A stretch of DNA of 64,000 bases, from positions 1-64,000 of the forward strand of contig JACRLB010000009.1 of assembly GCA_016235445.1 (NCBI GenBank), written 5' to 3'. Source of the DNA: Chloroflexota bacterium. Lineage in GTDB: Bacteria > Chloroflexota > Anaerolineae > Anaerolineales > Villigracilaceae. The notes beneath the pieces were generated by a model that was given only the letters and a program-made list of their open reading frames with translations, was not told where the DNA came from and ran no database searches. Within the stretch, counting starts at the first letter, position 1, and the number at the start of each line of letters is the position of its first letter. The translations under genes and the position numbers were made by a program. Below are positions 1 to 64,000 of this stretch, piece by piece.

Positions 1-597
1 GCGCTGGAATCTTTTGTCAGATTCGAGGCTATCTTTCCACAGCCCGCAAGAATGGGCAGATGGCTCTCTCTGTTTTGCGTCTGGCTTTCATGGGGACTCC
101 TTACTTGCCCAGTTTTGTCTCACCTTTAGCTGTGTAGTTACATTATTTTACTCATATGACGCGCTTTGTGCGGAGATCGTTCCGCAGGGGTGATGTGCGA
201 GAATAACAGAAGCAGGCGAAAATTAAGAATGAGCGCGCCGTTTTATTGGTCACACTGCTGAATCATGTCAGCGCGATTTTGGAAAAATTGGGAGTTTCAA
301 TCAGACCATAGGCAGGGCGTTCTTAAAATCCAAATATCGCAACGCGAAAACTGCGAATTCGGCGAATTTGCGTGAGTGTAAAAAGATTTCGCGTTCGTCG
401 GCACTCCGCGTGGCTCGCAAGTCGGAGACTTGCGCTACGTTTCGCTACATTGCGCTACATTTCCGAAACTTTAGTCCACACCCATACGGGCGGCAGTGAT
501 TGCAATTCAGCATGGGTTGTAATAAACTTGGGTTGCAATTGCCCAAACGACTGACGCGAAACGGTTAGTACGTTATCCTGAATGATGGAGAGACAAT
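1..597. other. gene-free left end with repeats
   Basis: I see no convincing gene here. Frame 1 is open from the window edge to a stop at 127-129, but the translation is Trp/Leu/Cys-rich and unlike a normal protein end. The stretch holds an inverted repeat AACGCGAAA/TTTCGCGTT (341-349, 387-395) belonging to the window-wide CGCGAATT family, and a palindrome at 416-434. A short ORF over 372-554 is repeat sequence read through. Confidence 0.5.
416..434. repeat. short palindrome, CGCAAGTC arms
   Basis: CGCAAGTC and GACTTGCG arms around a GGA loop. The same palindrome with the same left flank (CTCCGCGTGG) occurs at 46135-46153, so this is a dispersed intergenic repeat rather than a gene-specific site. 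Confidence 0.8.
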
Positions 598-963
598 ATG
601 ACCGTCAAACACACAAACGAAGTCGAAGCCAAAAATGTCGCCGCAGGGAAAGACACGACCATTCAAGTGTTGATCTCTTCACAAGAGGGACCCAACTTCG
701 CCCTGCGGAAATTCTCCATGCTCCCAGGCGGCGGAATGCCCCGTCACACCAACGAAGTGGAGCACGAGCAATACGTTCTACGCGGACATGCCAAAATTGG
801 AATTGGGGACGAATCCTACGAAGTCAAATCAGGAGACGTAGTCTTCATTCCCGCTGGCGCAATCCATTTTTATGAGAATGTTGGCGAAGAGTCGTTTGAA
901 TTTCTGTGCATTGTCCCCAACAAGGAAGATACGATCACGATTGTGGATGAAGCGAATTGCTAG
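598..963 (+). CDS. small cupin-domain protein
   Basis: A 121-residue single-domain cupin. The first cupin motif is visible as GGGMPRH...EVEHEQYVLRGHA (His50, His56 and nearby Glu residues as likely metal ligands), followed by the second motif IPAGAIHFY with His90. Family members bind a divalent metal in a beta-barrel and range from dioxygenases to sugar isomerases and sensory proteins, so the substrate cannot be told. The start is fixed by GGAGAG a few bases upstream. It stands alone: the next gene is convergent at 1114. A second, unrelated cupin lies at 58195. Confidence 0.85.
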   Translation: MTVKHTNEVEAKNVAAGKDTTIQVLISSQEGPNFALRKFSMLPGGGMPRHTNEVEHEQYVLRGHAKIGIGDESYEVKSGDVVFIPAGAIHFYENVGEESFEFLCIVPNKEDTITIVDEANC

Positions 964-996
964 TACTCTTTGGCATAAATAAGTCGGTGGTTGTAT

Positions 997-1052
997 AGTA
1001 GCGACTTCAGTCGCTTACCCAGCCTAAAAACGACTGAAGTCGTTACTACGAA
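997..1052. repeat. pair of dispersed palindromes (GACTTCAGTC core)
   Basis: GTAGCGACTTCAGTCGCTTAC is followed a few bases later by ACGACTGAAGTCGTTACTAC, so each copy is a hairpin and the pair is also roughly inverted. They sit between the convergent ends of the cupin gene and rsmG and may stop transcription from both sides, though no long T tract follows. Between here and rsmG there is a short heptad run (ACTGATT repeated) at about 1090-1107. Confidence 0.7.
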
Positions 1053-1113
1053 ATCAAGACGAATTTATGCCCGCCTGTACTAGCCACTGCTAACTGATTA
1101 CTGATTACTGTCC

Positions 1114-1824
1114 CTACAACGGCGCCTTCGCCGCCATCCCCGCATTGCGTGGATACTTCGGCGGCGTGGCGGCGACCTTGTCCACGAGGATGAGGAAGCG
1201 GTCATCGGCGACACCGGGTAAATTGACGGGGATCAACTGACGTAATTTTCCACCCAAGATTTTCATTGCCTTTTCAGCGGACTGCGCTTCGGCGGGTCCG
1301 CTTTCGCCTTTTTGGGCGAGCATCGTCCCACCGATTTTCACAAGCGGAAGCAGGTATTCGCTCAGGATGTTGAGCTGTGCCACGGCGCGGGCTACGGCAT
1401 AATCATAGGTCTCGCGGTGCGCGGGGTTTTTCCCCACATCTTCTGCGCGGGCGTGGATGACTTCCACATTCTCCAAACCCAATTTGCTGGCAATGTGCTG
1501 GCAAAACATGGCCTTCTTGCCCACCGATTCCACGAGGGTCACATGCATGGTTGGATAAACTATCTTCAAGGGAATGCCCGGGAAACCGGCGCCAGTCCCA
1601 ACGTCCACGAGGCGAAGCGGGGGCATTCCCTTCCACGCGAGCACACAGGAATACGAATCCAGAAAGTGTTTGGTGCGGATGGATTCCACATCCCGAATGG
1701 CGGTCAGGTTGAATTTTTGATTCCATTCCATCAACTCTTTTTCGTAGCTGATGATTGCCATCACCTGCCGCGCCGTCAGGTGGACGTTGAACAGCGTGCG
1801 CGCGTCGTTGATTAATGAGTCCAT
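1114..1824 (-). CDS. rsmG: 16S rRNA m7G527 methyltransferase RsmG (GidB)
   Basis: RsmG uses S-adenosylmethionine to methylate N7 of G527 in 16S rRNA; loss of the enzyme is known to give low-level streptomycin resistance. The SAM-binding motif is plain (LVDVGTGAGFPGIPL), preceded by the family's helical N-terminus (YEKELMEWNQKFNLTAI). The chosen start gives 236 residues, the usual size. A TATAAT box lies exactly 6 bases upstream of this ATG on the minus strand, which puts the predicted transcription start on the A of the ATG. The longer reading from 1851 would begin upstream of that promoter and is unlikely. The gene is transcribed alone, leftward. Confidence 0.95.
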   Translation of the reverse strand: MDSLINDARTLFNVHLTARQVMAIISYEKELMEWNQKFNLTAIRDVESIRTKHFLDSYSCVLAWKGMPPLRLVDVGTGAGFPGIPLKIVYPTMHVTLVESVGKKAMFCQHIASKLGLENVEVIHARAEDVGKNPAHRETYDYAVARAVAQLNILSEYLLPLVKIGGTMLAQKGESGPAEAQSAEKAMKILGGKLRQLIPVNLPGVADDRFLILVDKVAATPPKYPRNAGMAAKAPL

Positions 1825-1830
1825 TGGGCG

Positions 1831-1836
1831 ATTATA
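1831..1836 (-). promoter_or_regulatory. rsmG -10 box (leaderless)
   Basis: TATAAT on the minus strand with 6 bases to the rsmG ATG. A start 7 bases after the hexamer coincides with the first base of the codon, so the mRNA should be leaderless. The same spacing recurs at hicA and at the genes starting at 25575, 58195 and 61412. Confidence 0.7.
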
Positions 1837-1918
1837 AAGCAAATGCGACATCTGTCATTGCGACGGAATAAAAAGAGGACGGCATCACTACCGTCCTCAA
1901 CGAATCTCCAATCTCTTT

Positions 1919-2923
1919 TTACTTCTTCTCCACCTCAACATCCTCCACCTTTTTTCGGCCCATTTTGCGGTAGAGCGCGCGCCCGCCGATGAAGACCAGG
2001 TAGAGCGGAATGCCGATGGTGATCCACTGAGGCAAAATCTTAAGGAAGAAACGGATGAGGAAGTTCACAAAATTCTGCCAGAAATAAAGCAAATCCTGGA
2101 TGGCGTCGCGGGCGACACCTTTGGGTTCCCAGCCGCCGATCTCAATCGGCTGGATGGTTTCTTCGGCAATGATGCTAACGCTGATGGCGGAAAGCGCGGA
2201 GGCTTCATCGTAATATTTGATCTGGCCTTTGACCATCTCGATTTGTTCGCGATAAAACGCGAGTTGGTTGAAGATAACGACCACATCTTCGGTCACTGTC
2301 GCCGATTGCAAAATCTCATCCAACTGCGCTTCAGCGGCTTCGAGATTCTTAAGGCGTGATTTCAAATCCACGTATTCCGCGGTGACATCCTGCCCTGAGG
2401 TCGTTTCATTTTGGACTTCGACCACATCCTTCTTGATCTGATCCATGGCTTCCTTTAATTTTTCAGAAGGCACGCGGATGACAATCTGGGCTTCGGGAAC
2501 CCCGACACTATTGGATGTGTAGCTCTGATACAGGTTGGACGAGACCACAAAGCCGCCCATTTGCTCGGCCATGCTCTGAATATTTTTCATGCGGCCTTCC
2601 ACATCCGAGACCACGATGGCAAGGTCGGCGTTTTTGATGACGATGCGTTCAACGGCAGAAGCAACAGGAACGCTGTTATTCGATATGCCCTCGACGGCAA
2701 CCGTCACTGCTCGTGGTGAAAATTGCTGTAAGTCGGCTGATTCCGAATAATCTTCAAGCGGCGCGGCGGCATAATATTCCGAGGGCGCACCCCCGCCCAC
2801 ACCCGGCAGTTCGGAATTGACACTGCTATAGGTATTCCCGATAACCGGGCCAAAGATCATCATCACCGCGCCAATGATCAACACGGCATTGATGATGAGA
2901 CTAAATGGCAATAATTTTTTCAT
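1919..2923 (-). CDS. DUF4349-type membrane protein
   Basis: A 334-residue protein with an N-terminal membrane segment or uncleaved signal (LLPFSLIINAVLIIGAVMMIF), a low-complexity linker, a central DUF4349-like domain (VIKNADLAIVVSDVEGRMKNI ... IVIRVPSEKL) with a long coiled coil, and a C-terminal hydrophobic segment (ILPQWITIGIPLYLVFIGG) with a basic/acidic tail. The domain is common in bacterial envelope proteins but its role is not settled. The start is chosen because AAGGAG sits correctly before ATG at 2923; a longer frame to 2995 has no such site. It follows the metallophosphoesterase gene in the same direction. Confidence 0.8.
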   Translation of the reverse strand: MKKLLPFSLIINAVLIIGAVMMIFGPVIGNTYSSVNSELPGVGGGAPSEYYAAAPLEDYSESADLQQFSPRAVTVAVEGISNNSVPVASAVERIVIKNADLAIVVSDVEGRMKNIQSMAEQMGGFVVSSNLYQSYTSNSVGVPEAQIVIRVPSEKLKEAMDQIKKDVVEVQNETTSGQDVTAEYVDLKSRLKNLEAAEAQLDEILQSATVTEDVVVIFNQLAFYREQIEMVKGQIKYYDEASALSAISVSIIAEETIQPIEIGGWEPKGVARDAIQDLLYFWQNFVNFLIRFFLKILPQWITIGIPLYLVFIGGRALYRKMGRKKVEDVEVEKK

Positions 2924-2995
2924 GATTTCTTCTCCTTTTTCCTTTGATAATTTCTCTTTCCAAAGGACGAACACCACAGAGAAATAGTTCCACAC

Positions 2996-3023
2996 TCATC
3001 TTTCATCTTTCATCTTTCATCTT
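2996..3023. repeat. heptanucleotide array, 4 x TCATCTT
   Basis: Four perfect tandem copies of a 7-base word between the 5' end of the DUF4349 gene and the end of the metallophosphoesterase gene. It is one of many heptad arrays in the window, each locus using a different word. Confidence 0.85.
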
Positions 3024-3029
3024 TTCCAT

Positions 3030-3761
3030 CTACCATCCCTCCGCAATACGCGCCGCGTGTTTTTCAGGCAGGCCTGCCGAGCGAATGCGCTCCTGCACTT
3101 CGGCGATGTTATATTCCGCGCGGCGCGGAGTCCAGGTGCGGGCTTCGGTATCGTAAATGGCGAAGGCGGCACGCGGGTCGCGGTCTCGCGGCTGGCCGAC
3201 CGAGCCTGGGTTTAGAATCAGCTTCGGGTGGAGCGGGATCGTTATATCTGGCTTCACCTGCTCCAGACTCACGCGGTCCGTTTTTTCATCCAACGCGAAC
3301 AGGCACTGAATGTGCGAATGCCCCACAAAACACCAGGGCGTATCGAAATGATCGAAATTGATCCGCGCCGAAAGCGTATTCAAAATATATTCCCACAACG
3401 GGTCACGCGGACTGCCGTGCGCCATCGTCGCCTCGCCGCGCACTTTTGTCTTCGACGGAAGCGAACGCATAAAATCCATATTGCTGGCAGATAAAACTTT
3501 TTCGTGGTGCATCAACGAACGCCGCGCCTCGCCATTGAATGTTTCCAGCGGCATCCTGCCGATCACCGCCACATCATGGTTGCCCAGCAGGCAGGTGAGG
3601 TTTTTAATATCGCGCACCTCCTCCACCGCCGCATTGGGGTCGGGGCCGTAGCCCACCAGGTCACCCAGGCACCAGGTCTCATCCACCTCGCCCGCTTCTT
3701 TGAGTACGGCAACGAGCGCAGTGTAATTTGCATGAATATCCGACATTACCAAAATACGCAT
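3030..3761 (-). CDS. metallophosphoesterase (YfcE/MJ0936-like phosphodiesterase)
   Basis: A 243-residue calcineurin-like phosphoesterase. The dinuclear metal motifs appear in order: MSDIHAN (Asp8, His10), GDLVGYGP, GNHD, AHGSP and GHSH. This set matches the small stand-alone phosphodiesterase group, whose physiological substrates are mostly unknown. The start at 3761 is supported by GGAGTGAT immediately upstream; the frame could extend to 3809 but that would read into coaBC. The gene begins 2 bases after the coaBC stop, so the two are almost certainly one transcript. Confidence 0.9.
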   Translation of the reverse strand: MRILVMSDIHANYTALVAVLKEAGEVDETWCLGDLVGYGPDPNAAVEEVRDIKNLTCLLGNHDVAVIGRMPLETFNGEARRSLMHHEKVLSASNMDFMRSLPSKTKVRGEATMAHGSPRDPLWEYILNTLSARINFDHFDTPWCFVGHSHIQCLFALDEKTDRVSLEQVKPDITIPLHPKLILNPGSVGQPRDRDPRAAFAIYDTEARTWTPRRAEYNIAEVQERIRSAGLPEKHAARIAEGW

Positions 3762-3762
3762 A

Positions 3763-4968
3763 TCACTCCAACAGCCTTGCAATGTGTTCCATGATTTTTT
3801 CAGCCGCATCGGTCTTGCTCATCAACGGCAAAATTTCCTTCGCGCCATCCGCAAACAACAACGTGATGCGGTTCGTCTCCACACCAAACCCCGCATCCTT
3901 CGCTGAGATATCATTCGCGGCGATGAAATCCAATTTTTTGGATTTTAACTTCTCGGCCGCATTCTCCAGCAAAGATTGACTCTCCGCCGCAAACCCCACC
4001 ACCACCCTGAAACGCCTCCCCTCCCCGCCGACAGTTGACAGCGTTCCAAGAACATCCGGCGCCGCTTCGAGTTCGATCTGCGGAATGCCATCCCGCTTCT
4101 TCATTTTATCTTTGGCAACATTCTTCGGGCGGAAGTCCGCCGCCGCCGCCGCCATCACCAACGCATCCGCGGATTCGTTCAGCAAGGCATCAAGCATCTC
4201 CTGCACGCTTTTCACGTGGACGACTCTCGCGCCCACAGGCGGCGTCAATGCAGTCGGCGCGGTGATCAGGCAAACCTCCGCGCCTTCATCCAATGCCGCT
4301 TGCGCGAGGGCGTATCCCTGCCTGCCTGATGAATGATTCGTAATCACGCGGACGGGGTCAATCGTTTCCTGAGTCCCGCCTGCGGTGACGATGATTTTCC
4401 TGCCCGCGAGTTTTCCCTTTTTCCCCAGCGCCACACGGATGTGACCGAGCAGTTCCACAGGCTCGATCATGCGTCCCTGGCCGGAGAGGCCCGAAGCGAG
4501 GTGTCCGCTTGCAGGACCAGCAACCAGCACACCGCGAGAAAGAAGCGTGTTGAGATTCTCCTGCGTGGCGGGGTGGTCGAACATCCCACCATCCATTGCG
4601 GGCGCGATCAAGATCGGGCAGGTCGCCGCCAGCGCGGTGACTGTCAATAAATTATCCGCGATGCCGTGCGCGAGCTTTGCCATCGTATCGGCGGTGCAGG
4701 GCGCAATGACGAGCAGGTCGGCGGTTTTGCCAAAACTGACATGCAGAACATGCGCTTCGTTTCCCCAGAGATCATTATCGGTAAATGCGCGGCGGCCCGT
4801 GACGGATTGAAAAGTGAGCGGTGAAATAAATTTTTCTGCCGCGCCGGTCAAAAGCACATCCACCTTTGCGCCCGCCTGCGCCAGCCTGGAAGCCAGGTCC
4901 GCCGCCTTGTACGCCGCAATAGACCCAGTGACCCCAAGCAAAATGTGCTTTCCTGAAAGGATGGACAT
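3763..4968 (-). CDS. coaBC: bifunctional phosphopantothenoylcysteine decarboxylase / phosphopantothenate-cysteine ligase
   Basis: A 401-residue CoaBC fusion that performs two consecutive steps of coenzyme A synthesis: ligation of cysteine to phosphopantothenate (CoaB) and FMN-dependent decarboxylation (CoaC). The N-terminal half is the flavoprotein (LLGVTGSIAAYKAADLAS; APCTADTMAKLAHGIADNLL; APAMDGGMF), and the C-terminal half is CoaB (VTAGGTQETIDPVR.ITNHSSGRQG). The CoaC substrate-clamp motif reads PAMD, where Escherichia coli has PAMN. The ATG at 4968 directly precedes the conserved start of the domain and lies 9 bases after a minus-strand TATAAT (4978-4983), suggesting a leaderless mRNA. 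The promoter is back to back with that of the aromatic cluster. Confidence 0.95.
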   Translation of the reverse strand: MSILSGKHILLGVTGSIAAYKAADLASRLAQAGAKVDVLLTGAAEKFISPLTFQSVTGRRAFTDNDLWGNEAHVLHVSFGKTADLLVIAPCTADTMAKLAHGIADNLLTVTALAATCPILIAPAMDGGMFDHPATQENLNTLLSRGVLVAGPASGHLASGLSGQGRMIEPVELLGHIRVALGKKGKLAGRKIIVTAGGTQETIDPVRVITNHSSGRQGYALAQAALDEGAEVCLITAPTALTPPVGARVVHVKSVQEMLDALLNESADALVMAAAAADFRPKNVAKDKMKKRDGIPQIELEAAPDVLGTLSTVGGEGRRFRVVVGFAAESQSLLENAAEKLKSKKLDFIAANDISAKDAGFGVETNRITLLFADGAKEILPLMSKTDAAEKIMEHIARLLE

Positions 4969-4977
4969 ATCGGGGTG

Positions 4978-4983
4978 ATTATA
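4978..4983 (-). promoter_or_regulatory. coaBC -10 box (near-leaderless)
   Basis: TATAAT on the minus strand 9 bases before the coaBC ATG, leaving a predicted 5' UTR of about 3 bases. No clear -35 box is visible at the usual distance. Confidence 0.6.
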
Positions 4984-5007
4984 CTTCCAACTTTTCGAAA
5001 TTGCCCC

Positions 5008-5036
5008 TTGACGCATCGCCATGACGGGCATAGAAT
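5008..5036 (+). promoter_or_regulatory. sigma70-type promoter of the aromatic cluster
   Basis: TTGACG (5008-5013) and TAGAAT (5031-5036) are separated by exactly 17 bases, the best promoter match in the window. The predicted start near 5043 is only 4 bases before the leader-peptide ATG at 5047, so the leader mRNA would be effectively leaderless; no Shine-Dalgarno sequence is present. Confidence 0.8.
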
Positions 5037-5046
5037 AGCGCCCATT

Positions 5047-5121
5047 ATGTTATCTGCTGTCCGCTTTTATTTTGCGTACTACTTTAACGGCCTCCGCCCG
5101 GTTGCCGCTGGTTGCGCTTAA
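5047..5121 (+). CDS. Phe/Tyr-rich leader peptide (attenuator)
   Basis: A 24-codon ORF too short for ordinary gene calling. The peptide starts MLSAVRFYFAYYFNG and contains six aromatic codons among seven at 5065-5085 (TTT TAT TTT GCG TAC TAC TTT): three Phe, three Tyr and no Trp. It is followed by a strong intrinsic terminator and then by the genes for DAHP synthase, chorismate mutase and prephenate dehydrogenase, the classic setting of a leader peptide such as PheL. Ribosome stalling at scarce Phe- or Tyr-tRNA should relieve termination. The coding assignment is inferred from composition and position, but a run of this kind at this place is very unlikely by chance. Confidence 0.85.
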   Translation: MLSAVRFYFAYYFNGLRPVAAGCA

Positions 5122-5177
5122 GTAGACAGAAAAATCTGTATGCAAAAAGAGCGAGGCCAAACGGTCTCGCTCTTTTT
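5079..5177 (+). promoter_or_regulatory. attenuator: pause hairpin, antiterminator and terminator
   Basis: Three competing pairings can be drawn by eye. Pause hairpin: CTACTTTAA (5079-5087, over the Tyr codons) pairs with TTAAGTAG (5118-5125, over the leader stop codon). Antiterminator: GGCCTCCGC (5089-5097) pairs with GCGAGGCC (5151-5158), 8 bp with one bulge. Terminator: 5144-5158 with 5163-5177. The antiterminator uses the left arm of the terminator, so the two exclude each other. A ribosome stalled on the aromatic codons covers 5079-5087, opens the pause hairpin and frees 5089-5097. This is the standard trp/phe attenuation logic; folding energies were not computed. Confidence 0.8.
5144..5177 (+). 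terminator. intrinsic terminator of the aromatic leader
   Basis: A stem of up to 15 bp (core AGAGCGAGGCC with GGTCTCGCTCT, one G-U pair) closed by an AAAC loop, with an A run on the left and a T run on the right. It lies between the leader peptide and aroH, so it can only be useful if read-through is regulated. Confidence 0.9.
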
Positions 5178-5186
5178 ATTTTACCT

Positions 5187-5213
5187 GTAGCGCAAGATGG
5201 CATCTTGCGCTAC
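5187..5213. repeat. 27-bp palindrome (GTAGCGCAAGATG arms)
   Basis: Perfect 13-base arms around a single base, placed between the attenuator and the aroH ribosome-binding site. It belongs to the same class of dispersed palindromes as those at 416, 997, 44676, 53049 and 53079. It could add an RNA hairpin to the aroH leader. Confidence 0.8.
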
Positions 5214-5229
5214 AAAATGAGGAGATACT

Positions 5230-5601
5230 ATGCCCATCCGTGGAATTCGCGGCGCGACAAACGTTACAGCCGATGACCCTGATTTAATTCTCGAAGCCAC
5301 GCGGGAATTGCTGGAGGCTATACTGAAAGCGAACGAACACATGCGCCCCGAGGATGTGGGCAGCGCTTTTTTCACGGTGACGGAAGACCTCGCCGCCACC
5401 TTCCCTGCGCAGGCCGCCCGCCAAATGGGCTGGAGCATGGTGCCGATGATGTGCGCCCGCGAGATTCCCGTCCCTGGCAGTTTGCCGAGGGCAATTCGTG
5501 TCCTCGTCCACTGGAATACTGAAACGCCGCAGAGCGAGATCAAGCATGTGTATTTGCGGGAAGCAGTGAGGTTGCGGCCTGATCTGGTTGCGGCGCAGTG
5601 A
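5230..5601 (+). CDS. aroH: chorismate mutase, AroH type
   Basis: Converts chorismate to prephenate, the branch point to Phe and Tyr. The 123-residue protein has the length and motifs of the trimeric Bacillus-type AroH fold: RGIRGATNV with the catalytic N-terminal Arg, the central [18 protein letters not shown] segment, and [24 protein letters not shown] with the active-site Arg and Cys. A GAGGAG (5219-5224) precedes the ATG. It is the first structural gene after the attenuator, so its expression should follow Phe/Tyr supply. No fusion to prephenate dehydratase or a DAHP synthase is present. Confidence 0.95.
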
Positions 5602-5696
5602 GTAGTAATCAGTAATCAGTGAACAACGGAACACGCAACACGTTCCATTCATCCTTCATCCTTCACAATTCATCCTTTGTACTTAGGAGTTTTCCC
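5602..5696. repeat. heptad-type spacer
   Basis: The short gap between aroH and the first DAHP synthase contains AGTAATC repeated, then runs of CATCCTT/CATTCATC type words, and ends in the ribosome-binding site AGGAG. It has no coding character. Confidence 0.6.
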
Positions 5697-6755
5697 ATGA
5701 TGATCATAATGAAAGCCAATGCCACACCACAGCAGGTGGAAGCAGTTATTGCGCAGGTAAAGTCGGCGGGGCTGAACGTCCATCTCTCGCAGGGAGTCGA
5801 AGCGACGATTATCGGCGCGATCGGTGAGACGCACAGCATTCCCGCTGAACGCTTTGAAGGATTGGATGGCGTGGATATTGTCCAGCGCATCACCCAGCCG
5901 TACAAACTCGCGTCGCGTCAATTTCACCCTGAGAATACGATCTTGCCTATCGACGGGTTCACCGTCGGCGGAAACGAGATCGCCATCATTGCGGGGCCGT
6001 GTTCAGTGGAGAGTCGCTCACAGATCATTGAATCAGCCATCGCTGTGAAAGAGGCGGGAGCGTCCGCGTTGCGTGGCGGAGTGTTCAAGCCGCGCACGTC
6101 GCCGTACTCCTTCCAGGGACTTGGCGAAGAAGGTCTCGAACTGCTCGCCGAAGCCCGCGAAGTGACGGGACTGCCCATCGTCGTCGAGATCATGTCGCAG
6201 GTGCAGTTGGATGTGATGGTCAAATATGTGGACGTTCTGCAAGTGGGCGCGCGCAACATGCAAAATTTCAACCTTCTGCGAGTCATCGGCGAGTCGCGCA
6301 CGGCGGTTCTGCTCAAACGCGGACTCTCCGCCACCATCGAAGAACTGCTCATGTCTGCCGAATATATTCTGGCGGGGGGAAACCAGCGCGTGATGTTGTG
6401 CGAGCGCGGCATTCGCACTTTTGAAACATCCACCCGCAACACAACCGACATCAACGCCATCCCCGTTTTGAAAAACCTAACCCACCTGCCCGTCATCCTC
6501 GACCCAAGCCACTCCACAGGTTTTGCGGATTATGTCGCCGCCATTGCGCGCGCGGGCGTCGCCGCAGGCGCCGATGGACTGATCATCGAAGTCCACCCTG
6601 ACCCCGCGAAAGCAGTCTCGGATGGCAAGCAATCGCTCAAGCCCGAAGCCTTCGCCGCGATGGTCAAGCAGGTCGGTCAGATCGCCCAAATTATGGGACG
6701 AAGTCTCGCATCCGTTCAAGGCGAGTATTCGCCATTGAAACAGGGTTGGGCGTAA
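5697..6755 (+). CDS. aroF: DAHP synthase (type I beta, with ferredoxin-like regulatory domain), copy 1
   Basis: Condenses phosphoenolpyruvate and erythrose 4-phosphate to DAHP, the first step of the shikimate pathway. The 352-residue protein begins with a ferredoxin-like domain of about 70 residues, as in the Thermotoga maritima enzyme, where this domain mediates feedback inhibition by Tyr and Phe. The barrel follows with [51 protein letters not shown] and ILDPSHSTG. The ATG at 5697 matches the family start and is preceded by AGGAG; an upstream extension to 5619 would be repeat-derived. A second, very similar gene follows directly. Confidence 0.95.
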
Positions 6756-6756
6756 G

Positions 6757-6858
6757 TGAAAATGCAGAATGCAAAATGCAGAAGTCAGAATTTTTATTCT
6801 GCATTCTGCATTCTAAATTCTGCATTCAAAATTCTAAATTCCGCATTCAAAAAGGAAC
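6757..6858. repeat. heptad array, ATTCTGC-type, partly inverted
   Basis: The spacer between the two DAHP synthase genes is built from 7-base words such as AATGCAG on the left and ATTCTGC/ATTCCGC on the right, which are complementary and can fold into a hairpin around the TTTTTA centre at about 6791. It could act as a weak intercistronic hairpin. The same words invade the coding regions of aroA, aroE and aroC. Confidence 0.8.
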
Positions 6859-6865
6859 TTTCCCC

Positions 6866-7894
6866 ATGATGATCATCATGCACCCCGGCGCGCCGCGCGA
6901 ACAGATCGACGCAGTCATCGCTGAAATTGAAAAACATAATCTATCTTCCCATCCCATCTTTGGCGTGGAGCAAACCATCATCGGCGCAGTCGGTGACGGT
7001 CATTACGTTCTCAAAGAAACCTTCGAAGCCCTGCCAGGCGTTTTATCTGTGCAAAGAATTTCACAGCCATATAAACTTGCCTCACGCCAGTTCCACGAAC
7101 ATGATTCAATTTTCCAACTTGACGGTTTCTCTGTCGGCGCAACAGAAATCCCGATCATCGCAGGACCCTGCTCGGTTGAGTCCCGCGCGCAGATTCTTGA
7201 AATCGCGCAAGCCGTCAAAGAAGCGGGCGCGAACGCCCTGCGCGGCGGAGTCTTCAAACCGCGCACATCGCCGTATGCCTTTCAGGGTCTCGGCGAAGAA
7301 GGGCTTGAATACCTCGTTGAAGCCCGCGAGAAAACAGGCCTGCCCATCGTCGTCGAAGTGATGGCCGTTTCACAAATCACGATGATGGAAAAATATGTGG
7401 ACGTCTTTCAACTCGGCGCGCGCAACATGCAGAACTTCAATTTACTTCGCGCCATCGGCGAAACCCGCACGCCCGTGCTTTTCAAACGCGGCATGTCTGC
7501 CACCATCGAAGAAATGCTCATGGCAAGCGAATACATTCTCAGCGGCGGCAACACCCGCGTCATGCTTTGCGAGCGCGGCATCCGCACTTTTGAAACCGCC
7601 ACGCGCAACACCACCGACATCAACGCCATCCCCGTTCTGAAAAAACTTACGCATCTGCCTGTCATTATTGACCCGAGTCATTCCACGGGTGACTCCGCTT
7701 TCGTTTCGTCCATCGCAAAAGCAGGCGTTGCCGCGGGCGCCGATGGCATCATAGTCGAAGTCCATCAAGACCCCGCGCACGCCATCTCCGACGGCAAGCA
7801 ATCGCTCACACCCGAAGCCTTTGCCAAAATGGTGAAGCAGGTTCGGGCGGTGGCAGAGGCGGTGGATCGGAGATTAGTAATTGGTAATTCGTAA
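6866..7894 (+). CDS. aroF: DAHP synthase (type I beta, with ferredoxin-like regulatory domain), copy 2
   Basis: The tandem paralogue of the preceding gene: 342 residues, with the same N-terminal ferredoxin-like domain ([20 protein letters not shown]) and the same catalytic motifs ([49 protein letters not shown]). Even the first codons are nearly identical to copy 1. The differences concentrate in the regulatory domain, in the linker to the barrel and near the C-terminus, so the two isozymes may respond to different end products. AAAGGAA precedes the ATG; a longer frame to 6746 runs through the repeat array and is not believed. The gene ends 22 bases before tyrA. Confidence 0.95.
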
Positions 7895-7916
7895 TTACCA
7901 ATTACCAATTACCAAA

Positions 7917-8774
7917 ATGGAAGATGACAAATTTACCCTCGCAACCTCTAAAATCGCCATCATCGGATTGGGATTGATGGGCGGCTCGCTCGCGTTGGGA
8001 TTGAAAGGCAAATGCGCCGTTCTCTATGGATGTGACCCGCATCTTCCCACGCTTGAGCTTGCTCTGTCCCAACAAATAGTGGATTACGCTGACAGTGATC
8101 CTGCCAAACTTCCCTCTGATGTTGACCTTGTGATTCTGGCGGCGCCAGTTCCATCCATCATTGCGCTCATTCACCAATTACCAATTACCATCTCTCACCC
8201 CTGCATCGTCATGGACTTGGGCTCAACAAAAAAACTGATCGTCGAAGCCATGTCCCGTCTCCCCGAACGCTTCGACCCCATCGGCGGACATCCCATCTGC
8301 GGCAAGGAAAAACTCTCCCTCGCCAACGCCGAACGGACTTTATATTACGCCGCGCCATTCCTGCTCACGCCGTTGGAGCGAACATCATCACGCGCCATCT
8401 CCGCCGCGAACCAGATCATCGAAGCCCTCGGCGCAAAAGCCAAAACGCTCGACGCCGCCGAACACGATCGCATCCTCGCCTCCACGAGTCATTTGCCGTT
8501 TCTGATTTCCTCCGCGCTGGCGCTTGCAACACCCAATGATGTCGCCCCCTTCGTCGGCCCTGGCTTCAAATCCACAAGCAGACTCGCTGGCACTTCTTCA
8601 TCCATGATGCTGGGCGTATTACAATCCAACCGTGAAAATATATTGAATGCGCTTCACACCATGCAAGCCCAACTCACCCAAATTGAAACTGCCCTCTCTA
8701 CCGAAGACATTACCAAACTTGAATCCATCCTAAACGAATCCCGCTCCACCTACCAATCCCTCACTGGCAACTAA
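7917..8774 (+). CDS. tyrA: prephenate dehydrogenase
   Basis: Oxidatively decarboxylates prephenate to 4-hydroxyphenylpyruvate (or arogenate to Tyr). The 285-residue protein has an N-terminal Rossmann motif (IIGLGLMGGSLALGL), an acidic residue after the second strand (YGCDPH), the substrate motif GGHPICGKEKLS, and a helical dimerisation domain; no ACT domain follows, so feedback control is not obvious. The ATG at 7917 follows directly after a heptad array (ATTACCA words) with no Shine-Dalgarno site, so initiation may depend on translational coupling with the upstream gene. Two further heptad words lie inside the gene at 8172-8190 and encode HQLPITI. Confidence 0.9.
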   Translation: MEDDKFTLATSKIAIIGLGLMGGSLALGLKGKCAVLYGCDPHLPTLELALSQQIVDYADSDPAKLPSDVDLVILAAPVPSIIALIHQLPITISHPCIVMDLGSTKKLIVEAMSRLPERFDPIGGHPICGKEKLSLANAERTLYYAAPFLLTPLERTSSRAISAANQIIEALGAKAKTLDAAEHDRILASTSHLPFLISSALALATPNDVAPFVGPGFKSTSRLAGTSSSMMLGVLQSNRENILNALHTMQAQLTQIETALSTEDITKLESILNESRSTYQSLTGN

Positions 8775-8813
8775 CCAATCTCTAATCTCTAATTACCAAT
8801 CTCCAATTACCCA
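8775..8813. repeat. heptad spacer before aroA
   Basis: The whole tyrA-aroA gap consists of CCAATCT/CTAATTA-type 7-base words, leaving no ribosome-binding site for aroA. Confidence 0.75.
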
Positions 8814-10175
8814 ATGCACATCACCCCCATCCCCCACCCCCTCTCCGCCACCGTCCGCGTGCCTGGCTCCAAGTCGCTGACCAACCGCGCCTTGCTCATC
8901 GCCTCTCTCGCGGACGGAACCACACGCCTCACCAACGCCCTCTTCTCCGACGACTCGCGTTACTTCGCCAGAGCATTGCAAACCCTCGGCTTCGACATTC
9001 AACTCGATGAAGCGAATCACGAAATGACAGTCACAGGTCTTGGCGGAAAAATCCCCGCAAAAAATGCCGAACTCTTCATCGGCAACGCAGGTACGGCGGC
9101 GAGATTTCTCTCCGCGTTTCTGACTCTCGGACATGGCGAATACATTTTGGACGGCGAGCCGCGTATGCGCGAACGTCCGATAGGAGATTTGGTTGATTCA
9201 CTCGCTCAACTTGGCGCAAAGATTGAGGCAATGCAGAATGCAGAAGGCGGAATGCAGAATTCAGAAATTTGCCCGCCAGTGAAAATAATTGCATCTGGTT
9301 TGCCTGGTGGAAAAACAAAAATGGCGGGAGACATTTCAAGTCAATTCTTATCTGCTTTATTGATGGTCGCTCCCTATGCAAAATCCCCCATCGAAATTAC
9401 GCTTTCAACAGAATTAAACTCCAAACCCTACGTGGACATGACCATCTCAATCATGAATGACTTCGGGGTAGAAGTACAACGCAACGACTACCAATCCTTC
9501 GCCGTCCCAATTACCAATTACCAATTACCAATCAATCTCCAATCTCTAATCTCCAATCCCCAGTCTCCAATCTCCACCTCCTACTCTATCGAAAGTGACG
9601 CCTCCGCCGCCTCCTACTTCTTCGCCGCGCCTGCCATCTGCGGCGGGACAGTCAAAGTGGAAAACATCTCACGCAGATCCATCCAGGGTGACATAGCCTT
9701 CGTTGATGTTCTTGCCAAAATGGGTTGCACTGTACAAGAAACTGATAACCCTTCGACTTCGCTCAGGGCAGGCTGTATACTGGTCACTGGTCACTCGCAC
9801 TTACAAGGCATTGACATCGACATGCGCGACATCCCAGACACCGCCCAAACCCTCGCCGCCATCGCCCCGTTTGCTGATTCGCCGACCCGAATTCGCGGCA
9901 TCGCCTCTGCGAGAGTGAAAGAGACAGACCGTGTCCACGCCACCTGCGCCGAACTGACTCGACTCGGCGTCCGCGTGGAAGAGCATGAAGATGGCATGAC
10001 CATCCATCCCGTAGAAAAGATGCGTCCCGCTGTCATCCAAACCTACAACGACCACCGCATGGCAATGGCGTTCTCCCTCATCGGCCTGCGCTTCGACGGC
10101 GTCACCATCGAAAATCCATCCTGTGTTTCCAAAACTTTCCCCAATTTTTTTGAAGTCCTCGAAACCCTGCGTTAA
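8814..10175 (+). CDS. aroA: 3-phosphoshikimate 1-carboxyvinyltransferase (EPSP synthase)
   Basis: Transfers the enolpyruvyl group of PEP to shikimate 3-phosphate, the sixth shikimate step and the target of glyphosate. The 453-residue protein has all the landmarks: PGSKSLTNRALL, GNAGTAARFLSAF (close to class I sequences), GEPRMRERPIGDL, SSQFLSALLM, DASAASYFFA, DMRDIPDTAQTLA, RVKETDRV and NDHRMAMAFS. It carries three in-frame insertions made of repeat DNA: heptads at 9230-9264, ten heptads at 9507-9576 (peptide ITNYQLPINLQSLISN...), and a TTCGACTTCGCTCAGGG element at 9749-9777. All fall between conserved motifs, so the enzyme is probably functional. Confidence 0.95.
   Translation: MHITPIPHPLSATVRVPGSKSLTNRALLIASLADGTTRLTNALFSDDSRYFARALQTLGFDIQLDEANHEMTVTGLGGKIPAKNAELFIGNAGTAARFLSAFLTLGHGEYILDGEPRMRERPIGDLVDSLAQLGAKIEAMQNAEGGMQNSEICPPVKIIASGLPGGKTKMAGDISSQFLSALLMVAPYAKSPIEITLSTELNSKPYVDMTISIMNDFGVEVQRNDYQSFAVPITNYQLPINLQSLISNPQSPISTSYSIESDASAASYFFAAPAICGGTVKVENISRRSIQGDIAFVDVLAKMGCTVQETDNPSTSLRAGCILVTGHSHLQGIDIDMRDIPDTAQTLAAIAPFADSPTRIRGIASARVKETDRVHATCAELTRLGVRVEEHEDGMTIHPVEKMRPAVIQTYNDHRMAMAFSLIGLRFDGVTIENPSCVSKTFPNFFEVLETLR
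9230..9264. repeat. intragenic heptad array in aroA (1)
   Basis: Five consecutive 7-base words AATGCAG, AATGCAG, AAGGCGG, AATGCAG, AATTCAG inside aroA, encoding the peptide MQNAEGGMQNS. The same word is intergenic at 6757 and intragenic in aroC at 11930. Confidence 0.9.
9507..9576. repeat. intragenic heptad array in aroA (2)
   Basis: Ten consecutive 7-base words (three CCAATTA, one CCAATCA, then ATCTCCA variants), exactly 70 bases, inside aroA. Because 3 heptads equal 7 codons, the peptide repeats every 7 residues (NYQLPIT, NYQLPIN, then LQSLISN, PQSPIST). Confidence 0.9.
9749..9794. repeat. dispersed CTTCGACTTCGCTCAGGG element plus TGGTCAC repeat in aroA
   Basis: The imperfect inverted repeat CCCTTCGACTTCGCTCAGGG followed by GCAGGCTG and two copies of TGGTCAC. 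It is translated in frame as PSTSLRAGCILVTGH within aroA. A related word (CTTCGACAGGCTCAGTAC) is intergenic at about 42614. Confidence 0.7.
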
Positions 10176-10181
10176 TTGTTT

Positions 10182-11093
10182 ATGTCTAATTCTTCATTCC
10201 GCATTCCGCATTCTGCATTTCATTTGGGCTTAATCGGCTTTCCCCTCAGCCACTCCCTCTCGCCCAAAATCCACACCGCCGCCCTCAAAGCCTGTGGACT
10301 GCAAGGCGGCTATTCTCTATTCCCCATCCCCCCCGAAGACAAACAGGGATTGAGAGACTTGCTTGACCGCGTTCGCGCAAAAGAAATACAGGGTTTGAAC
10401 GTCACCATCCCGCACAAGCAAAACGTGATTCCCTTGCTCGATGAACTCACCCCCACCGCAAAAGCCATCGGCGCAGTCAACACGATTTATCTTCGTGAAG
10501 ATAAACTTATCGGCGACAATACCGACGCTCCCGGATTTCTCACAGACCTAAAACGTGTCATAAATTCCGCATTCTGCATTCCGCATTCTGCATTCCGCCC
10601 TCCACATTCTGCATTAGTTATCGGGGCGGGCGGTTCTGCTCGTGCAGTGGTTTATGCCTTACTCAACGACGGCTGGAACGTCACCATCGCCGCCCGTCGC
10701 ATCGAACAAGCCCAACAACTCGCTCAATCTTTCCCCAATTACCAATTACCAATCTCCAATCTCCAATCTCCAATCTCTATTCTCCAATCTCCAACCTCCA
10801 ATCTCTCCCTCCTCGTCAACACCACCCCCCTCGGCATGACCCCCAATATCGAAGCCTCTCCCCTTCCCGAAAATCTGTCATTGCCTTCAAATGTTTTTAT
10901 TTACGATTTAGTCTACAATCCACCCGAGACAAAACTTATAAAAGACGCCCGCGCACAGGGACTATCCGCCACGACAGGTTTGGGAATGCTCATCGAACAA
11001 GCCGCATTATCTTTTGAACTTTGGACTGGACATAACCCGCCGCGCGAAACTCTCCGCGCCTCCGTCGAACAATCTCCAGTCTCCAATCTCTAA
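10182..11093 (+). CDS. aroE: shikimate dehydrogenase
   Basis: NADPH-dependent reduction of 3-dehydroshikimate to shikimate. The 303-residue protein shows LIGFPLSHSLSPKIHTAAL, the catalytic Lys in NVTIPHKQ, the catalytic Asp in GDNTDAPGF, and the cofactor motif VIGAGGSARAVVYAL. Three heptad arrays are read in frame: near the N-terminus (10195-10222, FRIPHSAFH), between the two domains (10564-10612, FCIPHSAFRPPHSAL) and after the cofactor strand (10735-10804, NYQLPISNLQSPISI...). Together they explain why the protein is longer than the family's usual 270-290 residues. The ATG lies 6 bases after the aroA stop; no strong ribosome-binding site is seen. Confidence 0.93.
   Translation: MSNSSFRIPHSAFHLGLIGFPLSHSLSPKIHTAALKACGLQGGYSLFPIPPEDKQGLRDLLDRVRAKEIQGLNVTIPHKQNVIPLLDELTPTAKAIGAVNTIYLREDKLIGDNTDAPGFLTDLKRVINSAFCIPHSAFRPPHSALVIGAGGSARAVVYALLNDGWNVTIAARRIEQAQQLAQSFPNYQLPISNLQSPISILQSPTSNLSLLVNTTPLGMTPNIEASPLPENLSLPSNVFIYDLVYNPPETKLIKDARAQGLSATTGLGMLIEQAALSFELWTGHNPPRETLRASVEQSPVSNL
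10195..10222. repeat. intragenic heptad array in aroE (1)
   Basis: CATTCCG, CATTCCG, CATTCTG, CATTTCA: four 7-base words within the first 15 codons of aroE. Confidence 0.85.
10564..10612. repeat. intragenic heptad array in aroE (2)
   Basis: Seven consecutive words (ATTCCGC/ATTCTGC alternating, one degenerate CCTCCAC), 49 bases, placed between the DNTDAPGF domain and the Rossmann domain; the peptide repeats HSAF every seven residues. Confidence 0.9.
10735..10804. repeat. intragenic heptad array in aroE (3)
   Basis: Ten consecutive CCAATTA/CCAATCT words, 70 bases, inside the cofactor-binding domain of aroE. The word composition and length match the large array in aroA. Confidence 0.9.
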
Positions 11094-11129
11094 TCCTCCA
11101 TTTACCAATTACCACTTACGGAGTTTCCC

Positions 11130-12344
11130 ATGTTACGCTTCCTCACCGCTGGTGAATCCCACGGACCATCGCTCACCGCCATCCTCGATGGTATGCCTGC
11201 TGGATTGCCATTATCCCCCGACATCATCAACAAAGAACTCGCCCGCCGACAGCAGGGATACGGCTCAGGCGGACGCATGAAGATCGAAAAGGATACCGTG
11301 CAAATTCTCGGCGGCGTGATGGGCGGCGAAACCACGGGCTCGCCGATTGCCCTGCTCGTGCAAAACGATGACCATGTCAAATGGAAAGGCAAAGCCATCG
11401 AGCCGATGACCGCTCCACGCCCAGGTCACGCGGATTTGACAGGCGCGGTCAAATACGGCTACAAGGATTTGCGCCCCGCCCTCGAACGCGCCTCCGCCAG
11501 AGAAACCACCATGCGCGTCGCCGCGGGCGCGGTCTGCAAACATTTTCTCGCGCAGTTCGGCATCATCATCGGCGGATATGTTTTCTCCATCGGCGAAGTC
11601 CAAACCGATTTTAGCGACATGCCCTACGAAGAGCGCTTCACCCGCGCCGAAGAATCGGATGTGCGCTGTCCCGTTGAATCATCTGCAAATCAAATGCGCG
11701 CCGAAATTGAAAAAACCATTCACGGCAAGAACACCCTCGGCGGCGTTCTTGAAATCTTTGCGCTCAACCTCCCCGTTGGCCTGGGAAGTTTCGTTCAATG
11801 GGACAAACGTCTCGAAGCCAAACTTGCCATGGCAGTTATGAGCGTTCAGGCAATAAAAGGAGTCGAAGTTGGCGACGCCTTCGAAAACGCAAAACGACTT
11901 GGAACACAAGCCCACGACCCGATCCAATTGCAGAATGCAGAAGGCAGAAGGCAGAATACCAAAGATCAATTACCAATTACCAATCACCAATTACAGCGCA
12001 GCACCAACCGCGCAGGCGGCACCGAAGGCGGAGTCAGCAACGGACAGCCGATCATCATCCGCGCCGCGATGAAGCCCATAGCCACCACGCTTCTCCCCCA
12101 GCCGACAGTGGACCTGGCGTCAGGGACAGAATCTCCCACCAAATACGAACGCTCCGACTTCTGCCCCGTCCCGCGCGCCGTGCCAATTCTCGAATCCATG
12201 GTCGCCTTCGTCCTCGCCGATGCACTCCTCGAAAAACTCGGCGGCGACTCGATGAACGAAATAAAGCCACGCTTCGAGTCTTTGCGTAAAGCCACCCTCG
12301 AAGATTTACCAATGGACAACATCCCGCATGTATTCTGGGAGTAA
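11130..12344 (+). CDS. aroC: chorismate synthase
   Basis: Makes chorismate from EPSP with reduced FMN, the last shared step. The 404-residue protein carries the family signatures GESHGPSLTAILDGMPAGL, RPGHADLTGAVKYG and RASARETTMRVAAGA, and the C-terminal DFCPVPRAVPI region. An in-frame stretch of nine heptads (11930-11992, QNAEGRRQNTKDQLPITNHQ) interrupts the region before the GGxxGGxSNG-like segment. CGGAGTTTCCC precedes the ATG, the same type of start context as at both DAHP synthase genes and the MBL hydrolase (16460). The upstream gap is another heptad spacer. Confidence 0.95.
   Translation: MLRFLTAGESHGPSLTAILDGMPAGLPLSPDIINKELARRQQGYGSGGRMKIEKDTVQILGGVMGGETTGSPIALLVQNDDHVKWKGKAIEPMTAPRPGHADLTGAVKYGYKDLRPALERASARETTMRVAAGAVCKHFLAQFGIIIGGYVFSIGEVQTDFSDMPYEERFTRAEESDVRCPVESSANQMRAEIEKTIHGKNTLGGVLEIFALNLPVGLGSFVQWDKRLEAKLAMAVMSVQAIKGVEVGDAFENAKRLGTQAHDPIQLQNAEGRRQNTKDQLPITNHQLQRSTNRAGGTEGGVSNGQPIIIRAAMKPIATTLLPQPTVDLASGTESPTKYERSDFCPVPRAVPILESMVAFVLADALLEKLGGDSMNEIKPRFESLRKATLEDLPMDNIPHVFWE
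11930..11992. repeat. intragenic heptad array in aroC
   Basis: Nine 7-base words: GCAGAAT, GCAGAAG, GCAGAAG, GCAGAAT, ACCAAAG, ATCAATT, ACCAATT, ACCAATC, ACCAATT. The two word types seen separately elsewhere are joined here, and the total of 63 bases is exactly 21 codons. Confidence 0.9.
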
Positions 12345-12463
12345 AAAGTAATTGGTTGTTGGTGATTGGTAATTGTCTTTTAATCACCAATCGCCCATCT
12401 CCATTTACCAATTACCAATCTCTAATTACCATTCTGCATTCCTCATTCACCCTTCTACATTCT
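12345..12463. repeat. heptad spacer, partly inverted, before aroKB
   Basis: The 119-base gap has GGTGATTGGTAATTG-type words on the left and CCAATTACCAATCTC/CATTCTG words on the right, so it can fold on itself. No ribosome-binding site is visible just before the aroKB ATG. Confidence 0.7.
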
Positions 12464-13963
12464 ATGAACCTCTTCCTCTACGGCCCGCCTGGCACAGGCA
12501 AATCCACCATCGGCAAACTCCTTGCGCGCAGTCTCAACCTGCCTTTCATCGACCTCGACCGCGTCATCGAAACAAACGCAGGCATGTCCATTCCGCAAAT
12601 TATGGAACAGCAGGGCGAGTCAGCCTTTCGTGATCTTGAATCTACTGCGTTGAAGAATCTTTTATCAGAAAAAGAAAACGTGGTTGCGCTTGGCGGCGGC
12701 GCTTTACTGCGCGATGAAAACCGCGCGCTCGCTGAATCAACTGGCAGGGTTCTTTTGCTCATGGCAGAGTTGCCCACCTTGCTGGAGCGATTGAAAAATG
12801 AAACTGGCAAACGCCCGTTGTTGGCAGGCGGCTTGAAAGCAAAACTCTCTTCATTGCTTGCAAAGCGCGCAGAACATTACAACTCTTTCCCGCTGAAAAT
12901 TCACGTGGACGATAAAACCGCCGAACAAAACGCTCACCAAGTTCAAGTAATTTTGGGGCGGCATCACCTCTCCGCCATGGGAAAATATGACGTCATCGTA
13001 GGGCAAGTTTCCAACTTGCCCTCCTTGCAAAACCCCATCATCGTTACTGACCAGAACGTGGCAAAACATCATCTCGAAAAAATCAACATCGATAAATCCA
13101 TCATCCTCCCCGCTGGCGAGGAACATAAAAATCTCAAAACCATCTCGCGCCTGTGGAAAGCCTTTCTCGAAAACGGACTCGACCGCAAAAGCACGGTCAT
13201 TGCCCTCGGCGGCGGCGTGGTCGGCGACATGACAGGCTTCGCCGCATCCACGTACATGCGCGGCATTGATTGGATCGGCGTGCCCACAACTCTGCTTTCG
13301 ATGGTGGATGCTTCGCTCGGAGGAAAGACTGGATTCGATTTGCCCGAAGGAAAAAACCTCATCGGCTCTTTTCATCCCCCGAAGCTGGTCATTGCAGACC
13401 CAAGCCTTTTGCTTACGCTGACAGAGCGTGAACTGCGCTCTGGCATGGCAGAGGTCGTCAAGCATGGAATTATCTCCGACCCTGAATTATTTAATTTATG
13501 CGGGCGCGGGTTGGATTGGGTAAAAAATAATCTCGAAGAAATCGTCAAACGCGCGATGGCGGTGAAGATTCAAATTATCGAAGAAGACCCGTATGAAAAG
13601 GGATTCCGCGCGGCGTTGAATTTGGGTCACACGGTTGGTCATGCGGTGGAACTTGTCAGCAAGTTTGAATTGCGGCACGGAGAAGCGATTGCCATCGGCA
13701 TGGCGGTTGAGGCGAAGTACTCTGCCCGGGTTGGGCTGGCAGGCTTCGGGTTGGTGGAGGCGGTTGAAGAGTCGCTCACAGCGTTGGGGTTGCCCATCCA
13801 CATCCCCGCAGGAATGCCGCGTGATGAAATCATCCGCGCCATGCGGGTGGATAAAAAGAAAAATGCGAACGCAATTCGATTTGCACTGCCAGTGGAAATT
13901 GGTAAAGTGGAATTGATCGAGGTGCGTGTGACGGATTTGGAGGAAGTAATTGGTAAATGGTAA
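12464..13963 (+). CDS. aroKB: bifunctional shikimate kinase / 3-dehydroquinate synthase
   Basis: A 499-residue fusion covering two non-consecutive steps. Residues 1 to about 165 are shikimate kinase: Walker [10 protein letters not shown] at residue 7, the substrate motif [15 protein letters not shown], and [10 protein letters not shown]. Residues from about 175 on are 3-dehydroquinate synthase: [64 protein letters not shown], and the metal-binding [11 protein letters not shown]. Such AroK-AroB fusions are known, for example in Thermotoga. The ATG at 12464 begins the kinase domain directly; the frame to 12356 is repeat-derived. Confidence 0.95.
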
Positions 13964-13997
13964 TTACCATTTACCAAAGATCAAGGAGAAATTAAGA

Positions 13998-14432
13998 ATG
14001 AAGATACTGCTTCTGCACGGCCCCAACTTAAACCTGCTCGGCACGCGCGAGCCTGAAGTGTATGGCTCGATGACTCTCGATGACATCAATAACAAGATGA
14101 CTGCACTTGGCAAAGAACTCGGTGCGGAAGTCACTTGTTTACAATCGAATCACGAAGGCGCGTTGATCGATGCCTTGCAGGATGCGCGGACGTGGGCCAA
14201 TGGTGTTGTGTTCAACCCTGGCGGGTACACTCACACATCAGTTGCGTTGCGCGATGCGATCTCGGCGATTGTGATTCCTGTGATCGAAGTGCATTTGTCA
14301 AACGTGTATGCGCGTGAGGAGTTTCGTCACAAGTCATTGATGTCGGCGGTGTGCAAAGGCAAGATCAGCGGCTTTGGCTGGCGTTCGTATGAATTGGGTT
14401 TGCGCGGCCTCATTGATATAATCAAATTGTGA
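13998..14432 (+). CDS. aroQ: 3-dehydroquinate dehydratase, type II
   Basis: Trans-dehydration of 3-dehydroquinate to 3-dehydroshikimate. The 144-residue size and motifs are typical of the dodecameric type II enzyme: [18 protein letters not shown] with the catalytic Tyr, [31 protein letters not shown], and [17 protein letters not shown] with the catalytic His. AAGGAG lies about 10 bases before the ATG. A palindromic heptad spacer (GTAATTGGTAAATGG and complement, about 13944-13977) separates it from aroKB. It completes the seven-step pathway within one cluster. Confidence 0.96.
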
Positions 14433-15202
14433 AAACTCAAATCATTCCGACCACTGAACCTTTCTTTTTTCCTGGCGGGCGCACGGGCGTTTTGCTTGTG
14501 CATGGTTTTACGGGCGCGCCCAAGGAAATGCGCTGGATGGGGGAATATCTCAACGAGCAGGGATACACCTGCCTGGGGATTCGACTTAACGGACATGCGA
14601 CGAACCCCAAAGATATGCGCCGCTCTTGCTGGACCGATTGGACTGCTTCTGTTGAAGATGGCATTCATCTACTCTCTGGCAGTGTGGATCGAATCTTTCT
14701 CGTGGGGCTTTCAATGGGCGGCGCGTTGTCGTTGTTGATGTCCACGCGAATGAATATCGCAGGTGTGGTGGCAATGTCCACGCCATATCAATTGCCTGAT
14801 GATTATCCGCTGTGGGTGTTGAAGGTATACAGCCTGTTCGTTCGGGACACGCCAAAATCAAAGGAAGTTCCCGGCTCTTCGTGGTTCGACAAGGCCGCCT
14901 TTGCCGAACATATTTCATACCCGAAAAATCCAATGCATTCGGTGGTGCAGTTGAAATTATTGCTCCATGAAATGCAAGCCGCATTGACTGAGATTCGCAA
15001 GCCTGTTTTGTTAATTCATTCCAAAGACGACCCGTACGTTCTGCCTGAAAACATGGAAAAGATTTATACGGGGCTGGTGAATGCTTCAGACAAGACAAAG
15101 GTTTTCGTAACAGGATCAGGCCATGTTGTTACGCGGGATGCGGCTCGTCATCAAGTATTTGAGGCGGCGCGGGATTTTATCAAACGAATAGATAAGACCT
15201 GA
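14429..15202 (+). CDS. alpha/beta hydrolase (carboxylesterase-like)
   Basis: A 257-residue serine hydrolase. It shows the oxyanion-hole motif [10 protein letters not shown], the nucleophile elbow GLSMGG, the acid in [10 protein letters not shown] and the catalytic His in GSGHVVTRD, the arrangement of the Est30/thermophilic carboxylesterase group acting on short acyl esters. The GTG start overlaps the aroQ stop (GTGA), so it is translationally coupled to the aromatic cluster although a link to shikimate metabolism is not obvious. Its stop codon lies in the left arm of a strong terminator. Confidence 0.88.
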
Positions 15203-15231
15203 CAGGTTTTGGAAACTTGTCAGTTTTTTTT
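15199..15231 (+). terminator. intrinsic terminator after the aromatic cluster
   Basis: CTGACAGGTTT pairs with AAACTTGTCAG (11 bp including one G-U, UGG loop) followed by eight T residues. The hydrolase stop codon is inside the left arm. This marks the likely 3' end of the transcript starting at 5043. Confidence 0.9.
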
Positions 15232-15244
15232 CAAAGAGGAAAAT

Positions 15245-16363
15245 TTGAATCGAAATCTTTTTTTTATCGCCGCCGCCCTTTTGCTGTGGGGACTTGGCGA
15301 GGGGATGTTTTTCAACTTTGTGCCGATTCGCCTTGAAAACGATTTTTTGTTGAGCAAACAACAGATCGGTTTTGCATTGGGCGCGTTCGGATTTTTTATG
15401 GCGATCACGCACATCCCCGGCGGGCATCTCGCGGATCGAATTGGCAGGCGTCCGTTGTTGGTTACGGCGTGGGCGCTGGGCATGGTCTCCACGTTGATGA
15501 TGGGAATTGCAAAAAGCCTGCCGTTGTATTTGGTGGGGTTGTTTTTGTACGGGGTGACGGCTTTCGTGGCTTCACCGTTGGGGAGTTACGTGACGGCGGC
15601 GCGCGGAAAGTGGGAGGTGGGCACGGCGCTTTCGCTGACGACGGCGACCTTCAATATGGGCATGGCGCTGGGGCCTGTGACAGGCGGCTGGATTGCCGAG
15701 AATTATGGGATGCGTTCGAGCTATCTTGTTGCCTTTGGTGTGTTTGTCGTTTCCTTTCTCTTCATGGTTTTCATCGAAGGACAGCCCATCGATAAACATG
15801 ACCCCGAAGCGCCTCCGCAGAATTTATTCAATAACCTGCGCTTTATGAATTTTTTGATGATCTATGCCTTTGCTGTTTTCGCGCTGTACCTTGCCCAGCC
15901 GCTCACGCCGAACTTCCTCAAAGGCGCGCGCGGACTCACGTTGAGCGAAATGGGCTGGGTCTTCTCTGCGGGGGCGTTGGGAAATTCACTGCTGGCAATT
16001 TTCTTCAGCCGTTTCAATCCGCGCCGTGGGTTTTTATTTGCGCAAATGCTGGTTGCCTTGTTTGCCCTGCTGATCTGGCAGGGAGCGGGTCTGCCGATTT
16101 TCATGCTTGGGTATTTTCTGCTGGGCGGGTTCCGCGCGGCGCGTCCGATGGCGATGGCGCAGGCGCGCGATCTTGTCCACGACTCGCAGATGGGTCTTTC
16201 CTACGGGACGATGGAAACGGTCAGCGCGATTATTTTTATCATTGCCCCGCCGATTGCGGGCTTTATTTTCGAGCGTGATCCCTTCTTCGTTTATCCCCTG
16301 TCAGTTGGGTTGATTATAATTTCGATTGCAGTCAGTTATTTTTTTTCTCCGCGCAAATCGTAA
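15245..16363 (+). CDS. major facilitator superfamily transporter
   Basis: A 372-residue integral membrane protein with about 11-12 hydrophobic segments. The MFS signature between segments 2 and 3 is clear (GGHLADRIGRRPLL), and later segments are rich in Gly (MGMALGPVTGGWIAE). The substrate cannot be deduced; the sequence resembles drug/sugar efflux members. I choose the TTG at 15245 because AGAGG is correctly spaced before it; the TTG at 15209 would place the start inside the terminator hairpin. It is the first gene after that terminator; no clear promoter was found in the short gap. Confidence 0.85.
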   Translation: MNRNLFFIAAALLLWGLGEGMFFNFVPIRLENDFLLSKQQIGFALGAFGFFMAITHIPGGHLADRIGRRPLLVTAWALGMVSTLMMGIAKSLPLYLVGLFLYGVTAFVASPLGSYVTAARGKWEVGTALSLTTATFNMGMALGPVTGGWIAENYGMRSSYLVAFGVFVVSFLFMVFIEGQPIDKHDPEAPPQNLFNNLRFMNFLMIYAFAVFALYLAQPLTPNFLKGARGLTLSEMGWVFSAGALGNSLLAIFFSRFNPRRGFLFAQMLVALFALLIWQGAGLPIFMLGYFLLGGFRAARPMAMAQARDLVHDSQMGLSYGTMETVSAIIFIIAPPIAGFIFERDPFFVYPLSVGLIIISIAVSYFFSPRKS

Positions 16364-16450
16364 ATCCAAAATCGTAAATCGTAATTCGCAAATCAGAACT
16401 TGATACGCCAATCGCAATCGTAAATCGTCAATCCAAAATCGTAAATCGAA
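16356..16450. repeat. heptad array, AAATCGT words
   Basis: The gap between the MFS gene and the MBL hydrolase is made of AAATCGT, AAATCCA and close variants in tandem, ending at AAAGGTTTCCC before the next ATG. These words occur nowhere else in the window. Confidence 0.85.
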
Positions 16451-16459
16451 AGGTTTCCC

Positions 16460-17098
16460 ATGCTCGAAATTATTTCCTTCACCCTCGGCCCCGCGCAGAC
16501 CAATGCCTATCTGGTGGCTGACCCTGAAACCAAGGAAGCGGCTGTCATTGATCCCTCGTGGGATGGACATATCCTCCTCAAAGCCGCGCAGGATCGCGGC
16601 TGGAGAATTGGTCACCTCTGGTACACGCACGCGCACTTCGATCATATCGGCGGCGCGGCGGCAATCGCCGACTCGCTGAATCCGCTTCCGCATGTGGCTC
16701 TGCATCCCGATGACCATGTCCTCTGGCGCGCGGGCGGTGGCGGCGCGAAATTCGGCTTCGACATTGACCCCGGCCCCGAACCGACGATTGATTTTGCGCA
16801 AGGCATGAAGCTCAAACTTGGCTCGAATGAGTTTGAAGTCCGCTACACGCCGGGGCATACGCGTGGTCATTGTGTGTTGTATGTTGAAAAGGAAAGCATC
16901 TGTTTCTGCGGCGACCTGATTTTCAACGGCAGTGTTGGCCGCACCGACCTGCCCGGCGGCGATTGGTCTGCGCTGGAGAACAGTATCCGCACACAGATAT
17001 TTACCCTGCCCGATGAAACAAGATTGCTGTCAGGTCATGGTACGGAAACAACTGTAGGATATGAGAAGATGCATAATCCGTTTGTGGGATTAAATTAA
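16460..17098 (+). CDS. MBL-fold metal-dependent hydrolase (glyoxalase II-like)
   Basis: A 212-residue metallo-beta-lactamase-fold protein. The zinc ligands follow the canonical order: THAHFDHIGG (HxHxDH), PGHTRGHCVLY, FCGDLIFNGSVGRTDLPGG and LSGHGTETTVGYE. This is the glyoxalase II / YcbL-like branch, which hydrolyses thioesters such as S-lactoylglutathione or related compounds; glutathione may be absent in this lineage, so the natural substrate is unknown. AAAGG precedes the ATG. The gene follows the MFS gene in the same direction. Confidence 0.9.
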   Translation: MLEIISFTLGPAQTNAYLVADPETKEAAVIDPSWDGHILLKAAQDRGWRIGHLWYTHAHFDHIGGAAAIADSLNPLPHVALHPDDHVLWRAGGGGAKFGFDIDPGPEPTIDFAQGMKLKLGSNEFEVRYTPGHTRGHCVLYVEKESICFCGDLIFNGSVGRTDLPGGDWSALENSIRTQIFTLPDETRLLSGHGTETTVGYEKMHNPFVGLN

Positions 17099-17135
17099 TT
17101 CCTGTATAATCGAAAAAAACAGTGAGGAGATAAAA

Positions 17136-18248
17136 ATGAAAAATCCAAATGCACAAAATCAAAAAACAGATTCTTCAAGGCCGAGGTTTTCATTCCCTTT
17201 TTCGATCCCACGCTGGCTGATCGGATTGGTTATTGGAATAATTGTTTTCGCTGTCCTTGCCAACTTCAGCAAGTCATTTTGGTATTTTGAAGTAATTGAG
17301 AACGATCAGGTTGGCGTCACCATTGAAGCAGGTGAAATTCAAGGCGTTGTACAACCGGGCATCGCCTATGATATTGGGCTGTTCGTAAATCTGGTCAAGA
17401 TCACCACCAGCGCAGTCGCCATTACAGTAGATGACCCCGAACTGATCACAATAGATAAACAGCGTATTGGTCTGGAAGTAACCGCCGATGTGTTCCGCCC
17501 GCGCGAAGCGGATATTGTCATCTCCAATTATTCGCGTTACAAGAATATTTATTTGAACGACGAATCACTGCAACAGCGTATGACAGCCTTTACTTTGCAG
17601 GCAATGAAAGTTTGCGTGGGCGACAAGAAATTCGATGAAGCAGTGATCGGTTCAGGCCGCGACGATCTGCGCGCTTGTATCGATGAGGAACTGAGCGGGC
17701 TTGCTGAACCGCTTGGTCTGGAAGTGCGAAACGTAGCCGTGCCCCAGATCACGATTTCGCCCGAAGTGCAGGCCGGGCTTGACGCCATTGTGCAAAGCCG
17801 GCTGGCTACTGAAAAAGCAAAGCAGGATGCCGAAAAGGCCAAGCAGGAAGCCGTAGCTCAACAAGCTGTGGAGGAAGGCCGCATCCGTGTGGACCAATCC
17901 AAATTGCAGGAAGAGGCGCGGCAACAGGCTATTCTTCAAGAGCTGAAAAAACAACAATTGGAAGCGGAACTTGCCGTGATTCAACAACAAACTGTCAATG
18001 CGGATGCGCAATTGAAGTTGACTCAGGCACAGCAGGCAATTGCCGATGAACAGGCGAAGGTGGATATTGCAAAAGAACTTGCACTGGCAGAAATGTACGC
18101 CCGTCACCCTGAATATGTCGCCTTGCAGATCGCATTGGCAAATGCGGAAGCCATTAAAGATTCAGATAAGTTTATCTATACACCTGCGGGAGTGTTTCCG
18201 CAGTTGATCCTTTCAAATGGAGTTCTCCCAACAGTTCCATTGAAGTAA
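17136..18248 (+). CDS. SPFH/band 7 (prohibitin-like) membrane protein
   Basis: A 370-residue protein with a Pro/Ser-rich N-terminal tail, one membrane segment (WLIGLVIGIIVFAVLANF), a band 7 domain (residues about 50-220; VIENDQVGVTIEAGEIQGVVQPG) and a long Gln/Ala/Glu-rich coiled coil (about 220-330) ending in a hydrophobic tail. Such proteins oligomerise at the membrane and scaffold proteases or lipid domains. A TATAAT at 17103-17108 is followed by a 5' UTR containing GAGGAG, so this gene, unlike many neighbours, has a normal leader. The NfeD-type partner often found with some SPFH genes is not adjacent. Confidence 0.88.
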   Translation: MKNPNAQNQKTDSSRPRFSFPFSIPRWLIGLVIGIIVFAVLANFSKSFWYFEVIENDQVGVTIEAGEIQGVVQPGIAYDIGLFVNLVKITTSAVAITVDDPELITIDKQRIGLEVTADVFRPREADIVISNYSRYKNIYLNDESLQQRMTAFTLQAMKVCVGDKKFDEAVIGSGRDDLRACIDEELSGLAEPLGLEVRNVAVPQITISPEVQAGLDAIVQSRLATEKAKQDAEKAKQEAVAQQAVEEGRIRVDQSKLQEEARQQAILQELKKQQLEAELAVIQQQTVNADAQLKLTQAQQAIADEQAKVDIAKELALAEMYARHPEYVALQIALANAEAIKDSDKFIYTPAGVFPQLILSNGVLPTVPLK

Positions 18249-18251
18249 TAA

Positions 18252-18492
18252 GACCCTCCCGTTTCTGGCGGGATTGAATATCAAACAACAAACCTTTTGC
18301 CGCGAGTTTGCCCTACGGGTAAATTTGCGGCAATTTTTTTAGTTGGCGATTCGCTACCGTACATTTTCCTCGCAAAGAAACCCTAAAGGTCTTTTTGGTG
18401 AATCAGAAATCGGCGAGAGAAAAGGAGACCTTTAGGGTTTGCGTGTACGGTAGAGAAGTTGGCGTAGTTTTCCCGTTAAAAACGGTTGAACC
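18252..18492. mobile_element. MITE-like element, family 2 (degenerate copy with nested insertion)
   Basis: This non-coding element matches the copy at 25314-25491 at both ends: left CTCCCGTTTCTGGCGGGATTGA, then AACCTTTTGCCGCGA; right TAGTTTTCCCGTTAAAA.CGGT. The terminal repeats (CCCGTTTCTGGCGGG against a complement of CCCGTTAAAAACGG) have drifted and no target duplication is visible, so it is the older copy. It fills most of the 349-base gap before miaB and is split by a family 3 insertion at 18349-18456. Confidence 0.75.
18349..18456. mobile_element. MITE-like element, family 3, nested
   Basis: A 108-base insertion flanked by the direct repeat AGTTGGCG (18341-18348 and 18457-18464), which is single in the sister copy at 25455. 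It has inverted ends CTACCGTACA (18354-18363) and TGTACGGTAG (18444-18453), and an inner pair AAACCCTAAAGGTCT (18378-18392) and AGACCTTTAGGGTTT (18426-18440). It encodes nothing and would need a transposase supplied in trans. Confidence 0.8.
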
Positions 18493-18580
18493 AAAAGCAC
18501 GTTCCAAAAACCGCAATTACCCACCACGCCAGGTTAGCTACTCCCGACTCCTTATTCCGCTCAATCAATCCCGACAGACT

Positions 18581-18589
18581 TGGTATAAT
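18581..18589 (+). promoter_or_regulatory. miaB extended -10 box (leaderless)
   Basis: TGGTATAAT fits the extended -10 pattern TGnTATAAT. The ATG of miaB follows 8 bases later, so the predicted start at 18596 leaves a 2-base 5' UTR. Confidence 0.75.
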
Positions 18590-18597
18590 TCGCGCCT

Positions 18598-19941
18598 ATG
18601 GATAAAAAGTACCACATCTGGACCGAAGGCTGTCAAATGAACGTAGCCGACTCACAGCGGGTCGGCTCTTCGCTTGAGCATCTTGGCTACACCCTTACCG
18701 AAACCATCGAAGAAGCAGACGTGATCGTCTTAAACACCTGTGTCGTGCGTCAATCCGCCGAAGACAAAGCCTACGGGCGCGTCACCTCGCTTGCCCCGCT
18801 CAAGAAGAAAAACCCCAACCTCGTCATCAACTTAATGGGTTGCATGGTCGGCGTGCGCGGCGCGGAAAAATTGCGCGAGAAACTCCCCTTCGTGGATGTC
18901 TTCTCCCCGCCCTCTGACCCCGGCCCGTTGATCTCGCTTCTCACCCAGGGTGAAGTCCAATCAATGGAAGACGCGGAAACCACGCGCCGCTTCCTGATGA
19001 TGGACGAGGAGTTGATTCTCCCCGTGGCAGAGCAGGGCAAACTCGTCAGCGCGCATGTGCCCATCGTATATGGCTGTTCCCACGCCTGCACCTTTTGCAT
19101 CATCCCATCCAAGCGCGGCGGCGAACGCTCGCGTCCTGTCGGCGACATCGTGGCAGAAGTCCGCTCACTGGCAAAGCAAGGCGTGAAAGAAATTACATTG
19201 CTCGGTCAAATTGTAGACCGCTATGGCAAGGATATTCCCGACGGCCCCAATCTCGCCGCGCTCCTGCGCGTATTGCACGAAGTGGAAGGCATCGAGCGCA
19301 TCCGCTTCCTGACCTCGCACCCCAATTATTTTGAAGATGATCTCATCCAAGCCATCGCTGATCTTCCGCGCGTCATGCCGCATATCGAACTCCCCATCCA
19401 GGCGGGCGATGATGAAGTTTTATTAAACATGAAGCGCGGATACACCCAACAAGATTATCGTGATCTCGTGGCAAAGATCCGCTCTCGAATTCCAGATTGT
19501 TCCATCGCAACGGATATCATCGTCGGATTTCCCGGCGAGACGGAAGAACAATTCATGGAAACCTACCGCGTCCTCTCCGACCTGAAACTTGATGTGGCCC
19601 ATCTGGCACGCTACTCGCTGAGAGAGGGAACCGTCGCCACCCGCCGCATGGACGATAACGTCCCCGAAGAAGACAAACTCCGCCGCCTGCACATCCTCGA
19701 TGACTTGCAGGAAGGCATTCTGGCTGAGATTAATAAAAAATATCTCGGTGAAAAAGTGGAAGTCCTGTTCGAGGACAAAGTCAAAGGCCGCTGGCGTGGA
19801 CGCACCCCCACCAACAAGATCGTCTTCGTCGAATCGGATGAAGACCTGCGCGGCAAAGTCATCCCCGTCACCGTCACATGGACGGGGCCGTGGTCCATGC
19901 AGGCGGTGTTGATGAAACAGCCTGCGTTGATTTCTTTGTAA
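18598..19941 (+). CDS. miaB: tRNA-2-methylthio-N6-dimethylallyladenosine synthase (MiaB)
   Basis: A radical SAM methylthiotransferase that adds the 2-methylthio group to i6A37 of tRNAs reading UNN codons. The 447-residue protein has the N-terminal UPF0004 domain with the three cluster cysteines Cys12, Cys48 and Cys82, the radical SAM motif CxxxCxxC at Cys160, Cys164, Cys167 (GCSHACTFC), and a C-terminal TRAM domain (VLFEDKVKGRWRGRTPTNKIVF). PIQAGDDEVLLNMKRGY is typical of MiaB rather than RimO or MtaB. No Shine-Dalgarno sequence is present; the extended -10 box just upstream implies a leaderless mRNA. Confidence 0.93.
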   Translation: MDKKYHIWTEGCQMNVADSQRVGSSLEHLGYTLTETIEEADVIVLNTCVVRQSAEDKAYGRVTSLAPLKKKNPNLVINLMGCMVGVRGAEKLREKLPFVDVFSPPSDPGPLISLLTQGEVQSMEDAETTRRFLMMDEELILPVAEQGKLVSAHVPIVYGCSHACTFCIIPSKRGGERSRPVGDIVAEVRSLAKQGVKEITLLGQIVDRYGKDIPDGPNLAALLRVLHEVEGIERIRFLTSHPNYFEDDLIQAIADLPRVMPHIELPIQAGDDEVLLNMKRGYTQQDYRDLVAKIRSRIPDCSIATDIIVGFPGETEEQFMETYRVLSDLKLDVAHLARYSLREGTVATRRMDDNVPEEDKLRRLHILDDLQEGILAEINKKYLGEKVEVLFEDKVKGRWRGRTPTNKIVFVESDEDLRGKVIPVTVTWTGPWSMQAVLMKQPALISL

Positions 19942-19986
19942 AAAAAAACATCCGAATTCTTCATGAAGAATTCGGATGTTTTTTTA
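19942..19986. terminator. bidirectional terminator between miaB and hicB
   Basis: A near-perfect palindrome (ACATCCGAATTCTTC and its complement around the centre at about 19964) with A runs on the left and T runs on the right, serving the convergent miaB and hicAB transcripts. Confidence 0.92.
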
Positions 19987-20193
19987 GGCATACACCAGCC
20001 TGCCTTTTGGCACAGGGATTTCCCTGCCAAGTTCACGCGCGGTTTCGATCCACTCCTGTGCGATTTGCTCCACATTTGCAAGCGCCTCGTGATAATTTCC
20101 CCCGTCCGCCATACAGCCAGGCAATTCAGGCACCTCGGCAATAAACGCATTATCCTCCTCGCTCCAATACAGAATTACTTCATACTTAATCAT
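19984..20193 (-). CDS. hicB: HicB-family antitoxin
   Basis: A 69-residue HicB-like domain (IKYEVILYWSEEDNAFIAEVPELPGCMADGGNYHEALANV), the partial RNase H-like fold that binds and neutralises HicA. It lacks the extra DNA-binding domain found in longer HicB proteins, so the module may be autoregulated differently. The ATG at 20193 is preceded by GGCAGGTG; a GTG at 20199 is possible. The start overlaps the end of hicA by 8 bases, giving the order toxin-antitoxin typical of hicAB. Confidence 0.85.
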   Translation of the reverse strand: MIKYEVILYWSEEDNAFIAEVPELPGCMADGGNYHEALANVEQIAQEWIETARELGREIPVPKGRLVYA

Positions 20194-20443
20194 TGTCACC
20201 TGCCAGTTTATATTTCAATATTAAATTGCGAACCTGCTTTACCTGGTACGGTTTGGCTTTTGAACCCTGGGGCTGTAAATTGATAATTTCAATCACGCCG
20301 TCTTTTGCAAAAATGTGATGGCTTCCCCGTATTCTTTCTACGAATCCAAAAGCGCTTAATAACTGACGTAGTTCGTCAAAATTGATATTTGTGTCTGAGG
20401 TTCCGCGTAAAACCTTTTCAAGGACTTTTTCCAATTTCGACAT
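20186..20443 (-). CDS. hicA: HicA-family mRNA interferase toxin
   Basis: An 85-residue protein with the HicA double-stranded-RNA-binding fold: NFDELRQLLSAFGFVERIRGSHHIFAKDG, including the catalytic His in GSHHIF. Family toxins cleave mRNA. The N-terminal 20 residues (MSKLEKVLEKVLRGTSD) are an extra helix seen in some HicA proteins. A minus-strand TATAAT (20450-20455) is exactly 6 bases before this ATG, so the frame's extension to 20572 is excluded and the transcript should be leaderless. Confidence 0.87.
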   Translation of the reverse strand: MSKLEKVLEKVLRGTSDTNINFDELRQLLSAFGFVERIRGSHHIFAKDGVIEIINLQPQGSKAKPYQVKQVRNLILKYKLAGDND

Positions 20444-20449
20444 GATCCC

Positions 20450-20455
20450 ATTATA
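20450..20455 (-). promoter_or_regulatory. hicA -10 box (leaderless)
   Basis: TATAAT with 6 bases to the hicA ATG on the minus strand. The AEC permease promoter lies only about 45 bases away on the other strand. Confidence 0.7.
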
Positions 20456-20513
20456 CACAAGATATGAGGCAATCGGAAAATCATCACATCGGTTTATAAT
20501 TTCGTCACATCCC

Positions 20514-21431
20514 ATGTCCATCAACGAACTCTTCAACACCTTCGCAAACAACCTGCTCCCCATTCTGCTCATCGCAACGGCTGGCTACATTCTCGGCAAA
20601 GCCCTCACCGTGGATTCGCGCACCATCGGGCGGATTGTCTTTTATATTTTCAGCCCCCTGCTGGTTTTCAATTTGATGGTCACCAGCCAGTTGAATTTGG
20701 GACAAGCACTCACCACGGTTGGGTTTACAGCCATCTTCATTACAGCAATGGGATGCTTTGCCTTTATCTTTGGAAAAATATTCCAACTCGAACGCCCGCA
20801 ATTATTGGCCGTCATCCTCACCGTGGCATTTGGCAACACAGGCAATTACGGACTGCCCCTCGTCAAATTCGCGTTTGGAGACGAGGCGCTGGCGGTCGCG
20901 TCCATTTTTTATGTGACCACCACCATCCTCTTCAACACAGCGGGAGTCATCATCGCCTCGCTGGGCCATTCAGACTTGAAATCCGCTATACTGGGAGTAT
21001 TCAAACTACCCATCGTCTACGGCGTGGCGTTGGCGCTTTTGGTGAAGGCCACAGGCTTTCAGATTCCCATTCCGCTTTCGCGCACCATCGAGATCGCCGC
21101 CAGCGGAGCGGTTCCGCTGATGATCGTTTTGCTCGGCCTCGAGTTGACCAAGATTCAATGGTCGCACAGTTTCCGCGCCATGGGTGTGGGCGTGCTCACA
21201 AAATTGATCCTCGGCCCACTTGTTGGACTCTTGCTTGCCAGCATGTTCGGCCTGCAAGGCCACAGCCATCAGGGCAGTGTCATCGAAGCGTCCATGCCTG
21301 CGGCGGTGGCGACCACGGTCGTCGCAACGGAATATCGGCTGGAGCCTTCGCTCGTCACCGCCATTGTTTTTCTCGGCACGATTTTAAGCCCGCTGACACT
21401 GACGCCATTGATCGTGTTTTTATCGAGGTGA
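20514..21431 (+). CDS. AEC-family permease (auxin efflux carrier-like)
   Basis: A 305-residue membrane protein with about 10 hydrophobic segments in two inverted halves (LLPILLIATAGYILGKAL; GRIVFYIFSPLLVFNLMV; FGNTGNYGLPLVKFAFG). The GNxGNYGLP motif is the hallmark of bacterial AEC/malonate-type carriers, which move organic acids or amino-acid-like anions. The chosen ATG begins the first helix; the longer frame from 20382 would overlap hicA on the opposite strand. A TTTATAAT box about 13 bases upstream suggests a very short 5' UTR. Confidence 0.85.
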   Translation: MSINELFNTFANNLLPILLIATAGYILGKALTVDSRTIGRIVFYIFSPLLVFNLMVTSQLNLGQALTTVGFTAIFITAMGCFAFIFGKIFQLERPQLLAVILTVAFGNTGNYGLPLVKFAFGDEALAVASIFYVTTTILFNTAGVIIASLGHSDLKSAILGVFKLPIVYGVALALLVKATGFQIPIPLSRTIEIAASGAVPLMIVLLGLELTKIQWSHSFRAMGVGVLTKLILGPLVGLLLASMFGLQGHSHQGSVIEASMPAAVATTVVATEYRLEPSLVTAIVFLGTILSPLTLTPLIVFLSR

Positions 21432-21435
21432 TGAA

Positions 21436-22662
21436 ATGTTCAACCCACGCAAACTTGTTTTGAAATTAATGGCGATTCTGCTCACAGCGGCGATACTGCC
21501 ATTTAACGTGAATCAGGTAAAAGGTCAGGAAGGAATCGTGGTGGAAGAGCCAATGGTGGCGGTCAGCTTTGGGCAGGCGATCACATTTCAAGCGAAGATC
21601 AAATCCCCGATCCCCATCCAGCAGGTATCGCTTCTCTTTCGCGAAGTCAACGAAGATGTGACCCGCGTTGAAACCCTGCAAGTGGACGCGAACAACATGG
21701 TCAGTTTCACGTACGATGCTTCGTTGAATGTGATCCCGCCTTTTAGCTGGATCGTATTTTGGTTTCAAGCCACCTTCGACGATAAGACCTATACCAGCGA
21801 CCCGATTCGATTTCAATACAAGGATGACCGCTTTCCCTGGCGCGATGACAGCCGCGCAAATTTAAATGTGCATTGGTATGCGGGGGATGATGCCTTCGGC
21901 GCCGCCGCGCTGGATTCTGCCATCGCGGGCATGGCGGCCATCAACGAATTCATTCCCATCCCGCCTGGCGACCCCATCGAAATTTATATTTATTCAAACG
22001 CCGCCGACCTGCAAAACACATTGCAACTCGGCGGCGAGGAATGGGCGGGCGGCCATGCCAACCCTGAGCTTGGCGTTGTGATGGTTGCCATTGCGCCCGG
22101 CGCGGGGCAGGGCATCGAGATGCAAACCAAAATTCCGCACGAACTCGCGCATGTCATGTTGTATCGTTCGCTTGGCGAGGCCTATGCAAACCAGCCCGCC
22201 TGGCTGTTGGAAGGCATCGCCGCGATGGTGGAACTCTACCCAAACCCCGACTATGCCCGCGCGCTTGACATTGCAAGTGAAGATGATTCACTGCTGGCCT
22301 TCGAAGACTTGTGCGCCTCTTTCCCCGCCGACACAGGCTCGGCCTTCCTGGCATACGCCCAGTCCCAATCCTTTGTCTCCTACATCCGCGATTCGTTTGG
22401 CTCCTCCGGGCTGGCGCGGTTGACCCATTCCTACGGCGAAGGGTTTAGCTGTGAACTGGGCGCGACGAACGCGCTCAGCGCCCCGCTCGGCCAGTTGGAT
22501 GCGCGCTGGCGCGAAAATGTGCTGGGGCAAAACACGGCAGGCGTTGCCACGCGCAATCTTTTGCCATTTCTATTACTGCTGGCATTGGTGTTGATGGTTC
22601 CAATTTGGGGCGCAATAGACATGCTGCGTCAAAGGAGTAGGAATGGAAACAAGCCAAAATGA
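21436..22662 (+). CDS. membrane-anchored zinc metalloprotease (peptidase MA-like)
   Basis: A 408-residue exported protein: signal peptide (LMAILLTAAILPFNVNQVKG), a beta-rich domain (about 35-140), a gluzincin-type catalytic domain with HELAHVM (HExxH) and the downstream Glu in WLLEGIAAMVE, and a C-terminal membrane anchor (LLPFLLLLALVLMVPIWGAIDML) with a short basic tail. This fits the peptidase MA family, common in Chloroflexota, with unknown substrates. GAGGTG precedes the ATG, which is 4 bases after the permease stop; it overlaps the acylphosphatase start by 20 bases, so the three genes are one operon. Confidence 0.82.
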   Translation: MFNPRKLVLKLMAILLTAAILPFNVNQVKGQEGIVVEEPMVAVSFGQAITFQAKIKSPIPIQQVSLLFREVNEDVTRVETLQVDANNMVSFTYDASLNVIPPFSWIVFWFQATFDDKTYTSDPIRFQYKDDRFPWRDDSRANLNVHWYAGDDAFGAAALDSAIAGMAAINEFIPIPPGDPIEIYIYSNAADLQNTLQLGGEEWAGGHANPELGVVMVAIAPGAGQGIEMQTKIPHELAHVMLYRSLGEAYANQPAWLLEGIAAMVELYPNPDYARALDIASEDDSLLAFEDLCASFPADTGSAFLAYAQSQSFVSYIRDSFGSSGLARLTHSYGEGFSCELGATNALSAPLGQLDARWRENVLGQNTAGVATRNLLPFLLLLALVLMVPIWGAIDMLRQRSRNGNKPK

Positions 22663-22942
22663 AACGATCCGCGTTCACATTTGGGTAAAAGGACGGGTGC
22701 AAAACGTGGGCTTTCGCGCATTCGTTGAATACAACGCCCTGCAAATCGGCGTCCTCGGCTGGGTGCGCAACCTCGGCTACGATACCGTGGAAACCGTGGC
22801 CGAAGGCACGAAGTTTCAAATTGACGAATTCATTCAGATGACGAAACAAGGTCCGCGCGCTTCCCGCGTGGAGGAGGCCAGGGTGGAATACGAAGAGACA
22901 ACAGGGATGCTGGAAGGATTTACTGTGAAGAGAAGCATGTGA
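22643..22942 (+). CDS. acyP: acylphosphatase
   Basis: A 99-residue enzyme that hydrolyses acyl phosphates. The signature GRVQNVGFRAFVEYNA contains the catalytic Arg, and the second motif VLGWVRNLGYDTVETVAEG contains the catalytic Asn. An extra N-terminal segment of about 8 residues precedes the domain. AAAGGAGTAGGA before the ATG is a strong ribosome-binding site located inside the end of the protease gene. Confidence 0.93.
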   Translation: METSQNETIRVHIWVKGRVQNVGFRAFVEYNALQIGVLGWVRNLGYDTVETVAEGTKFQIDEFIQMTKQGPRASRVEEARVEYEETTGMLEGFTVKRSM

Positions 22943-22990
22943 ATTTGCTACAGCGGGCAGTTGTTGGTCAAAAACAATTCCAAATAAAAA

Positions 22991-23022
22991 CATGCTTTCA
23001 GCGGATAACCGCTGAAAGCATG
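22991..23022. terminator. bidirectional hairpin between acylphosphatase and CDF genes
   Basis: Perfect 14-bp arms (CATGCTTTCAGCGG with complement) and an ATAA loop in the gap between two convergent genes; an A run lies to the left and no long T run to the right, so it should stop the leftward transcript best. Confidence 0.8.
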
Positions 23023-23046
23023 ATGCGTCTATGACTTTTGTTTATC

Positions 23047-24198
23047 TTATTCCGCGGCAGGCAAAAGAATATGATGGCGGGTTGGATGGTATTCAATCGT
23101 TTGGTCACATTCACATGGATCTGTGTGAACGACGACCTCCACCAATGCGGGCAGTTTGTGAAACAGGCTGTGACGCACTTCCTCGGCAATGAAATGACTT
23201 TGCAGGGTGGTCTGCTGGCAATTCACGGTAATGTGCATTTCACCATAAAGACGATGACCCAGCCAGCGAATGGCTGTATTGTGAACATCCATGACCCCGG
23301 AAACATGCGAAGCGGTATGCTTGAAGTCCTCATGGATTTCAGGGTCCACCGCATCCATCATACGATGCCACATATCCTGCGCGGTTTTCCAGACAATTCC
23401 AAGTATCGCGGCCCCAATTCCCAGACCAATAATGGGGTCGAGCAACGGAAAGCCAAGCCATACCCCAACCGCCCCCGCCAGTACCGCCAGCGATGTGAAT
23501 CCATCGGTGCGGGCGTGATATCCATCTGCAATTAACGCCGCGGAGCCGATCTCTTTTCCAACTCGGATTCTGAACACAGCCACGAGTTCATTCCCCAAAA
23601 AACCAGTTATTGCCGCTGCTGCAACCCAGCCAAGGTTATGGATTGGCTGTGGGTTGATAATCTTCAAGATGGATTGATAAATCGCTTCCCCTGCGCTGAA
23701 GGCGATCATCAATACGATGATCACACCTGCAATATCTTCAGCGCGCCCGTAGCCATAGGTATAACGACGGTTGCGCGCGCGGCGTGAGAGCCAGAACGCC
23801 AACCCCAGGGGGATGGCTGTCAACGCATCGGAAAAATTGTGGATGGTATCCGCCAAAAGTGCGACACTTCCACTAATGATCACAACAAATACCTGGAAGA
23901 CCGCAGTGATAAGTAGCCCCACAAGTGAAACTTTTAAAGCCCACATACCGCGATCCGTGGCGAGGTTGGGATCAAGCGCAGCTTGTTGATGCCCATGACT
24001 GTGGGGCATGAACAAATGCTGCAACCATGCAATCACCGCGTTGTTTGAGTGTGGATGGTCGTGGGGATGATCTTGTCCGTGCTCCCCATGCTCATATTCA
24101 TCGTGGGAGTGACCGTGTTCATGCTCTCCATGTTCATGATGGTCGTGGGAGTGACCATGTTCATGCTCTCCATGTTCATGTTCGTCATGGTTTTTCAT
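23047..24198 (-). CDS. cation diffusion facilitator transporter with His-rich tail
   Basis: A 383-residue CDF protein exporting Zn2+ or a similar divalent ion in exchange for protons. The first 60 residues are an unusual His/Glu/Asp-rich tail (repeats of EHGEHEHGHSHD), likely metal buffering or sensing. Six membrane segments follow, with the transport-site motifs HNFSD in segment 2 and HARTD in segment 5 (His-Asp type, usual for Zn2+). The C-terminal cytoplasmic domain (about 290-383) ends His-rich (HPTRHHILL). TGGAGAATC precedes the ATG. The gene is alone and no metalloregulator is adjacent. Confidence 0.92.
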   Translation of the reverse strand: MKNHDEHEHGEHEHGHSHDHHEHGEHEHGHSHDEYEHGEHGQDHPHDHPHSNNAVIAWLQHLFMPHSHGHQQAALDPNLATDRGMWALKVSLVGLLITAVFQVFVVIISGSVALLADTIHNFSDALTAIPLGLAFWLSRRARNRRYTYGYGRAEDIAGVIIVLMIAFSAGEAIYQSILKIINPQPIHNLGWVAAAAITGFLGNELVAVFRIRVGKEIGSAALIADGYHARTDGFTSLAVLAGAVGVWLGFPLLDPIIGLGIGAAILGIVWKTAQDMWHRMMDAVDPEIHEDFKHTASHVSGVMDVHNTAIRWLGHRLYGEMHITVNCQQTTLQSHFIAEEVRHSLFHKLPALVEVVVHTDPCECDQTIEYHPTRHHILLPAAE

Positions 24199-24355
24199 TA
24201 GATTCTCCAGTATTTACTATCAAGGTTTAAGTACTTTGGAACGCAAAAAATTGTCTGGTTATAAAAACCAATTGTATTATATAGCATTCCTTGTATGCAA
24301 AAAATCATTTGTTTTGTGGAATTACATCACTTCCAGAGTAGGAATAAATCTTTGC

Positions 24356-25063
24356 CTATACAAATCCCAACCCTCGCTCCTTCAACGAAACCCACTTGCC
24401 CTGGCCGATCACCAAATGGTCGAGCACGTCCACATCCAATAATTTCCCCGCCTGCACAATGGCGCGGGTGACAGCCACATCATCGGGGCTGGGGGTAGGG
24501 TCGCCGCTGGGATGGTTATGGGTTACGACAATCGCCGAGGCATTCGCGCGGATCGCTTCCTTGAACAACTCGCCCACCCGCACTTGTGACGAATTCACCG
24601 AACCTTTGTACACTTCCACAATTTCCAGCACGCGATTTCTTCTATCCAAAAGAATCACGCGCAAATGCTCCTGCTCCAAAGCAGACATGTCATATTGAAC
24701 GAGAGCCGCCGCGTCTGCGGGGCTGTTGATGGCAAGTTTCTCTTCTGGCGATTCCAAGGTCAGCCTTCTGCCCAACTCGATGGCGGCTTTGATCTGGGCG
24801 GCTTTGGCTTCACCGATGGCATGTTGTTCCATTAATTCTTTAATCGGCGCGCGGTGCAGGCCAATTAACCCGCCAAATTTTTGCAGAAGCCGTTGTCCCA
24901 CTTCAACCGCATTCTCGCCCGCCACGCCCACGCGCAATAAAATCGCGATCAACTCGGCATTGGTCAACGCCTGCGGGCCAAGCGATGCGAGCCGTTCACG
25001 CGGGCGGTCTGCTTCGTGCAAATCTGAAATTCGATAGGTGGTTTTTGCGTTAAGTTCGGTCAC
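24356..25063 (-). CDS. radC: RadC-family JAB1/MPN protein
   Basis: A 235-residue protein with an N-terminal helix-hairpin-helix-like region (RERLASLGPQALTNAELIAILLR) and a C-terminal JAMM metalloprotease-like domain with the zinc motif HNHPSGDPTPSPDD. Despite the name, a repair function is doubtful and the role is unknown in most species. The start is a GTG preceded by GGGAG. The gap to the CDF gene (24199-24355) holds no gene. Confidence 0.9.
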   Translation of the reverse strand: MTELNAKTTYRISDLHEADRPRERLASLGPQALTNAELIAILLRVGVAGENAVEVGQRLLQKFGGLIGLHRAPIKELMEQHAIGEAKAAQIKAAIELGRRLTLESPEEKLAINSPADAAALVQYDMSALEQEHLRVILLDRRNRVLEIVEVYKGSVNSSQVRVGELFKEAIRANASAIVVTHNHPSGDPTPSPDDVAVTRAIVQAGKLLDVDVLDHLVIGQGKWVSLKERGLGFV

Positions 25064-25170
25064 GGTTCTCTCCCTGTTGTAAGGTTTGCTTATTTTACAA
25101 CCATTTTAGGCTCCGCAATGATTCTTGTACATGGATAAAATGGACAACACGGAAAAGCTCTTTAAATTTG

Positions 25171-25514
25171 GGTAGTGGTTGAAAAGTAAGTGATAATTCT
25201 CAACGCGAAATTCGCCAAATTCGAGCCACACCGCACTGGCACGCGGCGCAAGTGTTCGCGTTAAAAAAAGAAATTCGCTTGGAGGCTCAACATTGTCATC
25301 ACTTACAAATTACGGCTCTCCCGTTTCTGGCGGGATTGAATTTCAAACCACGAACCTTTTGCCGCGAATTCCGCGAATTTTCGCGAATTGGTTTGAAAAT
25401 TGGCGTGAATTAGCGACATCGTGCCCGTAGGGTAAATTCGCGGCAGATTTTTTTAGTTGGCGATAGTTTTCCCGTTAAAAGCGGTAGAGCCCAAATTACA
25501 AAGTAACCACTACC
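25171..25514. mobile_element. MITE-like element, family 1 (interrupted copy)
   Basis: Ends are GGTAGTGGTT and AACCACTACC, flanked by the 8-base direct repeat TAAATTTG (25163-25170 and 25515-25522). Subterminal sequence GTAAGTGATA / TCATCACTTAC extends the inverted repeat. Without the nested insertion it is about 158 bases. A complete sister copy is at 41226-41396. Confidence 0.88.
25314..25491. mobile_element. MITE-like element, family 2 (intact copy, nested)
   Basis: A 178-base element inside the family 1 copy, flanked by the perfect 8-base direct repeat CAAATTAC (25306-25313, 25492-25499). Terminal inverted repeats start GGCTCT and end AGAGCC and continue imperfectly (CCCGTTTCTGGCGGG at left). 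The interior consists of CGCGAATT-type inverted repeats. No coding sequence. Confidence 0.88.
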
Positions 25515-25562
25515 TAAATTTGTTCTTTGCTCGTTTTTTCGTGCAACAAAAAAAGTTTCTGA

Positions 25563-25568
25563 TAGAAT
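25563..25568 (+). promoter_or_regulatory. -10 box of the gene at 25575 (leaderless)
   Basis: TAGAAT preceded by TGA (extended -10 form) and exactly 6 bases before the ATG. Confidence 0.6.
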
Positions 25569-25574
25569 CCTTCC

Positions 25575-27305
25575 ATGCCCCAAACCAAAATCCCGGACCA
25601 CATCATCCCCGCCCTGTTGTGTACCGATGGCCTGCTCAGCATCTTCCTTGCCCTCTTTGCCTTTTCACTTGGCCTCGACCCAAACCCAGATTGGGGGCGT
25701 TCGCGGATTGTTTTGTTTTTTATCGGCCTTTTCCTGACCGCCTCTTCCTTTTTTTTATTCACGCGAAAACCAGCTTTCACAAAATCAGAAACAATAAAAA
25801 GCATTATGCTCTTCGGCCATGTATGGGCAATCCTCTTTATAATCTACGCCTCCTTCATCACATTCGGCAACTTCACCACCTGGAAGGCCTCCACCCGTTA
25901 TTACACCCTGCTGGCAGACGCCTTCGGCAAAGGTCAATTGCACGTGGATGTGGAACCAGGGGTAGCCCTATTGGCGGCGAACGACCCCTACAGTTCCGAA
26001 AGCCGCCCCGCCTTTGATGACGATGTTTGGGACCTTTCGCTTTACAAGGGGAAACTTTATTTATATTGGGGGCCTGTCCCTGCTTTGTTGCTCACACCCT
26101 TTCAACTTTTTACCCGTCAACCCATCGCAGATATTTATTTGGTTTTCTTCTTTTTTTGTGGGTTGTTGATTTTCAACACACTCATCATTCTGAAACTTTG
26201 GCGGCATTTATTTTCAGACATCCCCGCTCGAAATGTAGTCGCCTCCATTTTTCTCATCGGGTTGATCCTGCCGATTCTCTGGTCGCTCAACATCCCCGAC
26301 GTGTATGAAGCGGCGATTGGCGCGGGCCAATTCTTTCTCATCGGCGGCATGTACTTTGTCATCCTCGCTTTTGAAAAAGATATAAAAATGCTCCAGCCGC
26401 CGTCCCCGGCGGCGAGGACTCTGCCGGGAGCAGAGAATATCCAAAAACAGTATTTGTTTTTGGCTGGATTCTTTTGGGCATGCTCGGTTGGCTCACGCGC
26501 AATCCATGTTTTGCCCATCCTCTTTTTGACCACACTAACCATCTTTTGGATTTGGAAGAAACAGCCCAAACCAATCCACTGGAATGGGATCATTCGACTC
26601 GCCGCCTCACTGCTGACTCCGCTTGCGCTCGGCGCAATTCTCATTGGCTGGTACAACTGGACGCGCTTCGACTCTCCGCTGGAATTTGGTCTGCGCTACC
26701 AGATCACGATCTACAACCTGAACAGGGACATGCCCCTCACCTTCCAGCCCGATTATTTTCCATTCAACTTCCACGCTTATATTTTCCAGCCGTTTGAATT
26801 CATCTCGAAATTTCCATTCATCCAACCTGTCGGGTTTTCAAGCCTGCTCAAGAGCCTCAACATTACAGCCCCCAAACTTTACGCAAGCGGGCGGATGACG
26901 GGCATTCTCTTTTACGCTCCCATTCTGCTTCTGGCTTTCCTGCCCTTCTTCTCAAAAAATAAAGCGGGAAATCAAACCCATCCTGAATTGCAAAAATTCA
27001 TCCAGCGCCTGTTCGGCGGGTCATTCCTCATCAGTTTCGCCGCCATCCTTTTTTATTTTTACGGGCAGATGCGCTTCATGGCAGACCCGATCTCACAGGT
27101 GACATTGCTTGCGATTCTCGGTTACTGGCTTGTTGTTCGGAATTCAAAAACGTCAAAAATAGGTTTGCACCTGGCAAACCTGCTCATCGTCATCACGATC
27201 ACCGTCAGTATTCTGCTGGCATTTTCCAGTGAAACAAGCCGCATGGAAAAATTAAATCCGATACTGATGGAAAAAATTAATTCGTTTTTTATCTGGCAGA
27301 GATAA
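25575..27305 (+). CDS. polytopic membrane protein, putative glycosyltransferase-like
   Basis: A 576-residue protein with about 11-12 hydrophobic segments. Between the early segments lies a conserved-looking extracytoplasmic part (RYYTLLADAFGKGQLHVDVEPGVALLAANDPYSSES and WDLSLYKGKLYLYWGPVPALLL), a pattern I know from uncharacterised GT-C-like membrane proteins. I cannot name a substrate. The start is set by the -10 box 6 bases upstream. It is followed by a bidirectional terminator facing the leftward lipoprotein gene. A different membrane glycosyltransferase is encoded at 39669. Confidence 0.7.
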   Translation: MPQTKIPDHIIPALLCTDGLLSIFLALFAFSLGLDPNPDWGRSRIVLFFIGLFLTASSFFLFTRKPAFTKSETIKSIMLFGHVWAILFIIYASFITFGNFTTWKASTRYYTLLADAFGKGQLHVDVEPGVALLAANDPYSSESRPAFDDDVWDLSLYKGKLYLYWGPVPALLLTPFQLFTRQPIADIYLVFFFFCGLLIFNTLIILKLWRHLFSDIPARNVVASIFLIGLILPILWSLNIPDVYEAAIGAGQFFLIGGMYFVILAFEKDIKMLQPPSPAARTLPGAENIQKQYLFLAGFFWACSVGSRAIHVLPILFLTTLTIFWIWKKQPKPIHWNGIIRLAASLLTPLALGAILIGWYNWTRFDSPLEFGLRYQITIYNLNRDMPLTFQPDYFPFNFHAYIFQPFEFISKFPFIQPVGFSSLLKSLNITAPKLYASGRMTGILFYAPILLLAFLPFFSKNKAGNQTHPELQKFIQRLFGGSFLISFAAILFYFYGQMRFMADPISQVTLLAILGYWLVVRNSKTSKIGLHLANLLIVITITVSILLAFSSETSRMEKLNPILMEKINSFFIWQR

Positions 27306-27337
27306 AAAAACTGGCGAAGATTTCGCCAGTTTTTTTG
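27304..27337. terminator. bidirectional terminator
   Basis: AAAAAAACTGGCGAA, a GAT-containing loop, then TTCGCCAGTTTTTTT; perfect arms with A and T runs, placed between convergent genes. Confidence 0.95.
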
Positions 27338-27346
27338 TATGCTCGA

Positions 27347-28477
27347 TTATGGATTACCCGGTCCACCGCCACCGGGCCCGCCACCGCCCGGTCCGCCGCC
27401 TCCCGGTCCACCACCGCCGGGGAGACTGGGGCCTCCGCCGCCCGCGCCGCTGAAATCTGGGCGCGAGCCGAGGGAGGTTTCAAAGCCTGAGAGATTTCCG
27501 CGAGCCTGGGGCATTTGTCCACGGGCGAACTGGGTGGTAATCTCATCGAACTTGCCAGAGAATTGAGTCATGTCTGGGCCGAGTCTATCCGCGCCGCCAA
27601 AGGCCTGCAAACCAGACTGTGCGTTCTTGCCAAGTTGAGCGAGGTTGAGTAATTCGTCGCGGGTGAGTTTGTTGTCACCCATTGCGGCGTTTGCGGCATC
27701 CACAAAGGAAAAGGCGGACTGTATGGCAGAGAGTTTATCCGTGGGAATGTTGTTCGCCTGTATCTGTGAAATCTGATCCACACGTCCCTGCTGGTCGGCT
27801 TGCAAAACGGAGATCATATCCTGTGCCTGGGTTTGCAACTCCTGGGCATTGACCTGCGCCTGCTGCGCCGCGGATTCCAACTGGGCAATCGATTCCTCTG
27901 CTACGGCCAATCCCTGCTCCAGCGTGCTGCTGATCTCCTGCAAGGATGAGTCAATCGAAGCAAGGGTGTCATTTAGTTGAGAAAGTTCAGATTCAATGGC
28001 GTTCATTTCTACGATCATCTCATTGGCGAGGTCGCCATATAAATCGTAATATTCTGCCATGAGGTCTTCTGCGTATTCCACATAGTAATCGGCATAGTAG
28101 TAATAGTCATAGACGTAGGCAACTTCTTCGCTGGTGACGGCATCATCAGTCGTTGTGGTTGTGACGGCGGTCGTGGCTTGTTCGGTGGCAATTACTGCTT
28201 CTGCCACAGCTTCATTGATTAATGCGGCAAGTTCCTCTTCGGTGAGCGTCACATATTCCACAGCGGGGCCGGGGGTGGGGGTGGCGGGCATGGCGGTCAA
28301 CGTGGTGGAATTGACTGTCGCTTGCGCGAGGGCTTGCGAAACCTGTGTGCCAGCCACGGCGGTGTTGATGGCATCTTGCGACGCAACTTCTGCGGTGGGG
28401 GCGGCGGGCATTCCGCAAGCTGTGAGCAGAGCGGCGATGAGGGAAGCGAGTAAAACGGTTCGAAGCGTGGATTTCAT
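27347..28477 (-). CDS. Gly-rich coiled-coil lipoprotein
   Basis: A 376-residue secreted protein with a lipoprotein signal (VLLASLIAALLTACG; lipobox LTAC, so Cys is the lipidation site). Regions in order: Ala/Thr-rich segment, an acidic Tyr-rich stretch (YVYDYYYYADYYVEYAEDLMAEYYDLYG, here described at about residues 120-150), a long coiled coil with Gln/Glu/Ser (about 160-250), a helical domain, and a C-terminal tail of GPGGGG repeats. The family is unknown to me; composition suggests a surface or matrix-type protein. GGAGGAAC precedes the ATG at 28477. Confidence 0.75.
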   Translation of the reverse strand: MKSTLRTVLLASLIAALLTACGMPAAPTAEVASQDAINTAVAGTQVSQALAQATVNSTTLTAMPATPTPGPAVEYVTLTEEELAALINEAVAEAVIATEQATTAVTTTTTDDAVTSEEVAYVYDYYYYADYYVEYAEDLMAEYYDLYGDLANEMIVEMNAIESELSQLNDTLASIDSSLQEISSTLEQGLAVAEESIAQLESAAQQAQVNAQELQTQAQDMISVLQADQQGRVDQISQIQANNIPTDKLSAIQSAFSFVDAANAAMGDNKLTRDELLNLAQLGKNAQSGLQAFGGADRLGPDMTQFSGKFDEITTQFARGQMPQARGNLSGFETSLGSRPDFSGAGGGGPSLPGGGGPGGGGPGGGGPGGGGPGNP

Positions 28478-28504
28478 TTTTTGTTCCTCCAAATTTATGG
28501 GGTA

Positions 28505-28560
28505 AGTCCGCTTTAGCGGGGTTGGTAAGAATAGCGCGGGGGTTCATCCCCGCGCGGGTA
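28505..28560. repeat. dispersed palindromes (TCCGCTTTAGCGG; GGGGTTCATCCCC)
   Basis: Two short hairpins in the P450-lipoprotein gap. Closely related words, in the same order, occur at 46021-46090 (TCCGCTAAAGCGGA ... GGGGATTTATCCCCGCGGGTGT), so this is another copy of one dispersed intergenic unit. Confidence 0.65.
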
Positions 28561-28626
28561 TGAGGCGTGAAAAATGTTCGAGAAAACAGAATCAACTCAA
28601 AGACAGAGAGAGGCGGTTATTAATCA

Positions 28627-29946
28627 TCATACAGCGCGGCGAGTAACAATGAGCTTTACACTTTTGTCCGGGCGCAGGGTTGCGCTGGGTTTCGGTTTTG
28701 CAAGGTTGGTTTGAGTCGGCGCAACATTCCATCTGCGGGCGATCATGGCCAGCACGGTGACGGCTTCTGTCATTGCGAAGTGTTCGCCGATGCAAATACG
28801 GTTGCCGCCGCCGAAAGGGAAGAAGGCGTATCGGGGAAGCGAATGTTCTTCGAGACCCGACCAGCGTTCAGGGCGGAAAAGAAGCGGGGCTTCATAAAAT
28901 CGCGAGTCGTGATGCGTCACCCATTGACTCATCAAAACGGTGGAGCCTGCGGGGATGCGCTGTCCGCCGATCTCGCAATCGTGAATGGCTTGCCGCCCCA
29001 TCGCCCAGACGGGCGGACGAATTCGCAAAGTCTCTTTCACGATCATGCGCGTGTAGGATAATTTTTGAATATCGTCTGATGTTGGAAAGCGATTATCGAG
29101 CGCCAAGTCAACTTCGGCTTGTAATTTCATTTGCACTTCGGGATGATGCGCGAGCATGTCCCAGCACCAGGCCAAAAGCAGGGCGGTGGTTTCGTGGCCC
29201 GCCAACAAAAAGGTGAGCGCGTGCGCATGTATCTGCTCGTCGGTGAATTGACCGCTGTTATTTTCTTTTAAGATGTTGACCAGCGCGCGCTTCGCATGTT
29301 CTGATTGCGGATTTTGCAACAACGCTTCAGTGACCGCGCCCAGGCTTGATCTTGCTTCCTTGAAGTTTGGGAACAACGCCTGAGCAGATTCGGGCAAAGG
29401 CATTTGCGCGAGCGGAAAAAGTTTGATGAGGGTCTGCATGGATTTGTTGACTCGATCCGCCGCGCCTTCGGGAGCGCTGCCGAAGAACGACCACAAGGCG
29501 ATGTTCAGCGTGAGGCGCATCATTTCATCGGACATGTCCACGCGCGCGCCGTCTGTCCATTTGGAAAGATGTGCGAGCGTATTTTCATTCATCAACGGCA
29601 AATATTCTTCCATGCGTTGACGATGAAACGCGGGCTGTAATACCCGCCGCTGTGCAAGATGTTCCTCGCCTTCGCTGGTGAGCAGTCCTTCGCCAAGAAT
29701 AATTCGCGCGCGTTGTAAGCTGGGGCCTTTGATAAAGTTGCCCTGCTGTTTCACCAACACCTGTTCGATAAATTCAGGATGGCTCAGCAAAAACAGGTCG
29801 CGCTTGCGAAGTTTGACATGCGCCATGTCACCCTGCTCGCGCGCCAGTTCGGTCAACGCATCGAGCGGGTTGCGAAAGACCTTCCACACAAATCCGAGGT
29901 TCGTTTTTTTATGAGTTGCTGGTTCGAGGATTAAATTTGTTTCCAT
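28627..29946 (-). CDS. cytochrome P450
   Basis: A 439-residue soluble P450 monooxygenase with no membrane anchor. The oxygen-activation motif AGHETT (I helix), the ExxR pair in KETLRIRPP, the PERW motif (FRPERW) and the heme-binding loop FPFGGGNRICIG with the Cys thiolate ligand are all present. The sequence pattern is that of bacterial class enzymes with fatty-acid or terpenoid-like substrates, but no substrate can be assigned. No ferredoxin or reductase gene is adjacent, so electron donors must come from elsewhere. AGGAGACAGCCG precedes the ATG. Confidence 0.95.
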   Translation of the reverse strand: METNLILEPATHKKTNLGFVWKVFRNPLDALTELAREQGDMAHVKLRKRDLFLLSHPEFIEQVLVKQQGNFIKGPSLQRARIILGEGLLTSEGEEHLAQRRVLQPAFHRQRMEEYLPLMNENTLAHLSKWTDGARVDMSDEMMRLTLNIALWSFFGSAPEGAADRVNKSMQTLIKLFPLAQMPLPESAQALFPNFKEARSSLGAVTEALLQNPQSEHAKRALVNILKENNSGQFTDEQIHAHALTFLLAGHETTALLLAWCWDMLAHHPEVQMKLQAEVDLALDNRFPTSDDIQKLSYTRMIVKETLRIRPPVWAMGRQAIHDCEIGGQRIPAGSTVLMSQWVTHHDSRFYEAPLLFRPERWSGLEEHSLPRYAFFPFGGGNRICIGEHFAMTEAVTVLAMIARRWNVAPTQTNLAKPKPSATLRPDKSVKLIVTRRAV

Positions 29947-30071
29947 CGGCTGTCTCCTATATTGATAGCCAAAGGATACTGGTTTGCTTCGATACTGTCC
30001 GCCCGCGGAAGTGGGGAATATGCCCCCCTATTTGGTGGGTGTGAAAAAGATTCTTCGCTACGCACCTACGA

Positions 30072-30161
30072 TCAAAACCTTTTGCCGCGAATTACACGAA
30101 TTTTCGCGAATTATTTTTTAAAAATTCGCGTAATTCGCGGCTGAGCATTTTTTAGTTTTGA
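30072..30161. repeat. CGCGAATT-family inverted-repeat element
   Basis: A 90-base element with ends TCAAAAC and GTTTTGA, and inner arms CCGCGAATTAC / GTAATTCGCGG. Related elements are at 53134-53237 and inside the family 1 and 2 elements. No target duplication is visible. Confidence 0.7.
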
Positions 30162-30181
30162 GCGGCTTTTTTTACCAACCA

Positions 30182-30820
30182 TCACAACTCTTCAGGCAGA
30201 ACCAACCCATACCTCACCGCCATCAACGCGGCCTGGGTTCTGTCATTCACCCCCAGCTTTGCAAACAGATCGCTGACATAACCTTTCACCGTCATCTCGG
30301 TCAAGGCCAATTCGCTTGCGATCTCCTTGTTGCTTTTTCCACGCGCCAGTAACTTCAAGATTCCGCGCTCGCGTTCGGTGAGCAAGTCAAACGGGTCATC
30401 GGGCATGGGAGCGCGCGCCATTAATCGGCGGGCAATGTCGGGATGCAGTTGCGGTTTGCCCTGCGCCGCCGCGCGAATTGCCGCCACCAGATCATCGCCG
30501 CTCATTTCCTTCAACAGAAATCCACTCGCGCCTGCGCGCAGCGCCGCGTACACATGCGCGTCATCGCTGAATGTGGTCAGAATCAGAATCGGCAGGTCGG
30601 GGTATTCGGGCCGTATCTGCCTCAACGCATCCACGCCGTTCATTTCGGGCATTTGCAAATCCATCAGCGCCAGGTCGGGCTTGTGCTTTTTTATCAATGC
30701 CAACACCTGAGTCCCATTGCTGGCTTCGCCGATCACGCGCATATCTTTTTCCGCGTCTATGGTCATTTGAAGTCCACGGCGCACAACTTGATGATCGTCA
30801 ACGATGAGAATTTTTAGCAT
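30182..30820 (-). CDS. NarL/FixJ-family response regulator
   Basis: A 212-residue two-domain regulator. The receiver (1-120) has the acidic pair DD in ILIVDDHQ, the phospho-acceptor Asp in LALMDLQMPEMNG, and the Thr and Lys switch residues (LTTF, LLKE). The C-terminal LuxR-type helix-turn-helix (about 145-205) has LTERERGILKLLARGKSNKEIASELALTEMTVKGYVSDLFAKLGV. It lies 62 bases downstream of the HisKA_3 kinase at 30883 in the same direction, so the two form a cognate pair. Confidence 0.93.
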   Translation of the reverse strand: MLKILIVDDHQVVRRGLQMTIDAEKDMRVIGEASNGTQVLALIKKHKPDLALMDLQMPEMNGVDALRQIRPEYPDLPILILTTFSDDAHVYAALRAGASGFLLKEMSGDDLVAAIRAAAQGKPQLHPDIARRLMARAPMPDDPFDLLTERERGILKLLARGKSNKEIASELALTEMTVKGYVSDLFAKLGVNDRTQAALMAVRYGLVLPEEL

Positions 30821-30882
30821 AATAGCAAAACCTTTTTTTCACCACGAAGGACACGAAGGAAATTCAAAAGCATTTGTGCAAC

Positions 30883-32895
30883 TTATATTGGAAGTGGAAT
30901 AGTAAACAACAACATTGTACCGCTTCCGATTTCAGACTCAACGATCAACTCGCCGCCCAATGCAAAGATGCGCTCGCGCATTCCGCGCAGGCCGTAATGC
31001 CCCGCAGGGATGGAACGCGCATCAAAGCCATTTCCATCGTCGCGGATTTTCACTTGCAGTTGCGCATCCCGTTTGATCTCAACCTGCGCCGCCCGCCCGC
31101 CGCTGTGCCTCGTCACATTTTGAAGAGCCTCGCGCAGAATCCAAAGCGCCTCGTCCGCAATTTGTTTCGGGAGGATGACTTCCTTCGGCATCTCCAGCTC
31201 GATGGACAGCAGCGCCCCGCCTTCTGGTCCACTGCGACGGGAAAACGCCTCACACTCGCCGCGAACTGATTCTGCAAAATTGACATTCACCTCCCCGACA
31301 GCATTCCGCAGTTGATCGAGCATCAATCTCATTTCCTTCAACGTATCCCCTGCCAGTTCTTCCAACTCGGCCAGTTTCGCCTTGAACGAATCAGGCGCGG
31401 ACGTTTTGAGTCCACGGGCCATGAGGTGCATCCCAAACATCTGCTGGGTGACAGAGTCGTGCAAGTCTCTTGCGATGCGCTGGCGTTCTTCATACGCCGT
31501 AATGGATTTTTCATCCGCAAGCGCGCGCTCGGTCTGTTCCTTCACGCGAGTTTCCAGATCACGATTCAATTCATACAAGGACTCATACGCGTTTGCATAG
31601 GCCAATGCCAGAGCGGCCTGCCCTGCCAGCGCGTTCAAGCGGTTGACTTCATCCGCGTCGTAGACGGGTCCTGCGCGGCGTGATCCCAGCCAGTAACCGC
31701 CGACGGAGACACTGCCCGCAATCAGGCGCGTATTCCATGCAGGGGTAACATGCGGAGGGGGCACGTCGGGTTCGGGGAATAATTTCAATGCGCCCCACTC
31801 CGCGCCGATCTGGTTTGGAAAGACATCGTTCAGCAGGTGGGTGATCTCTTCGCGGCGGTTGGCTCTTGAAAGCAGATACTGCATGGATTTGACAGCCGAT
31901 TCAAATTTGAGTCTGTCGGGGTAGAGGAATCTATCCAGCCACGATTGAATCAGTTTGCGAGTCGGTTCGAGGAGCAGGGCGGCGACAAAAATACTGATGA
32001 TTGGAGCAAGCGGGCGCGAAGTGAGCGAATCTGCAAAGAGGGAGGAAATGCTTGAGGTGAGAGCCAGATATACGGTTAAGAGAAGAAGCGAAACAGCCCC
32101 ATAGGCCAGAGTCCGGCGGAGGACGCGGTCAATGCCAAAGAGGTCGTGTCTCAAAATCGCGTAGGAAATTCCAATCGGAACAAAAAGCTGGAAGATGAGC
32201 AAAAGGTTGTAGGAGAAAATATCCAGGCCGAATGCCAGTGTGAGCGGGCGGAGCCAAAGTGGAATTTCGGCGAGCAACATGCTGAAGACCACAACGCGGG
32301 CGCGCTGGGCGTCCAAATAGTTTTCGGGGTTTGCGTCGCGCGCTATGGAAAGCAAATTTTTGATAAAGAAAATAATGACAAAAGTAAGCCACGAAAACAA
32401 TGAACCCATGGCGATCATGCGCTGCCATGCAGATGAGCTGAATAAAAATGCCGCCAGCAGGGACGCTGAAAAAATATATCCGCCCAGGATGTGCCGTGTG
32501 GAAGTATGGGTTGGCCGCGGAAAGCGCAGGCTGACATGCAAGGCCATCGGCAAAAGGATGGCGGCTTGCAACAGGCGCAGGATCAAATAGGCGTCGAGAA
32601 AATAAAATAAAGGCCTGCCCGCTTGAAGGACAGGCAGGTCGTTGAGTTCAAATGGAATGAGCAGGAAGAACGCGAAGAAGATCGAAAAGCAGGCGACCAG
32701 CGTATGGCTTTTTTGCGGACGAACGAATGCAGGGAGAAGGCCTGTGACGAGGATCAACACTGAAACAACAGAGGAGAACGGGGTGACGGTTTCGATAACC
32801 GCCTGTCCGTTGGATGACGATGCCCAGCCAAGGAGTGCGGCATTAAATAAAAAAACAACGGCTATCGGCAAAAGCAGGATGTTTTTTTTCTTCAT
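30883..32895 (-). CDS. sensor histidine kinase, NarX/HisKA_3 type, with membrane and GAF domains
   Basis: A 670-residue kinase with about 8-9 membrane segments in the N-terminal half (residues 1-310), a GAF domain (about 325-445), a coiled coil, the HisKA_3 phosphotransfer motif EERQRIARDLHDSVTQQMFGMHL and a HATPase domain (DDGNGFDARSIPAGHYGLRGMRERIFALGG). Segments resemble the 7TM-type intracellular-signalling sensors. It should phosphorylate the NarL-type regulator encoded directly downstream. The ATG at 32895 follows a TACAAT box by 9 bases; the frame's extension to 32931 starts upstream of it. Confidence 0.88.
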   Translation of the reverse strand: MKKKNILLLPIAVVFLFNAALLGWASSSNGQAVIETVTPFSSVVSVLILVTGLLPAFVRPQKSHTLVACFSIFFAFFLLIPFELNDLPVLQAGRPLFYFLDAYLILRLLQAAILLPMALHVSLRFPRPTHTSTRHILGGYIFSASLLAAFLFSSSAWQRMIAMGSLFSWLTFVIIFFIKNLLSIARDANPENYLDAQRARVVVFSMLLAEIPLWLRPLTLAFGLDIFSYNLLLIFQLFVPIGISYAILRHDLFGIDRVLRRTLAYGAVSLLLLTVYLALTSSISSLFADSLTSRPLAPIISIFVAALLLEPTRKLIQSWLDRFLYPDRLKFESAVKSMQYLLSRANRREEITHLLNDVFPNQIGAEWGALKLFPEPDVPPPHVTPAWNTRLIAGSVSVGGYWLGSRRAGPVYDADEVNRLNALAGQAALALAYANAYESLYELNRDLETRVKEQTERALADEKSITAYEERQRIARDLHDSVTQQMFGMHLMARGLKTSAPDSFKAKLAELEELAGDTLKEMRLMLDQLRNAVGEVNVNFAESVRGECEAFSRRSGPEGGALLSIELEMPKEVILPKQIADEALWILREALQNVTRHSGGRAAQVEIKRDAQLQVKIRDDGNGFDARSIPAGHYGLRGMRERIFALGGELIVESEIGSGTMLLFTIPLPI

Positions 32896-32965
32896 CTTGA
32901 TTGGATTGTAGTTGTAAAGGGGAAAATACAAAAGGAGGCGGGGTATCCCGTCTCCTTTTTAAAAC

Positions 32966-34078
32966 TTATGGAAATATTTCGATCGAGTCGATCTGTATAT
33001 CATCCCCTGGTCCTTGATCGGGCGGGGAGATAATCACCAAATATCTATAGGCTTGGGGTGGCGGAAGGCTTGCGGCGCCATCCACATCGATCAGAATACC
33101 TGTTCCTGGAAAAGGGTATAGGTCAATCATTAGGATCAGTTGATTGTCAATCTCCTGAATGCCGGCTACATTTGTGTTGTAATCTGTAGAGGGATTGCCG
33201 TTATCATTATTCCAATTAAAAATTTCATAAAATATGTGTCCATCAGAGAACGTGGATATTCCCAATATCACAAAATCAAGATGAACCTCCCCGGAAGCGC
33301 CGGGAGGAGGGGCATTAAATTCAGACTCGTAATAAACCAGGTCGTACCCATCTGGAGACCCAATAACAATAATTGGGGTACTGCCCAGGTCTACAACTGT
33401 ATAACTCCCTGTCGGGATACTGCCAATAGTTCCATCAGGGGGGCCAATAACAATGCCGCCCGGTGGAACGGGGGGACCGGAAGGAGGTGTGGATGGATAT
33501 CCCGTTGGCGTCAGTGTGGGAGAAGGGGGTGTTGGGGTATTTGCCGGAGTTTCCGTTGGGGTTTCTGTTGGAGTTTCGGTTGGCGGAGGCTCGGTGGCAG
33601 TTGGAGTTGCCGATGGAGGAGAGTCGGTGGAAGTAGGTCCGCTCGTCGGGTTTCTCGTTATTGTGGCGGGAGGAGGAATGAAATTTGTCGCTGTGGGCAG
33701 GGCTGTGGGCGGCGGGGTTGCAGTTGGGATGGCTGTTGCAGTGGCCGCAGGGTTCTCGGTGGGTTTGGGTGTGGGGACAATGGTGGCTATGGTCGGCTGA
33801 ATCACAATGAACGGCGGGAACACAAATCCGCTATTGGGGTCGGGGGTAAGGAAGGTACCCTGCCACGAGAATGGAGTCAATATTTGAATGTTGAACAATG
33901 GCTTCGGCGCAGCATGACCCGTATCCACGCCCAAATTCGAACCCATCCCCGCGTCGAGAATCCAATATGGAAGAAACCGCATGGCAAACTGCCCGGCAAT
34001 GATCATTAACAGGATGCCGAGCGGCATGATAAAAATGAGCAAACTCCAGTCACGGCGGTCGCGTCCAGTTCGCATCAT
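32966..34078 (-). CDS. single-pass surface protein with Pro/Thr-rich stalk
   Basis: A 370-residue protein: short cytoplasmic basic tail, one membrane segment (LLIFIMPLGILLMIIAGQFAMRFL), an extracytoplasmic region, a long Pro/Thr/Ser stalk (about residues 95-205, with PTETPTETPTETPANTPTP) and a compact C-terminal beta-rich domain (about 225-370: SYTVVDLGSTPIIVIGSPDGYDLVYYE...). I do not recognise the terminal domain. The ATG overlaps the stop of the kinase at 34075 (ATGA), so the pair is translationally coupled; the protein could be a ligand-binding partner of that kinase. The strong purine/pyrimidine bias of the stalk produces long false ORFs on the other strand. Confidence 0.75.
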   Translation of the reverse strand: MMRTGRDRRDWSLLIFIMPLGILLMIIAGQFAMRFLPYWILDAGMGSNLGVDTGHAAPKPLFNIQILTPFSWQGTFLTPDPNSGFVFPPFIVIQPTIATIVPTPKPTENPAATATAIPTATPPPTALPTATNFIPPPATITRNPTSGPTSTDSPPSATPTATEPPPTETPTETPTETPANTPTPPSPTLTPTGYPSTPPSGPPVPPGGIVIGPPDGTIGSIPTGSYTVVDLGSTPIIVIGSPDGYDLVYYESEFNAPPPGASGEVHLDFVILGISTFSDGHIFYEIFNWNNDNGNPSTDYNTNVAGIQEIDNQLILMIDLYPFPGTGILIDVDGAASLPPPQAYRYLVIISPPDQGPGDDIQIDSIEIFP

Positions 34079-35961
34079 TGTTTTTCTCCGTTATTGTCTG
34101 GCACAGGCAGAGCCACAAAAAACCTGCTTCCCGGGTAGGTTTCTTCGCTGTAGCCCGCGCTTTCCGCCCAAATCCGTCCGCCATGCGCTTCCACAATTCC
34201 GCGTGCAATGGCAAGCCCCAGGCCCGGGCCGCCGCCTTTGAATTTCGTCTTTCCGGAGGAATGTAAAAGCACTTCGCTCGGCTGATTGAATTTCTCGAAA
34301 ATCACCTGCGTCGACCCAGGTTCGATCCCAACGCCTGTGTCGGCAATCGTTATCTCCACTTGCGGGTTTACATCGCCGTTCAAATACCGCCCGGAAATGT
34401 TGATCGAACCTCCATCCGGTGTGTATTTAATGGCATTCATAATAAGCTGGTAAAAAACCTTTTGAAGAAGTTCCGGGTCGGCGGAAAGTTGGGGCAGTTC
34501 GGTCAATCCCTCCGTGCTCAGTTTTATATCGCGTTCATGAAGCGCCTCGGCAAAACCCTTTTTCGCCTTGCGGATGATGGCCTCCATTCCAACGGAAGTT
34601 CTACGAAGAGTAAGCGCGTTGCTGTCGATCCTCGAAACATCCAACATGCTTTCCACAACATCCGTCATCCGTTCCGAACCTTCGAGAATGCCCTTCGCCA
34701 GTTTCAACAATTCAGGGTTATGCTGTGTATCCTGCTCCAACATTTGTGAATATCCCATGATCAACGTCAGCGGCGTGCGCAGTTCATGGGCAGAAATCTG
34801 AATAAAGTTGGTCTTCGTCTTATCGATCCTGCGTAAACGCTCATTGGTGTGTTCCAATTCCCGCGTGCGCTCCTGGAGTTTCCCGGTCATATCGTCGAAA
34901 GTCGCCGCCAGTTCCCCGATCTCATCCCGCGAATGGATGCCCGTACGTTTTTCAAGATCACCATCCGCAATTGCCTGAGACGTATTCACCAGGGAGTACA
35001 GCGGGCGGGTGATCAAGCGCGAAATCGTAAATCCAACCGCAACCACCACCAGCATCACCAGGGTAAATAGCTCAACGTATGTGCTCCTGCTCTCTTCACC
35101 GGATTGGAGTACAAAATCAGTTGGCAACACCACGGCGAACACCCCAATACGGTCATTCGCAATTTGTAACGCCCCCCGTAAAAGACGATACTTTCGCCCA
35201 TCCAATTCGAAATTATTTCCCACCACAAATTTTTCACCTGAATTAAGAACTTTCTGATATTCAGCCTCGGGGATGTTAAGCTTCCAAAGCGTAACCGAAT
35301 CCCCCGCGCCCAGAGTGGTGGCAATCGCCTGCCCATTACCGCCATAAATAATAATGTCTGACAGCACAACGCTTTTCAAAAATGGCAAAATAGTCCGCAA
35401 CGAGGTGCCCACAACAATCACCCCGGCGAACTCACCATTGTATGGAATTGGAAGAGCCGTATAGTAATAGATTTCATTATTCGCCAAATTCACCCCCAGG
35501 GCGCGGCGCGGGGTTTCATCTACGTTCCGAGTCAAAAAAAATGGGGCCACAATCGAGGAATTCGCCATGCCCGTACTCTCTTCGACCCTTCGCAATTCCC
35601 CATTCGCATTGATGTAAACATGTGTAAATTCAGACTGTTGCGGCGAGATCAAAATCAAATTTTCCCCCCCGCCCAGCCCAATAAAAGCCGGCCCAGCCAT
35701 ATCATATGCCTTCTGCTTATCCCCATCTACAACCGCCTGCGCCAATCCTTCATAAAAAGCAAGGGAACGCGCCGTTTCAATATGATTGGACTCCTGCCTC
35801 ACAAAACTATCCGACACAACACGCCCCGCTTCCAGCAACTGGTTCGTCAGGCGGTCGCTCAAACTATTTGCCACCAGGCGCGTAACTACATACACCCCGA
35901 TCATGGCAACAACCACGGTCAGTATCAGAAAAGGAAGGATGACTTTGAGGCGAATGCTCAT
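34075..35961 (-). CDS. sensor histidine kinase, Cache-HAMP-HisKA
   Basis: A 628-residue membrane kinase: helix 1 (VILPFLILTVVVAMIGVYVV), a large extracytoplasmic sensor of the Cache type (about 35-280), helix 2 (LFTLVMLVVVAVGFTISRL), a HAMP domain (RPLYSLVNTSQAIADGDLEKR), a HisKA domain with SAHELRTPL (His near residue 390) and a HATPase domain whose G-box reads GGPGLGLAIARG. No receiver or regulator is adjacent; the coupled downstream gene encodes a surface protein instead. The start at 35961 is chosen for AGGG just upstream. Confidence 0.9.
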   Translation of the reverse strand: MSIRLKVILPFLILTVVVAMIGVYVVTRLVANSLSDRLTNQLLEAGRVVSDSFVRQESNHIETARSLAFYEGLAQAVVDGDKQKAYDMAGPAFIGLGGGENLILISPQQSEFTHVYINANGELRRVEESTGMANSSIVAPFFLTRNVDETPRRALGVNLANNEIYYYTALPIPYNGEFAGVIVVGTSLRTILPFLKSVVLSDIIIYGGNGQAIATTLGAGDSVTLWKLNIPEAEYQKVLNSGEKFVVGNNFELDGRKYRLLRGALQIANDRIGVFAVVLPTDFVLQSGEESRSTYVELFTLVMLVVVAVGFTISRLITRPLYSLVNTSQAIADGDLEKRTGIHSRDEIGELAATFDDMTGKLQERTRELEHTNERLRRIDKTKTNFIQISAHELRTPLTLIMGYSQMLEQDTQHNPELLKLAKGILEGSERMTDVVESMLDVSRIDSNALTLRRTSVGMEAIIRKAKKGFAEALHERDIKLSTEGLTELPQLSADPELLQKVFYQLIMNAIKYTPDGGSINISGRYLNGDVNPQVEITIADTGVGIEPGSTQVIFEKFNQPSEVLLHSSGKTKFKGGGPGLGLAIARGIVEAHGGRIWAESAGYSEETYPGSRFFVALPVPDNNGEKQ

Positions 35962-36153
35962 AAAAACCCTGTGCAAGAATGCACAAAAATGGATTAAACC
36001 ATTATACAAACTTTAAAGCAAATAATACAAACCCAAAAGGAAATGCAAGGCAATTATAATGGGAGAAGAAGGTTAAAAATAACCCACTTTTTGACAGGCT
36101 TCGCCTCAGACCGCCCCTCAACCTGCCCCTCTTTCCTCCAGCAGACTCTCCCC

Positions 36154-36594
36154 TCACAACTGCTTCACAAAATGAACCAGCCTCTCCGCCTCAAAATACC
36201 CCAGCTTCACATGCGCGCGGATGCTGGCCGCATTATCCAGCCAGGTATCAGAAGCCATCTCGGTACAGCCCTTCCCACGCGCCCAATCCTCCGCCGCCTG
36301 AGTCAACACTCCCGCAACTCCCTTTCCACGCAATTCTGGATACACGAACCACCCCTCGATATACCCAACAGGGCTGGTTTCACAGCCTTCTCCATACTCC
36401 CGTATCCGCGCCTCGACCATCCCAACAGGCCTGCCATCCATCATCGCGAAAAAAACTGCATCCTCATCGCTCGCAAGGATATCGTCCATATCAAAACCCA
36501 GGTATTCATCGGGCGCATCGGGCCAGATGCCCTTACGCATCTTAAACCACTCATCCTGATCGTCAGAAGTGATGCGGCGTATGCTGATTTCCAT
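36154..36594 (-). CDS. GNAT acetyltransferase, AAC(6')-like
   Basis: A 146-residue GNAT-fold protein. The acetyl-CoA-binding motif is in YPELRGKGVAGVLTQAAEDWA, followed by the helix and C-terminal part GCTEMASDTWLDNAASIRAHVKLGYFEAERLVHFVKQL. The start (DQDEWFKMRKGIWPD) and end resemble aminoglycoside 6'-N-acetyltransferases, but many relatives act on other amines, so resistance cannot be claimed. The ATG follows the prs stop directly (TAA ATG) with GGAG inside the prs end, so they are co-transcribed. Confidence 0.85.
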   Translation of the reverse strand: MEISIRRITSDDQDEWFKMRKGIWPDAPDEYLGFDMDDILASDEDAVFFAMMDGRPVGMVEARIREYGEGCETSPVGYIEGWFVYPELRGKGVAGVLTQAAEDWARGKGCTEMASDTWLDNAASIRAHVKLGYFEAERLVHFVKQL

Positions 36595-37569
36595 TTACTC
36601 TCCAAAAACGAATAAATCACTAATCGACTCATGGTTAAAGTTATGCCGAATCGCATCCGCAAACACCTTCGCCACAGACAACACCCTCAGCTTCGGGTGC
36701 ATCTTCTCCGCCGCCAGATAGACAGTGTCCGTTGTGACGATCTCGCTGATCTGCGGCACAACTACCAGCCTTTCCAACCCGCCGCGGCTGAAGACCCCAT
36801 GCGTACACATGACCATAATATCCTCGATCCCCTCATGGACGAGCACGCGGCTCAACTCCAAAATGGAACCACCCGTGGCGATCTCATCGTCATAGATCAG
36901 GGCGCGTTTGTGACCCTTCACCTGATTCCCCACCAACCCGCCGATAGCCACCTCCGTATCTGAAATGCGTTCCTTGTTGCCTGCCGCTACCGGCAGACCA
37001 AGCGTCCGCGCAAAACGAGCCGCGGATTTTGCCTGTCCCATATCCGGGGCGACAACGATGGTGCCGCTCAAGTCACAGGTATCAAGATATTCCTTGAATA
37101 CCAAACGACTGCTTAGCGGGTCGGTGGGCACGCCAAAAAAGCCATGCACCTGCGGCGAGTGGAGCATCATGCTCATAACGTGAGTGGCGCCCGCTGTCTT
37201 TAGCAGGTCCGCAACGAGACGGGCAGTGATGGAAATGCGCGGCGCATCTTTCTTATCCGAGCGGCCAAACGAATAATAAGGAATAATTGCATGAACTTCC
37301 GAAGCCGCCGCCCCGCGCGCAATATCAATCATCATCAACAATTCCATCAGGTTATCATTGACCGGCTGGGAAAGCGACTGCACGATATACACCCTTCGGT
37401 AGCGCACGCTCGCGCCCAACTGAATATACATGTTGTCATTGCTGAAGCGCGTGATATGTGTCGCGTCCAAAGGCACTCCTAATTTGGATGCGATATTCTC
37501 AGCCAGATTCGGGTTTGAACTACCGCTAAAAAAACGAACTTCATCAGCGGGGATCGATGAATTTTCCAT
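36595..37569 (-). CDS. prs: ribose-phosphate pyrophosphokinase
   Basis: Makes PRPP from ribose 5-phosphate and ATP for nucleotide, His and Trp synthesis. The 324-residue protein shows FSGSSNPNLAENIASKLG, VQSLSQPVNDNLMELLMMIDIARGAAASEVHAIIPYYSFGRSDKK, VVAPDMGQAKSA and the PRPP loop ALIYDDEIATGGSI. The loop has a DDEIATGG sequence, where the classical class I enzyme has DDMIDTGG. The start has CGGAG just upstream. It forms an operon with the small membrane protein gene (ends 37572) and polX. Confidence 0.93.
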   Translation of the reverse strand: MENSSIPADEVRFFSGSSNPNLAENIASKLGVPLDATHITRFSNDNMYIQLGASVRYRRVYIVQSLSQPVNDNLMELLMMIDIARGAAASEVHAIIPYYSFGRSDKKDAPRISITARLVADLLKTAGATHVMSMMLHSPQVHGFFGVPTDPLSSRLVFKEYLDTCDLSGTIVVAPDMGQAKSAARFARTLGLPVAAGNKERISDTEVAIGGLVGNQVKGHKRALIYDDEIATGGSILELSRVLVHEGIEDIMVMCTHGVFSRGGLERLVVVPQISEIVTTDTVYLAAEKMHPKLRVLSVAKVFADAIRHNFNHESISDLFVFGE

Positions 37570-37571
37570 AG

Positions 37572-37877
37572 CTACTCCGTGGTGTTTTTTTTGCTCGCAT
37601 ACGAGCGGGATGATTTTTGAAACCGATACAATAAAAAAGCGCTCACAAGATACCAGAAAATCAGGTCAACCACCAGCCACAACCCATTTGATTCGGAGCA
37701 GGTGGTTCCCAGCGGGCAGGGTCCCCATGACAGAAAGAATTGCAAAGGGAAACCGATCGGAAACGTATCTGAAATGGTTAACCTCACAACAGTTCCCCAT
37801 AACCAACTAAAAATAAAGAGCAAAACAAATGCAAGGACAATCTTCATCAAAGTGGGTTTGACTATATCTTTCATCAT
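37572..37877 (-). CDS. small membrane protein of unknown function
   Basis: A 101-residue protein with two membrane segments (IVLAFVLLFIFSWLWGTVVRL; GLWLVVDLIFWYLVSAFLLY) joined by a short loop containing two Cys (GPCPLGTTCSES) that could form a disulphide outside the cytoplasm. It starts on an ATG overlapping the polX stop (ATGA) with AGAGG upstream. I do not recognise a family. It is the middle gene of the polX-this-prs-GNAT operon. Confidence 0.75.
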   Translation of the reverse strand: MMKDIVKPTLMKIVLAFVLLFIFSWLWGTVVRLTISDTFPIGFPLQFFLSWGPCPLGTTCSESNGLWLVVDLIFWYLVSAFLLYRFQKSSRSYASKKNTTE

Positions 37878-39604
37878 GATCCTCTTTTCTTCAACCAATC
37901 CGTCAACTTCTTTGCAGTCCACGTATTGATGACATCCCTTGGCTCCAGCCACGCTCGCCGCGCAACAGCAACGCCATAATGAAGCAGGTCAAGGTCGCTT
38001 TCAGAATGCGCGTCGGTGTTGATGCTGAGGAGGACGCCCAACTCCTTCGCGCGGCGGGCAAACACATCGTCAAGGTCGAGGCGCGAGGGTTGGGCGCTGA
38101 TCTCCATCGCCACACCTGATTCTGCGGCGGCTTTCAATATCACTTCCATATCCAAATCCGCGCCTTCGCGGTCTGGAATTTCACGACCCGTCGGGTGGCC
38201 GATTATATCCACATGCGGGTTTTGCACCGCCTTCAATAATCGCTCGGTGATCTTTTCACGCGGCTGGCGCAAACTGGAATGAAGCGAAGCCACCACCAGA
38301 TCGAGCGAAGCCAGAAAGTCATCGGGATAATCCAACGAACCATCTGCTTTTATTTCCACTTCTGTCGCATGAAGAACAAGGATTTCATCACCAAGCTGTT
38401 TTTGAATCTTTTTAATTTCAGCCGCCTGTTCTTTATGCCTTTCTATTGAAAGACCATTCGCAACGCCCAAGCCAACGGAATGATCGGTGAACGCAATTAC
38501 TTTCAATCCGCGCTTCGCGGCGGCGCGCGCCATTTCCAGCATACTTAATTTTCCGTCACTATGCGTGGAATGCGCGTGTAAATTTGATTTTATATTTTTT
38601 ATCTCGATCAACTTCGGAAGTTGATTGGCCTTTGCCGCAGTCACCTCACCGCGGTCTTCACGCAGTTCGGGCGGTATCCACGGCAAGCCCAATGTTTTAT
38701 AAACTTCCTCTTCCGTAGCGCAAAGAATCTCTCCCCTACCTTTAACTTTGGTTAGTGAATGTTCGGATAAAGACAACCCTTTATCCAACGCAATTTGACG
38801 CAGGGCAACATTATGATCTTTCGAGCCCGTGGCATATTGCAGGGCTGTGCCAAATTTTTCAGGCGCATGAACCCACAACTGCGCGCGCACGCCATCCATG
38901 AATTCGATGCTGGCTTTCGTTTCGCCTTTTCCCAACACGCGGCTCACCCCTTTAAGATTGACAAAGGCTTCCATCACTTTAGATGAATCTTTTGCCGCGA
39001 CTAAAATATCCAAATCGCCGACTGTGGAACGCATCCTTCTTAAACTGCCAGCTGATTCTACTGCGACGACTCCCTTTACGCCTTTGAGGACTCCGATGAT
39101 CTCCTGCGCCAATGGATAGGCACGCCCAAGCGGCAATCTCCCTGACCTGCGGGCGAGAGATGCAATGCCTTCCAGAATCGCAGTCTCAGACTTGGCGCCC
39201 ATGCCGGGGAGGCCGCGAAGCTGTCCGTTTTTCGCGGCAGTTTCCAGCTCGGAAAGAGCCGCGATGTTTAACGTCTTCCAGATGAGCGCGATCTTTTTCG
39301 GTCCCAATCCTGGAACTTGTAACCATCCAGCCAAACTTTCAGGCACTTCGGTTTTTAGATTTTCCAAAAATCCAAGCTTGCCTGTTTGAAGCAGTTCGTC
39401 AATTTTTTCGGCGATGGCTTTGCCCACGCCGGGAATTTCACGGAGCTTGCCTTCCTTCCAATATTCGCTGACTTCGCGGGGGAGGGTGATTAAATTTTCG
39501 GCGGCTTTGCGATAAGCGAGGATGACATAAATGACCTCGCCTTTGATCTCGCATAAATTGGCGATGAGGGTAAACGTATCGGCTAGCTGGCGGTTGTTCA
39601 TCAT
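37874..39604 (-). CDS. polX: DNA polymerase X family protein with PHP domain
   Basis: A 576-residue bacterial PolX, a base-excision-repair polymerase fused to a PHP 3'-5' exonuclease. The N-terminal half has helix-hairpin-helix motifs (LREIPGVGKAIAEKIDELL; LQVPGLGPKKIALIWKTL; LRGLPGMGAKSETAI) and the nucleotidyltransferase carboxylates in GDLDILVA. The C-terminal PHP domain begins at about residue 335 with NLHAHSTHSDGKLSMLEM and continues with AFTDHS, HATEVEIKADG, IGHPTGREIP and NTDAHSESDLDLL. A GAAAGGATT ribosome-binding site lies before the tandem ATG ATG. Confidence 0.93.
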   Translation of the reverse strand: MMNNRQLADTFTLIANLCEIKGEVIYVILAYRKAAENLITLPREVSEYWKEGKLREIPGVGKAIAEKIDELLQTGKLGFLENLKTEVPESLAGWLQVPGLGPKKIALIWKTLNIAALSELETAAKNGQLRGLPGMGAKSETAILEGIASLARRSGRLPLGRAYPLAQEIIGVLKGVKGVVAVESAGSLRRMRSTVGDLDILVAAKDSSKVMEAFVNLKGVSRVLGKGETKASIEFMDGVRAQLWVHAPEKFGTALQYATGSKDHNVALRQIALDKGLSLSEHSLTKVKGRGEILCATEEEVYKTLGLPWIPPELREDRGEVTAAKANQLPKLIEIKNIKSNLHAHSTHSDGKLSMLEMARAAAKRGLKVIAFTDHSVGLGVANGLSIERHKEQAAEIKKIQKQLGDEILVLHATEVEIKADGSLDYPDDFLASLDLVVASLHSSLRQPREKITERLLKAVQNPHVDIIGHPTGREIPDREGADLDMEVILKAAAESGVAMEISAQPSRLDLDDVFARRAKELGVLLSINTDAHSESDLDLLHYGVAVARRAWLEPRDVINTWTAKKLTDWLKKRGS

Positions 39605-39668
39605 AACAATAATCCTTTCGCAGTATGCGGATTATACGCGCAAAATTTAGGTGATAAGATTAAGGTAT

Positions 39669-41204
39669 ATGTTTTCCATCAATCGTTATTCGAAATATAT
39701 CCTGGCATTCTTTATCATCAGCGCAGCGCTGGGATTGATGCGCTTCGACTCGCTCCAGCTTGGCACATCCTACGATGACGCGCATTACATCATCCTCGCC
39801 GAAAGCCTTTCGAGCGGAGAGGGGTATCAGTTGATTAATTTTCCGCGTCCGCAGATCGAGCGGGCTTTTCCGCCGGGCTGGCCGATTTTGCTCGCGCCGT
39901 TTACTTTTCTTTTTCCAGGCAATTACACGGTATTAAAGTTATTGTCGCTTGCGCTGTGGCTGGCTTCCATTTTATTGATTTATAAACTTTTCTCGAAGCG
40001 GATCGGGTCTCCGCAGATTGAGATCATTACAGGTTTGGCGGCGTTGAATCCGTTGCTGATTGGGACGTCTGTGACGGTGATGTCTGAGTCGGCGTATTTA
40101 TTTTTCTCTTTGCTCGCATTGAATATTTTTGATATCTGGAAAGACAAGGCTGGCGGCAAAAAAGACTGGCTGATCGTTTTGGTCGCAACCCTCGCAATAT
40201 ATACCCAATTAATTAGAACCATTGGGATTTCGTTAGCCATTGCACTTGTGCTTTACTTCCTGCTCACTCGCCGCTTTCGGGAGGCGGGGGTTTCAAGCGG
40301 TGTGTTCATTGCTGGCGCGCTTTTGCAGATGTGGGTTAATCTGCGCAACGGAGGCTCGGTTGTTTCTGCTGGATATGAATCACAAGTATTTGGCAGTTCC
40401 ATCTTCGAGAAGATCGGGCAGATGTGGTCGAATATGCTGGGGTATTTCAATCAAACAGCGGCGGGGTCTTTGATCCCGTTATTCAGTTCCAGAGTGACAA
40501 CGTTTTTAGGGGGGTATGGATTGGAAGTTCTGCCCGCGCTGGTGAACATCATCATTCTGCTGTTGGTCGTCCTCGGTTTTTTCGTGGCGATCAAGAATTT
40601 CCAGATGATGGATATTTATTTTGTTATCTATGTTTTGGGAGTGTTGGCTTTTTGGAATCCCAAAGTTGGGAGTGTGAAGGCGCGCTTTTTGATTCCGATC
40701 ATCCCGTTCCTTTATTTTTATTTGATACAGGGGATTGCCTGGGTGAAGGAAAAAGCCGCTCGAAACCGAATCAACTACGGGCGGAGAGTCGAGGCGGGGA
40801 TTGTCGTTTTTATCGCTTTGGCGTTAGTAGTCCGCAATGTTCAGGATTGGCGAAATCCAGTCATGAATCAGATGACGGATCTTTCCATCGGGACAAGTTG
40901 GGTGGCAGAGAATTCACCGCCTGATTCAATCGTGATGGTAAATGAACCTGTGCCTGCGTATGTGCATGTGCAGAGGAAGACGATTGGCTTCCCCAACAAC
41001 GGACAGGATTTGGAAAGATATTTGAATAACCAGGGGATCGATTACATTATCATTTCGCCGATGTTGCAATCTCCGCGCAGTGTGACGTTGGATAAAGATG
41101 TTGAAAATCGGATTCTGCCTGCGCTTGAATCTGCGCCTGGGAAATTTATAGTGGTATATTTCAACCCCGAATATAATGTGACGGTTTATCGATACCAGCC
41201 TTGA
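39669..41204 (+). CDS. polytopic membrane glycosyltransferase (GT-C/PMT-like)
   Basis: A 511-residue protein with about 11 membrane segments. The first loop carries an acidic pair typical of GT-C enzymes (SYDDAHYIILAESLSSGEGYQL), and the C-terminal soluble domain contains the family's usual short alpha/beta part (SWVAENSPPDSIVMVNEPVPAYVHVQRKTIGFP). Such enzymes transfer sugars from polyprenyl carriers on the outer face of the membrane. The ATG at 39669 lies 8 bases after TAAGAT (39655-39660), so the transcript may be leaderless; the frame can be extended to a GTG at 39651. Confidence 0.82.
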   Translation: MFSINRYSKYILAFFIISAALGLMRFDSLQLGTSYDDAHYIILAESLSSGEGYQLINFPRPQIERAFPPGWPILLAPFTFLFPGNYTVLKLLSLALWLASILLIYKLFSKRIGSPQIEIITGLAALNPLLIGTSVTVMSESAYLFFSLLALNIFDIWKDKAGGKKDWLIVLVATLAIYTQLIRTIGISLAIALVLYFLLTRRFREAGVSSGVFIAGALLQMWVNLRNGGSVVSAGYESQVFGSSIFEKIGQMWSNMLGYFNQTAAGSLIPLFSSRVTTFLGGYGLEVLPALVNIIILLLVVLGFFVAIKNFQMMDIYFVIYVLGVLAFWNPKVGSVKARFLIPIIPFLYFYLIQGIAWVKEKAARNRINYGRRVEAGIVVFIALALVVRNVQDWRNPVMNQMTDLSIGTSWVAENSPPDSIVMVNEPVPAYVHVQRKTIGFPNNGQDLERYLNNQGIDYIIISPMLQSPRSVTLDKDVENRILPALESAPGKFIVVYFNPEYNVTVYRYQP

Positions 41205-41225
41205 TACAACATTAGATAAAATATC

Positions 41226-41396
41226 GGTAGTGGTTAAAAAGCAAGTGATAGTTCTTAACGCGAATTTCGCTAATGGGCGAATAACGCGAATTTTCAAAAA
41301 ATATTGGCGAAATTCGCAAATTCGCGCCATTCGTGTTAAAAAAGCAGTTCGGTTGCAGATTTGAAAATTGCCATCACTTACAATTTAACCACTACC
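41226..41396. mobile_element. MITE-like element, family 1 (intact copy)
   Basis: A 171-base element with ends GGTAGTGGTTAAA and TTTAACCACTACC, flanked by the perfect 8-base direct repeat AAAATATC (41218-41225, 41397-41404). The interior has CGCGAATT-type inverted repeats. It is the sister of 25171-25514 and lies just upstream of the gene at 41438. Confidence 0.92.
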
Positions 41397-41437
41397 AAAA
41401 TATCATCATCACACCCACAGCAAAGGCACAGGATTTC

Positions 41438-42577
41438 ATGATGTTCAGAGCGCCCGCCGAAACAAGCACAATGATCAAGTCTCTTCCCGAATTTAAATTG
41501 GATGCGTACGCAGACATCGCTCCCATTGAGTTGGTTGTCTTTGCATTGTACGCATTACAAGATAACGGTCACTATGCCGCGACAGAGGAGATTGTCTCTG
41601 CCTGTTTCAGGCTGTTCCCCCACCGCTTTTCGTTGAAGAATTATTTTTACTGGCCTGACTCTGCCCTGATCATGCAGTACTTGAATGAAGCGAAGGAGAA
41701 AGGCGACTTGAAAGGCAAGCCTGCCGATGGCTTTGCAGTGAAGGTGCAAGGCAGGCAGACGGTGAAGCGGGTGGCGAAGATTTTGGGAGTGACTTTGCCC
41801 GCGCCTGAAAAAAAGGTAAAGAAGCCCGCGCCAGTGATTAAAAAGGTTGAGGTAATTCAAACTGCCAAGCCGAAGATGAAGAAAAAAGTAATCGCTCCAC
41901 AGAAGAAGAAGTCTGCCGCGCCTGTGGCGAAGAAACAGGCGGCCAGGCCTGCAAAAAAGACTCTGCCTTCAAAAGCGAAAATTGCGCCTCAGCCTGCTCC
42001 ACTCAAACAGGCGGTACTTCCGCAGGTCAAGATAAAGCCGAAGAGAAAAGAGCAGGTGAAGCCGATTGCGTCTGTGCCTGTCAAGAAAACGCCTGCGCCC
42101 AAAAAGGAAAAACCGCAGAAGCAAGTCCCTGTGAAAAACGTTCAGCCCGCGCAGTTGACGATGGCTCTGCCTGTCGTGCAGGAAAAGAAAGCAAGGCCCG
42201 CGCCGCCCGTTGTCAAAAAGGTTGAACCGAAACCCGTCAAAGCGGAGAAGGGGATTGCCCCAACGGTGGCGATCAAAGTATCGAAGGAAGAAAAGGTAAA
42301 AGCAGGGAAGGTTGTACACTTGATGGAAAGATCGGATGCGTACCGACAATACAAGCGGACTGGGGGCAAATCAAGAATCAGCGAATTTGATTTTAGAAGC
42401 CTGCTACTTTGCACGATGGAGTCGTCGCCTGAGACGCTGGCGAGGAATGTGAATACGTTCAAAAGTTATGCCAACATCCAAAACAGACAGGATTTAGTGA
42501 CCTTCCTGAATTTTGTTGAACATGGTTTCTCGGCTTTGTTAAATTCGTCTGGGAAGAAATTGGCGAAGAAGAGATAG
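41438..42577 (+). CDS. two-domain protein with histone-like Lys/Pro/Ala linker
   Basis: A 379-residue protein of unknown function. The N-terminal domain (about 1-115) is alpha-helical, winged-helix-like in pattern (APIELVVFALYALQDNGHYAATEEIVSACFRLFPHRFSLKNY...LKGKPADGFAVKVQGRQTVKRVAKIL). A highly basic Lys/Pro/Ala linker of about 160 residues resembles histone H1 tails and could bind DNA or RNA. The C-terminal domain (about 285-379) is helical (LMERSDAYRQYKRTGGKSRISEFDFRSLLLCTMESSPETLARNVNTF). GGAT precedes the ATG; starts at 41333 would read through the mobile element. The GHKL ATPase gene follows in the same direction. Confidence 0.75.
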   Translation: MMFRAPAETSTMIKSLPEFKLDAYADIAPIELVVFALYALQDNGHYAATEEIVSACFRLFPHRFSLKNYFYWPDSALIMQYLNEAKEKGDLKGKPADGFAVKVQGRQTVKRVAKILGVTLPAPEKKVKKPAPVIKKVEVIQTAKPKMKKKVIAPQKKKSAAPVAKKQAARPAKKTLPSKAKIAPQPAPLKQAVLPQVKIKPKRKEQVKPIASVPVKKTPAPKKEKPQKQVPVKNVQPAQLTMALPVVQEKKARPAPPVVKKVEPKPVKAEKGIAPTVAIKVSKEEKVKAGKVVHLMERSDAYRQYKRTGGKSRISEFDFRSLLLCTMESSPETLARNVNTFKSYANIQNRQDLVTFLNFVEHGFSALLNSSGKKLAKKR

Positions 42578-42812
42578 AAAAGCCCAGGTATTTGTACACG
42601 GATAACAGGGATACTTCGACAGGCTCAGTACAAGTTTCACGGAAAAACCTATGACTTACGCAGGACTCTCCCTCATCCCCAACCCTTCCCCCGAAGGGGA
42701 AGGGAGTCCCCTCTCCCTTCGGGAGAGGGTTAGGGTGAGGGTGCGCGTTCTGCGTAAGTCATGAATAGTGTAAAAACAAACAAAGACCGAGAAATGGAAA
42801 GGTATTTTTATC
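42578..42812. other. gap with palindromic element before the GHKL gene
   Basis: 235 bases without coding character: a CTTCGACAGGCTCAGTAC word, the inverted-repeat element 42651-42762, and an A-rich leader with GGAAAGG before the GTG at 42813. Confidence 0.8.
42651..42762. mobile_element. MITE-like palindromic element, family 4
   Basis: Ends ATGACTTACGCAG and CTGCGTAAGTCAT with two inner GC-rich hairpins (CCCTTCCCC GAAG GGGAAGGG; CTCTCCC TTCG GGAGAG). The CCCTCTCCCTTCGGGAGAGGG core is a widespread repeat in bacteria. No target duplication is visible. Confidence 0.8.
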
Positions 42813-44690
42813 GTGAATAGTAGAAAGTTACAGTATGCAGACCGCGTTGCCTTGCAACAGGCAGACCAGGCGATTCGCAAGGATGTGTTCCGCGCGCTGG
42901 TGGAGGTCATTACCAATTGCAATGACAGTTATTCACGTCTCGAGCAGGCGGGTTGGTCGGTGGGCGGCGAGATCATCATCGATGTGCAACGAAAGCACAA
43001 GAATTCCACCATCCGCGTGCGGGACCATGCCGAGGGTATGACCGATATCCGCATGGATAAAGTCGTTGGCACGTATGGCGAAGCGACCAGCGGGTTGAAG
43101 GAAGATAAACACGTCCGCGGGATGTGGGGGCGCGGACTCAAAGATTCCATCTTCGGGCTGGGGCATGGATATGTGCGTTCGTTCAAGGGCGGTAATTTTT
43201 ACACCTGCTCCCTGCTGATCAAAAAGGGCATTCCCACCTTTGACCTCGATGAACCCGTGCGGGCCACAGTTCCACTGCGCCAACAGTATGAAGTGCCTGA
43301 AGGCAATGGGACGATTCTTGAAATCCATGTCTCACGCGATGATGTGAAAGTGCCGCAGTTCGATAACTTCCGCAACTATTTGCAAAGGCATTTCGAACTG
43401 CGTCCGATCATGAGCAACCCGCGGCGCAAGATCATTTTGCGGGATTTTGCTCCAGATGGGAAACTGCGTCAGGAACACCAACTCAGCTATAAGTCACCGC
43501 GAGGCGAAAAAGTCCTCAGCGAGAGAATCAAAGTGGAGGGCTATCCTGCCACAGTGAGGCTGGATGTCTTTCGGTCGGGAATCCAACTTTCCACCCGCAG
43601 TGAAGAAGGCGACTATGCCGATGGCGGTTTGCTGGTCATCAGCAAGGCGACGGTGGTTTCGTTGACCATGCTCAAATTTGAAAGCGACCCATACGCGGCG
43701 TATTTTTACGGCTCGATGCAATGCGATTATCTGCACGATCTTTTGAAGAATGACGAACCTGTGCTCACCGCAACGCGTGACGGAATCAATTGGACGCATC
43801 CATTTGCGAAGGCGTTGAAGCTGGCGGTGGAAAGTAAACTTGAGCCGCTGATCGAAGCCGAACGCAAACATGCCGTGCATGATGAACAAACCAAGCTCGA
43901 TAAACAACTGCGTCACAAGATCGAACATGCCCTGCATGAGTTGAACACGATTGCGTTAAGTGAGTTGACTGAAAGAAGAGAAGACGGCTCGCAAAAAATT
44001 ATCGAACTGCCGCCTTCTGGAATTGGATTTTTCCCCGAACGCGCCTACGTGCAAACAGGCCAGCATCTCAATTTATTACTGCGCGTGGATGTGATGGAAA
44101 AAGCGCGGGTGGGCGCAACGGTCACGGTGATTTCGAACAACCCTGAAATTATTGTCCTCACGCCGCAGGTTGTGATTCAGCCGCACAAGAATGATCCCAC
44201 AGTTGGCGAAGCGCGCATTCGTGTGGAAGGCAGGCAGGTCGGCGGCGAGGGCATGGTGACGGCGTACATCGGCAGACTGCGCGCCGAGGCCATGGTGCAG
44301 GTGCATTCCAAAAAGGAAGTTCTGGTTGCGCCGCCCACGCGAAGCAGTAACGCGCTCTTTACCGATATTCGTTTTGATGACAGAACCGATTCGCGCCAGC
44401 GCGTTTATTTTGACCGCGTCAACTCGAGCATTGTCATCGCAACGGGTGCGCCTTCGGTAAAAATTTATCTGGATGAAAACAACCGCCTCGACACAACCGC
44501 ACATGGTCAGGTGCTGTTGGCAGAGTTGGTCACTGAAGCAGTCTGCCGCGAGATCGCGCGCAACGGCGTGGAGCGCGGCAAGTTCCTCGTGCTCGAAGGC
44601 TCCGAGGCAGATGCGATCCAGAATCATTTCATCCGTTTGCAGAATCGGTACGCGCATCTGATCCATCAATACATTGTAGTACCGACTTAA
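42813..44690 (+). CDS. stand-alone GHKL (Hsp90/MORC-like) ATPase
   Basis: A 625-residue protein with an N-terminal GHKL ATP-binding domain: N-box FRALVEVITNCNDSYSRLE, G1 box IRVRDHAEGMT, and the G2-like GMWGRGLKDSIFGLGHGYV, close to the pattern of MORC, MutL and Hsp90 rather than histidine kinases (no HisKA). A transducer-like region follows (200-330), then an Ig-like beta domain (about 410-510; VTVISNNPEIIVLTPQVVI) and a C-terminal alpha/beta domain. Bacterial MORC-like ATPases are linked with DNA modification or defence, but there is no direct evidence here. The GTG start is supported by GGAAAGG; the stop codon lies inside a palindromic repeat. Confidence 0.82.
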   Translation: MNSRKLQYADRVALQQADQAIRKDVFRALVEVITNCNDSYSRLEQAGWSVGGEIIIDVQRKHKNSTIRVRDHAEGMTDIRMDKVVGTYGEATSGLKEDKHVRGMWGRGLKDSIFGLGHGYVRSFKGGNFYTCSLLIKKGIPTFDLDEPVRATVPLRQQYEVPEGNGTILEIHVSRDDVKVPQFDNFRNYLQRHFELRPIMSNPRRKIILRDFAPDGKLRQEHQLSYKSPRGEKVLSERIKVEGYPATVRLDVFRSGIQLSTRSEEGDYADGGLLVISKATVVSLTMLKFESDPYAAYFYGSMQCDYLHDLLKNDEPVLTATRDGINWTHPFAKALKLAVESKLEPLIEAERKHAVHDEQTKLDKQLRHKIEHALHELNTIALSELTERREDGSQKIIELPPSGIGFFPERAYVQTGQHLNLLLRVDVMEKARVGATVTVISNNPEIIVLTPQVVIQPHKNDPTVGEARIRVEGRQVGGEGMVTAYIGRLRAEAMVQVHSKKEVLVAPPTRSSNALFTDIRFDDRTDSRQRVYFDRVNSSIVIATGAPSVKIYLDENNRLDTTAHGQVLLAELVTEAVCREIARNGVERGKFLVLEGSEADAIQNHFIRLQNRYAHLIHQYIVVPT

Positions 44691-44701
44691 GTCGGTACTA
44701 C
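44676..44701. repeat. 26-bp perfect palindrome (ACTTAAGT core)
   Basis: GTAGTACCGACTT and its exact complement. It spans the last five codons (VVPT and stop) of the GHKL gene; the stop TAA is the centre of the palindrome. It separates two convergent genes and may act as a terminator for both. Confidence 0.9.
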
Positions 44702-44702
44702 T

Positions 44703-45137
44703 TTACTTCACCGTCAGCCACACGCCGAGCATCACCACGCCGAGGCCGATCATGCGCGGGATGTCCATGACGCGTTGGGTGACGCCCAGCCAACCGAAAT
44801 GATCCAGCAGAGAGCCTACCAAAAGCTGGCCCGCCAGGAGGGTGATCAACGCGCCTGCGATGCCGATGCGGGGGATCATGTAGCTCATCGAAGAGATGAC
44901 GATGAGACCGAATGCGCCTGCTCCCAACGTATACCACGGGACGCTTCGCCACTGTCCGAGCCTGTTGCCAAAAACTATGAGCGGAATCAACACTGCCAGC
45001 GCTCCCCCCACGTGGACGATGAATATACTTTCCATCATCCCCATGCGCTGGCTGATGGCGCTTGCCATGGGGCTTTGCAATCCGACGGCCATCCCTCCAA
45101 CGAGACCAACCAAAATAATAAAAGTGAGAGGCTGCAT
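44703..45137 (-). CDS. DUF606/YdcZ-family DMT transporter
   Basis: A 144-residue membrane protein of four segments, the half-size member of the drug/metabolite transporter superfamily (FIILVGLVGGMAVGLQSPMASAISQRMG; ITLLAGQLLVGSLLDHFGWLG). Such proteins work as dimers; substrates are unknown. AAAGGAAAACAC precedes the ATG at 45137, so the frame's extension to 45194, which runs through a repeat, is rejected. Confidence 0.85.
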   Translation of the reverse strand: MQPLTFIILVGLVGGMAVGLQSPMASAISQRMGMMESIFIVHVGGALAVLIPLIVFGNRLGQWRSVPWYTLGAGAFGLIVISSMSYMIPRIGIAGALITLLAGQLLVGSLLDHFGWLGVTQRVMDIPRMIGLGVVMLGVWLTVK

Positions 45138-45165
45138 GTGTTTTCCTTTGGCTTGAGATGATATT

Positions 45166-45222
45166 CTGGAGTCGGGCAGTTCACTGCCTGACATCTTCCA
45201 TCAGCGAGCTGATGGACTCCAG
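45166..45222. repeat. three-way-junction repeat
   Basis: Outer arms CTGGAGTC (45166-45173) and GACTCCAG (45215-45222) enclose two smaller hairpins (CGGGCAG...CTGCCTG and CCATCAG...CTGATGG). It lies between two same-direction genes and could fold as a cloverleaf-like RNA; it is not a tRNA. Confidence 0.75.
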
Positions 45223-45225
45223 AGT

Positions 45226-45891
45226 TTAATGGAACTGCGCAATGACTCCCGCGATCAGGGCGATCTGGCCGAGGTGATAGGCGGTGATGTTGTAAATCCG
45301 TCCGTGCTGGATGGGGGCGACGAATTTATTCCAGGCGAGGATGATATCGGAGAGGTAGAAGAGGAAGGCGCCAATGCTGACGAGAGCGGCGGCGTTGGCG
45401 TTCCATGAAATGTCTGTGAGCTTGATCATGGCAGAGAGGAGCATGAGTGAGATCACGGCGCTGTAGAGAATGATCGGGCGGCGCAAATGCCCTCGTCCGG
45501 TGGCAGGCAAACGGTCCAGAATGCGGCGGATGATGCGCAAGCCGCCGAGTCCGATCATCACGGCGAAGACGATCCCGAAGAAATTGATCTCTGGGATGGG
45601 GATGTTGAATCCGACGATGTAGGCGATGTGCGCCAGCAAAAATGCGACCAGCCCCGCAAGGAACATGCGGTCAGGTGAGATCATCAGGAATATGTCGCCG
45701 ATCAGCGAAAAAAGTATCCCCGCCGCAAACCAAAGCAGTGGGCCATCCAGCCCGGCGGATGTGAACAGCCAGAGGAAGAGGGCAACCATCACCCCAGGCT
45801 TGGCGATGACTTCGAGTTTGAACCAGTTTTTATACACAGCCAGCGCTTGAAGCGCGGCAAGGATGAATGCGGCAGTTAGAAAGAGTGTCAT
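45226..45891 (-). CDS. YhhN/TMEM86-family protein (lysoplasmalogenase-like)
   Basis: A 221-residue protein with about eight membrane segments, matching the YhhN family (KPGVMVALFLWLF; GILFSLIGDIFLMI; GLVAFLLAHIAYIVGF). Animal and some bacterial members cleave the vinyl-ether bond of lysoplasmalogens; the conserved Asp in GDIFLM is kept. GGGAGACCCC precedes the ATG. The gene ends 3 bases before the three-way-junction repeat. Confidence 0.85.
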   Translation of the reverse strand: MTLFLTAAFILAALQALAVYKNWFKLEVIAKPGVMVALFLWLFTSAGLDGPLLWFAAGILFSLIGDIFLMISPDRMFLAGLVAFLLAHIAYIVGFNIPIPEINFFGIVFAVMIGLGGLRIIRRILDRLPATGRGHLRRPIILYSAVISLMLLSAMIKLTDISWNANAAALVSIGAFLFYLSDIILAWNKFVAPIQHGRIYNITAYHLGQIALIAGVIAQFH

Positions 45892-46350
45892 GGGGTCTCC
45901 CGCTTTTTATCGTACCATATTCGTGAGGCGGCGGTTGCTTGTTATACTACCCACGGTCACAAATTGCGCTTTTGCGCAATGGGGATTCGGCGGGCTTAAG
46001 CCCTGCCTCAGTTCGTTGAAGTCCGCTAAAGCGGACTAGCCCGAAGGGCTTCCATGTACTGAGCAGGGGATTTATCCCCGCGGGTGTGGAATATTTTTTC
46101 GGCGCTCCGCGTGGCGCAAGTCTCTGATTTGCCTCGCAAGTCAGAGACTTGCGTCACATTTCTATCTTGCGGTACTGCTCCGCTCACAGCGTGGAGTATG
46201 ATGGATGGGGGGCGGCAGGCAGGGGCGTGGAAGGAGGCGCGGGGATTACATCCATGAAAACTGTGTTTTGGGTAGGGGAATCCCCAATGGAAATTACATC
46301 CTTATCATGTGAAAATTGTATGGTTCTCACAGGTTGCATGGAGTTTACAT
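45892..46350. other. gene-free repeat-rich gap
   Basis: 459 bases with no coding character: palindromes TTGCGCTTTTGCGCAA (near 45965), GTCCGCTAAAGCGGAC (46022-46037), GGGGATTTATCCCC, and CGCAAGTCAGAGACTTGCG (46135-46153). The last part, with GGAG at 46341, is the leader of the giant kinase gene. Confidence 0.75.
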
Positions 46351-49300
46351 ATGACTGCTAAAATGACGAAAATTCAACTGGAAGCGGAATTGAAAAAGGC
46401 GAAAAAGCGCATCGCCATGCTGGAAGGCAGGCCTGCGGCGGGCGCTGTTGACCAGAGCGAAAGACGTTTCGAGGCGTTGATCGAAAACAGCAGGGAAGCG
46501 GAAGAGGCGCAGAAAAAGACTGAAATTTATTACCACTCATTATTCGAACAAACCCACGATGCCGTCTTCATTCTGGATTTGGAGGGACATCACCTGAAAG
46601 CAAACCAGCGCGCCGCCGATATGCTGGGGTACGAGCCGGGGGAATTGAAGGGGCTTTCTGTGGCAGATACTTCGGCAGAGCAGGAGCAAAGCAAGCAGGT
46701 GGTTACGCGGCTGTTGCAGGGCGAACACATCCCATCCTATGAGCGTATCTTCCGCAGAAAAGATGGGAGCCACATCCCCGTCGAGATCAATGTTGAATTG
46801 ATAAAGGATCACAATGGCAGTCCGCTGTATATTCAGAGCGTAACGCGCGATATTACAGAAAGAAAGGAAGCGGATCAGCAACTGGCGGAAAGCGAGGCGC
46901 GCTTCCGTGCATTGATCGCAAACACGGGCGACCTGATCCTCGTGATAGATGCGGATGGCAGGGTTACATTTGCCAGCCCATCCTGTGAGCGGATTTTTGG
47001 GTACAAGCCTGAGGAAACCGTAGGGAGGAATTTCCTCGACTGGGTGCATCCTGACGACCTGGCGGAAACCATCGAGGCCTTTCAGAGCCGCGTACTGCAT
47101 TCCGGGATGGCCTTGCAACAAATCGCCGTGCGCGGGCTTCACAAGGATGGTTCCTGGCGGTATGTGGAAGCGCTGGGCACCAGCCTGTTGGACGACCCGT
47201 CCATCAAGGGCATTGTTTTAAATATTCGCGATATGACGGAGCAGAAACGCATCGAGTTGGAAAAGGAAGCGCTATATGAGATCATGCAGGGCATGGCATT
47301 CTCAAAAAACCTGACCGAGTTCCTCGGTCTTGTCCATTACTCCATTGGCCGTGTCATTCAGGCGAAGAACATCTTCGTCAGCTTGTACGACCCCTCCACT
47401 GAAATATTCGAGGATGTGTATTTTGTGGATGAATGCGACGAGTCGATGGGGCCGTCGAAACGCGAGAAAACGCTCACAGCCTATATTTTCCGCACGGGCA
47501 ACCCACTGCTGGTTACCAATGAAAAATTCGAAGAAATGGCGGCGGCGGGAGAGGTGGAACTTGTCGGGGCCGATTCGCAATCCTGGGTTGGGGTTCCGTT
47601 GAAAACAGCGGGAAAGACCATCGGTGTGATGGTGATACAGGATTACGAGACGCCAGACCTGTATTCTGAAAAAGACCTGGCCTTCCTCGCTTCCATCTCA
47701 GGGCAGGTTGCCTCTGCAGTGGAGCGGAAACAAGCTGAGGAAAGATTGCGCGAAAGCGAGGAAAAATACCGCCTTCTGATCGAAAACGCAAGCGAAGCGC
47801 TTTATGTCACTCAAAACGGCAAGATCGTATTTGCCAACCCCATGTTCGAAAAAATATCCCAGACCCCCGCCTCCGAATTGATCGGCATGAATATCCTGGA
47901 TTTTATCCCCTCCCAGAAAGAACGCATGGGCGCCATTCGCAGGCAGAAACTTCTGTTGGGTGGGAAAATCGAAAAAACGCAAAACGAGTATCAAGTAAGG
48001 CTTCGCTCCGGGGAGGAATTGTGGATCAATGTCAGCGAAGTGAGAACGATCTGGAAAGGGGCTTCAGCGGCGCTCACCTTTGCAACAGATATAACCAGCC
48101 ACAAAGCCGCCGAGGAAAAACTGCGCGAAAGCGAAGCCAGCCTGAACCGCGCCCAGGCCGTAGCCCACACCGGCAGTTGGAAAATGGATATTAAAAATGA
48201 CATTGTCACCTGGTCAGCGGAAACCTACCGCATCTTTGGCGTAACGCCAGGAACGCCGCTCACCTATGAATCTTTCCTGGCATACATCCACCCCGATGAC
48301 CAGGACTCTGTGGATCGTTCCTGGCAGGCCGCTTTACAAGGCGCGCCGTATGATGTCGAGCATCGCATTGTCGTGGAGCAAAAGGTAAAGTGGGTGCGCG
48401 AGCGCGCCGAACTGGAAGCGGACGCTGACGGCAGTATCCTGCGCGCTATCGGGACAACCCAAGACATTACGGAGCGCAAGCAGGCAGAGGAAACATTACA
48501 CCGCCGCGAATCCATTCTTGAAGCGGTGGGCTTTGCCGCGGAGCAGTTCCTCTCCATACCCGATTGGAATGAACCGATTAGCAATGTGCTTGAGCGCCTG
48601 GGGCATGTCACTCAGGCAAGCCGCATCTACATCTTCGAGAACCACACGGCCCCAGATGGCACACTCATGACGAGTCAGCGTCATGAGTGGTGCGCGCCGG
48701 GGATTCCTGCTCAGATTGACAACCCTGACTTGCAGAATTTTCGTTTCACTGAATACGGGTTTCAACGCTGGGTAGAAGTGTTGGGACAGAACCAGGTCAT
48801 TCAAGGCCATGTGCGCGAGTTTCCATCCGATGAACAGGCGGCGCTTTCCTCGCAGAGGATTCGATCCGTCATGGTGGTTCCCATCTTCATTGGCAGTAAG
48901 TGGTGGGGCTTCATCGGATATGACGAATGCGTGACGGAACGTGAATGGCATCCCATCGAAGTCGAAGCTTTGCGCGCGGCCGCAAACATTATGGGCGCAA
49001 CCATTCAGCGCAAACGGGTGGAGGATGAATTACGCGATACGAAGAATTTTGTAACCACCCTGTTGGACCTGGCCCCCATATCCATCTACGTTACTTCGCT
49101 CGACAACACCTTCCGCTTGATAAACCATCAGTGGGAAGAGGATACGCAAATCCAGCGGGATGATGCAATCGGTCATTCGATTTTTGAATTATTCCCTGCC
49201 GAAGTGGCGCAGAAGTTCCAGGCGCAAAACCAACTGGTTGCAAAAAGCGGCGCATCCCTCGCGCTCGAGGAATGGGTGGAGACGCCCAACGGCCCGCGTT

Positions 49301-52300
49301 GTTACTACACTCTCAAATTTCCGCTTCAAGACGCCAACGGGCTTGTAGAATCGATCGGCGGCATTTCACTGGATATTACCGAGCGCAAACAGGCGGATGA
49401 AAAAATAAGCGAGAGCGAACGGCGTTATCGCAGTTTGTTCGAAGGTTCTCCCATTCCACTTTGGGAGGAGGATTTTTCACAGGTTAAAAAATATCTGGAT
49501 TCTTTGAAGCAGGCAGGCGTTACAGATTTCCGCTCCTACTTTATCGAGCGGCCTGAAGAGATACGCAAATTAAATGCAATGATCGAGGTTCTGGATGTAA
49601 ACCAGGCTACCTTGACAATGTACCAGGCAAAAGACAGGGAATCCCTTTTCGTTGGCATACAAGAACCCAGCCTGGGCGAACTCGATCATAACCATGAGGA
49701 TTTTATTGCCATCGCGGAGGGGAGGACCGCCAACGGTTGGGATGGAGCGGATAAAACGATGACCGGCGAGCCGCTTGAAATCAGCCTGAGCTGGTCTGTT
49801 GTTCCGGGCTACGAAAACGATTACTCAAAGGTCATCATCACAACGTATGACATCACCGAACGCAAACTGGCAAACGACAAGATCATGGAAAACGAAGAAC
49901 GCTATCGTAGTTTGTTCGAGGATTCTCCCATCTCGTTGTGGGAGGAGGATTTCTCGGCGGTGAAACAAAAGATGGATGCAATTCGGCGCGGGGGAATTTC
50001 GGATTTCGAGGCGTATTTTTCCGAACACCCGCAAGCGGCCATGGAATTGGCTTCCCTCGTGAAAATTGTGGATGTGAACAAGGCTTCGGTAAAACTATTC
50101 AAGGCGGGGGAAAAAGCCAAACTCCTGTCTAACCTGGGCGAGCTGATCACGATCCCAGCCCAGCAGTTTACACATGAATTGATTCAGATTTCGAAAGGGC
50201 TTACCCGTTTTGAGCGCGAGGCAGTCAATAAAACCCTGGCCGGCGAGGAGATACATGTCCACCTCACCTGGTCTGTGGCGCCGGGGCATGAAGCGGATTT
50301 CTCCAAGGTGATCATCTCGATTGTGGACATCACCGAAAGCAAACAGGCCGGGGCCGAGATTCGGCGCCAGCTCTCGGAATTGGAAACGCTGTATGAAAGC
50401 GGCCTTGCCATCAGCCGCCTGCTCACTCCCAAAGAAATCGCCCAAAAGGTGATCGAGATTCTGGACCGCAAGATGAACTGGCATCACATTGCCATTCGCC
50501 AATACCTGCCGGAAGCCAATAGCGTGAAACTGATCGGGTTCCACCGGCCAGATATCAGCGAGGCGGAGGCGGAGGAAGTCATCAAAAAAATGAATGCGGC
50601 GATTGCCAATCCTGCCCAGGGGTTGAGCGGCTGGGTAACCCTGCATGGCAGGCCCATGCGCGTGGGCAATGTAAAAGCCGATGAAAGGTATATGGATGTA
50701 TTTTCGGAAATCTTCTCCGGGTTGTATGTGCCGCTGAAGATCGGCGACCGGGTGATCGGCTCCATTTCAGTGGAGAGTGAAATCGAAGATGCCTTCACTG
50801 AAATGGATGAACGCCTGCTGGTGACGCTGGCCGGGCAGGCCGCGATTGCGATTGAAAATGCGAACCTGTTTTTGATGGCGCAAAAGGAGATCGTGGACAG
50901 GGAGCAGGCGGAAACCGCGCTTCAAAAACGGACCGAGGAACTGATCCTGCTGAACGATCAACTGGAGCAACGGGTGAGGGAACGCACCGCCGAGATCGAA
51001 GTGACCCGCACAAGGCTGGAGCTTGCCACCGACGCGGCCGGGCTGGGCATTTGGGAATGGGATGTTCCGAGCGGCCATTTGATCTGGGATGCGCAGATGC
51101 ACCGCATTTACGGGGTTTCCCCGGAATCGTTCGATGGCAGGATAGAGACGCAGGTACAGCTCATCCACCCGGAAGATCAGGTGATTCTGCTGGGGGTGGC
51201 GCAGGCAATTTTGGAGAACCAGGAAACCAATTTCAAGATCGAGCACCGCATTCTCCACAATCACGGCGATACGCACACTCTCTTTGAGCAGGGCGTGGCG
51301 GTGTTCGGCCCACAGGGAACGCTGGAACGAATCATCGGAATCGTAAACGATATTACCCGGCAAAAACAGGCCGAGCAGGATTTGCGCGAAAGTGAAGCCT
51401 ATTCACACCTGTTGTTCGATGCCGCGCCGGACCCTGTCTCGGTGGCGACGATGGATGGGATCATGCTGGAAGTGAACAGGCACTTCGAGCAACAGCACCA
51501 CATACAGCGCGAAGATGTTCGCGACAGGCATATTTCAGAATTGAACATTTTCCCTGCCGATCAATTGGAAAAAGCCAGAGATTACATTGCGGCCATCGCC
51601 GAGGGGCTGGAGATTGCCCCGGTGGAGTTGGATTTTTACAACCCCGGCGGAGGCCTGCACACCCTTGAAATGCACTCCTACCCCATCGAGGCGAAAGGCA
51701 GGCAGTTGATTCTAAGCACCAGCCGCGATATTACCATCCATAAAAAAGCCGAGGAATCCCTGCGGCTTGCCAACGCCGAGATGGAACGCGCCCTGCGCAT
51801 GAAAGATGAATTCCTCGCCAACATGAGCCACGAACTGAGAACGCCGCTCAACGCCATTCTGGGCATGTCCGAAAGCCTCGAAGAGCAGATCGCGGGTTCG
51901 CTCAACGAAAAACAACTCAAATACATCCGCACCATTCGCGAAAGCGGGAAACACCTGCTGGAACTGATCAACGACATCCTCGACCTTTCCAAGATCGAAG
52001 CGGGGCGCATGGAATTGAACATTTCACAACTTTCGGTGGCCGCGCTTTGCGAGGCCAGCCTGCGCATGGTCAAGGAACAGGCGCAAAAGAAAGGCCTGCC
52101 CATCTCCCTGAAGATAGACCCCGAAGTGAAAGTAATCATGGGAGACGAGCGCCGCCTCAAACAATCGCTGGTGAACTTATTAAGCAACGCGGTCAAATTC
52201 ACGCCAAACAACAAATCGGTGGGCGTGGAGGTAAAGGGAAATGTCCGCAATCAAACCGTCACCTTCACAGTATGGGATGAAGGCATTGGCATGGCCCCCG

Positions 52301-52947
52301 ACGAGCTTAACCTGATCTTCAAACCCTTCGTGCAATTGGATGCCGGGCTGGCGCGCGAATTCTCCGGCACAGGCCTGGGGCTTGTGCTGGTGGCGCAAAT
52401 GATCCGCCTGCACGGCGGAAGCGTGAACGTGGAAAGCAGGGAAGAACGGGGAAGCCGCTTCTCCATCACCCTGCCCTGGGTGGATATGCAAGGCGGCTCA
52501 TCCACAACGAAGGAGATGCCGCAGAAAACAGAATCAGGCCAACCGTCCGAAGGGAGGCGCGGGGGGAAAATCCTCATTGTCGAAGATACCGATCCCATCA
52601 TCATGCTGTTGAGCGAATATTTACGCTACAAAGGCTATCAGGTAATAGCCGCGCGCAACGGCATGGAGGGGGTGAATCTTGCGATCCGCGAAAAGCCCGA
52701 TCTCATCCTCATGGATGTGATGATGCCGATCATGGACGGTGTCGAAGCCACAAAGCGCATCCGCCTCGAGGAGAACTTGCGCGACACCCCAATCATTGCC
52801 CTGACCGCCCTGGCCATGCAAGGCGACAAGGAAAGATGCCTGCAAGCCGGCATGAACGATTACCTCAGCAAGCCCGTGCAGATGAAGGAACTGGAGATGC
52901 TGGTGACAAAGCACATCAACAAAGAACGAACAACGCCTCCCGCTTAA
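46351..52947 (+). CDS. giant hybrid histidine kinase (9 PAS, 3 GAF, HisKA, HATPase, REC)
   Basis: A 2198-residue cytoplasmic multi-sensor kinase with no membrane segment. Order, approximately: coiled coil 1-45; PAS 61-168; PAS 183-294; GAF 307-457; PAS 470-585; PAS 597-707; GAF 720-887; PAS 897-1009; two tandem atypical PAS 1024-1169 and 1184-1329 (SPIxLWEEDFS motif); GAF 1344-1510; coiled coil; PAS 1554-1669; PAS 1684-1797; HisKA 1814-1880 with His1827 in MSHELRTPLN; HATPase 1924-2044 (DEGIGMAPDE; GTGLGLVLVAQ); REC 2070-2190 with Asp2122 in LMDVMMP. The start is set by GGAG before ATG 46351. It heads a five-gene signalling cluster. Confidence 0.92.
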   Translation: MTAKMTKIQLEAELKKAKKRIAMLEGRPAAGAVDQSERRFEALIENSREAEEAQKKTEIYYHSLFEQTHDAVFILDLEGHHLKANQRAADMLGYEPGELKGLSVADTSAEQEQSKQVVTRLLQGEHIPSYERIFRRKDGSHIPVEINVELIKDHNGSPLYIQSVTRDITERKEADQQLAESEARFRALIANTGDLILVIDADGRVTFASPSCERIFGYKPEETVGRNFLDWVHPDDLAETIEAFQSRVLHSGMALQQIAVRGLHKDGSWRYVEALGTSLLDDPSIKGIVLNIRDMTEQKRIELEKEALYEIMQGMAFSKNLTEFLGLVHYSIGRVIQAKNIFVSLYDPSTEIFEDVYFVDECDESMGPSKREKTLTAYIFRTGNPLLVTNEKFEEMAAAGEVELVGADSQSWVGVPLKTAGKTIGVMVIQDYETPDLYSEKDLAFLASISGQVASAVERKQAEERLRESEEKYRLLIENASEALYVTQNGKIVFANPMFEKISQTPASELIGMNILDFIPSQKERMGAIRRQKLLLGGKIEKTQNEYQVRLRSGEELWINVSEVRTIWKGASAALTFATDITSHKAAEEKLRESEASLNRAQAVAHTGSWKMDIKNDIVTWSAETYRIFGVTPGTPLTYESFLAYIHPDDQDSVDRSWQAALQGAPYDVEHRIVVEQKVKWVRERAELEADADGSILRAIGTTQDITERKQAEETLHRRESILEAVGFAAEQFLSIPDWNEPISNVLERLGHVTQASRIYIFENHTAPDGTLMTSQRHEWCAPGIPAQIDNPDLQNFRFTEYGFQRWVEVLGQNQVIQGHVREFPSDEQAALSSQRIRSVMVVPIFIGSKWWGFIGYDECVTEREWHPIEVEALRAAANIMGATIQRKRVEDELRDTKNFVTTLLDLAPISIYVTSLDNTFRLINHQWEEDTQIQRDDAIGHSIFELFPAEVAQKFQAQNQLVAKSGASLALEEWVETPNGPRCYYTLKFPLQDANGLVESIGGISLDITERKQADEKISESERRYRSLFEGSPIPLWEEDFSQVKKYLDSLKQAGVTDFRSYFIERPEEIRKLNAMIEVLDVNQATLTMYQAKDRESLFVGIQEPSLGELDHNHEDFIAIAEGRTANGWDGADKTMTGEPLEISLSWSVVPGYENDYSKVIITTYDITERKLANDKIMENEERYRSLFEDSPISLWEEDFSAVKQKMDAIRRGGISDFEAYFSEHPQAAMELASLVKIVDVNKASVKLFKAGEKAKLLSNLGELITIPAQQFTHELIQISKGLTRFEREAVNKTLAGEEIHVHLTWSVAPGHEADFSKVIISIVDITESKQAGAEIRRQLSELETLYESGLAISRLLTPKEIAQKVIEILDRKMNWHHIAIRQYLPEANSVKLIGFHRPDISEAEAEEVIKKMNAAIANPAQGLSGWVTLHGRPMRVGNVKADERYMDVFSEIFSGLYVPLKIGDRVIGSISVESEIEDAFTEMDERLLVTLAGQAAIAIENANLFLMAQKEIVDREQAETALQKRTEELILLNDQLEQRVRERTAEIEVTRTRLELATDAAGLGIWEWDVPSGHLIWDAQMHRIYGVSPESFDGRIETQVQLIHPEDQVILLGVAQAILENQETNFKIEHRILHNHGDTHTLFEQGVAVFGPQGTLERIIGIVNDITRQKQAEQDLRESEAYSHLLFDAAPDPVSVATMDGIMLEVNRHFEQQHHIQREDVRDRHISELNIFPADQLEKARDYIAAIAEGLEIAPVELDFYNPGGGLHTLEMHSYPIEAKGRQLILSTSRDITIHKKAEESLRLANAEMERALRMKDEFLANMSHELRTPLNAILGMSESLEEQIAGSLNEKQLKYIRTIRESGKHLLELINDILDLSKIEAGRMELNISQLSVAALCEASLRMVKEQAQKKGLPISLKIDPEVKVIMGDERRLKQSLVNLLSNAVKFTPNNKSVGVEVKGNVRNQTVTFTVWDEGIGMAPDELNLIFKPFVQLDAGLAREFSGTGLGLVLVAQMIRLHGGSVNVESREERGSRFSITLPWVDMQGGSSTTKEMPQKTESGQPSEGRRGGKILIVEDTDPIIMLLSEYLRYKGYQVIAARNGMEGVNLAIREKPDLILMDVMMPIMDGVEATKRIRLEENLRDTPIIALTALAMQGDKERCLQAGMNDYLSKPVQMKELEMLVTKHINKERTTPPA

Positions 52948-53322
52948 CGGTGGGCTGGTTCTGCTTCGGGAATATTCCCCACCCGAAGCGCTTCCACCCA
53001 GGAAAGCGCAAGGCCACAAGAACTGCCGCCTATTTTTATGTTCGGACTGCGGACTTTAGTCCGCTTCTTGCCGAAAACGCGGACTAAAGTCCGCAATCCA
53101 ATTTTGGCTCATGTATAGACTCTGTGCAATAGATCAAAACCTTTTAACGCGAATTACGCAAACTGGGCGAATAACGCGAATTTTTTCGCGTCATTCGCCT
53201 CATTCGGAAAATTCGCGTTAAGTTTTTTACTCTTTGAAAGTCCGAGCATTCAGCCTGCACACTCTTTACACATGAGCCAATATTTTCAACTGCGTGAATC
53301 CTACAACATTTTGGAGCAGCCC
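52948..53322. other. gap with palindromes between the two hybrid kinases
   Basis: 375 bases without coding character. It holds GCGGACTTTAGTCCGC (53049-53064) and GCGGACTAAAGTCCGC (53079-53094), followed by a CGCGAATT-family element at 53134-53237. Confidence 0.75.
53134..53237. repeat. CGCGAATT-family inverted-repeat element
   Basis: Arms TTAACGCGAATTACGC and GAAAATTCGCGTTAAG, with outer ends TCAAAAC and TCTTTGA; sister of the element at 30072-30161. Confidence 0.7.
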
Positions 53323-55434
53323 ATGGGCGCAAAAACAAAAACAGAATTGGAAGGGGAGCTGGCAGATGCCAAAGAGCGCATCGCCGAACTTGAATTCCGT
53401 CTCTGCAACGAAGAAGCGGATGAAATGTTCGAGATCGCCTTCAAGAGCAACCCCCTGCCCATGTGGATCTATGACCTGGAAACGCTGGCGTTCATGGAGG
53501 TCAACAACTCGGCCTGCCTGCGCTACGGATACACGCGGGCTGAATTCCTGAATATGACCCTGCTGGACATCCGCCCTGAAGAGGATAAAAATAAACTGCT
53601 CCAAAATATTCAGGAAAACACAGAAGCCTATCAGCGTTCCAACGGGTGGAGGCATCAAGGCAGGGACGGCAAACTATTCCCCGTCGAGATCATTTCGTAC
53701 AACGTGGAATACCAGGGGAAGCATGGCCGCCTGGTGGCGGCGCTGGATATCAGCGAACGCAAACGCGCCGAGGAAGAATTGCGCGCCAGCGAAGAAAAAT
53801 ACCGCACCCTGGCCGGGGAACTCGAACAGCACGTCATAGACCGCACAAACGAAATCAAAGCCGTTCAGCGCCGTTTGGAGGTGGCCGCCAAAGCCGCGGA
53901 ATTGGGCATTTGGGATTGGAACGTAAACACCGACCAGCTCTTGTTCGACGATCAGATGCACGCCATCTACGGCACTTCGCCTGCAACCTTCAACGGAACC
54001 ATCGAAGGGTTTATTAAAATCGTTCACCCGGAAGATGCCGGCAATCTTATGTCTTTGGCGCAGGCGGTATTGAACGGCGGGCCTCATTACCAGACTCAAT
54101 ATCGAATTGTTCACCCGGACTATTCGATTCGGCACATCAAAACCTATGGCACAGTGATGTACGATCAAAACAACCTGCCGGAGCACATCATCGGCGTGGT
54201 GATGGATATTACCCAGGATAAGCTGGCCGAAGAAACCCTGCGCCTTGCCAACCTCGAGCTGGAACGCGCCATGCGTGTGAAGGATGAATTCCTCGCCAAC
54301 ATGAGCCATGAACTCCGTACCCCGCTCAACTCCATTTTGGGAATCTCTGAAAGCCTGGAAGAGCAGGTGGCGGGGCAGATCACCGAAAAACAAAAGAAGT
54401 ACCTGCATATTATCGGTGAAAGCGGGCGTCATTTGCTCGAACTGATCAACGACATCCTGGACCTCTCCAAGATAGGGGCAGGCCGCTTGGAACTGACCAT
54501 TTCACAGTTTTCGACAGAGGCGGTTTGTCAATCCAGTTTGCGAATGATCAAGGAACTCGCGAGAAAAAAGAAGCTGGAGGTCTCCTTCCATCTCGATGAA
54601 AAAGTGGAGTTCATTCAAGGGGATGAAAGACGCCTGAAACAGATGCTTGTGAACCTGCTTAGCAATGCCGTCAAATTCACGCCGGAGGGCAACCGCCTGG
54701 GGCTGGAAGTGAGAGGCAGTCTCGAAAAAAGACAGGTTACATTTACCGTGTGGGATACAGGCATTGGCATTGCCAGGGACGATCTCGCGCGCCTGTTCAG
54801 ACCTTTCGTACAATTGGACAGCCGCCTCTCCCGCGAAGCCAGCGGCACCGGCCTGGGGCTGATGCTCGTCTCGCAACTGGCGCGCCTGCACGGCGGAAAA
54901 GTGGAAGTGCAAAGCGAGTTGGGCACAGGAAGCCGCTTCAGCGTCAGCCTGCCGTGGTTGCCTGCCAATGGAGATGAAGTCAACGGGCGGCCTGCCAGTG
55001 AAGCCGCGCCTCAAACAAACAGGGTCCCCGCGGCGCACATCCTGCTGGTGGAAGATACGGAACCCGTCATTCTATTCGTTCAGGATTATCTCGAAACAAA
55101 GGGGTATCATGTTACGGTTGCGCGCAATGGATACGAAGGCGTAAACCTGGCAAAAAACCTGAAACCGGATGTTATTTTGATGGATATTCAAATGCCCAGC
55201 ATGGACGGCTTTGAAGCCACGAGGCAGATCCGCGCGGATTCATTGCTCAAGGATGTTCCGATCATCGCCATGACAGCCCTTGCCATGCCCGGAGACCGCG
55301 AACGATGCCTGCAAGCCGGCATGAATCATTACATGAGCAAACCCATCAGCCTGAAGGAACTACGCAATTTGTTGGATGAATGCGCCACAAACAAAGGAGC
55401 AGGGATTGAACAGCAAAGTCTTGATCGTCGATGA
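53323..55434 (+). CDS. hybrid histidine kinase (PAS-PAS-HisKA-HATPase-REC)
   Basis: A 703-residue cytoplasmic kinase: N-terminal coiled coil, PAS about 35-150 (SNPLPMWIYDLETLAFMEVNN), coiled coil, PAS about 186-297 (LGIWDWNVNTDQLLFDDQMHAIYGTSP), HisKA with His329 in MSHELRTPLN, HATPase (DTGIGIARDD; GTGLGLMLVSQ), and REC with Asp621 in LMDIQMP. From the second PAS onwards it matches the end of the giant kinase in order and sequence, so it is a paralogue, shorter by the array of sensors. ATG 53323 has GGAG 6 bases upstream; an ATG at 53272 lacks this. It overlaps the next gene. Confidence 0.92.
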   Translation: MGAKTKTELEGELADAKERIAELEFRLCNEEADEMFEIAFKSNPLPMWIYDLETLAFMEVNNSACLRYGYTRAEFLNMTLLDIRPEEDKNKLLQNIQENTEAYQRSNGWRHQGRDGKLFPVEIISYNVEYQGKHGRLVAALDISERKRAEEELRASEEKYRTLAGELEQHVIDRTNEIKAVQRRLEVAAKAAELGIWDWNVNTDQLLFDDQMHAIYGTSPATFNGTIEGFIKIVHPEDAGNLMSLAQAVLNGGPHYQTQYRIVHPDYSIRHIKTYGTVMYDQNNLPEHIIGVVMDITQDKLAEETLRLANLELERAMRVKDEFLANMSHELRTPLNSILGISESLEEQVAGQITEKQKKYLHIIGESGRHLLELINDILDLSKIGAGRLELTISQFSTEAVCQSSLRMIKELARKKKLEVSFHLDEKVEFIQGDERRLKQMLVNLLSNAVKFTPEGNRLGLEVRGSLEKRQVTFTVWDTGIGIARDDLARLFRPFVQLDSRLSREASGTGLGLMLVSQLARLHGGKVEVQSELGTGSRFSVSLPWLPANGDEVNGRPASEAAPQTNRVPAAHILLVEDTEPVILFVQDYLETKGYHVTVARNGYEGVNLAKNLKPDVILMDIQMPSMDGFEATRQIRADSLLKDVPIIAMTALAMPGDRERCLQAGMNHYMSKPISLKELRNLLDECATNKGAGIEQQSLDRR

Positions 55435-56473
55435 TGAGCCTTCGGCGCTCGCAACCATGGAAGCCATTTTGGCGGGAGAGGGATACCAGATCGAATACGC
55501 CCAAAACGGCGCCGCCGCCCTCGAAAAAGCGGATCAACTTCTACCAGATCTGATTTTGCTGGATGTGATGATGCCCGGCATGAACGGATTCGAAGCCTGC
55601 CGCCGCCTCCGCTCCACGCCGAAACTTGCTGAAGTCCCGATCATCATTCTTACCGCCCTGGATGATCGCTCCTCGCGCCTGCAAGGCATCGAAGCCGGCG
55701 CAGACGATTTCCTCATCAAACCGGTGGATCGGCAGGAACTGCGCTTGCGCGTCCGCACCATTCTGCGGCTCGACCGCTACCGCACCCTCTCGATCCAGCG
55801 CGAGAACCTGCGCAAAATGGCAGAGCATGTGGTCAACGCGCAGGAACAGGAACGCAAGCGGCTCTCCCGCGAATTGCACGACGACCTGGGCCAGGCGCTG
55901 ATTGCCCACATGCTGCGTTTGCAAAACCTGCGCGCCGAAATTTCGCCGCAAAACGAAACCATCCACAGAGAAATGGAAAGCCTGATCGCAGACACAAACC
56001 AGACCATCAACAAGATGCGCCAGCTTGCGCAGGGCATTCGCCCAACCATCCTCGATACCCTTGGGCTAAAGACCGCCCTGCAAACCTACTGCCGCGAATA
56101 CAGCATCCGCACCAGCCTGCCCGTCACCGTGGAAATGGATGAAAAGATACCCGAACTTTCGGATATCTACTCGATCACCCTCTATCGTTTTTTACAGGAG
56201 ACGTTAACCAACGTGATCAAACATGCAAAGGCCAACCAGGTTTGGGTGGAACTGACTCTCGACGAACGGGAAATCATTTTCACCGTGCAGGATAACGGCA
56301 AAGGCTTTTCCATGGACGACCCATCCACAAAAAATGGAATCGGCCTGACAGGCCTGCGCGAACGGTTGACGCTGGTGGGAGGGAACCTGTCCATCACCTC
56401 TGCGCCTGCAAAAGGAGCCATTATCTCCGCGCACCTGCCGCTCGATGGAATGCAGGCAAAGGAGCAGTCATGA
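55406..56473 (+). CDS. REC-HisKA_3 histidine kinase
   Basis: A 355-residue protein with inverted order: an N-terminal receiver (1-120; VLIVDDEPSA, LILLDVMMPGMNG, LTALDD, IKPVDR) joined by a coiled coil to a NarX-type kinase (EQERKRLSRELHDDLGQALIAHMLRL; HATPase VQDNGKGFSMDDPSTKNGIGLTGLRERLTLVGG). It has no other sensor domain, so its input is probably the phosphate from the upstream hybrid kinases and its output the NarL regulator downstream. The TTG at 55406 is preferred because AAAGGAG stands 6 bases upstream; an ATG at 55376 in the same frame has none. It starts within the end of the previous gene. Confidence 0.87.
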   Translation: MNSKVLIVDDEPSALATMEAILAGEGYQIEYAQNGAAALEKADQLLPDLILLDVMMPGMNGFEACRRLRSTPKLAEVPIIILTALDDRSSRLQGIEAGADDFLIKPVDRQELRLRVRTILRLDRYRTLSIQRENLRKMAEHVVNAQEQERKRLSRELHDDLGQALIAHMLRLQNLRAEISPQNETIHREMESLIADTNQTINKMRQLAQGIRPTILDTLGLKTALQTYCREYSIRTSLPVTVEMDEKIPELSDIYSITLYRFLQETLTNVIKHAKANQVWVELTLDEREIIFTVQDNGKGFSMDDPSTKNGIGLTGLRERLTLVGGNLSITSAPAKGAIISAHLPLDGMQAKEQS

Positions 56474-57120
56474 TTCGAGTCCTTCTTGTCGAAGACCATG
56501 TTCTCGTCCGCGACGGATTGCGGGCGTTACTGGAACGCGCCGGCGACATTCACGTTCTTGGCGAGGCGTCCAATGGGCAGGAGGGGGTGGAACTCACCAA
56601 AAGCCTTAAACCAGATGTAGTCATCATGGATATTATGATGCCGCGTTTGAATGGCATTCAGGCGTCGGAGCATATTCAAAACCTGAAACTGCCTGCGAAG
56701 GTACTGCTTATTTCCATGTATTCGGAGGAGGGGCTAGTGCACCAGGCTCTGCAAAGCGGGGCAAAAGGCTATGTGTTGAAGACATCGGTCAGCGAGGAAT
56801 TATTGCAGGCTGTGCGCGCCGTTTCGCGGGGTGAAACCTACCTGAGCGCGGCCATCTCATCCATTGTGACGGAAAGCGCCTTTCGCCCAAGCGCATTGCA
56901 AAGCAATAACCCGCTGGATAACCTGTCTCCCCGCGAAAAGGAAATTCTGCAATTGATCGCGGAGGAACACACCAGCGTGGAAATCGCAAACATGCTTTCC
57001 ATCAGCGAAAAAACGGTGGAGAAACACCGCGCCAACCTGATGGAAAAACTGCGCGTGCGCAACCTTGCAGGAGTGGTGCGCCTTGCCATCAAATACGGGT
57101 TGATAGACAAGGATCGGTAA
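56470..57120 (+). CDS. NarL/FixJ-family response regulator
   Basis: A 216-residue regulator: receiver (1-120; VLLVEDHVLVRDG, Asp in VIMDIMMPRLNG, ISMYS, LKTSV) and LuxR-type DNA-binding domain (about 150-210; LSPREKEILQLIAEEHTSVEIANMLSISEKTVEKHRANLMEKLRV). The ATG overlaps the stop of the REC-HisKA_3 gene (ATGA), marking it as that kinase's partner. It is the only DNA-binding output in the signalling cluster. Confidence 0.95.
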   Translation: MIRVLLVEDHVLVRDGLRALLERAGDIHVLGEASNGQEGVELTKSLKPDVVIMDIMMPRLNGIQASEHIQNLKLPAKVLLISMYSEEGLVHQALQSGAKGYVLKTSVSEELLQAVRAVSRGETYLSAAISSIVTESAFRPSALQSNNPLDNLSPREKEILQLIAEEHTSVEIANMLSISEKTVEKHRANLMEKLRVRNLAGVVRLAIKYGLIDKDR

Positions 57121-57192
57121 TTTGAATGGGGGAATTCCTGTATGGTGAATTTAAATGAGTAAAAATATACTATAGCGATGAAGGAGTAAACC

Positions 57193-58185
57193 ATGTCCAG
57201 CACAATCTTGATCGTCGATGATGAACCCTCCGGCTTGCATACCCTCGAATCCATACTGGACGGCCAGGGATATACGCTTGTCATGGCAGAGAATGGACCG
57301 GAGGCGCTCGAAAAAACGCGCCTGATGCTCCCCGATGTAATTCTATTGGATGTGATGATGCCAGGCATGGATGGCTTCGAAGTCTGCCGCCACATCCGCA
57401 ACGACCCCCTGCTGGCCGAAATTCCCATCATCATGCTCACCGCCCTGGACGATAGAAAATCCCTGCTCAACGGGTTGGAATCGGGCGCGGACGATTACAT
57501 CACCAAACCGTATGACCGCTACGAATTACGCGCCCGCCTGCTTGGCATCACACGCCTGAACCGCTATCGAAAATTGCTGAATGAACGCGCCAACCTTGAA
57601 GCGGCGCATGAAAAATTATTATCCGCGTATGACGCCACCATTGAAGGCTGGTCTCATGCCATGGATTTGCGCGACAAGGAAACCGAAGGCCATACCCTGC
57701 GTGTGACCGAGTTATCGGAAAAGCTTGGCAGAATTATGGGGGTCAGCGAAGAGGAACTGGTCTACATGCGCCGCGGCGCGCTCCTGCATGATATTGGGAA
57801 ACTCGGCGTACCGGATTCCATCCTTTTGAAACCCGATAAATTAACGGATGAAGAGTGGCGGGTCATGCGCCAGCATCCGCAATACGCGTATGACATGATC
57901 CAACCCATCGAATACCTGCGCCCCGCGTTGGATATTCCCTACTCTCACCACGAAAAATGGGACGGCAGTGGCTACCCGCGCGGCATGAAAGGCGAGGATA
58001 TTCCGCTCACGGCGCGCATCTTTGCCGTTGTGGATGTGTGGGATGCGCTGACGTCCGACCGTCCATACCGCCCCGCATGGGATACAGAAAAAGTGCGGGA
58101 ATTCATCAAGGATCAATCGGGCAAACACTTTGACCCGTACGTGGTGGAGCAGTTCATCAAAATGATGGAAAATGAATCCCAATAA
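57193..58185 (+). CDS. response regulator with HD-GYP phosphodiesterase domain
   Basis: A 330-residue protein: receiver (1-120; ILIVDDEPSG, VILLDVMMPGMDG, LTALDD, TKPYDR) and an HD-GYP domain (about 145-330) with HDIGKLGVPDSILLKP, HHEKWDGSGYPRGMKGEDIPL and VVDVWDALTSDRPY. HD-GYP proteins degrade cyclic di-GMP, so this is a second, non-transcriptional output for the cluster. GAAGGAG precedes the ATG. The receiver closely resembles that of the REC-HisKA_3 protein. Confidence 0.94.
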   Translation: MSSTILIVDDEPSGLHTLESILDGQGYTLVMAENGPEALEKTRLMLPDVILLDVMMPGMDGFEVCRHIRNDPLLAEIPIIMLTALDDRKSLLNGLESGADDYITKPYDRYELRARLLGITRLNRYRKLLNERANLEAAHEKLLSAYDATIEGWSHAMDLRDKETEGHTLRVTELSEKLGRIMGVSEEELVYMRRGALLHDIGKLGVPDSILLKPDKLTDEEWRVMRQHPQYAYDMIQPIEYLRPALDIPYSHHEKWDGSGYPRGMKGEDIPLTARIFAVVDVWDALTSDRPYRPAWDTEKVREFIKDQSGKHFDPYVVEQFIKMMENESQ

Positions 58186-58188
58186 AAT
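58183..58188 (+). promoter_or_regulatory. -10 box of the cupin gene at 58195 (leaderless)
   Basis: TAAAAT exactly 6 bases before the ATG, sharing its TAA with the HD-GYP stop codon. Confidence 0.5.
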
Positions 58189-58194
58189 CGACCC

Positions 58195-58623
58195 ATGACA
58201 ACCCTTCCTGAATCCCTCATTGAAATCCGCGAACACAACGGACCCGATTACAAACCATTGGTAGATTACCAGGCCTGGCGCGTGGCGCTGATGAATTACA
58301 CAGCCGACCTCACACCCGACAAGATCAACCGTATGCAAAAACACACCGAGACGGATGAAGTCTTTGTCTTGATGACGGGGCGGTGTATTCTTTTCATCGG
58401 CGAAGGGATGGAGGCGGTTACCAAAGTCCATGCGGTGGATATGGAGCCGTATAAGCTGTATAACGTGAAGCGCGGCGTTTGGCATTCCCACACCTTCAGC
58501 GAAGATGCGCGGGTGTTGATCGTGGAAAACTGTGACACCGTGGATGCGAATTCCCCGTTTGTGCCGCTTTCAGAGAGTCAATGCGCTGAGGTTGTGGAGT
58601 TAACCAACAAGTTGTGGAACTGA
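58195..58623 (+). CDS. cupin-like protein
   Basis: A 142-residue single-domain protein with cupin features (MQKHTETDEVFVLMTGRCILFIGEG, YNVKRGVWHSHTFSEDARVLIVEN): one His/Glu set in the first motif and a His pair in the second. It is the type often annotated as an uncharacterised cupin. No ribosome-binding site is present; the -10 box 6 bases upstream implies a leaderless message. Its stop runs into a heptad hairpin that likely terminates it. Confidence 0.82.
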   Translation: MTTLPESLIEIREHNGPDYKPLVDYQAWRVALMNYTADLTPDKINRMQKHTETDEVFVLMTGRCILFIGEGMEAVTKVHAVDMEPYKLYNVKRGVWHSHTFSEDARVLIVENCDTVDANSPFVPLSESQCAEVVELTNKLWN

Positions 58624-58683
58624 CAAAAGAAGAAAGAGGAAAGAAGAAAGATTTTCTTTCTTCTTTCCTCTTTCTTCTTTCTT
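58624..58683. terminator. hairpin made of purine heptads (AAAGAAG / CTTTCTT)
   Basis: Four purine heptads (AAAGAAG, AAAGAGG, AAAGAAG, AAAGATT) are followed by their inverted complement, giving a long hairpin between two convergent genes. It doubles as an A/T-rich bidirectional terminator. Confidence 0.8.
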
Positions 58684-59545
58684 AATTGAACTCAAACGTC
58701 GGCAGTCCCACCACATTCGTCACCACTTTGAACAGCCCGCCTGAGAGCGGGTATTTTTTTAGGTCCGCTTCGCTCATGCCTTTGCGCGCCGAAGTGACAT
58801 ATAACTCGTTCATATCTCTGCCGCCAAAAACGCAGGAGGAAGGCTGTAAGGCAGGGATGGCAACCTGCTCCAGCAATTTACCTGAGTTCGGATTCCACTT
58901 TGTGACCTGCGCCCCACCCCACATGGCGATCCAGAGATTGCCGTCCATGTCGGAAGTCATGCCGTCAGGCCAGCCAAGGGATTCAGGGACATGGATTGCC
59001 ACATGCGGATTAGCAATTTGACCTGTGCTCACATCGTAGTCAAAGGCTTTCACTTCGCGAGTGGGAGTATCAATGTAGTAAAAGGTTTTATGGTCAGCGC
59101 TCCACGCGAGGCCGTTGGAGATGGTGATGCCATCGAGCAGGCGCGTTGAATTTTTTCCATCGAATGAATAGAGAGAACCTGTGGGGTCTGTCTCGTTCAA
59201 GTCCATTGTGCCAGCGAGGAAGCGGCCAGCGAGGTCACATTTGCCGTCGTTGACGCGGTTGGTAGCAGATTCATTCAAAGCGAAGAGAACTGTCTGCTGG
59301 GACGAATCAGGCGCAAAGTCTACGAATGAGGCGCGGCCTTCGGCGTCGCTCAGGCCGAGGATGAGATTCCCGTTCTTGCGTGGGGCAAGGCATCCGATCA
59401 AATCATCCAATTGAGCCAGGAGTTCGTTGCCTGCATAAATTTTTTTTTCAAGAATGTCGATCCAATATAAAGTTTGGGTCTTCGCATCCCACGCGGGGCC
59501 TTCGCCCAATGTTGCTTTTGCATCGAAGATTAATTCGGCCTGCAT
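58682..59545 (-). CDS. SMP-30/gluconolactonase-family protein
   Basis: A 287-residue six-bladed beta-propeller lactonase. Metal-binding landmarks are visible: Glu in LGEGPAWDAKTQTLYWIDI, Asn/Asp in NGLAWSADHKTFYYIDTPTREVKAFDYD, and Asp in WPDGMTSDMDGNLWIAMWGG. Members hydrolyse sugar lactones. The ATG at 59545 is one base after the corA stop; there is no strong ribosome-binding site, so coupling with corA is likely. Confidence 0.9.
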   Translation of the reverse strand: MQAELIFDAKATLGEGPAWDAKTQTLYWIDILEKKIYAGNELLAQLDDLIGCLAPRKNGNLILGLSDAEGRASFVDFAPDSSQQTVLFALNESATNRVNDGKCDLAGRFLAGTMDLNETDPTGSLYSFDGKNSTRLLDGITISNGLAWSADHKTFYYIDTPTREVKAFDYDVSTGQIANPHVAIHVPESLGWPDGMTSDMDGNLWIAMWGGAQVTKWNPNSGKLLEQVAIPALQPSSCVFGGRDMNELYVTSARKGMSEADLKKYPLSGGLFKVVTNVVGLPTFEFN

Positions 59546-59546
59546 A

Positions 59547-60473
59547 CTAAAACCAATTTCGTTTGTAAAAGACATAGGTTGCAACAGCCGTCAGTCCCAG
59601 CGAAATGCCGATGACGGTCAGGAACGCAAGCGGATGTCCCTCGCCGGGCAGGGCAACGTTCATTCCATAAAATGCCGCGACAATGGCGGGCATGTTGAGA
59701 ATGATGGTGAGCGCGGCGAGCGCTTTCATAACAACATTGAGATTGTTGGAGATGATCGAAGCGAAGGCGTCCATCATGCTCGAAAGAATTTCCGTGTTGA
59801 TGCTGGTCATTTGAATGGCCTGCTGATTTTCGGTGAGTACATCCTCGAGCAGGTCTTGATCTTCTTCGTAATAATTAAAGAGTTGAGTGCGCTGTACACG
59901 CTCCATCATCACTTCGTTCGAGCGCAGGGCAGTCGCAAAATAAGTGAGGCTTTTTTGATATTTGAGCAATTCGAGCAGTTCACGGTTCTGCGTGGATTTT
60001 TGCAGACGGTCTTCCACAGCCTCGGTGGCGCGGTTGATATCGCGCAGTAAATTTAAATATCGCGCGGCTGTTTCAAGGAAGATATACAAAGCCAGGCGGT
60101 AGCGCTTGCCTGTCTTCATCAAACGATACTTGCCATTCGACAGAACTTTTATAATATCGCTTTCATAACGGCAGACGGTGATGATGCGATTGCCCAGGAT
60201 CATAATGCCCAGCGGCACGGTGTTATATGGAATATCACTTTCAGGTTGATGAATGGGAATGCGAAGCAGGATGAAGGTGTATTCTTCATCGCGTTCCATG
60301 CGCGGCATTTCGTCCTCGTCGAGGGAATAATTAATATAATCCATGTCCATCCCCCAGTTCACCAACTTTTCCATTTCTTCGGGCGACGGGTCCACTACAT
60401 TGACCCATGCGCCGTTGGCAATCGTCTCTATCTTTTCAAGCCCCTGCTCGGTGGTTTTACAAATTATCAGCAT
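59547..60473 (-). CDS. corA: CorA-family magnesium transporter
   Basis: A 308-residue pentameric Mg2+/Co2+ channel protein: a large cytoplasmic N-terminal domain, then two C-terminal membrane helices with the signature YGMNVALPG between them (GMN motif intact) and the basic tail YKRNWF. AAGGAGG stands correctly before the ATG at 60473, so the extension to 60512 is rejected. No M-box-like leader was recognised in the upstream gap. Confidence 0.93.
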   Translation of the reverse strand: MLIICKTTEQGLEKIETIANGAWVNVVDPSPEEMEKLVNWGMDMDYINYSLDEDEMPRMERDEEYTFILLRIPIHQPESDIPYNTVPLGIMILGNRIITVCRYESDIIKVLSNGKYRLMKTGKRYRLALYIFLETAARYLNLLRDINRATEAVEDRLQKSTQNRELLELLKYQKSLTYFATALRSNEVMMERVQRTQLFNYYEEDQDLLEDVLTENQQAIQMTSINTEILSSMMDAFASIISNNLNVVMKALAALTIILNMPAIVAAFYGMNVALPGEGHPLAFLTVIGISLGLTAVATYVFYKRNWF

Positions 60474-60799
60474 GACTGCCTCCTTGCGTGAAATTACATC
60501 ACGCAGAGGCACAGGCCCGTTACGTGATGGGTATTAACAGATTAAACGCGGGCCATCCACCTATACTGGGCGGATTGTTATCAGAAGAACCAAGGTCGCT
60601 CTCGTCATTTGTGTACATGATTTCTTAACCGCGCCAATTTTACGCCCGTTGATGGAATCATACAACCATTCACCGCTTCAGACTTAACCCCGGCCTGCTC
60701 CAACATCCCAGGCAGTATCCCCCGCTCCACGCCCGCCCGACGGTAAACCGTCGGGCTACTTTTACAAACCCCGCTGAAGCGAGGTACGTCCCACCGAAA
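60474..60799. other. gap between Nudix and corA genes
   Basis: 326 bases without a gene. It contains the perfect palindrome GCCCGACGGT-AA-ACCGTCGGGC (60735-60756), which could terminate the leftward Nudix transcript, and nothing else recognisable. Confidence 0.7.
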
Positions 60800-61390
60800 T
60801 CAAATTCTCTTCAAATACGCCAGCGCCTGAAACAATACGGCCACATTCAACGCGTGCAGAAACTTCCCCTGCCCTGCCATTTCGATCAACTCATTCAATG
60901 GAATTAATTGGACTTCGATCTCCTCGGCTTCATCCAAATGCTGTTCGCCTGCCAGTTCCACATCCATAGCGAGGTAGCAATACAAGGTATTCTGCTGGAT
61001 CGCAGGGTTCGGAAAAAGCCTGCCCACTTCAACGATGCTTCCCGCTGAATAACCTGTCTCTTCCATCAACTCACGCTTCGCCCCCTCCAGCGGATTCTCG
61101 CCCTTGTCCACTACGCCGCCTGGGAGTTCCAGCGACATTTCCTGCACGCCATGACGGTATTGCTTCACAAGCACGACTTCGTTATTTTTGGTCAACGCAA
61201 CCACATTTGCCCATGCATCGAACTCCAGCACAAAGGCCTTGTAATTCTTCCCGCTGGGAAGCTCGCAGGTATCCATGCGGAATTTTGGATACGGGTGACG
61301 CGACTCAAGAATTTTCCAGGGTTTAAGAGACATCGTATACTTTTCCTCTCTATCATGATCGGCATATTTTTTCCGTAAAAATTCTACCAC
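60800..61390 (-). CDS. Nudix hydrolase, ADP-ribose pyrophosphatase-like
   Basis: A Nudix protein of 196 residues with the full Nudix box GGVVDKGENPLEGAKRELMEETGY (G-x5-E-x7-REL-x2-EE-x-G). The N-terminal part (KNYKAFVLEFDAWANVVALTKNNEVVLVKQYRHG) fits the ADP-ribose/ADP-sugar pyrophosphatase group. Two starts are possible: GTG at 61390, which would be nearly leaderless after the minus-strand TATAAT (61398-61403), or ATG at 61333 with GAGAGGAAAA upstream. The shorter form (177 residues) begins at the conserved MSLKPWKILES and is quite plausible. Confidence 0.88.
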   Translation of the reverse strand: MVEFLRKKYADHDREEKYTMSLKPWKILESRHPYPKFRMDTCELPSGKNYKAFVLEFDAWANVVALTKNNEVVLVKQYRHGVQEMSLELPGGVVDKGENPLEGAKRELMEETGYSAGSIVEVGRLFPNPAIQQNTLYCYLAMDVELAGEQHLDEAEEIEVQLIPLNELIEMAGQGKFLHALNVAVLFQALAYLKRI

Positions 61391-61397
61391 CCCCTAC

Positions 61398-61405
61398 ATT
61401 ATAAT
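61398..61405. promoter_or_regulatory. palindromic -10 box shared by divergent genes
   Basis: ATTATAAT reads TATAAT on both strands (61400-61405 plus, 61398-61403 minus). On the plus strand the methyltransferase ATG is exactly 6 bases away; on the minus strand the GTG of the Nudix gene is 7 bases away. Both transcripts would be leaderless and both promoters cannot be occupied at once. Confidence 0.65.
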
Positions 61406-61411
61406 TTCCCC

Positions 61412-62260
61412 ATGCCTATCACTACCGACTCCGTCCGCACGTATTACGATGAAAACACAACCCTCTTCCTAAAATTCAGCGGGTCGCTCCGCGAAAAAGC
61501 GCAAAACATCCACCGCTCACTATGGACGGATGGCATCCACACATTGGAAGAAGCCCTCAACTTCTCCAATTCTCTCATCCTCCACGAAATTCAATCCTCC
61601 ACGCCTTCCCACGCCCGCATTGCAGACCTCGGCTGTGGAGTTGGCGCGAGTCTGTTTTACATTCATCCGCGCCTGCAAAGCCCCGCCCCCGCCCTCGGAG
61701 TCACCCTCAGCCTCGTGCAAGCCAAACTCGCGCACGCCTTCGCAACACAGTTGAGACTTCAAGATCAAATCAACTTTGCCGAAGGTGATTTCACTTCCGT
61801 GCCACTGCCGGGCGAATCCCTTGACGCCGTTTATTCCGTCGAAGCCGTCTGCCATGCCGTTGACCCTGAAAGCTATTTCCGTGAAGCCAGCCGTCTTTTG
61901 CGCAAAGGCGGCAAACTCATCCTCGTGGACGATTATCAGGCGGCGCATCCGTTTTCCACAAATGAAAACAAATGGCTCAAAGCCTACATGGACGGCTGGT
62001 ACGTCCCCGGTGTGCGGACTGTTGAGCAGGTCATTTCATTCGCAAACAAATATCAACTTCAACTAAACAAGAACGAAGAACTCACGCCCCATCTTCGCCT
62101 GCACAACCTGCCCAATCTTCTCGCCAGCGCCCTGCTCTTCCTCGGCGAGAAACTTCCCATCAAACACGCCATCGTCCCATCCATGCTGGGGAGCATGGCA
62201 TTACAGCAATGCCTGCACATGAAGATCGTGGAATATCGATTTTTGGTGTTTGAAAAATAA
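61412..62260 (+). CDS. class I SAM-dependent methyltransferase
   Basis: A 282-residue methyltransferase with motif I IADLGCGVGASLF, motif II-like GVTLSLVQAKLA, the acidic FAEGDFTSVPLPGESLDAVYSVEAVCHAVDP, and a C-terminal cap. Spacing and the YYDENTTLFL start resemble tocopherol/sterol and small-molecule C- or O-methyltransferases; the substrate is unknown. The leaderless promoter directly upstream fixes the start. It lies just before vapBC and, further on, a glycosyltransferase. Confidence 0.88.
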   Translation: MPITTDSVRTYYDENTTLFLKFSGSLREKAQNIHRSLWTDGIHTLEEALNFSNSLILHEIQSSTPSHARIADLGCGVGASLFYIHPRLQSPAPALGVTLSLVQAKLAHAFATQLRLQDQINFAEGDFTSVPLPGESLDAVYSVEAVCHAVDPESYFREASRLLRKGGKLILVDDYQAAHPFSTNENKWLKAYMDGWYVPGVRTVEQVISFANKYQLQLNKNEELTPHLRLHNLPNLLASALLFLGEKLPIKHAIVPSMLGSMALQQCLHMKIVEYRFLVFEK

Positions 62261-62269
62261 CCACCGCTT

Positions 62270-62290
62270 TGGTATATAATCTGAATACCA
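62270..62290 (+). promoter_or_regulatory. vapBC promoter with operator-like inverted repeat
   Basis: TGGTAT (62270-62275) and ATACCA (62285-62290) form a perfect inverted repeat around the -10 box TATAAT (62275-62280). Antitoxin proteins usually bind such sites to repress their own operon. Confidence 0.55.
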
Positions 62291-62306
62291 CCTGAAAGGA
62301 GCCGTC

Positions 62307-62555
62307 ATGTTAACTTCCGCCCGATTAATCACCCCCGATGGAAAAATGATCGAGCTTTCGCCCGAAATGTACAGGAAGGTTAAAAGACTTCTTGAGACAA
62401 ATCGTATTTCCGCACCTGCCAAGAATAGAATCACAGCCATTCGCGCCACACACGGAAAATACGCAGGAAATACATCCCTGACACAAGCGCTTCTCCAGCA
62501 AAAACAAATCGAAATTTCCCGCGAAAACAACCCGTTGAGACGGCGAAATGGATAA
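62307..62555 (+). CDS. putative VapB-like antitoxin
   Basis: An 82-residue protein upstream of a PIN toxin. The first half (ARLITPDGKMIELSPEMYRKVKRLLE) suggests a short beta-strand followed by helices, the layout of a DNA-binding antitoxin; the C-terminal half is basic and probably disordered until bound to the toxin. I do not recognise a specific family; the call rests on position. AAGGAG precedes the ATG, and the gene overlaps the toxin by 8 bases. Confidence 0.7.
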   Translation: MLTSARLITPDGKMIELSPEMYRKVKRLLETNRISAPAKNRITAIRATHGKYAGNTSLTQALLQQKQIEISRENNPLRRRNG

Positions 62556-62958
62556 CTCAGTCTACGTATTGGATAGTTTTGCCTTGATGGCACATTTTGG
62601 GGGTGAAAACGGCGGGAAAAAGGTTTTAGAATTACTTGAACAGGCTGAAGCGGGAAAAGGCACACTGGCGATGAGCCTCATTAATGTTGGCGAAATGGCA
62701 TACCTGATGAGCCGTGAGCGGGGACGGAACACAGCCGAATCAATGCTCGAAGACCTGCGCCTGCTTCCCATTTCCTTTTTCGACGCCACCGAAGAACGTA
62801 TCCTCGCAGCCGCATGGATCAAATCAGAATACTCCGTTTCATACGCCGACTCTTTCGCCATCTCCCTCGCAAAGGAACTCAACGCAACGCTTGTCTCAGG
62901 CGACCCTGAATTTCGAGCCGTTGAAAAAATCGTTCCCGTCTTGTGGCTGGAAAAATAA
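62548..62958 (+). CDS. vapC: VapC-type PIN-domain ribonuclease toxin
   Basis: A 136-residue PIN domain with the four acidic active-site residues: Asp in VLDSFALM, Glu in INVGEMAY, Asp in YADSFAISLAKELNATLVSGDPEF (first and last Asp). Members cleave tRNA or rRNA until inhibited by the antitoxin encoded just upstream. The stop codon overlaps the start of the glycosyltransferase gene, an unusual continuation of a toxin-antitoxin operon into a metabolic gene. Confidence 0.88.
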   Translation: MDNSVYVLDSFALMAHFGGENGGKKVLELLEQAEAGKGTLAMSLINVGEMAYLMSRERGRNTAESMLEDLRLLPISFFDATEERILAAAWIKSEYSVSYADSFAISLAKELNATLVSGDPEFRAVEKIVPVLWLEK

Positions 62959-64000
62959 AAACCATCACCCTCCTCACCAGCGGCACCCGCGGCGATGTGC
63001 TTCCCTACATCGCCCTCGGCGAAGGCTTGCGGGATGCAGGCTACAACGTCCGCATTGCCGCGCCGATAGGTTTCGCAAATCTCATTCAAGCCAGCCGCGT
63101 CACCTTCGCACCCTTTGAAGGCAACCCCTCCGATCTCATGCTCGAACAGGGCAATCAAACTCCATTCACAATTGGCAGTAACTTTATCAACTCAATTCGG
63201 GCAACACAAAATTTTCTCCGCAAAGCCCGCCCGCTGTACAGGCACATGCTCCACACCGCCGCCGAAACCTGCCGCGGCTCAGACGTTCTCATCCACGGCC
63301 TGCCCACGCTTTGGGGCGCACACATCGCCGAGGGCTTACGCATTCCTGCTGTTCGTGCGCTTCTGCAACCCCTCGCGCCCACCCGCAATTTCCCCTCCGC
63401 ACTTTTACCTTTTCGTTTTTCTCTGTTAGGGATTGGAAACTGGCTCTCGCACTGGGCAGTGACCCAAGCGACATGGCTTTCGTGGCGCTCGGAAATCAAC
63501 CACGCGCGTCTTTCTGACTTTGGGCTGGCTCCTGCCCATCTGCTTGATCCTGCGCTGAGAGCCGACTCTGCCCAACCCCTCACCCTCAACGGCTTCAGCG
63601 AACAGATCGTCCCGCGCCCAAAGGATTGGAACGAGAAGCAGGTGATCACGGGGTATTGGAGATTCAGCGAGTCAGCGAATCAGCGAGTCGGCGAGTCAGA
63701 GAGTCAGCGATTCATCGATTCAGCGAACAACCCCATCGCCATCGGGTTCGGCAGTCCGGGCACGCAGGGATATTTGCCCATGCTTGAAGAAGCCTTGCGC
63801 CGCGCAAACGCCCAGGCAGTTTTGACAATTCCATCCAAATGGCACAGAGAAATTAAATCAAAAAATATTTTCCCCGTCGAATACGCCCCGCACGAGTGGT
63901 TGTACCAGCGTGTGAAAGTTGCCGTCCATCACGGCGGCGCGGGGACAACCTCCGCAAGTTTGCACGCGGGCATTCCCACCGTCACCATGCCCCTGGCCAT
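62943..64000 (+). CDS. MGT/UGT-family glycosyltransferase, cut by the window end
   Basis: An open frame from a GTG at 62943 (overlapping the vapC end) runs to the window edge, about 352 residues seen. The N-terminal domain begins ITLLTSGTRGDVLPYIALGEGLRDAGYNVRIAAP, the classic UDP-glycosyltransferase (GT1, MGT-like) start, and the C-terminal domain shows PIAIGFGSPGTQGYLPML and the sugar-donor motif VAVHHGGAGTTSASLHAGIPTVTMP. Such enzymes glucosylate lipids, sterols or macrolide-like compounds. An octanucleotide repeat at 63661-63728 is read in frame between the two domains. The gene is incomplete only because the window stops. Confidence 0.9.
   Translation, partial: MAGKIKTITLLTSGTRGDVLPYIALGEGLRDAGYNVRIAAPIGFANLIQASRVTFAPFEGNPSDLMLEQGNQTPFTIGSNFINSIRATQNFLRKARPLYRHMLHTAAETCRGSDVLIHGLPTLWGAHIAEGLRIPAVRALLQPLAPTRNFPSALLPFRFSLLGIGNWLSHWAVTQATWLSWRSEINHARLSDFGLAPAHLLDPALRADSAQPLTLNGFSEQIVPRPKDWNEKQVITGYWRFSESANQRVGESESQRFIDSANNPIAIGFGSPGTQGYLPMLEEALRRANAQAVLTIPSKWHREIKSKNIFPVEYAPHEWLYQRVKVAVHHGGAGTTSASLHAGIPTVTMPLA
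63661..63728. repeat. intragenic octanucleotide repeat in the glycosyltransferase gene
   Basis: Eight to nine tandem 8-base words of type GAGTCAGC/GATTCAGC with some drift. It encodes FSESANQRVGESESQRF in the linker between the N- and C-terminal domains. It differs from the 7-base arrays of the aro genes in period. Confidence 0.85.

Follow-up and report, generated by a model that had tools for sequence, protein, structure and literature searches.

Tandem repeats with a unit of seven nucleotides are known from several groups of bacteria. The available portion of MacGregor (2015; PMC4679880) deals with the heptanucleotides of cyanobacteria and with the TAACTGA repeats of Beggiatoaceae, Cyanobacteria and Bacteroidetes, which are few-copy tandem units scattered genome-wide, with mixed words in some genomes, lying mostly in intergenic DNA and, when found in ORFs, mostly at their ends; indels between close strains occur there mostly in 7-nt steps. 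The accessible text of Rehm (2015; PMC4692102) describes the G-rich GGGNATC heptamers of Xanthomonas and Nostoc, dispersed and frequently arranged in inverted pairs, with a single G-rich consensus, 7-11% of copies being intragenic and 83% having the same context in a second species. In the parts of the two papers at hand, mechanisms are proposed for such repeats and none is demonstrated. In addition, Rickettsia palindromic elements (RPEs), families of about 150 bp with conserved peptides, sit in frame within unrelated metabolic genes and are reportedly compatible with protein structure (available part of PMC10969869), and template-switch homogenisation of inverted repeats in yeast produces short-range templated multinucleotide changes in coding DNA (available part of PMC8604942).

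The window analysed here, a stretch of 64,000 nucleotides, comes from an Anaerolineales-type Chloroflexota, and the region of its tyrA, aroA, aroE and aroC genes carries heptanucleotide arrays, many of which are coding. These are best read as a coding variant of the known heptanucleotide repeats, with which they share an excess of tandem units of exactly 7 nt and many sites dispersed over the genome. Unlike the repeats described in the available part of PMC4679880, they occupy the interiors of core enzymes, at the same loops in many species and with many words, and can replace native sequence without changing its length. Unlike the GGGNATC repeats, as far as the accessible text of PMC4692102 goes, they have no G-rich heptamer consensus, their commonest words are not G-rich, and the words are diverse and turn over. 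Insertion in frame into unrelated genes (AroA, AroC, AroE and MurG) recalls the RPEs, but no single conserved element sequence recurs at many sites; the resemblance to the yeast case lies in short-range templated change of coding DNA, whereas the steps here are mainly direct ones of 7 nt, recurrent in the lineage, with a mechanism that we infer. The array-bearing group of Chloroflexota is mostly uncultured, and no report of coding heptamer arrays in Chloroflexota was found at the level of titles and abstract openings.

A sequence-only reading of the window had placed at least seven in-gene arrays in these four genes; TRF and lag scans recovered every one that it named, with reading frames open throughout as it had claimed. 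Its gene names hold for AroA, AroE and AroC; TyrA is dehydrogenase-like. The features of tyrA and aroA are as follows:

7917..8774, forward strand: tyrA, prephenate/arogenate dehydrogenase-like, family matches below every curated cut-off
8173..8190, forward strand: AATTACC array in tyrA, residues 86-92, length-neutral (lag scans, orthologue comparison)
8814..10175, forward strand: aroA (EPSP synthase), passes the NCBIfam cut-off
9230..9266, forward strand: AATGCAG array, AroA site 1, residues 139-151, insertion between two strands (TRF, orthologues)
9507..9576, forward strand: AATTACC then AATCTCC arrays, AroA site 2, residues 232-255, insertion (TRF, orthologues)
9753..9776, forward strand: STSLRAGC, eight extra residues (314-321), AroA site 3, overlapping the CTTCGACTTCGCTCAGG dispersed repeat
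9779..9795, forward strand: ACTGGTC array, AroA site 3, residues 322-328, predicted strand, length-neutral replacement (lag scan, orthologues)

The arrays had been taken for insertions at loops. The predicted structures of AroA and AroE place them mainly at loops; the one at 10195-10219 precedes the conserved core of AroE. Insertion holds at sites such as AroA site 1, and gives way to length-neutral replacement of native codons at TyrA, at AroA site 3 and in part of AroE site 2. At the TyrA array most orthologues have other residues and the same length, so that the array is a replacement and not an insertion; two loci of another family (L070 and L071) have TyrA arrays of their own. At AroA site 1, periodic DNA was found in 9 of 22 longer loops and in none of the 9 unchanged ones, which indicates that insertion also happens. 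The ACTGGTC array at AroA site 3, overlooked by the sequence-only reading, adjoins the CTTCGACTTCGCTCAGG repeat (9751-9767; 14 copies in this genome). There, the next-nearest relative (L041) has the word ATCGTCC and the nearest (L073) no exact array, the core length being equal in all three apart from the eight extra residues of the window; judged by eye and without statistics, the ACTGxxx steps of the window's aroA run out of T-D-N codons. In the AlphaFold model of AroA, the blocks below pLDDT 80 are residues 141-150 (site 1, pLDDT 55), 241-250 and 251-260 (site 2, 56 and 77) and 311-320 (site 3, 66), that is, the three array or insert regions.

The features of aroE and aroC are:

10182..11093, forward strand: aroE (shikimate dehydrogenase), passes the NCBIfam cut-off
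10195..10219, forward strand: CATTCCG/CATTCTG array, AroE residues 5-13, ahead of the conserved core (TRF)
10564..10615, forward strand: ATTCCGC/ATTCTGC array, AroE site 1, residues 128-145 (TRF, orthologues)
10735..10805, forward strand: AATTACC then AATCTCC array, AroE site 2, residues 185-208, between helix and strand (TRF, orthologues)
11069..11120, forward strand: AATCTCC/AATTACC array over the aroE C-terminus and the aroE-aroC gap (lag scan)
11130..12344, forward strand: aroC (chorismate synthase), passes the NCBIfam cut-off
11929..11994, forward strand: GCAGAAT/GCAGAAG then AATTACC arrays, AroC residues 267-289, insertion (TRF, orthologues)

In AroE, residues 131-140 of site 1 have pLDDT 69. 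The commonest AroE loop length in the genus may already include old insertions (at site 1 it is 18, versus 15-17 in four loci from outside the family), so that the case for unchanged length is strongest at AroA sites 2 and 3. Residues at the array sites differ in most orthologues, as the sequence-only reading would have it, and at the sites other than AroE site 2 none of these four loci agrees with the window. At AroE site 2, L070 and L071 also have QLPI from AATTACC, reflecting either an old shared array or convergence; at this one site the comparison with other genera partly goes against the sequence-only reading. Within the genus, several species share the window's AATTACC-coded residues at AroA site 2, AroE site 2 and AroC.

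The gaps around these genes hold further arrays:

6758..6852, no strand assigned: intergenic inverted array, left arm AATGCAG, right arm ATTCTGC (TRF, lag scan)
7872..7918, no strand assigned: inverted AATTACC array between the second DAHP synthase gene and tyrA (lag scan; hairpin z -6.44)
8772..8811, forward strand: AATCTCT/AATTACC array in the tyrA-aroA gap (TRF, lag scan)
12352..12447, no strand assigned: mosaic array in the aroC-aroKB gap (TRF, lag scan)

The hairpin of 6758-6822 has a z of -3.98. An inverted partner within 120 bp accompanies 21 of 67 intergenic arrays, 9 of 21 at gene edges and 4 of 44 in gene interiors, versus 1 of 132 random segments; the 132 arrays so located come from a sample that includes chosen rich stretches.

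Lag 7 dominates in the genus. A strict scan of 31 of its aro loci (514 kb) returned 99 arrays at lag 7 and at most 11 at any other lag except 14, and shuffled loci gave none; the lag-7 excess is absent from 59 loci, nearly all of other phyla (685 kb), with 11 runs at lag 7 and 2-17 at other lags. A loose scan of the window found 23 runs at lag 7 and 19 at lag 14, 8-13 at lags that are multiples of three, and 0-5 at lags 4, 5, 8, 10, 11 and 13. Of 178 loop sequences, 65 had a lag-7 DNA periodicity above that of synonymous recodings (p <= 0.01); the same test gave 8 at lag 8 and 3 at lag 10. Among the 102 loops whose length does not exceed the commonest one in the genus, 32 had such an excess, which argues that native sequence is overwritten in register. 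Around 113 in-gene arrays, lag-7 similarity does not stop with the exact run: it is 0.49 and 0.56 in the heptads immediately flanking it, versus 0.19-0.33 at lags 5, 6, 8, 9 and 10, and part of it could be decayed array.

The same loops, three in AroA, two in AroE and one in AroC, carry different words in many species, and a TyrA loop does so in four. Variation between species is large: each loop has 7-11 words, and when a given word, or the lack of one, is scored as a state, parsimony requires 83 or more changes across six loops. AATAGGG at AroE residue 45, one word on conserved YSLFPI codons in 9 species, was excluded from this argument and retained among the 113 arrays of the flank analysis. 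The commonest words are AATTACC, AAGGATG and AACCTTC, and words have 39% G+C against 52% for the sequence. A CANT core, first suspected by eye, is present in 38% of the 77 distinct words versus 19% of background heptamers; GTAA-type words have the largest excess, chosen after the fact, and no claim is made of it. By eye and without statistics, some words repeat adjoining conserved codons (AACGTTC in L066, GTAACTC in L056 aroC). The closest pair among the 35 loci compared is only 83% identical, so that no single event is caught.

The arrays probably arise by misalignment or template switching in 7-nt steps throughout the lineage, and protein tolerance decides which of the products persist. Mutation with a preference for steps of 7 nt would be strong in these Anaerolineales; the nascent DNA strand most likely shifts by 7 nt, through slippage or a jump, or turns back on itself, and then copies its neighbour. 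One outcome would be the addition of units, yielding insertions and inverted hairpin pairs, and another a slip and return by which a heptamer is overwritten by its neighbour with length unchanged. We infer the step itself and its direction from these patterns. The process would be active throughout the genome, and in coding genes only in-frame outcomes at tolerant places, mostly loops, would survive, so that the same places of AroA, AroE and AroC, and more rarely TyrA, would be repeatedly rewritten with new words.

Particular words are in addition amplified genome-wide in particular species: AATTACC has 111 two-copy matches (62 + 49) in this genome and none in ten other genus genomes (two of the ten less than 90% complete), and AACCTTC has 84 in G031 and 9 in this genome. 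Pure local slippage does not explain this abundance. It is possible, though unlikely, that some activity of replication or repair in these bacteria has a true templated step of 7 nt, by which it would periodically rewrite loops of essential enzymes in register and at constant length and, each species favouring its own words, would also spread words in trans. No enzyme was identified, MutS1 and SbcD occurring in both array-rich and array-poor species and RVT_1 reverse transcriptases being scattered (by eye, no statistics).

The species-specific abundance of single words would also suit an element of MITE or RPE type, dispersed or mobile, that inserts in frame, with the inverted heptamer arms as its ends and words differing by decay. 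In 6 of 30 loci MurG contains an in-frame insert, 16-36 residues long, that has inverted arms, the copy of the window genome folding at z -6.86, and other dispersed repeats, for example CTTCGACTNCGCTCAGG, occupy the same loops. The MurG insert may be one inherited inverted-arm element. Mobility is doubtful as an explanation, since the 240 arrays, with their 77 words, have no common consensus and replacement is length-neutral at AroA site 3 and elsewhere.

The sequence-only reading had proposed that words are actively copied between neighbouring sites. AATTACC, AATCTCC and AATGCAG do recur along the window's cluster, and when the window is counted a word is shared by 22 of 420 pairs of arrays from one locus, a number reached in 73 of 2000 permutations, versus 235 of 7304 pairs from different loci. 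With the window excluded, sharing is 10 of 287 (3.5%) within loci and 235 of 7304 (3.2%) between them, and AATTACC is frequent across the whole genome, so that local copying is not general and, as an explanation of the arrays, quite improbable.

The arrays are concentrated in the aro span, which in the 30 other species is about twelvefold denser than adjoining DNA (93 arrays in 156 kb versus 15 in 294 kb), and their unit, not being a multiple of three, shifts the frame. A contingency locus switching aromatic biosynthesis on and off by phase variation would account for both, yet is very improbable: none of 120 consensus tyrA, aroA, aroE and aroC orthologues (some cut by contig ends) is broken by an array, the sole in-frame stop within a match lying at the natural C-terminus of L066 aroE. 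Arrays also occur in the genes for MurG, a MurD-like ligase, Ddl, MurJ and leucyl-tRNA synthetase, whereas across the genus AroKB and the two DAHP synthases are free of them:

12464..13963, forward strand: aroK-aroB fusion, no interior arrays (exact run >= 8) in 24 genus orthologues

Cell-wall and tRNA-synthetase genes thus carry arrays too, which led us to drop the notion that arrays are confined to conditionally dispensable pathways.

Protein-level selection for particular loop peptides can hardly have made the pattern: at AroA site 3 and at AroE site 2 a strand-like pattern seems, by eye, to persist, but the DNA is periodic beyond synonymous recodings of the same peptides, intergenic gaps hold the same kinds of words, and the peptides vary freely among species. 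Assembly or binning error is extremely unlikely, since although most genomes are fragmented and many are clearly metagenome assemblies, the same loops carry arrays in many separate assemblies, including G017 and G032 (2 and 4 contigs), and the genes stay in frame.

The same loops in about thirty species serve as replicate experiments that separate insertion from in-register replacement, their comparison exposing the 7-nt step at codon resolution. They suggest that a mutational habit, and not peptide selection, reshapes core enzymes, and AroA site 3, AroE site 2, AroC and MurG provide concrete sites at which to ask why the step is seven.

The assembly that holds the window comprises 4.13 Mb in 55 contigs, the window being contig C38, and the genes of its cluster are ordered as DAHP synthase (two copies), tyrA, aroA, aroE, aroC and aroK-aroB. 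Judged by AroA, its closest named relatives are Anaerolineae/Chloroflexi assemblies, which makes it an Anaerolineales-type Chloroflexota. TRF and lag scans of the window recovered every in-gene heptamer array listed in the sequence-only reading, whose observation is thus confirmed, and added one at 9779-9795. The tandem DAHP synthases (5697-7894) are 71% identical, with no interior arrays in 27 genus orthologues of each. The window also presents a long hairpin formed by AAAGAAG heptamers and their reverse complement (58622-58687, z -7.84 as DNA), and the palindrome GGGCAAGTTTCCAACTTGCCC at the kinase/synthase junction of the aroK-aroB fusion gene (13001-13021), which resembles another dispersed repeat.

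A strict scan of 514 kb from 31 aro loci of the genus, the window among them, detected 99 arrays at lag 7, that is, with a 7-base unit, 49 at lag 14 and 11 at lag 8, with 0-4 at each remaining lag between 4 and 15, while the triplet-shuffled sequence of these loci gave none. With the window left out, 93 arrays were counted in 156 kb of aro span versus 15 in 294 kb outside it. A grid sample of the window genome (400 kb outside the window, loci L155-L174) contained 26 exact lag-7 runs of at least 9, versus 7 per 400 kb in G021, another species of the genus (other lags 1-8), and 11 in 685 kb from 59 loci, almost all of which belong to other phyla (other lags 2-17). By these counts, the lag-7 excess is lineage-bound and uneven inside the genus. 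A genus of another family (L070, L071) has its own arrays in aro genes, one of them in the aroKB of L070.

Orthologue alignment located the main array places at residues ~142, ~234 and ~325 of AroA, ~127 and ~187 of AroE, ~268 of AroC and ~89 of TyrA, with minor ones at AroA 402 and AroE 11 (three species each) and TyrA 206 (one species). Counted over genus orthologues as exact runs of at least 8, interior arrays numbered 45 in aroA (20 of 31 species), 49 in aroE (23 of 31), 11 in aroC (10 of 28) and five in tyrA (4 of 30), with none among 24 orthologues of aroKB. Nine of the aroE arrays, a single word in conserved codons around residue 45, were set aside. The six array loops of AroA, AroE and AroC each host 7-11 words. 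With each loop scored by its word or the lack of one, parsimony on a conserved-codon tree built with FastTree requires 83 or more state changes over all six. Some residues encoded by AATTACC are common to the window and other loci, namely PITNY (AroA of six others), QLPI (AroE of seven others) and PITN (AroC of L044). An array-coded AroE C-terminal tail, SVEQSPVSNL or SIEQSPISNL, is common to the window, L041 and L057, the last of which does not group closely with the other two on the tree. In L047, L048, L057, L059 and L065, non-heptamer repeats (peptides such as LSKVEG, SPSPxLGEGxGVR and SRERSRRDATR) fill aroA/aroE loops that carry heptamer arrays in other species.

The arrays had been proposed to be insertions at loops, and this holds in part: coding regions were invaded mainly at loops, but part of the change is replacement of unchanged length. 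At AroA site 1 (residues 139-151), 9 of 22 lengthened loops had periodic DNA and none of the 9 that kept their length did; at site 3 (314-328), periodicity was seen in 13 of the 26 that kept theirs. Across the six loops, 65 of 178 sequences were lag-7 periodic beyond synonymous recodings (p <= 0.01), versus 8 and 3 at control lags 8 and 10; by the same criterion, so were 32 of the 102 no longer than the commonest length in the genus. Among four other-family loci, lag 7 was significant in two at AroE site 2 and one in AroC, and in none at the other four sites. The words ATCGTCC, ACTGGTC, ACTCGTT and ACTTGTA share one place at AroA site 3, mostly with equal length; the window has ACTGGTC, the next relative L041 has ATCGTCC, and the sister L073 has no exact array. 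Four close pairs were compared over 30 aligned bases of this site: identity was 0.90 in L061-L063, which is conserved there, and 0.47-0.60 in the other three, whose flanks retained 0.68-0.93.

The AlphaFold2 model of AroA has a mean pLDDT of 92, with four blocks of ten residues scoring under 80: 141-150 (55), 241-250 (56), 251-260 (77) and 311-320 (66). In this prediction they correspond to array sites 1 and 2 and to the STSLRAGC insert of site 3; the array of site 3 (322-328) is placed in a confident strand. In the AroE model (mean pLDDT 89), site 1 (131-140) scores 69 and blocks 191 to 230 score 74-82, extending past the site 2 array (185-208); the termini are weak too.

Other genes carry arrays too, either internally or at an edge. 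Sampled stretches yielded 35 array-bearing ORFs longer than 180 residues, of which 30 were scanned and 27 received a Pfam family; they include MurG, a MurD-like ligase, another Mur ligase, Ddl, MurJ, leucyl-tRNA synthetase, indole-glycerol-phosphate synthase, MetH and exonuclease VII. MurG was detected in 54 of 57 genus genomes, and in six of the best 30 of these loci a loop that is short in the other 24 is longer by 16-36 residues; the inserts carry inverted heptamer arms, the copy of the window genome folding at z -6.86 as DNA. In sampled stretches of that genome, chosen ones included, 21 of the 67 arrays lying between genes had an inverted partner within 120 bp, as did 9 of 21 at the edges of genes and 4 of 44 inside them, versus 1 of 132 random segments. 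The dispersed repeat CTTCGACTNCGCTCAGG has 14 copies in the window genome and occurs in 27 of the 57 genomes of the genus; its copy at 9751-9767 lies inside AroA and adjoins a heptamer array.

Word abundance varies by species. Two tandem copies of AATTACC gave 111 matches in the window genome, 86 in G005, 53 in G002 and none in 10 of 57 genus genomes; AACCTTC gave 84 in G031 versus 9 in the window genome, and CATCCTT 136 in G372 versus 81, counts that include overlapping matches within long arrays and some incomplete genomes. Reversed-pattern controls gave at most 2 per genome. AATTACC matched in 16 of 301 phylum genomes, all those with at least 5 matches belonging to the family of the window. 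MutS1 open frames have 866-877 aa in array-rich G000, G372 and G005, and 847-858 aa in array-poor G021, G023, G026, G027 and G364, but the trend is not clean (array-poor G032, 879 aa).

Local copying of words, as suggested in the sequence-only reading, is not supported. The DNA-level 7-nt periodicity, length-neutral rewriting, lag-7 similarity into the flanks, inverted pairs and multiplicity of words fit a model of misalignment or template switching over short distances, with a step of 7 nt, whose outcomes would then be filtered by protein tolerance. We infer this step from sequence comparison rather than observing it, because no two of 35 compared loci are closer than 83% identity. According to a proposal of Mrazek and colleagues, as cited by MacGregor 2015 (PMC4679880), 7 nt might correspond to the length contacted by the polymerase. 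The species-specific abundance of words shows that local slippage does not act alone.
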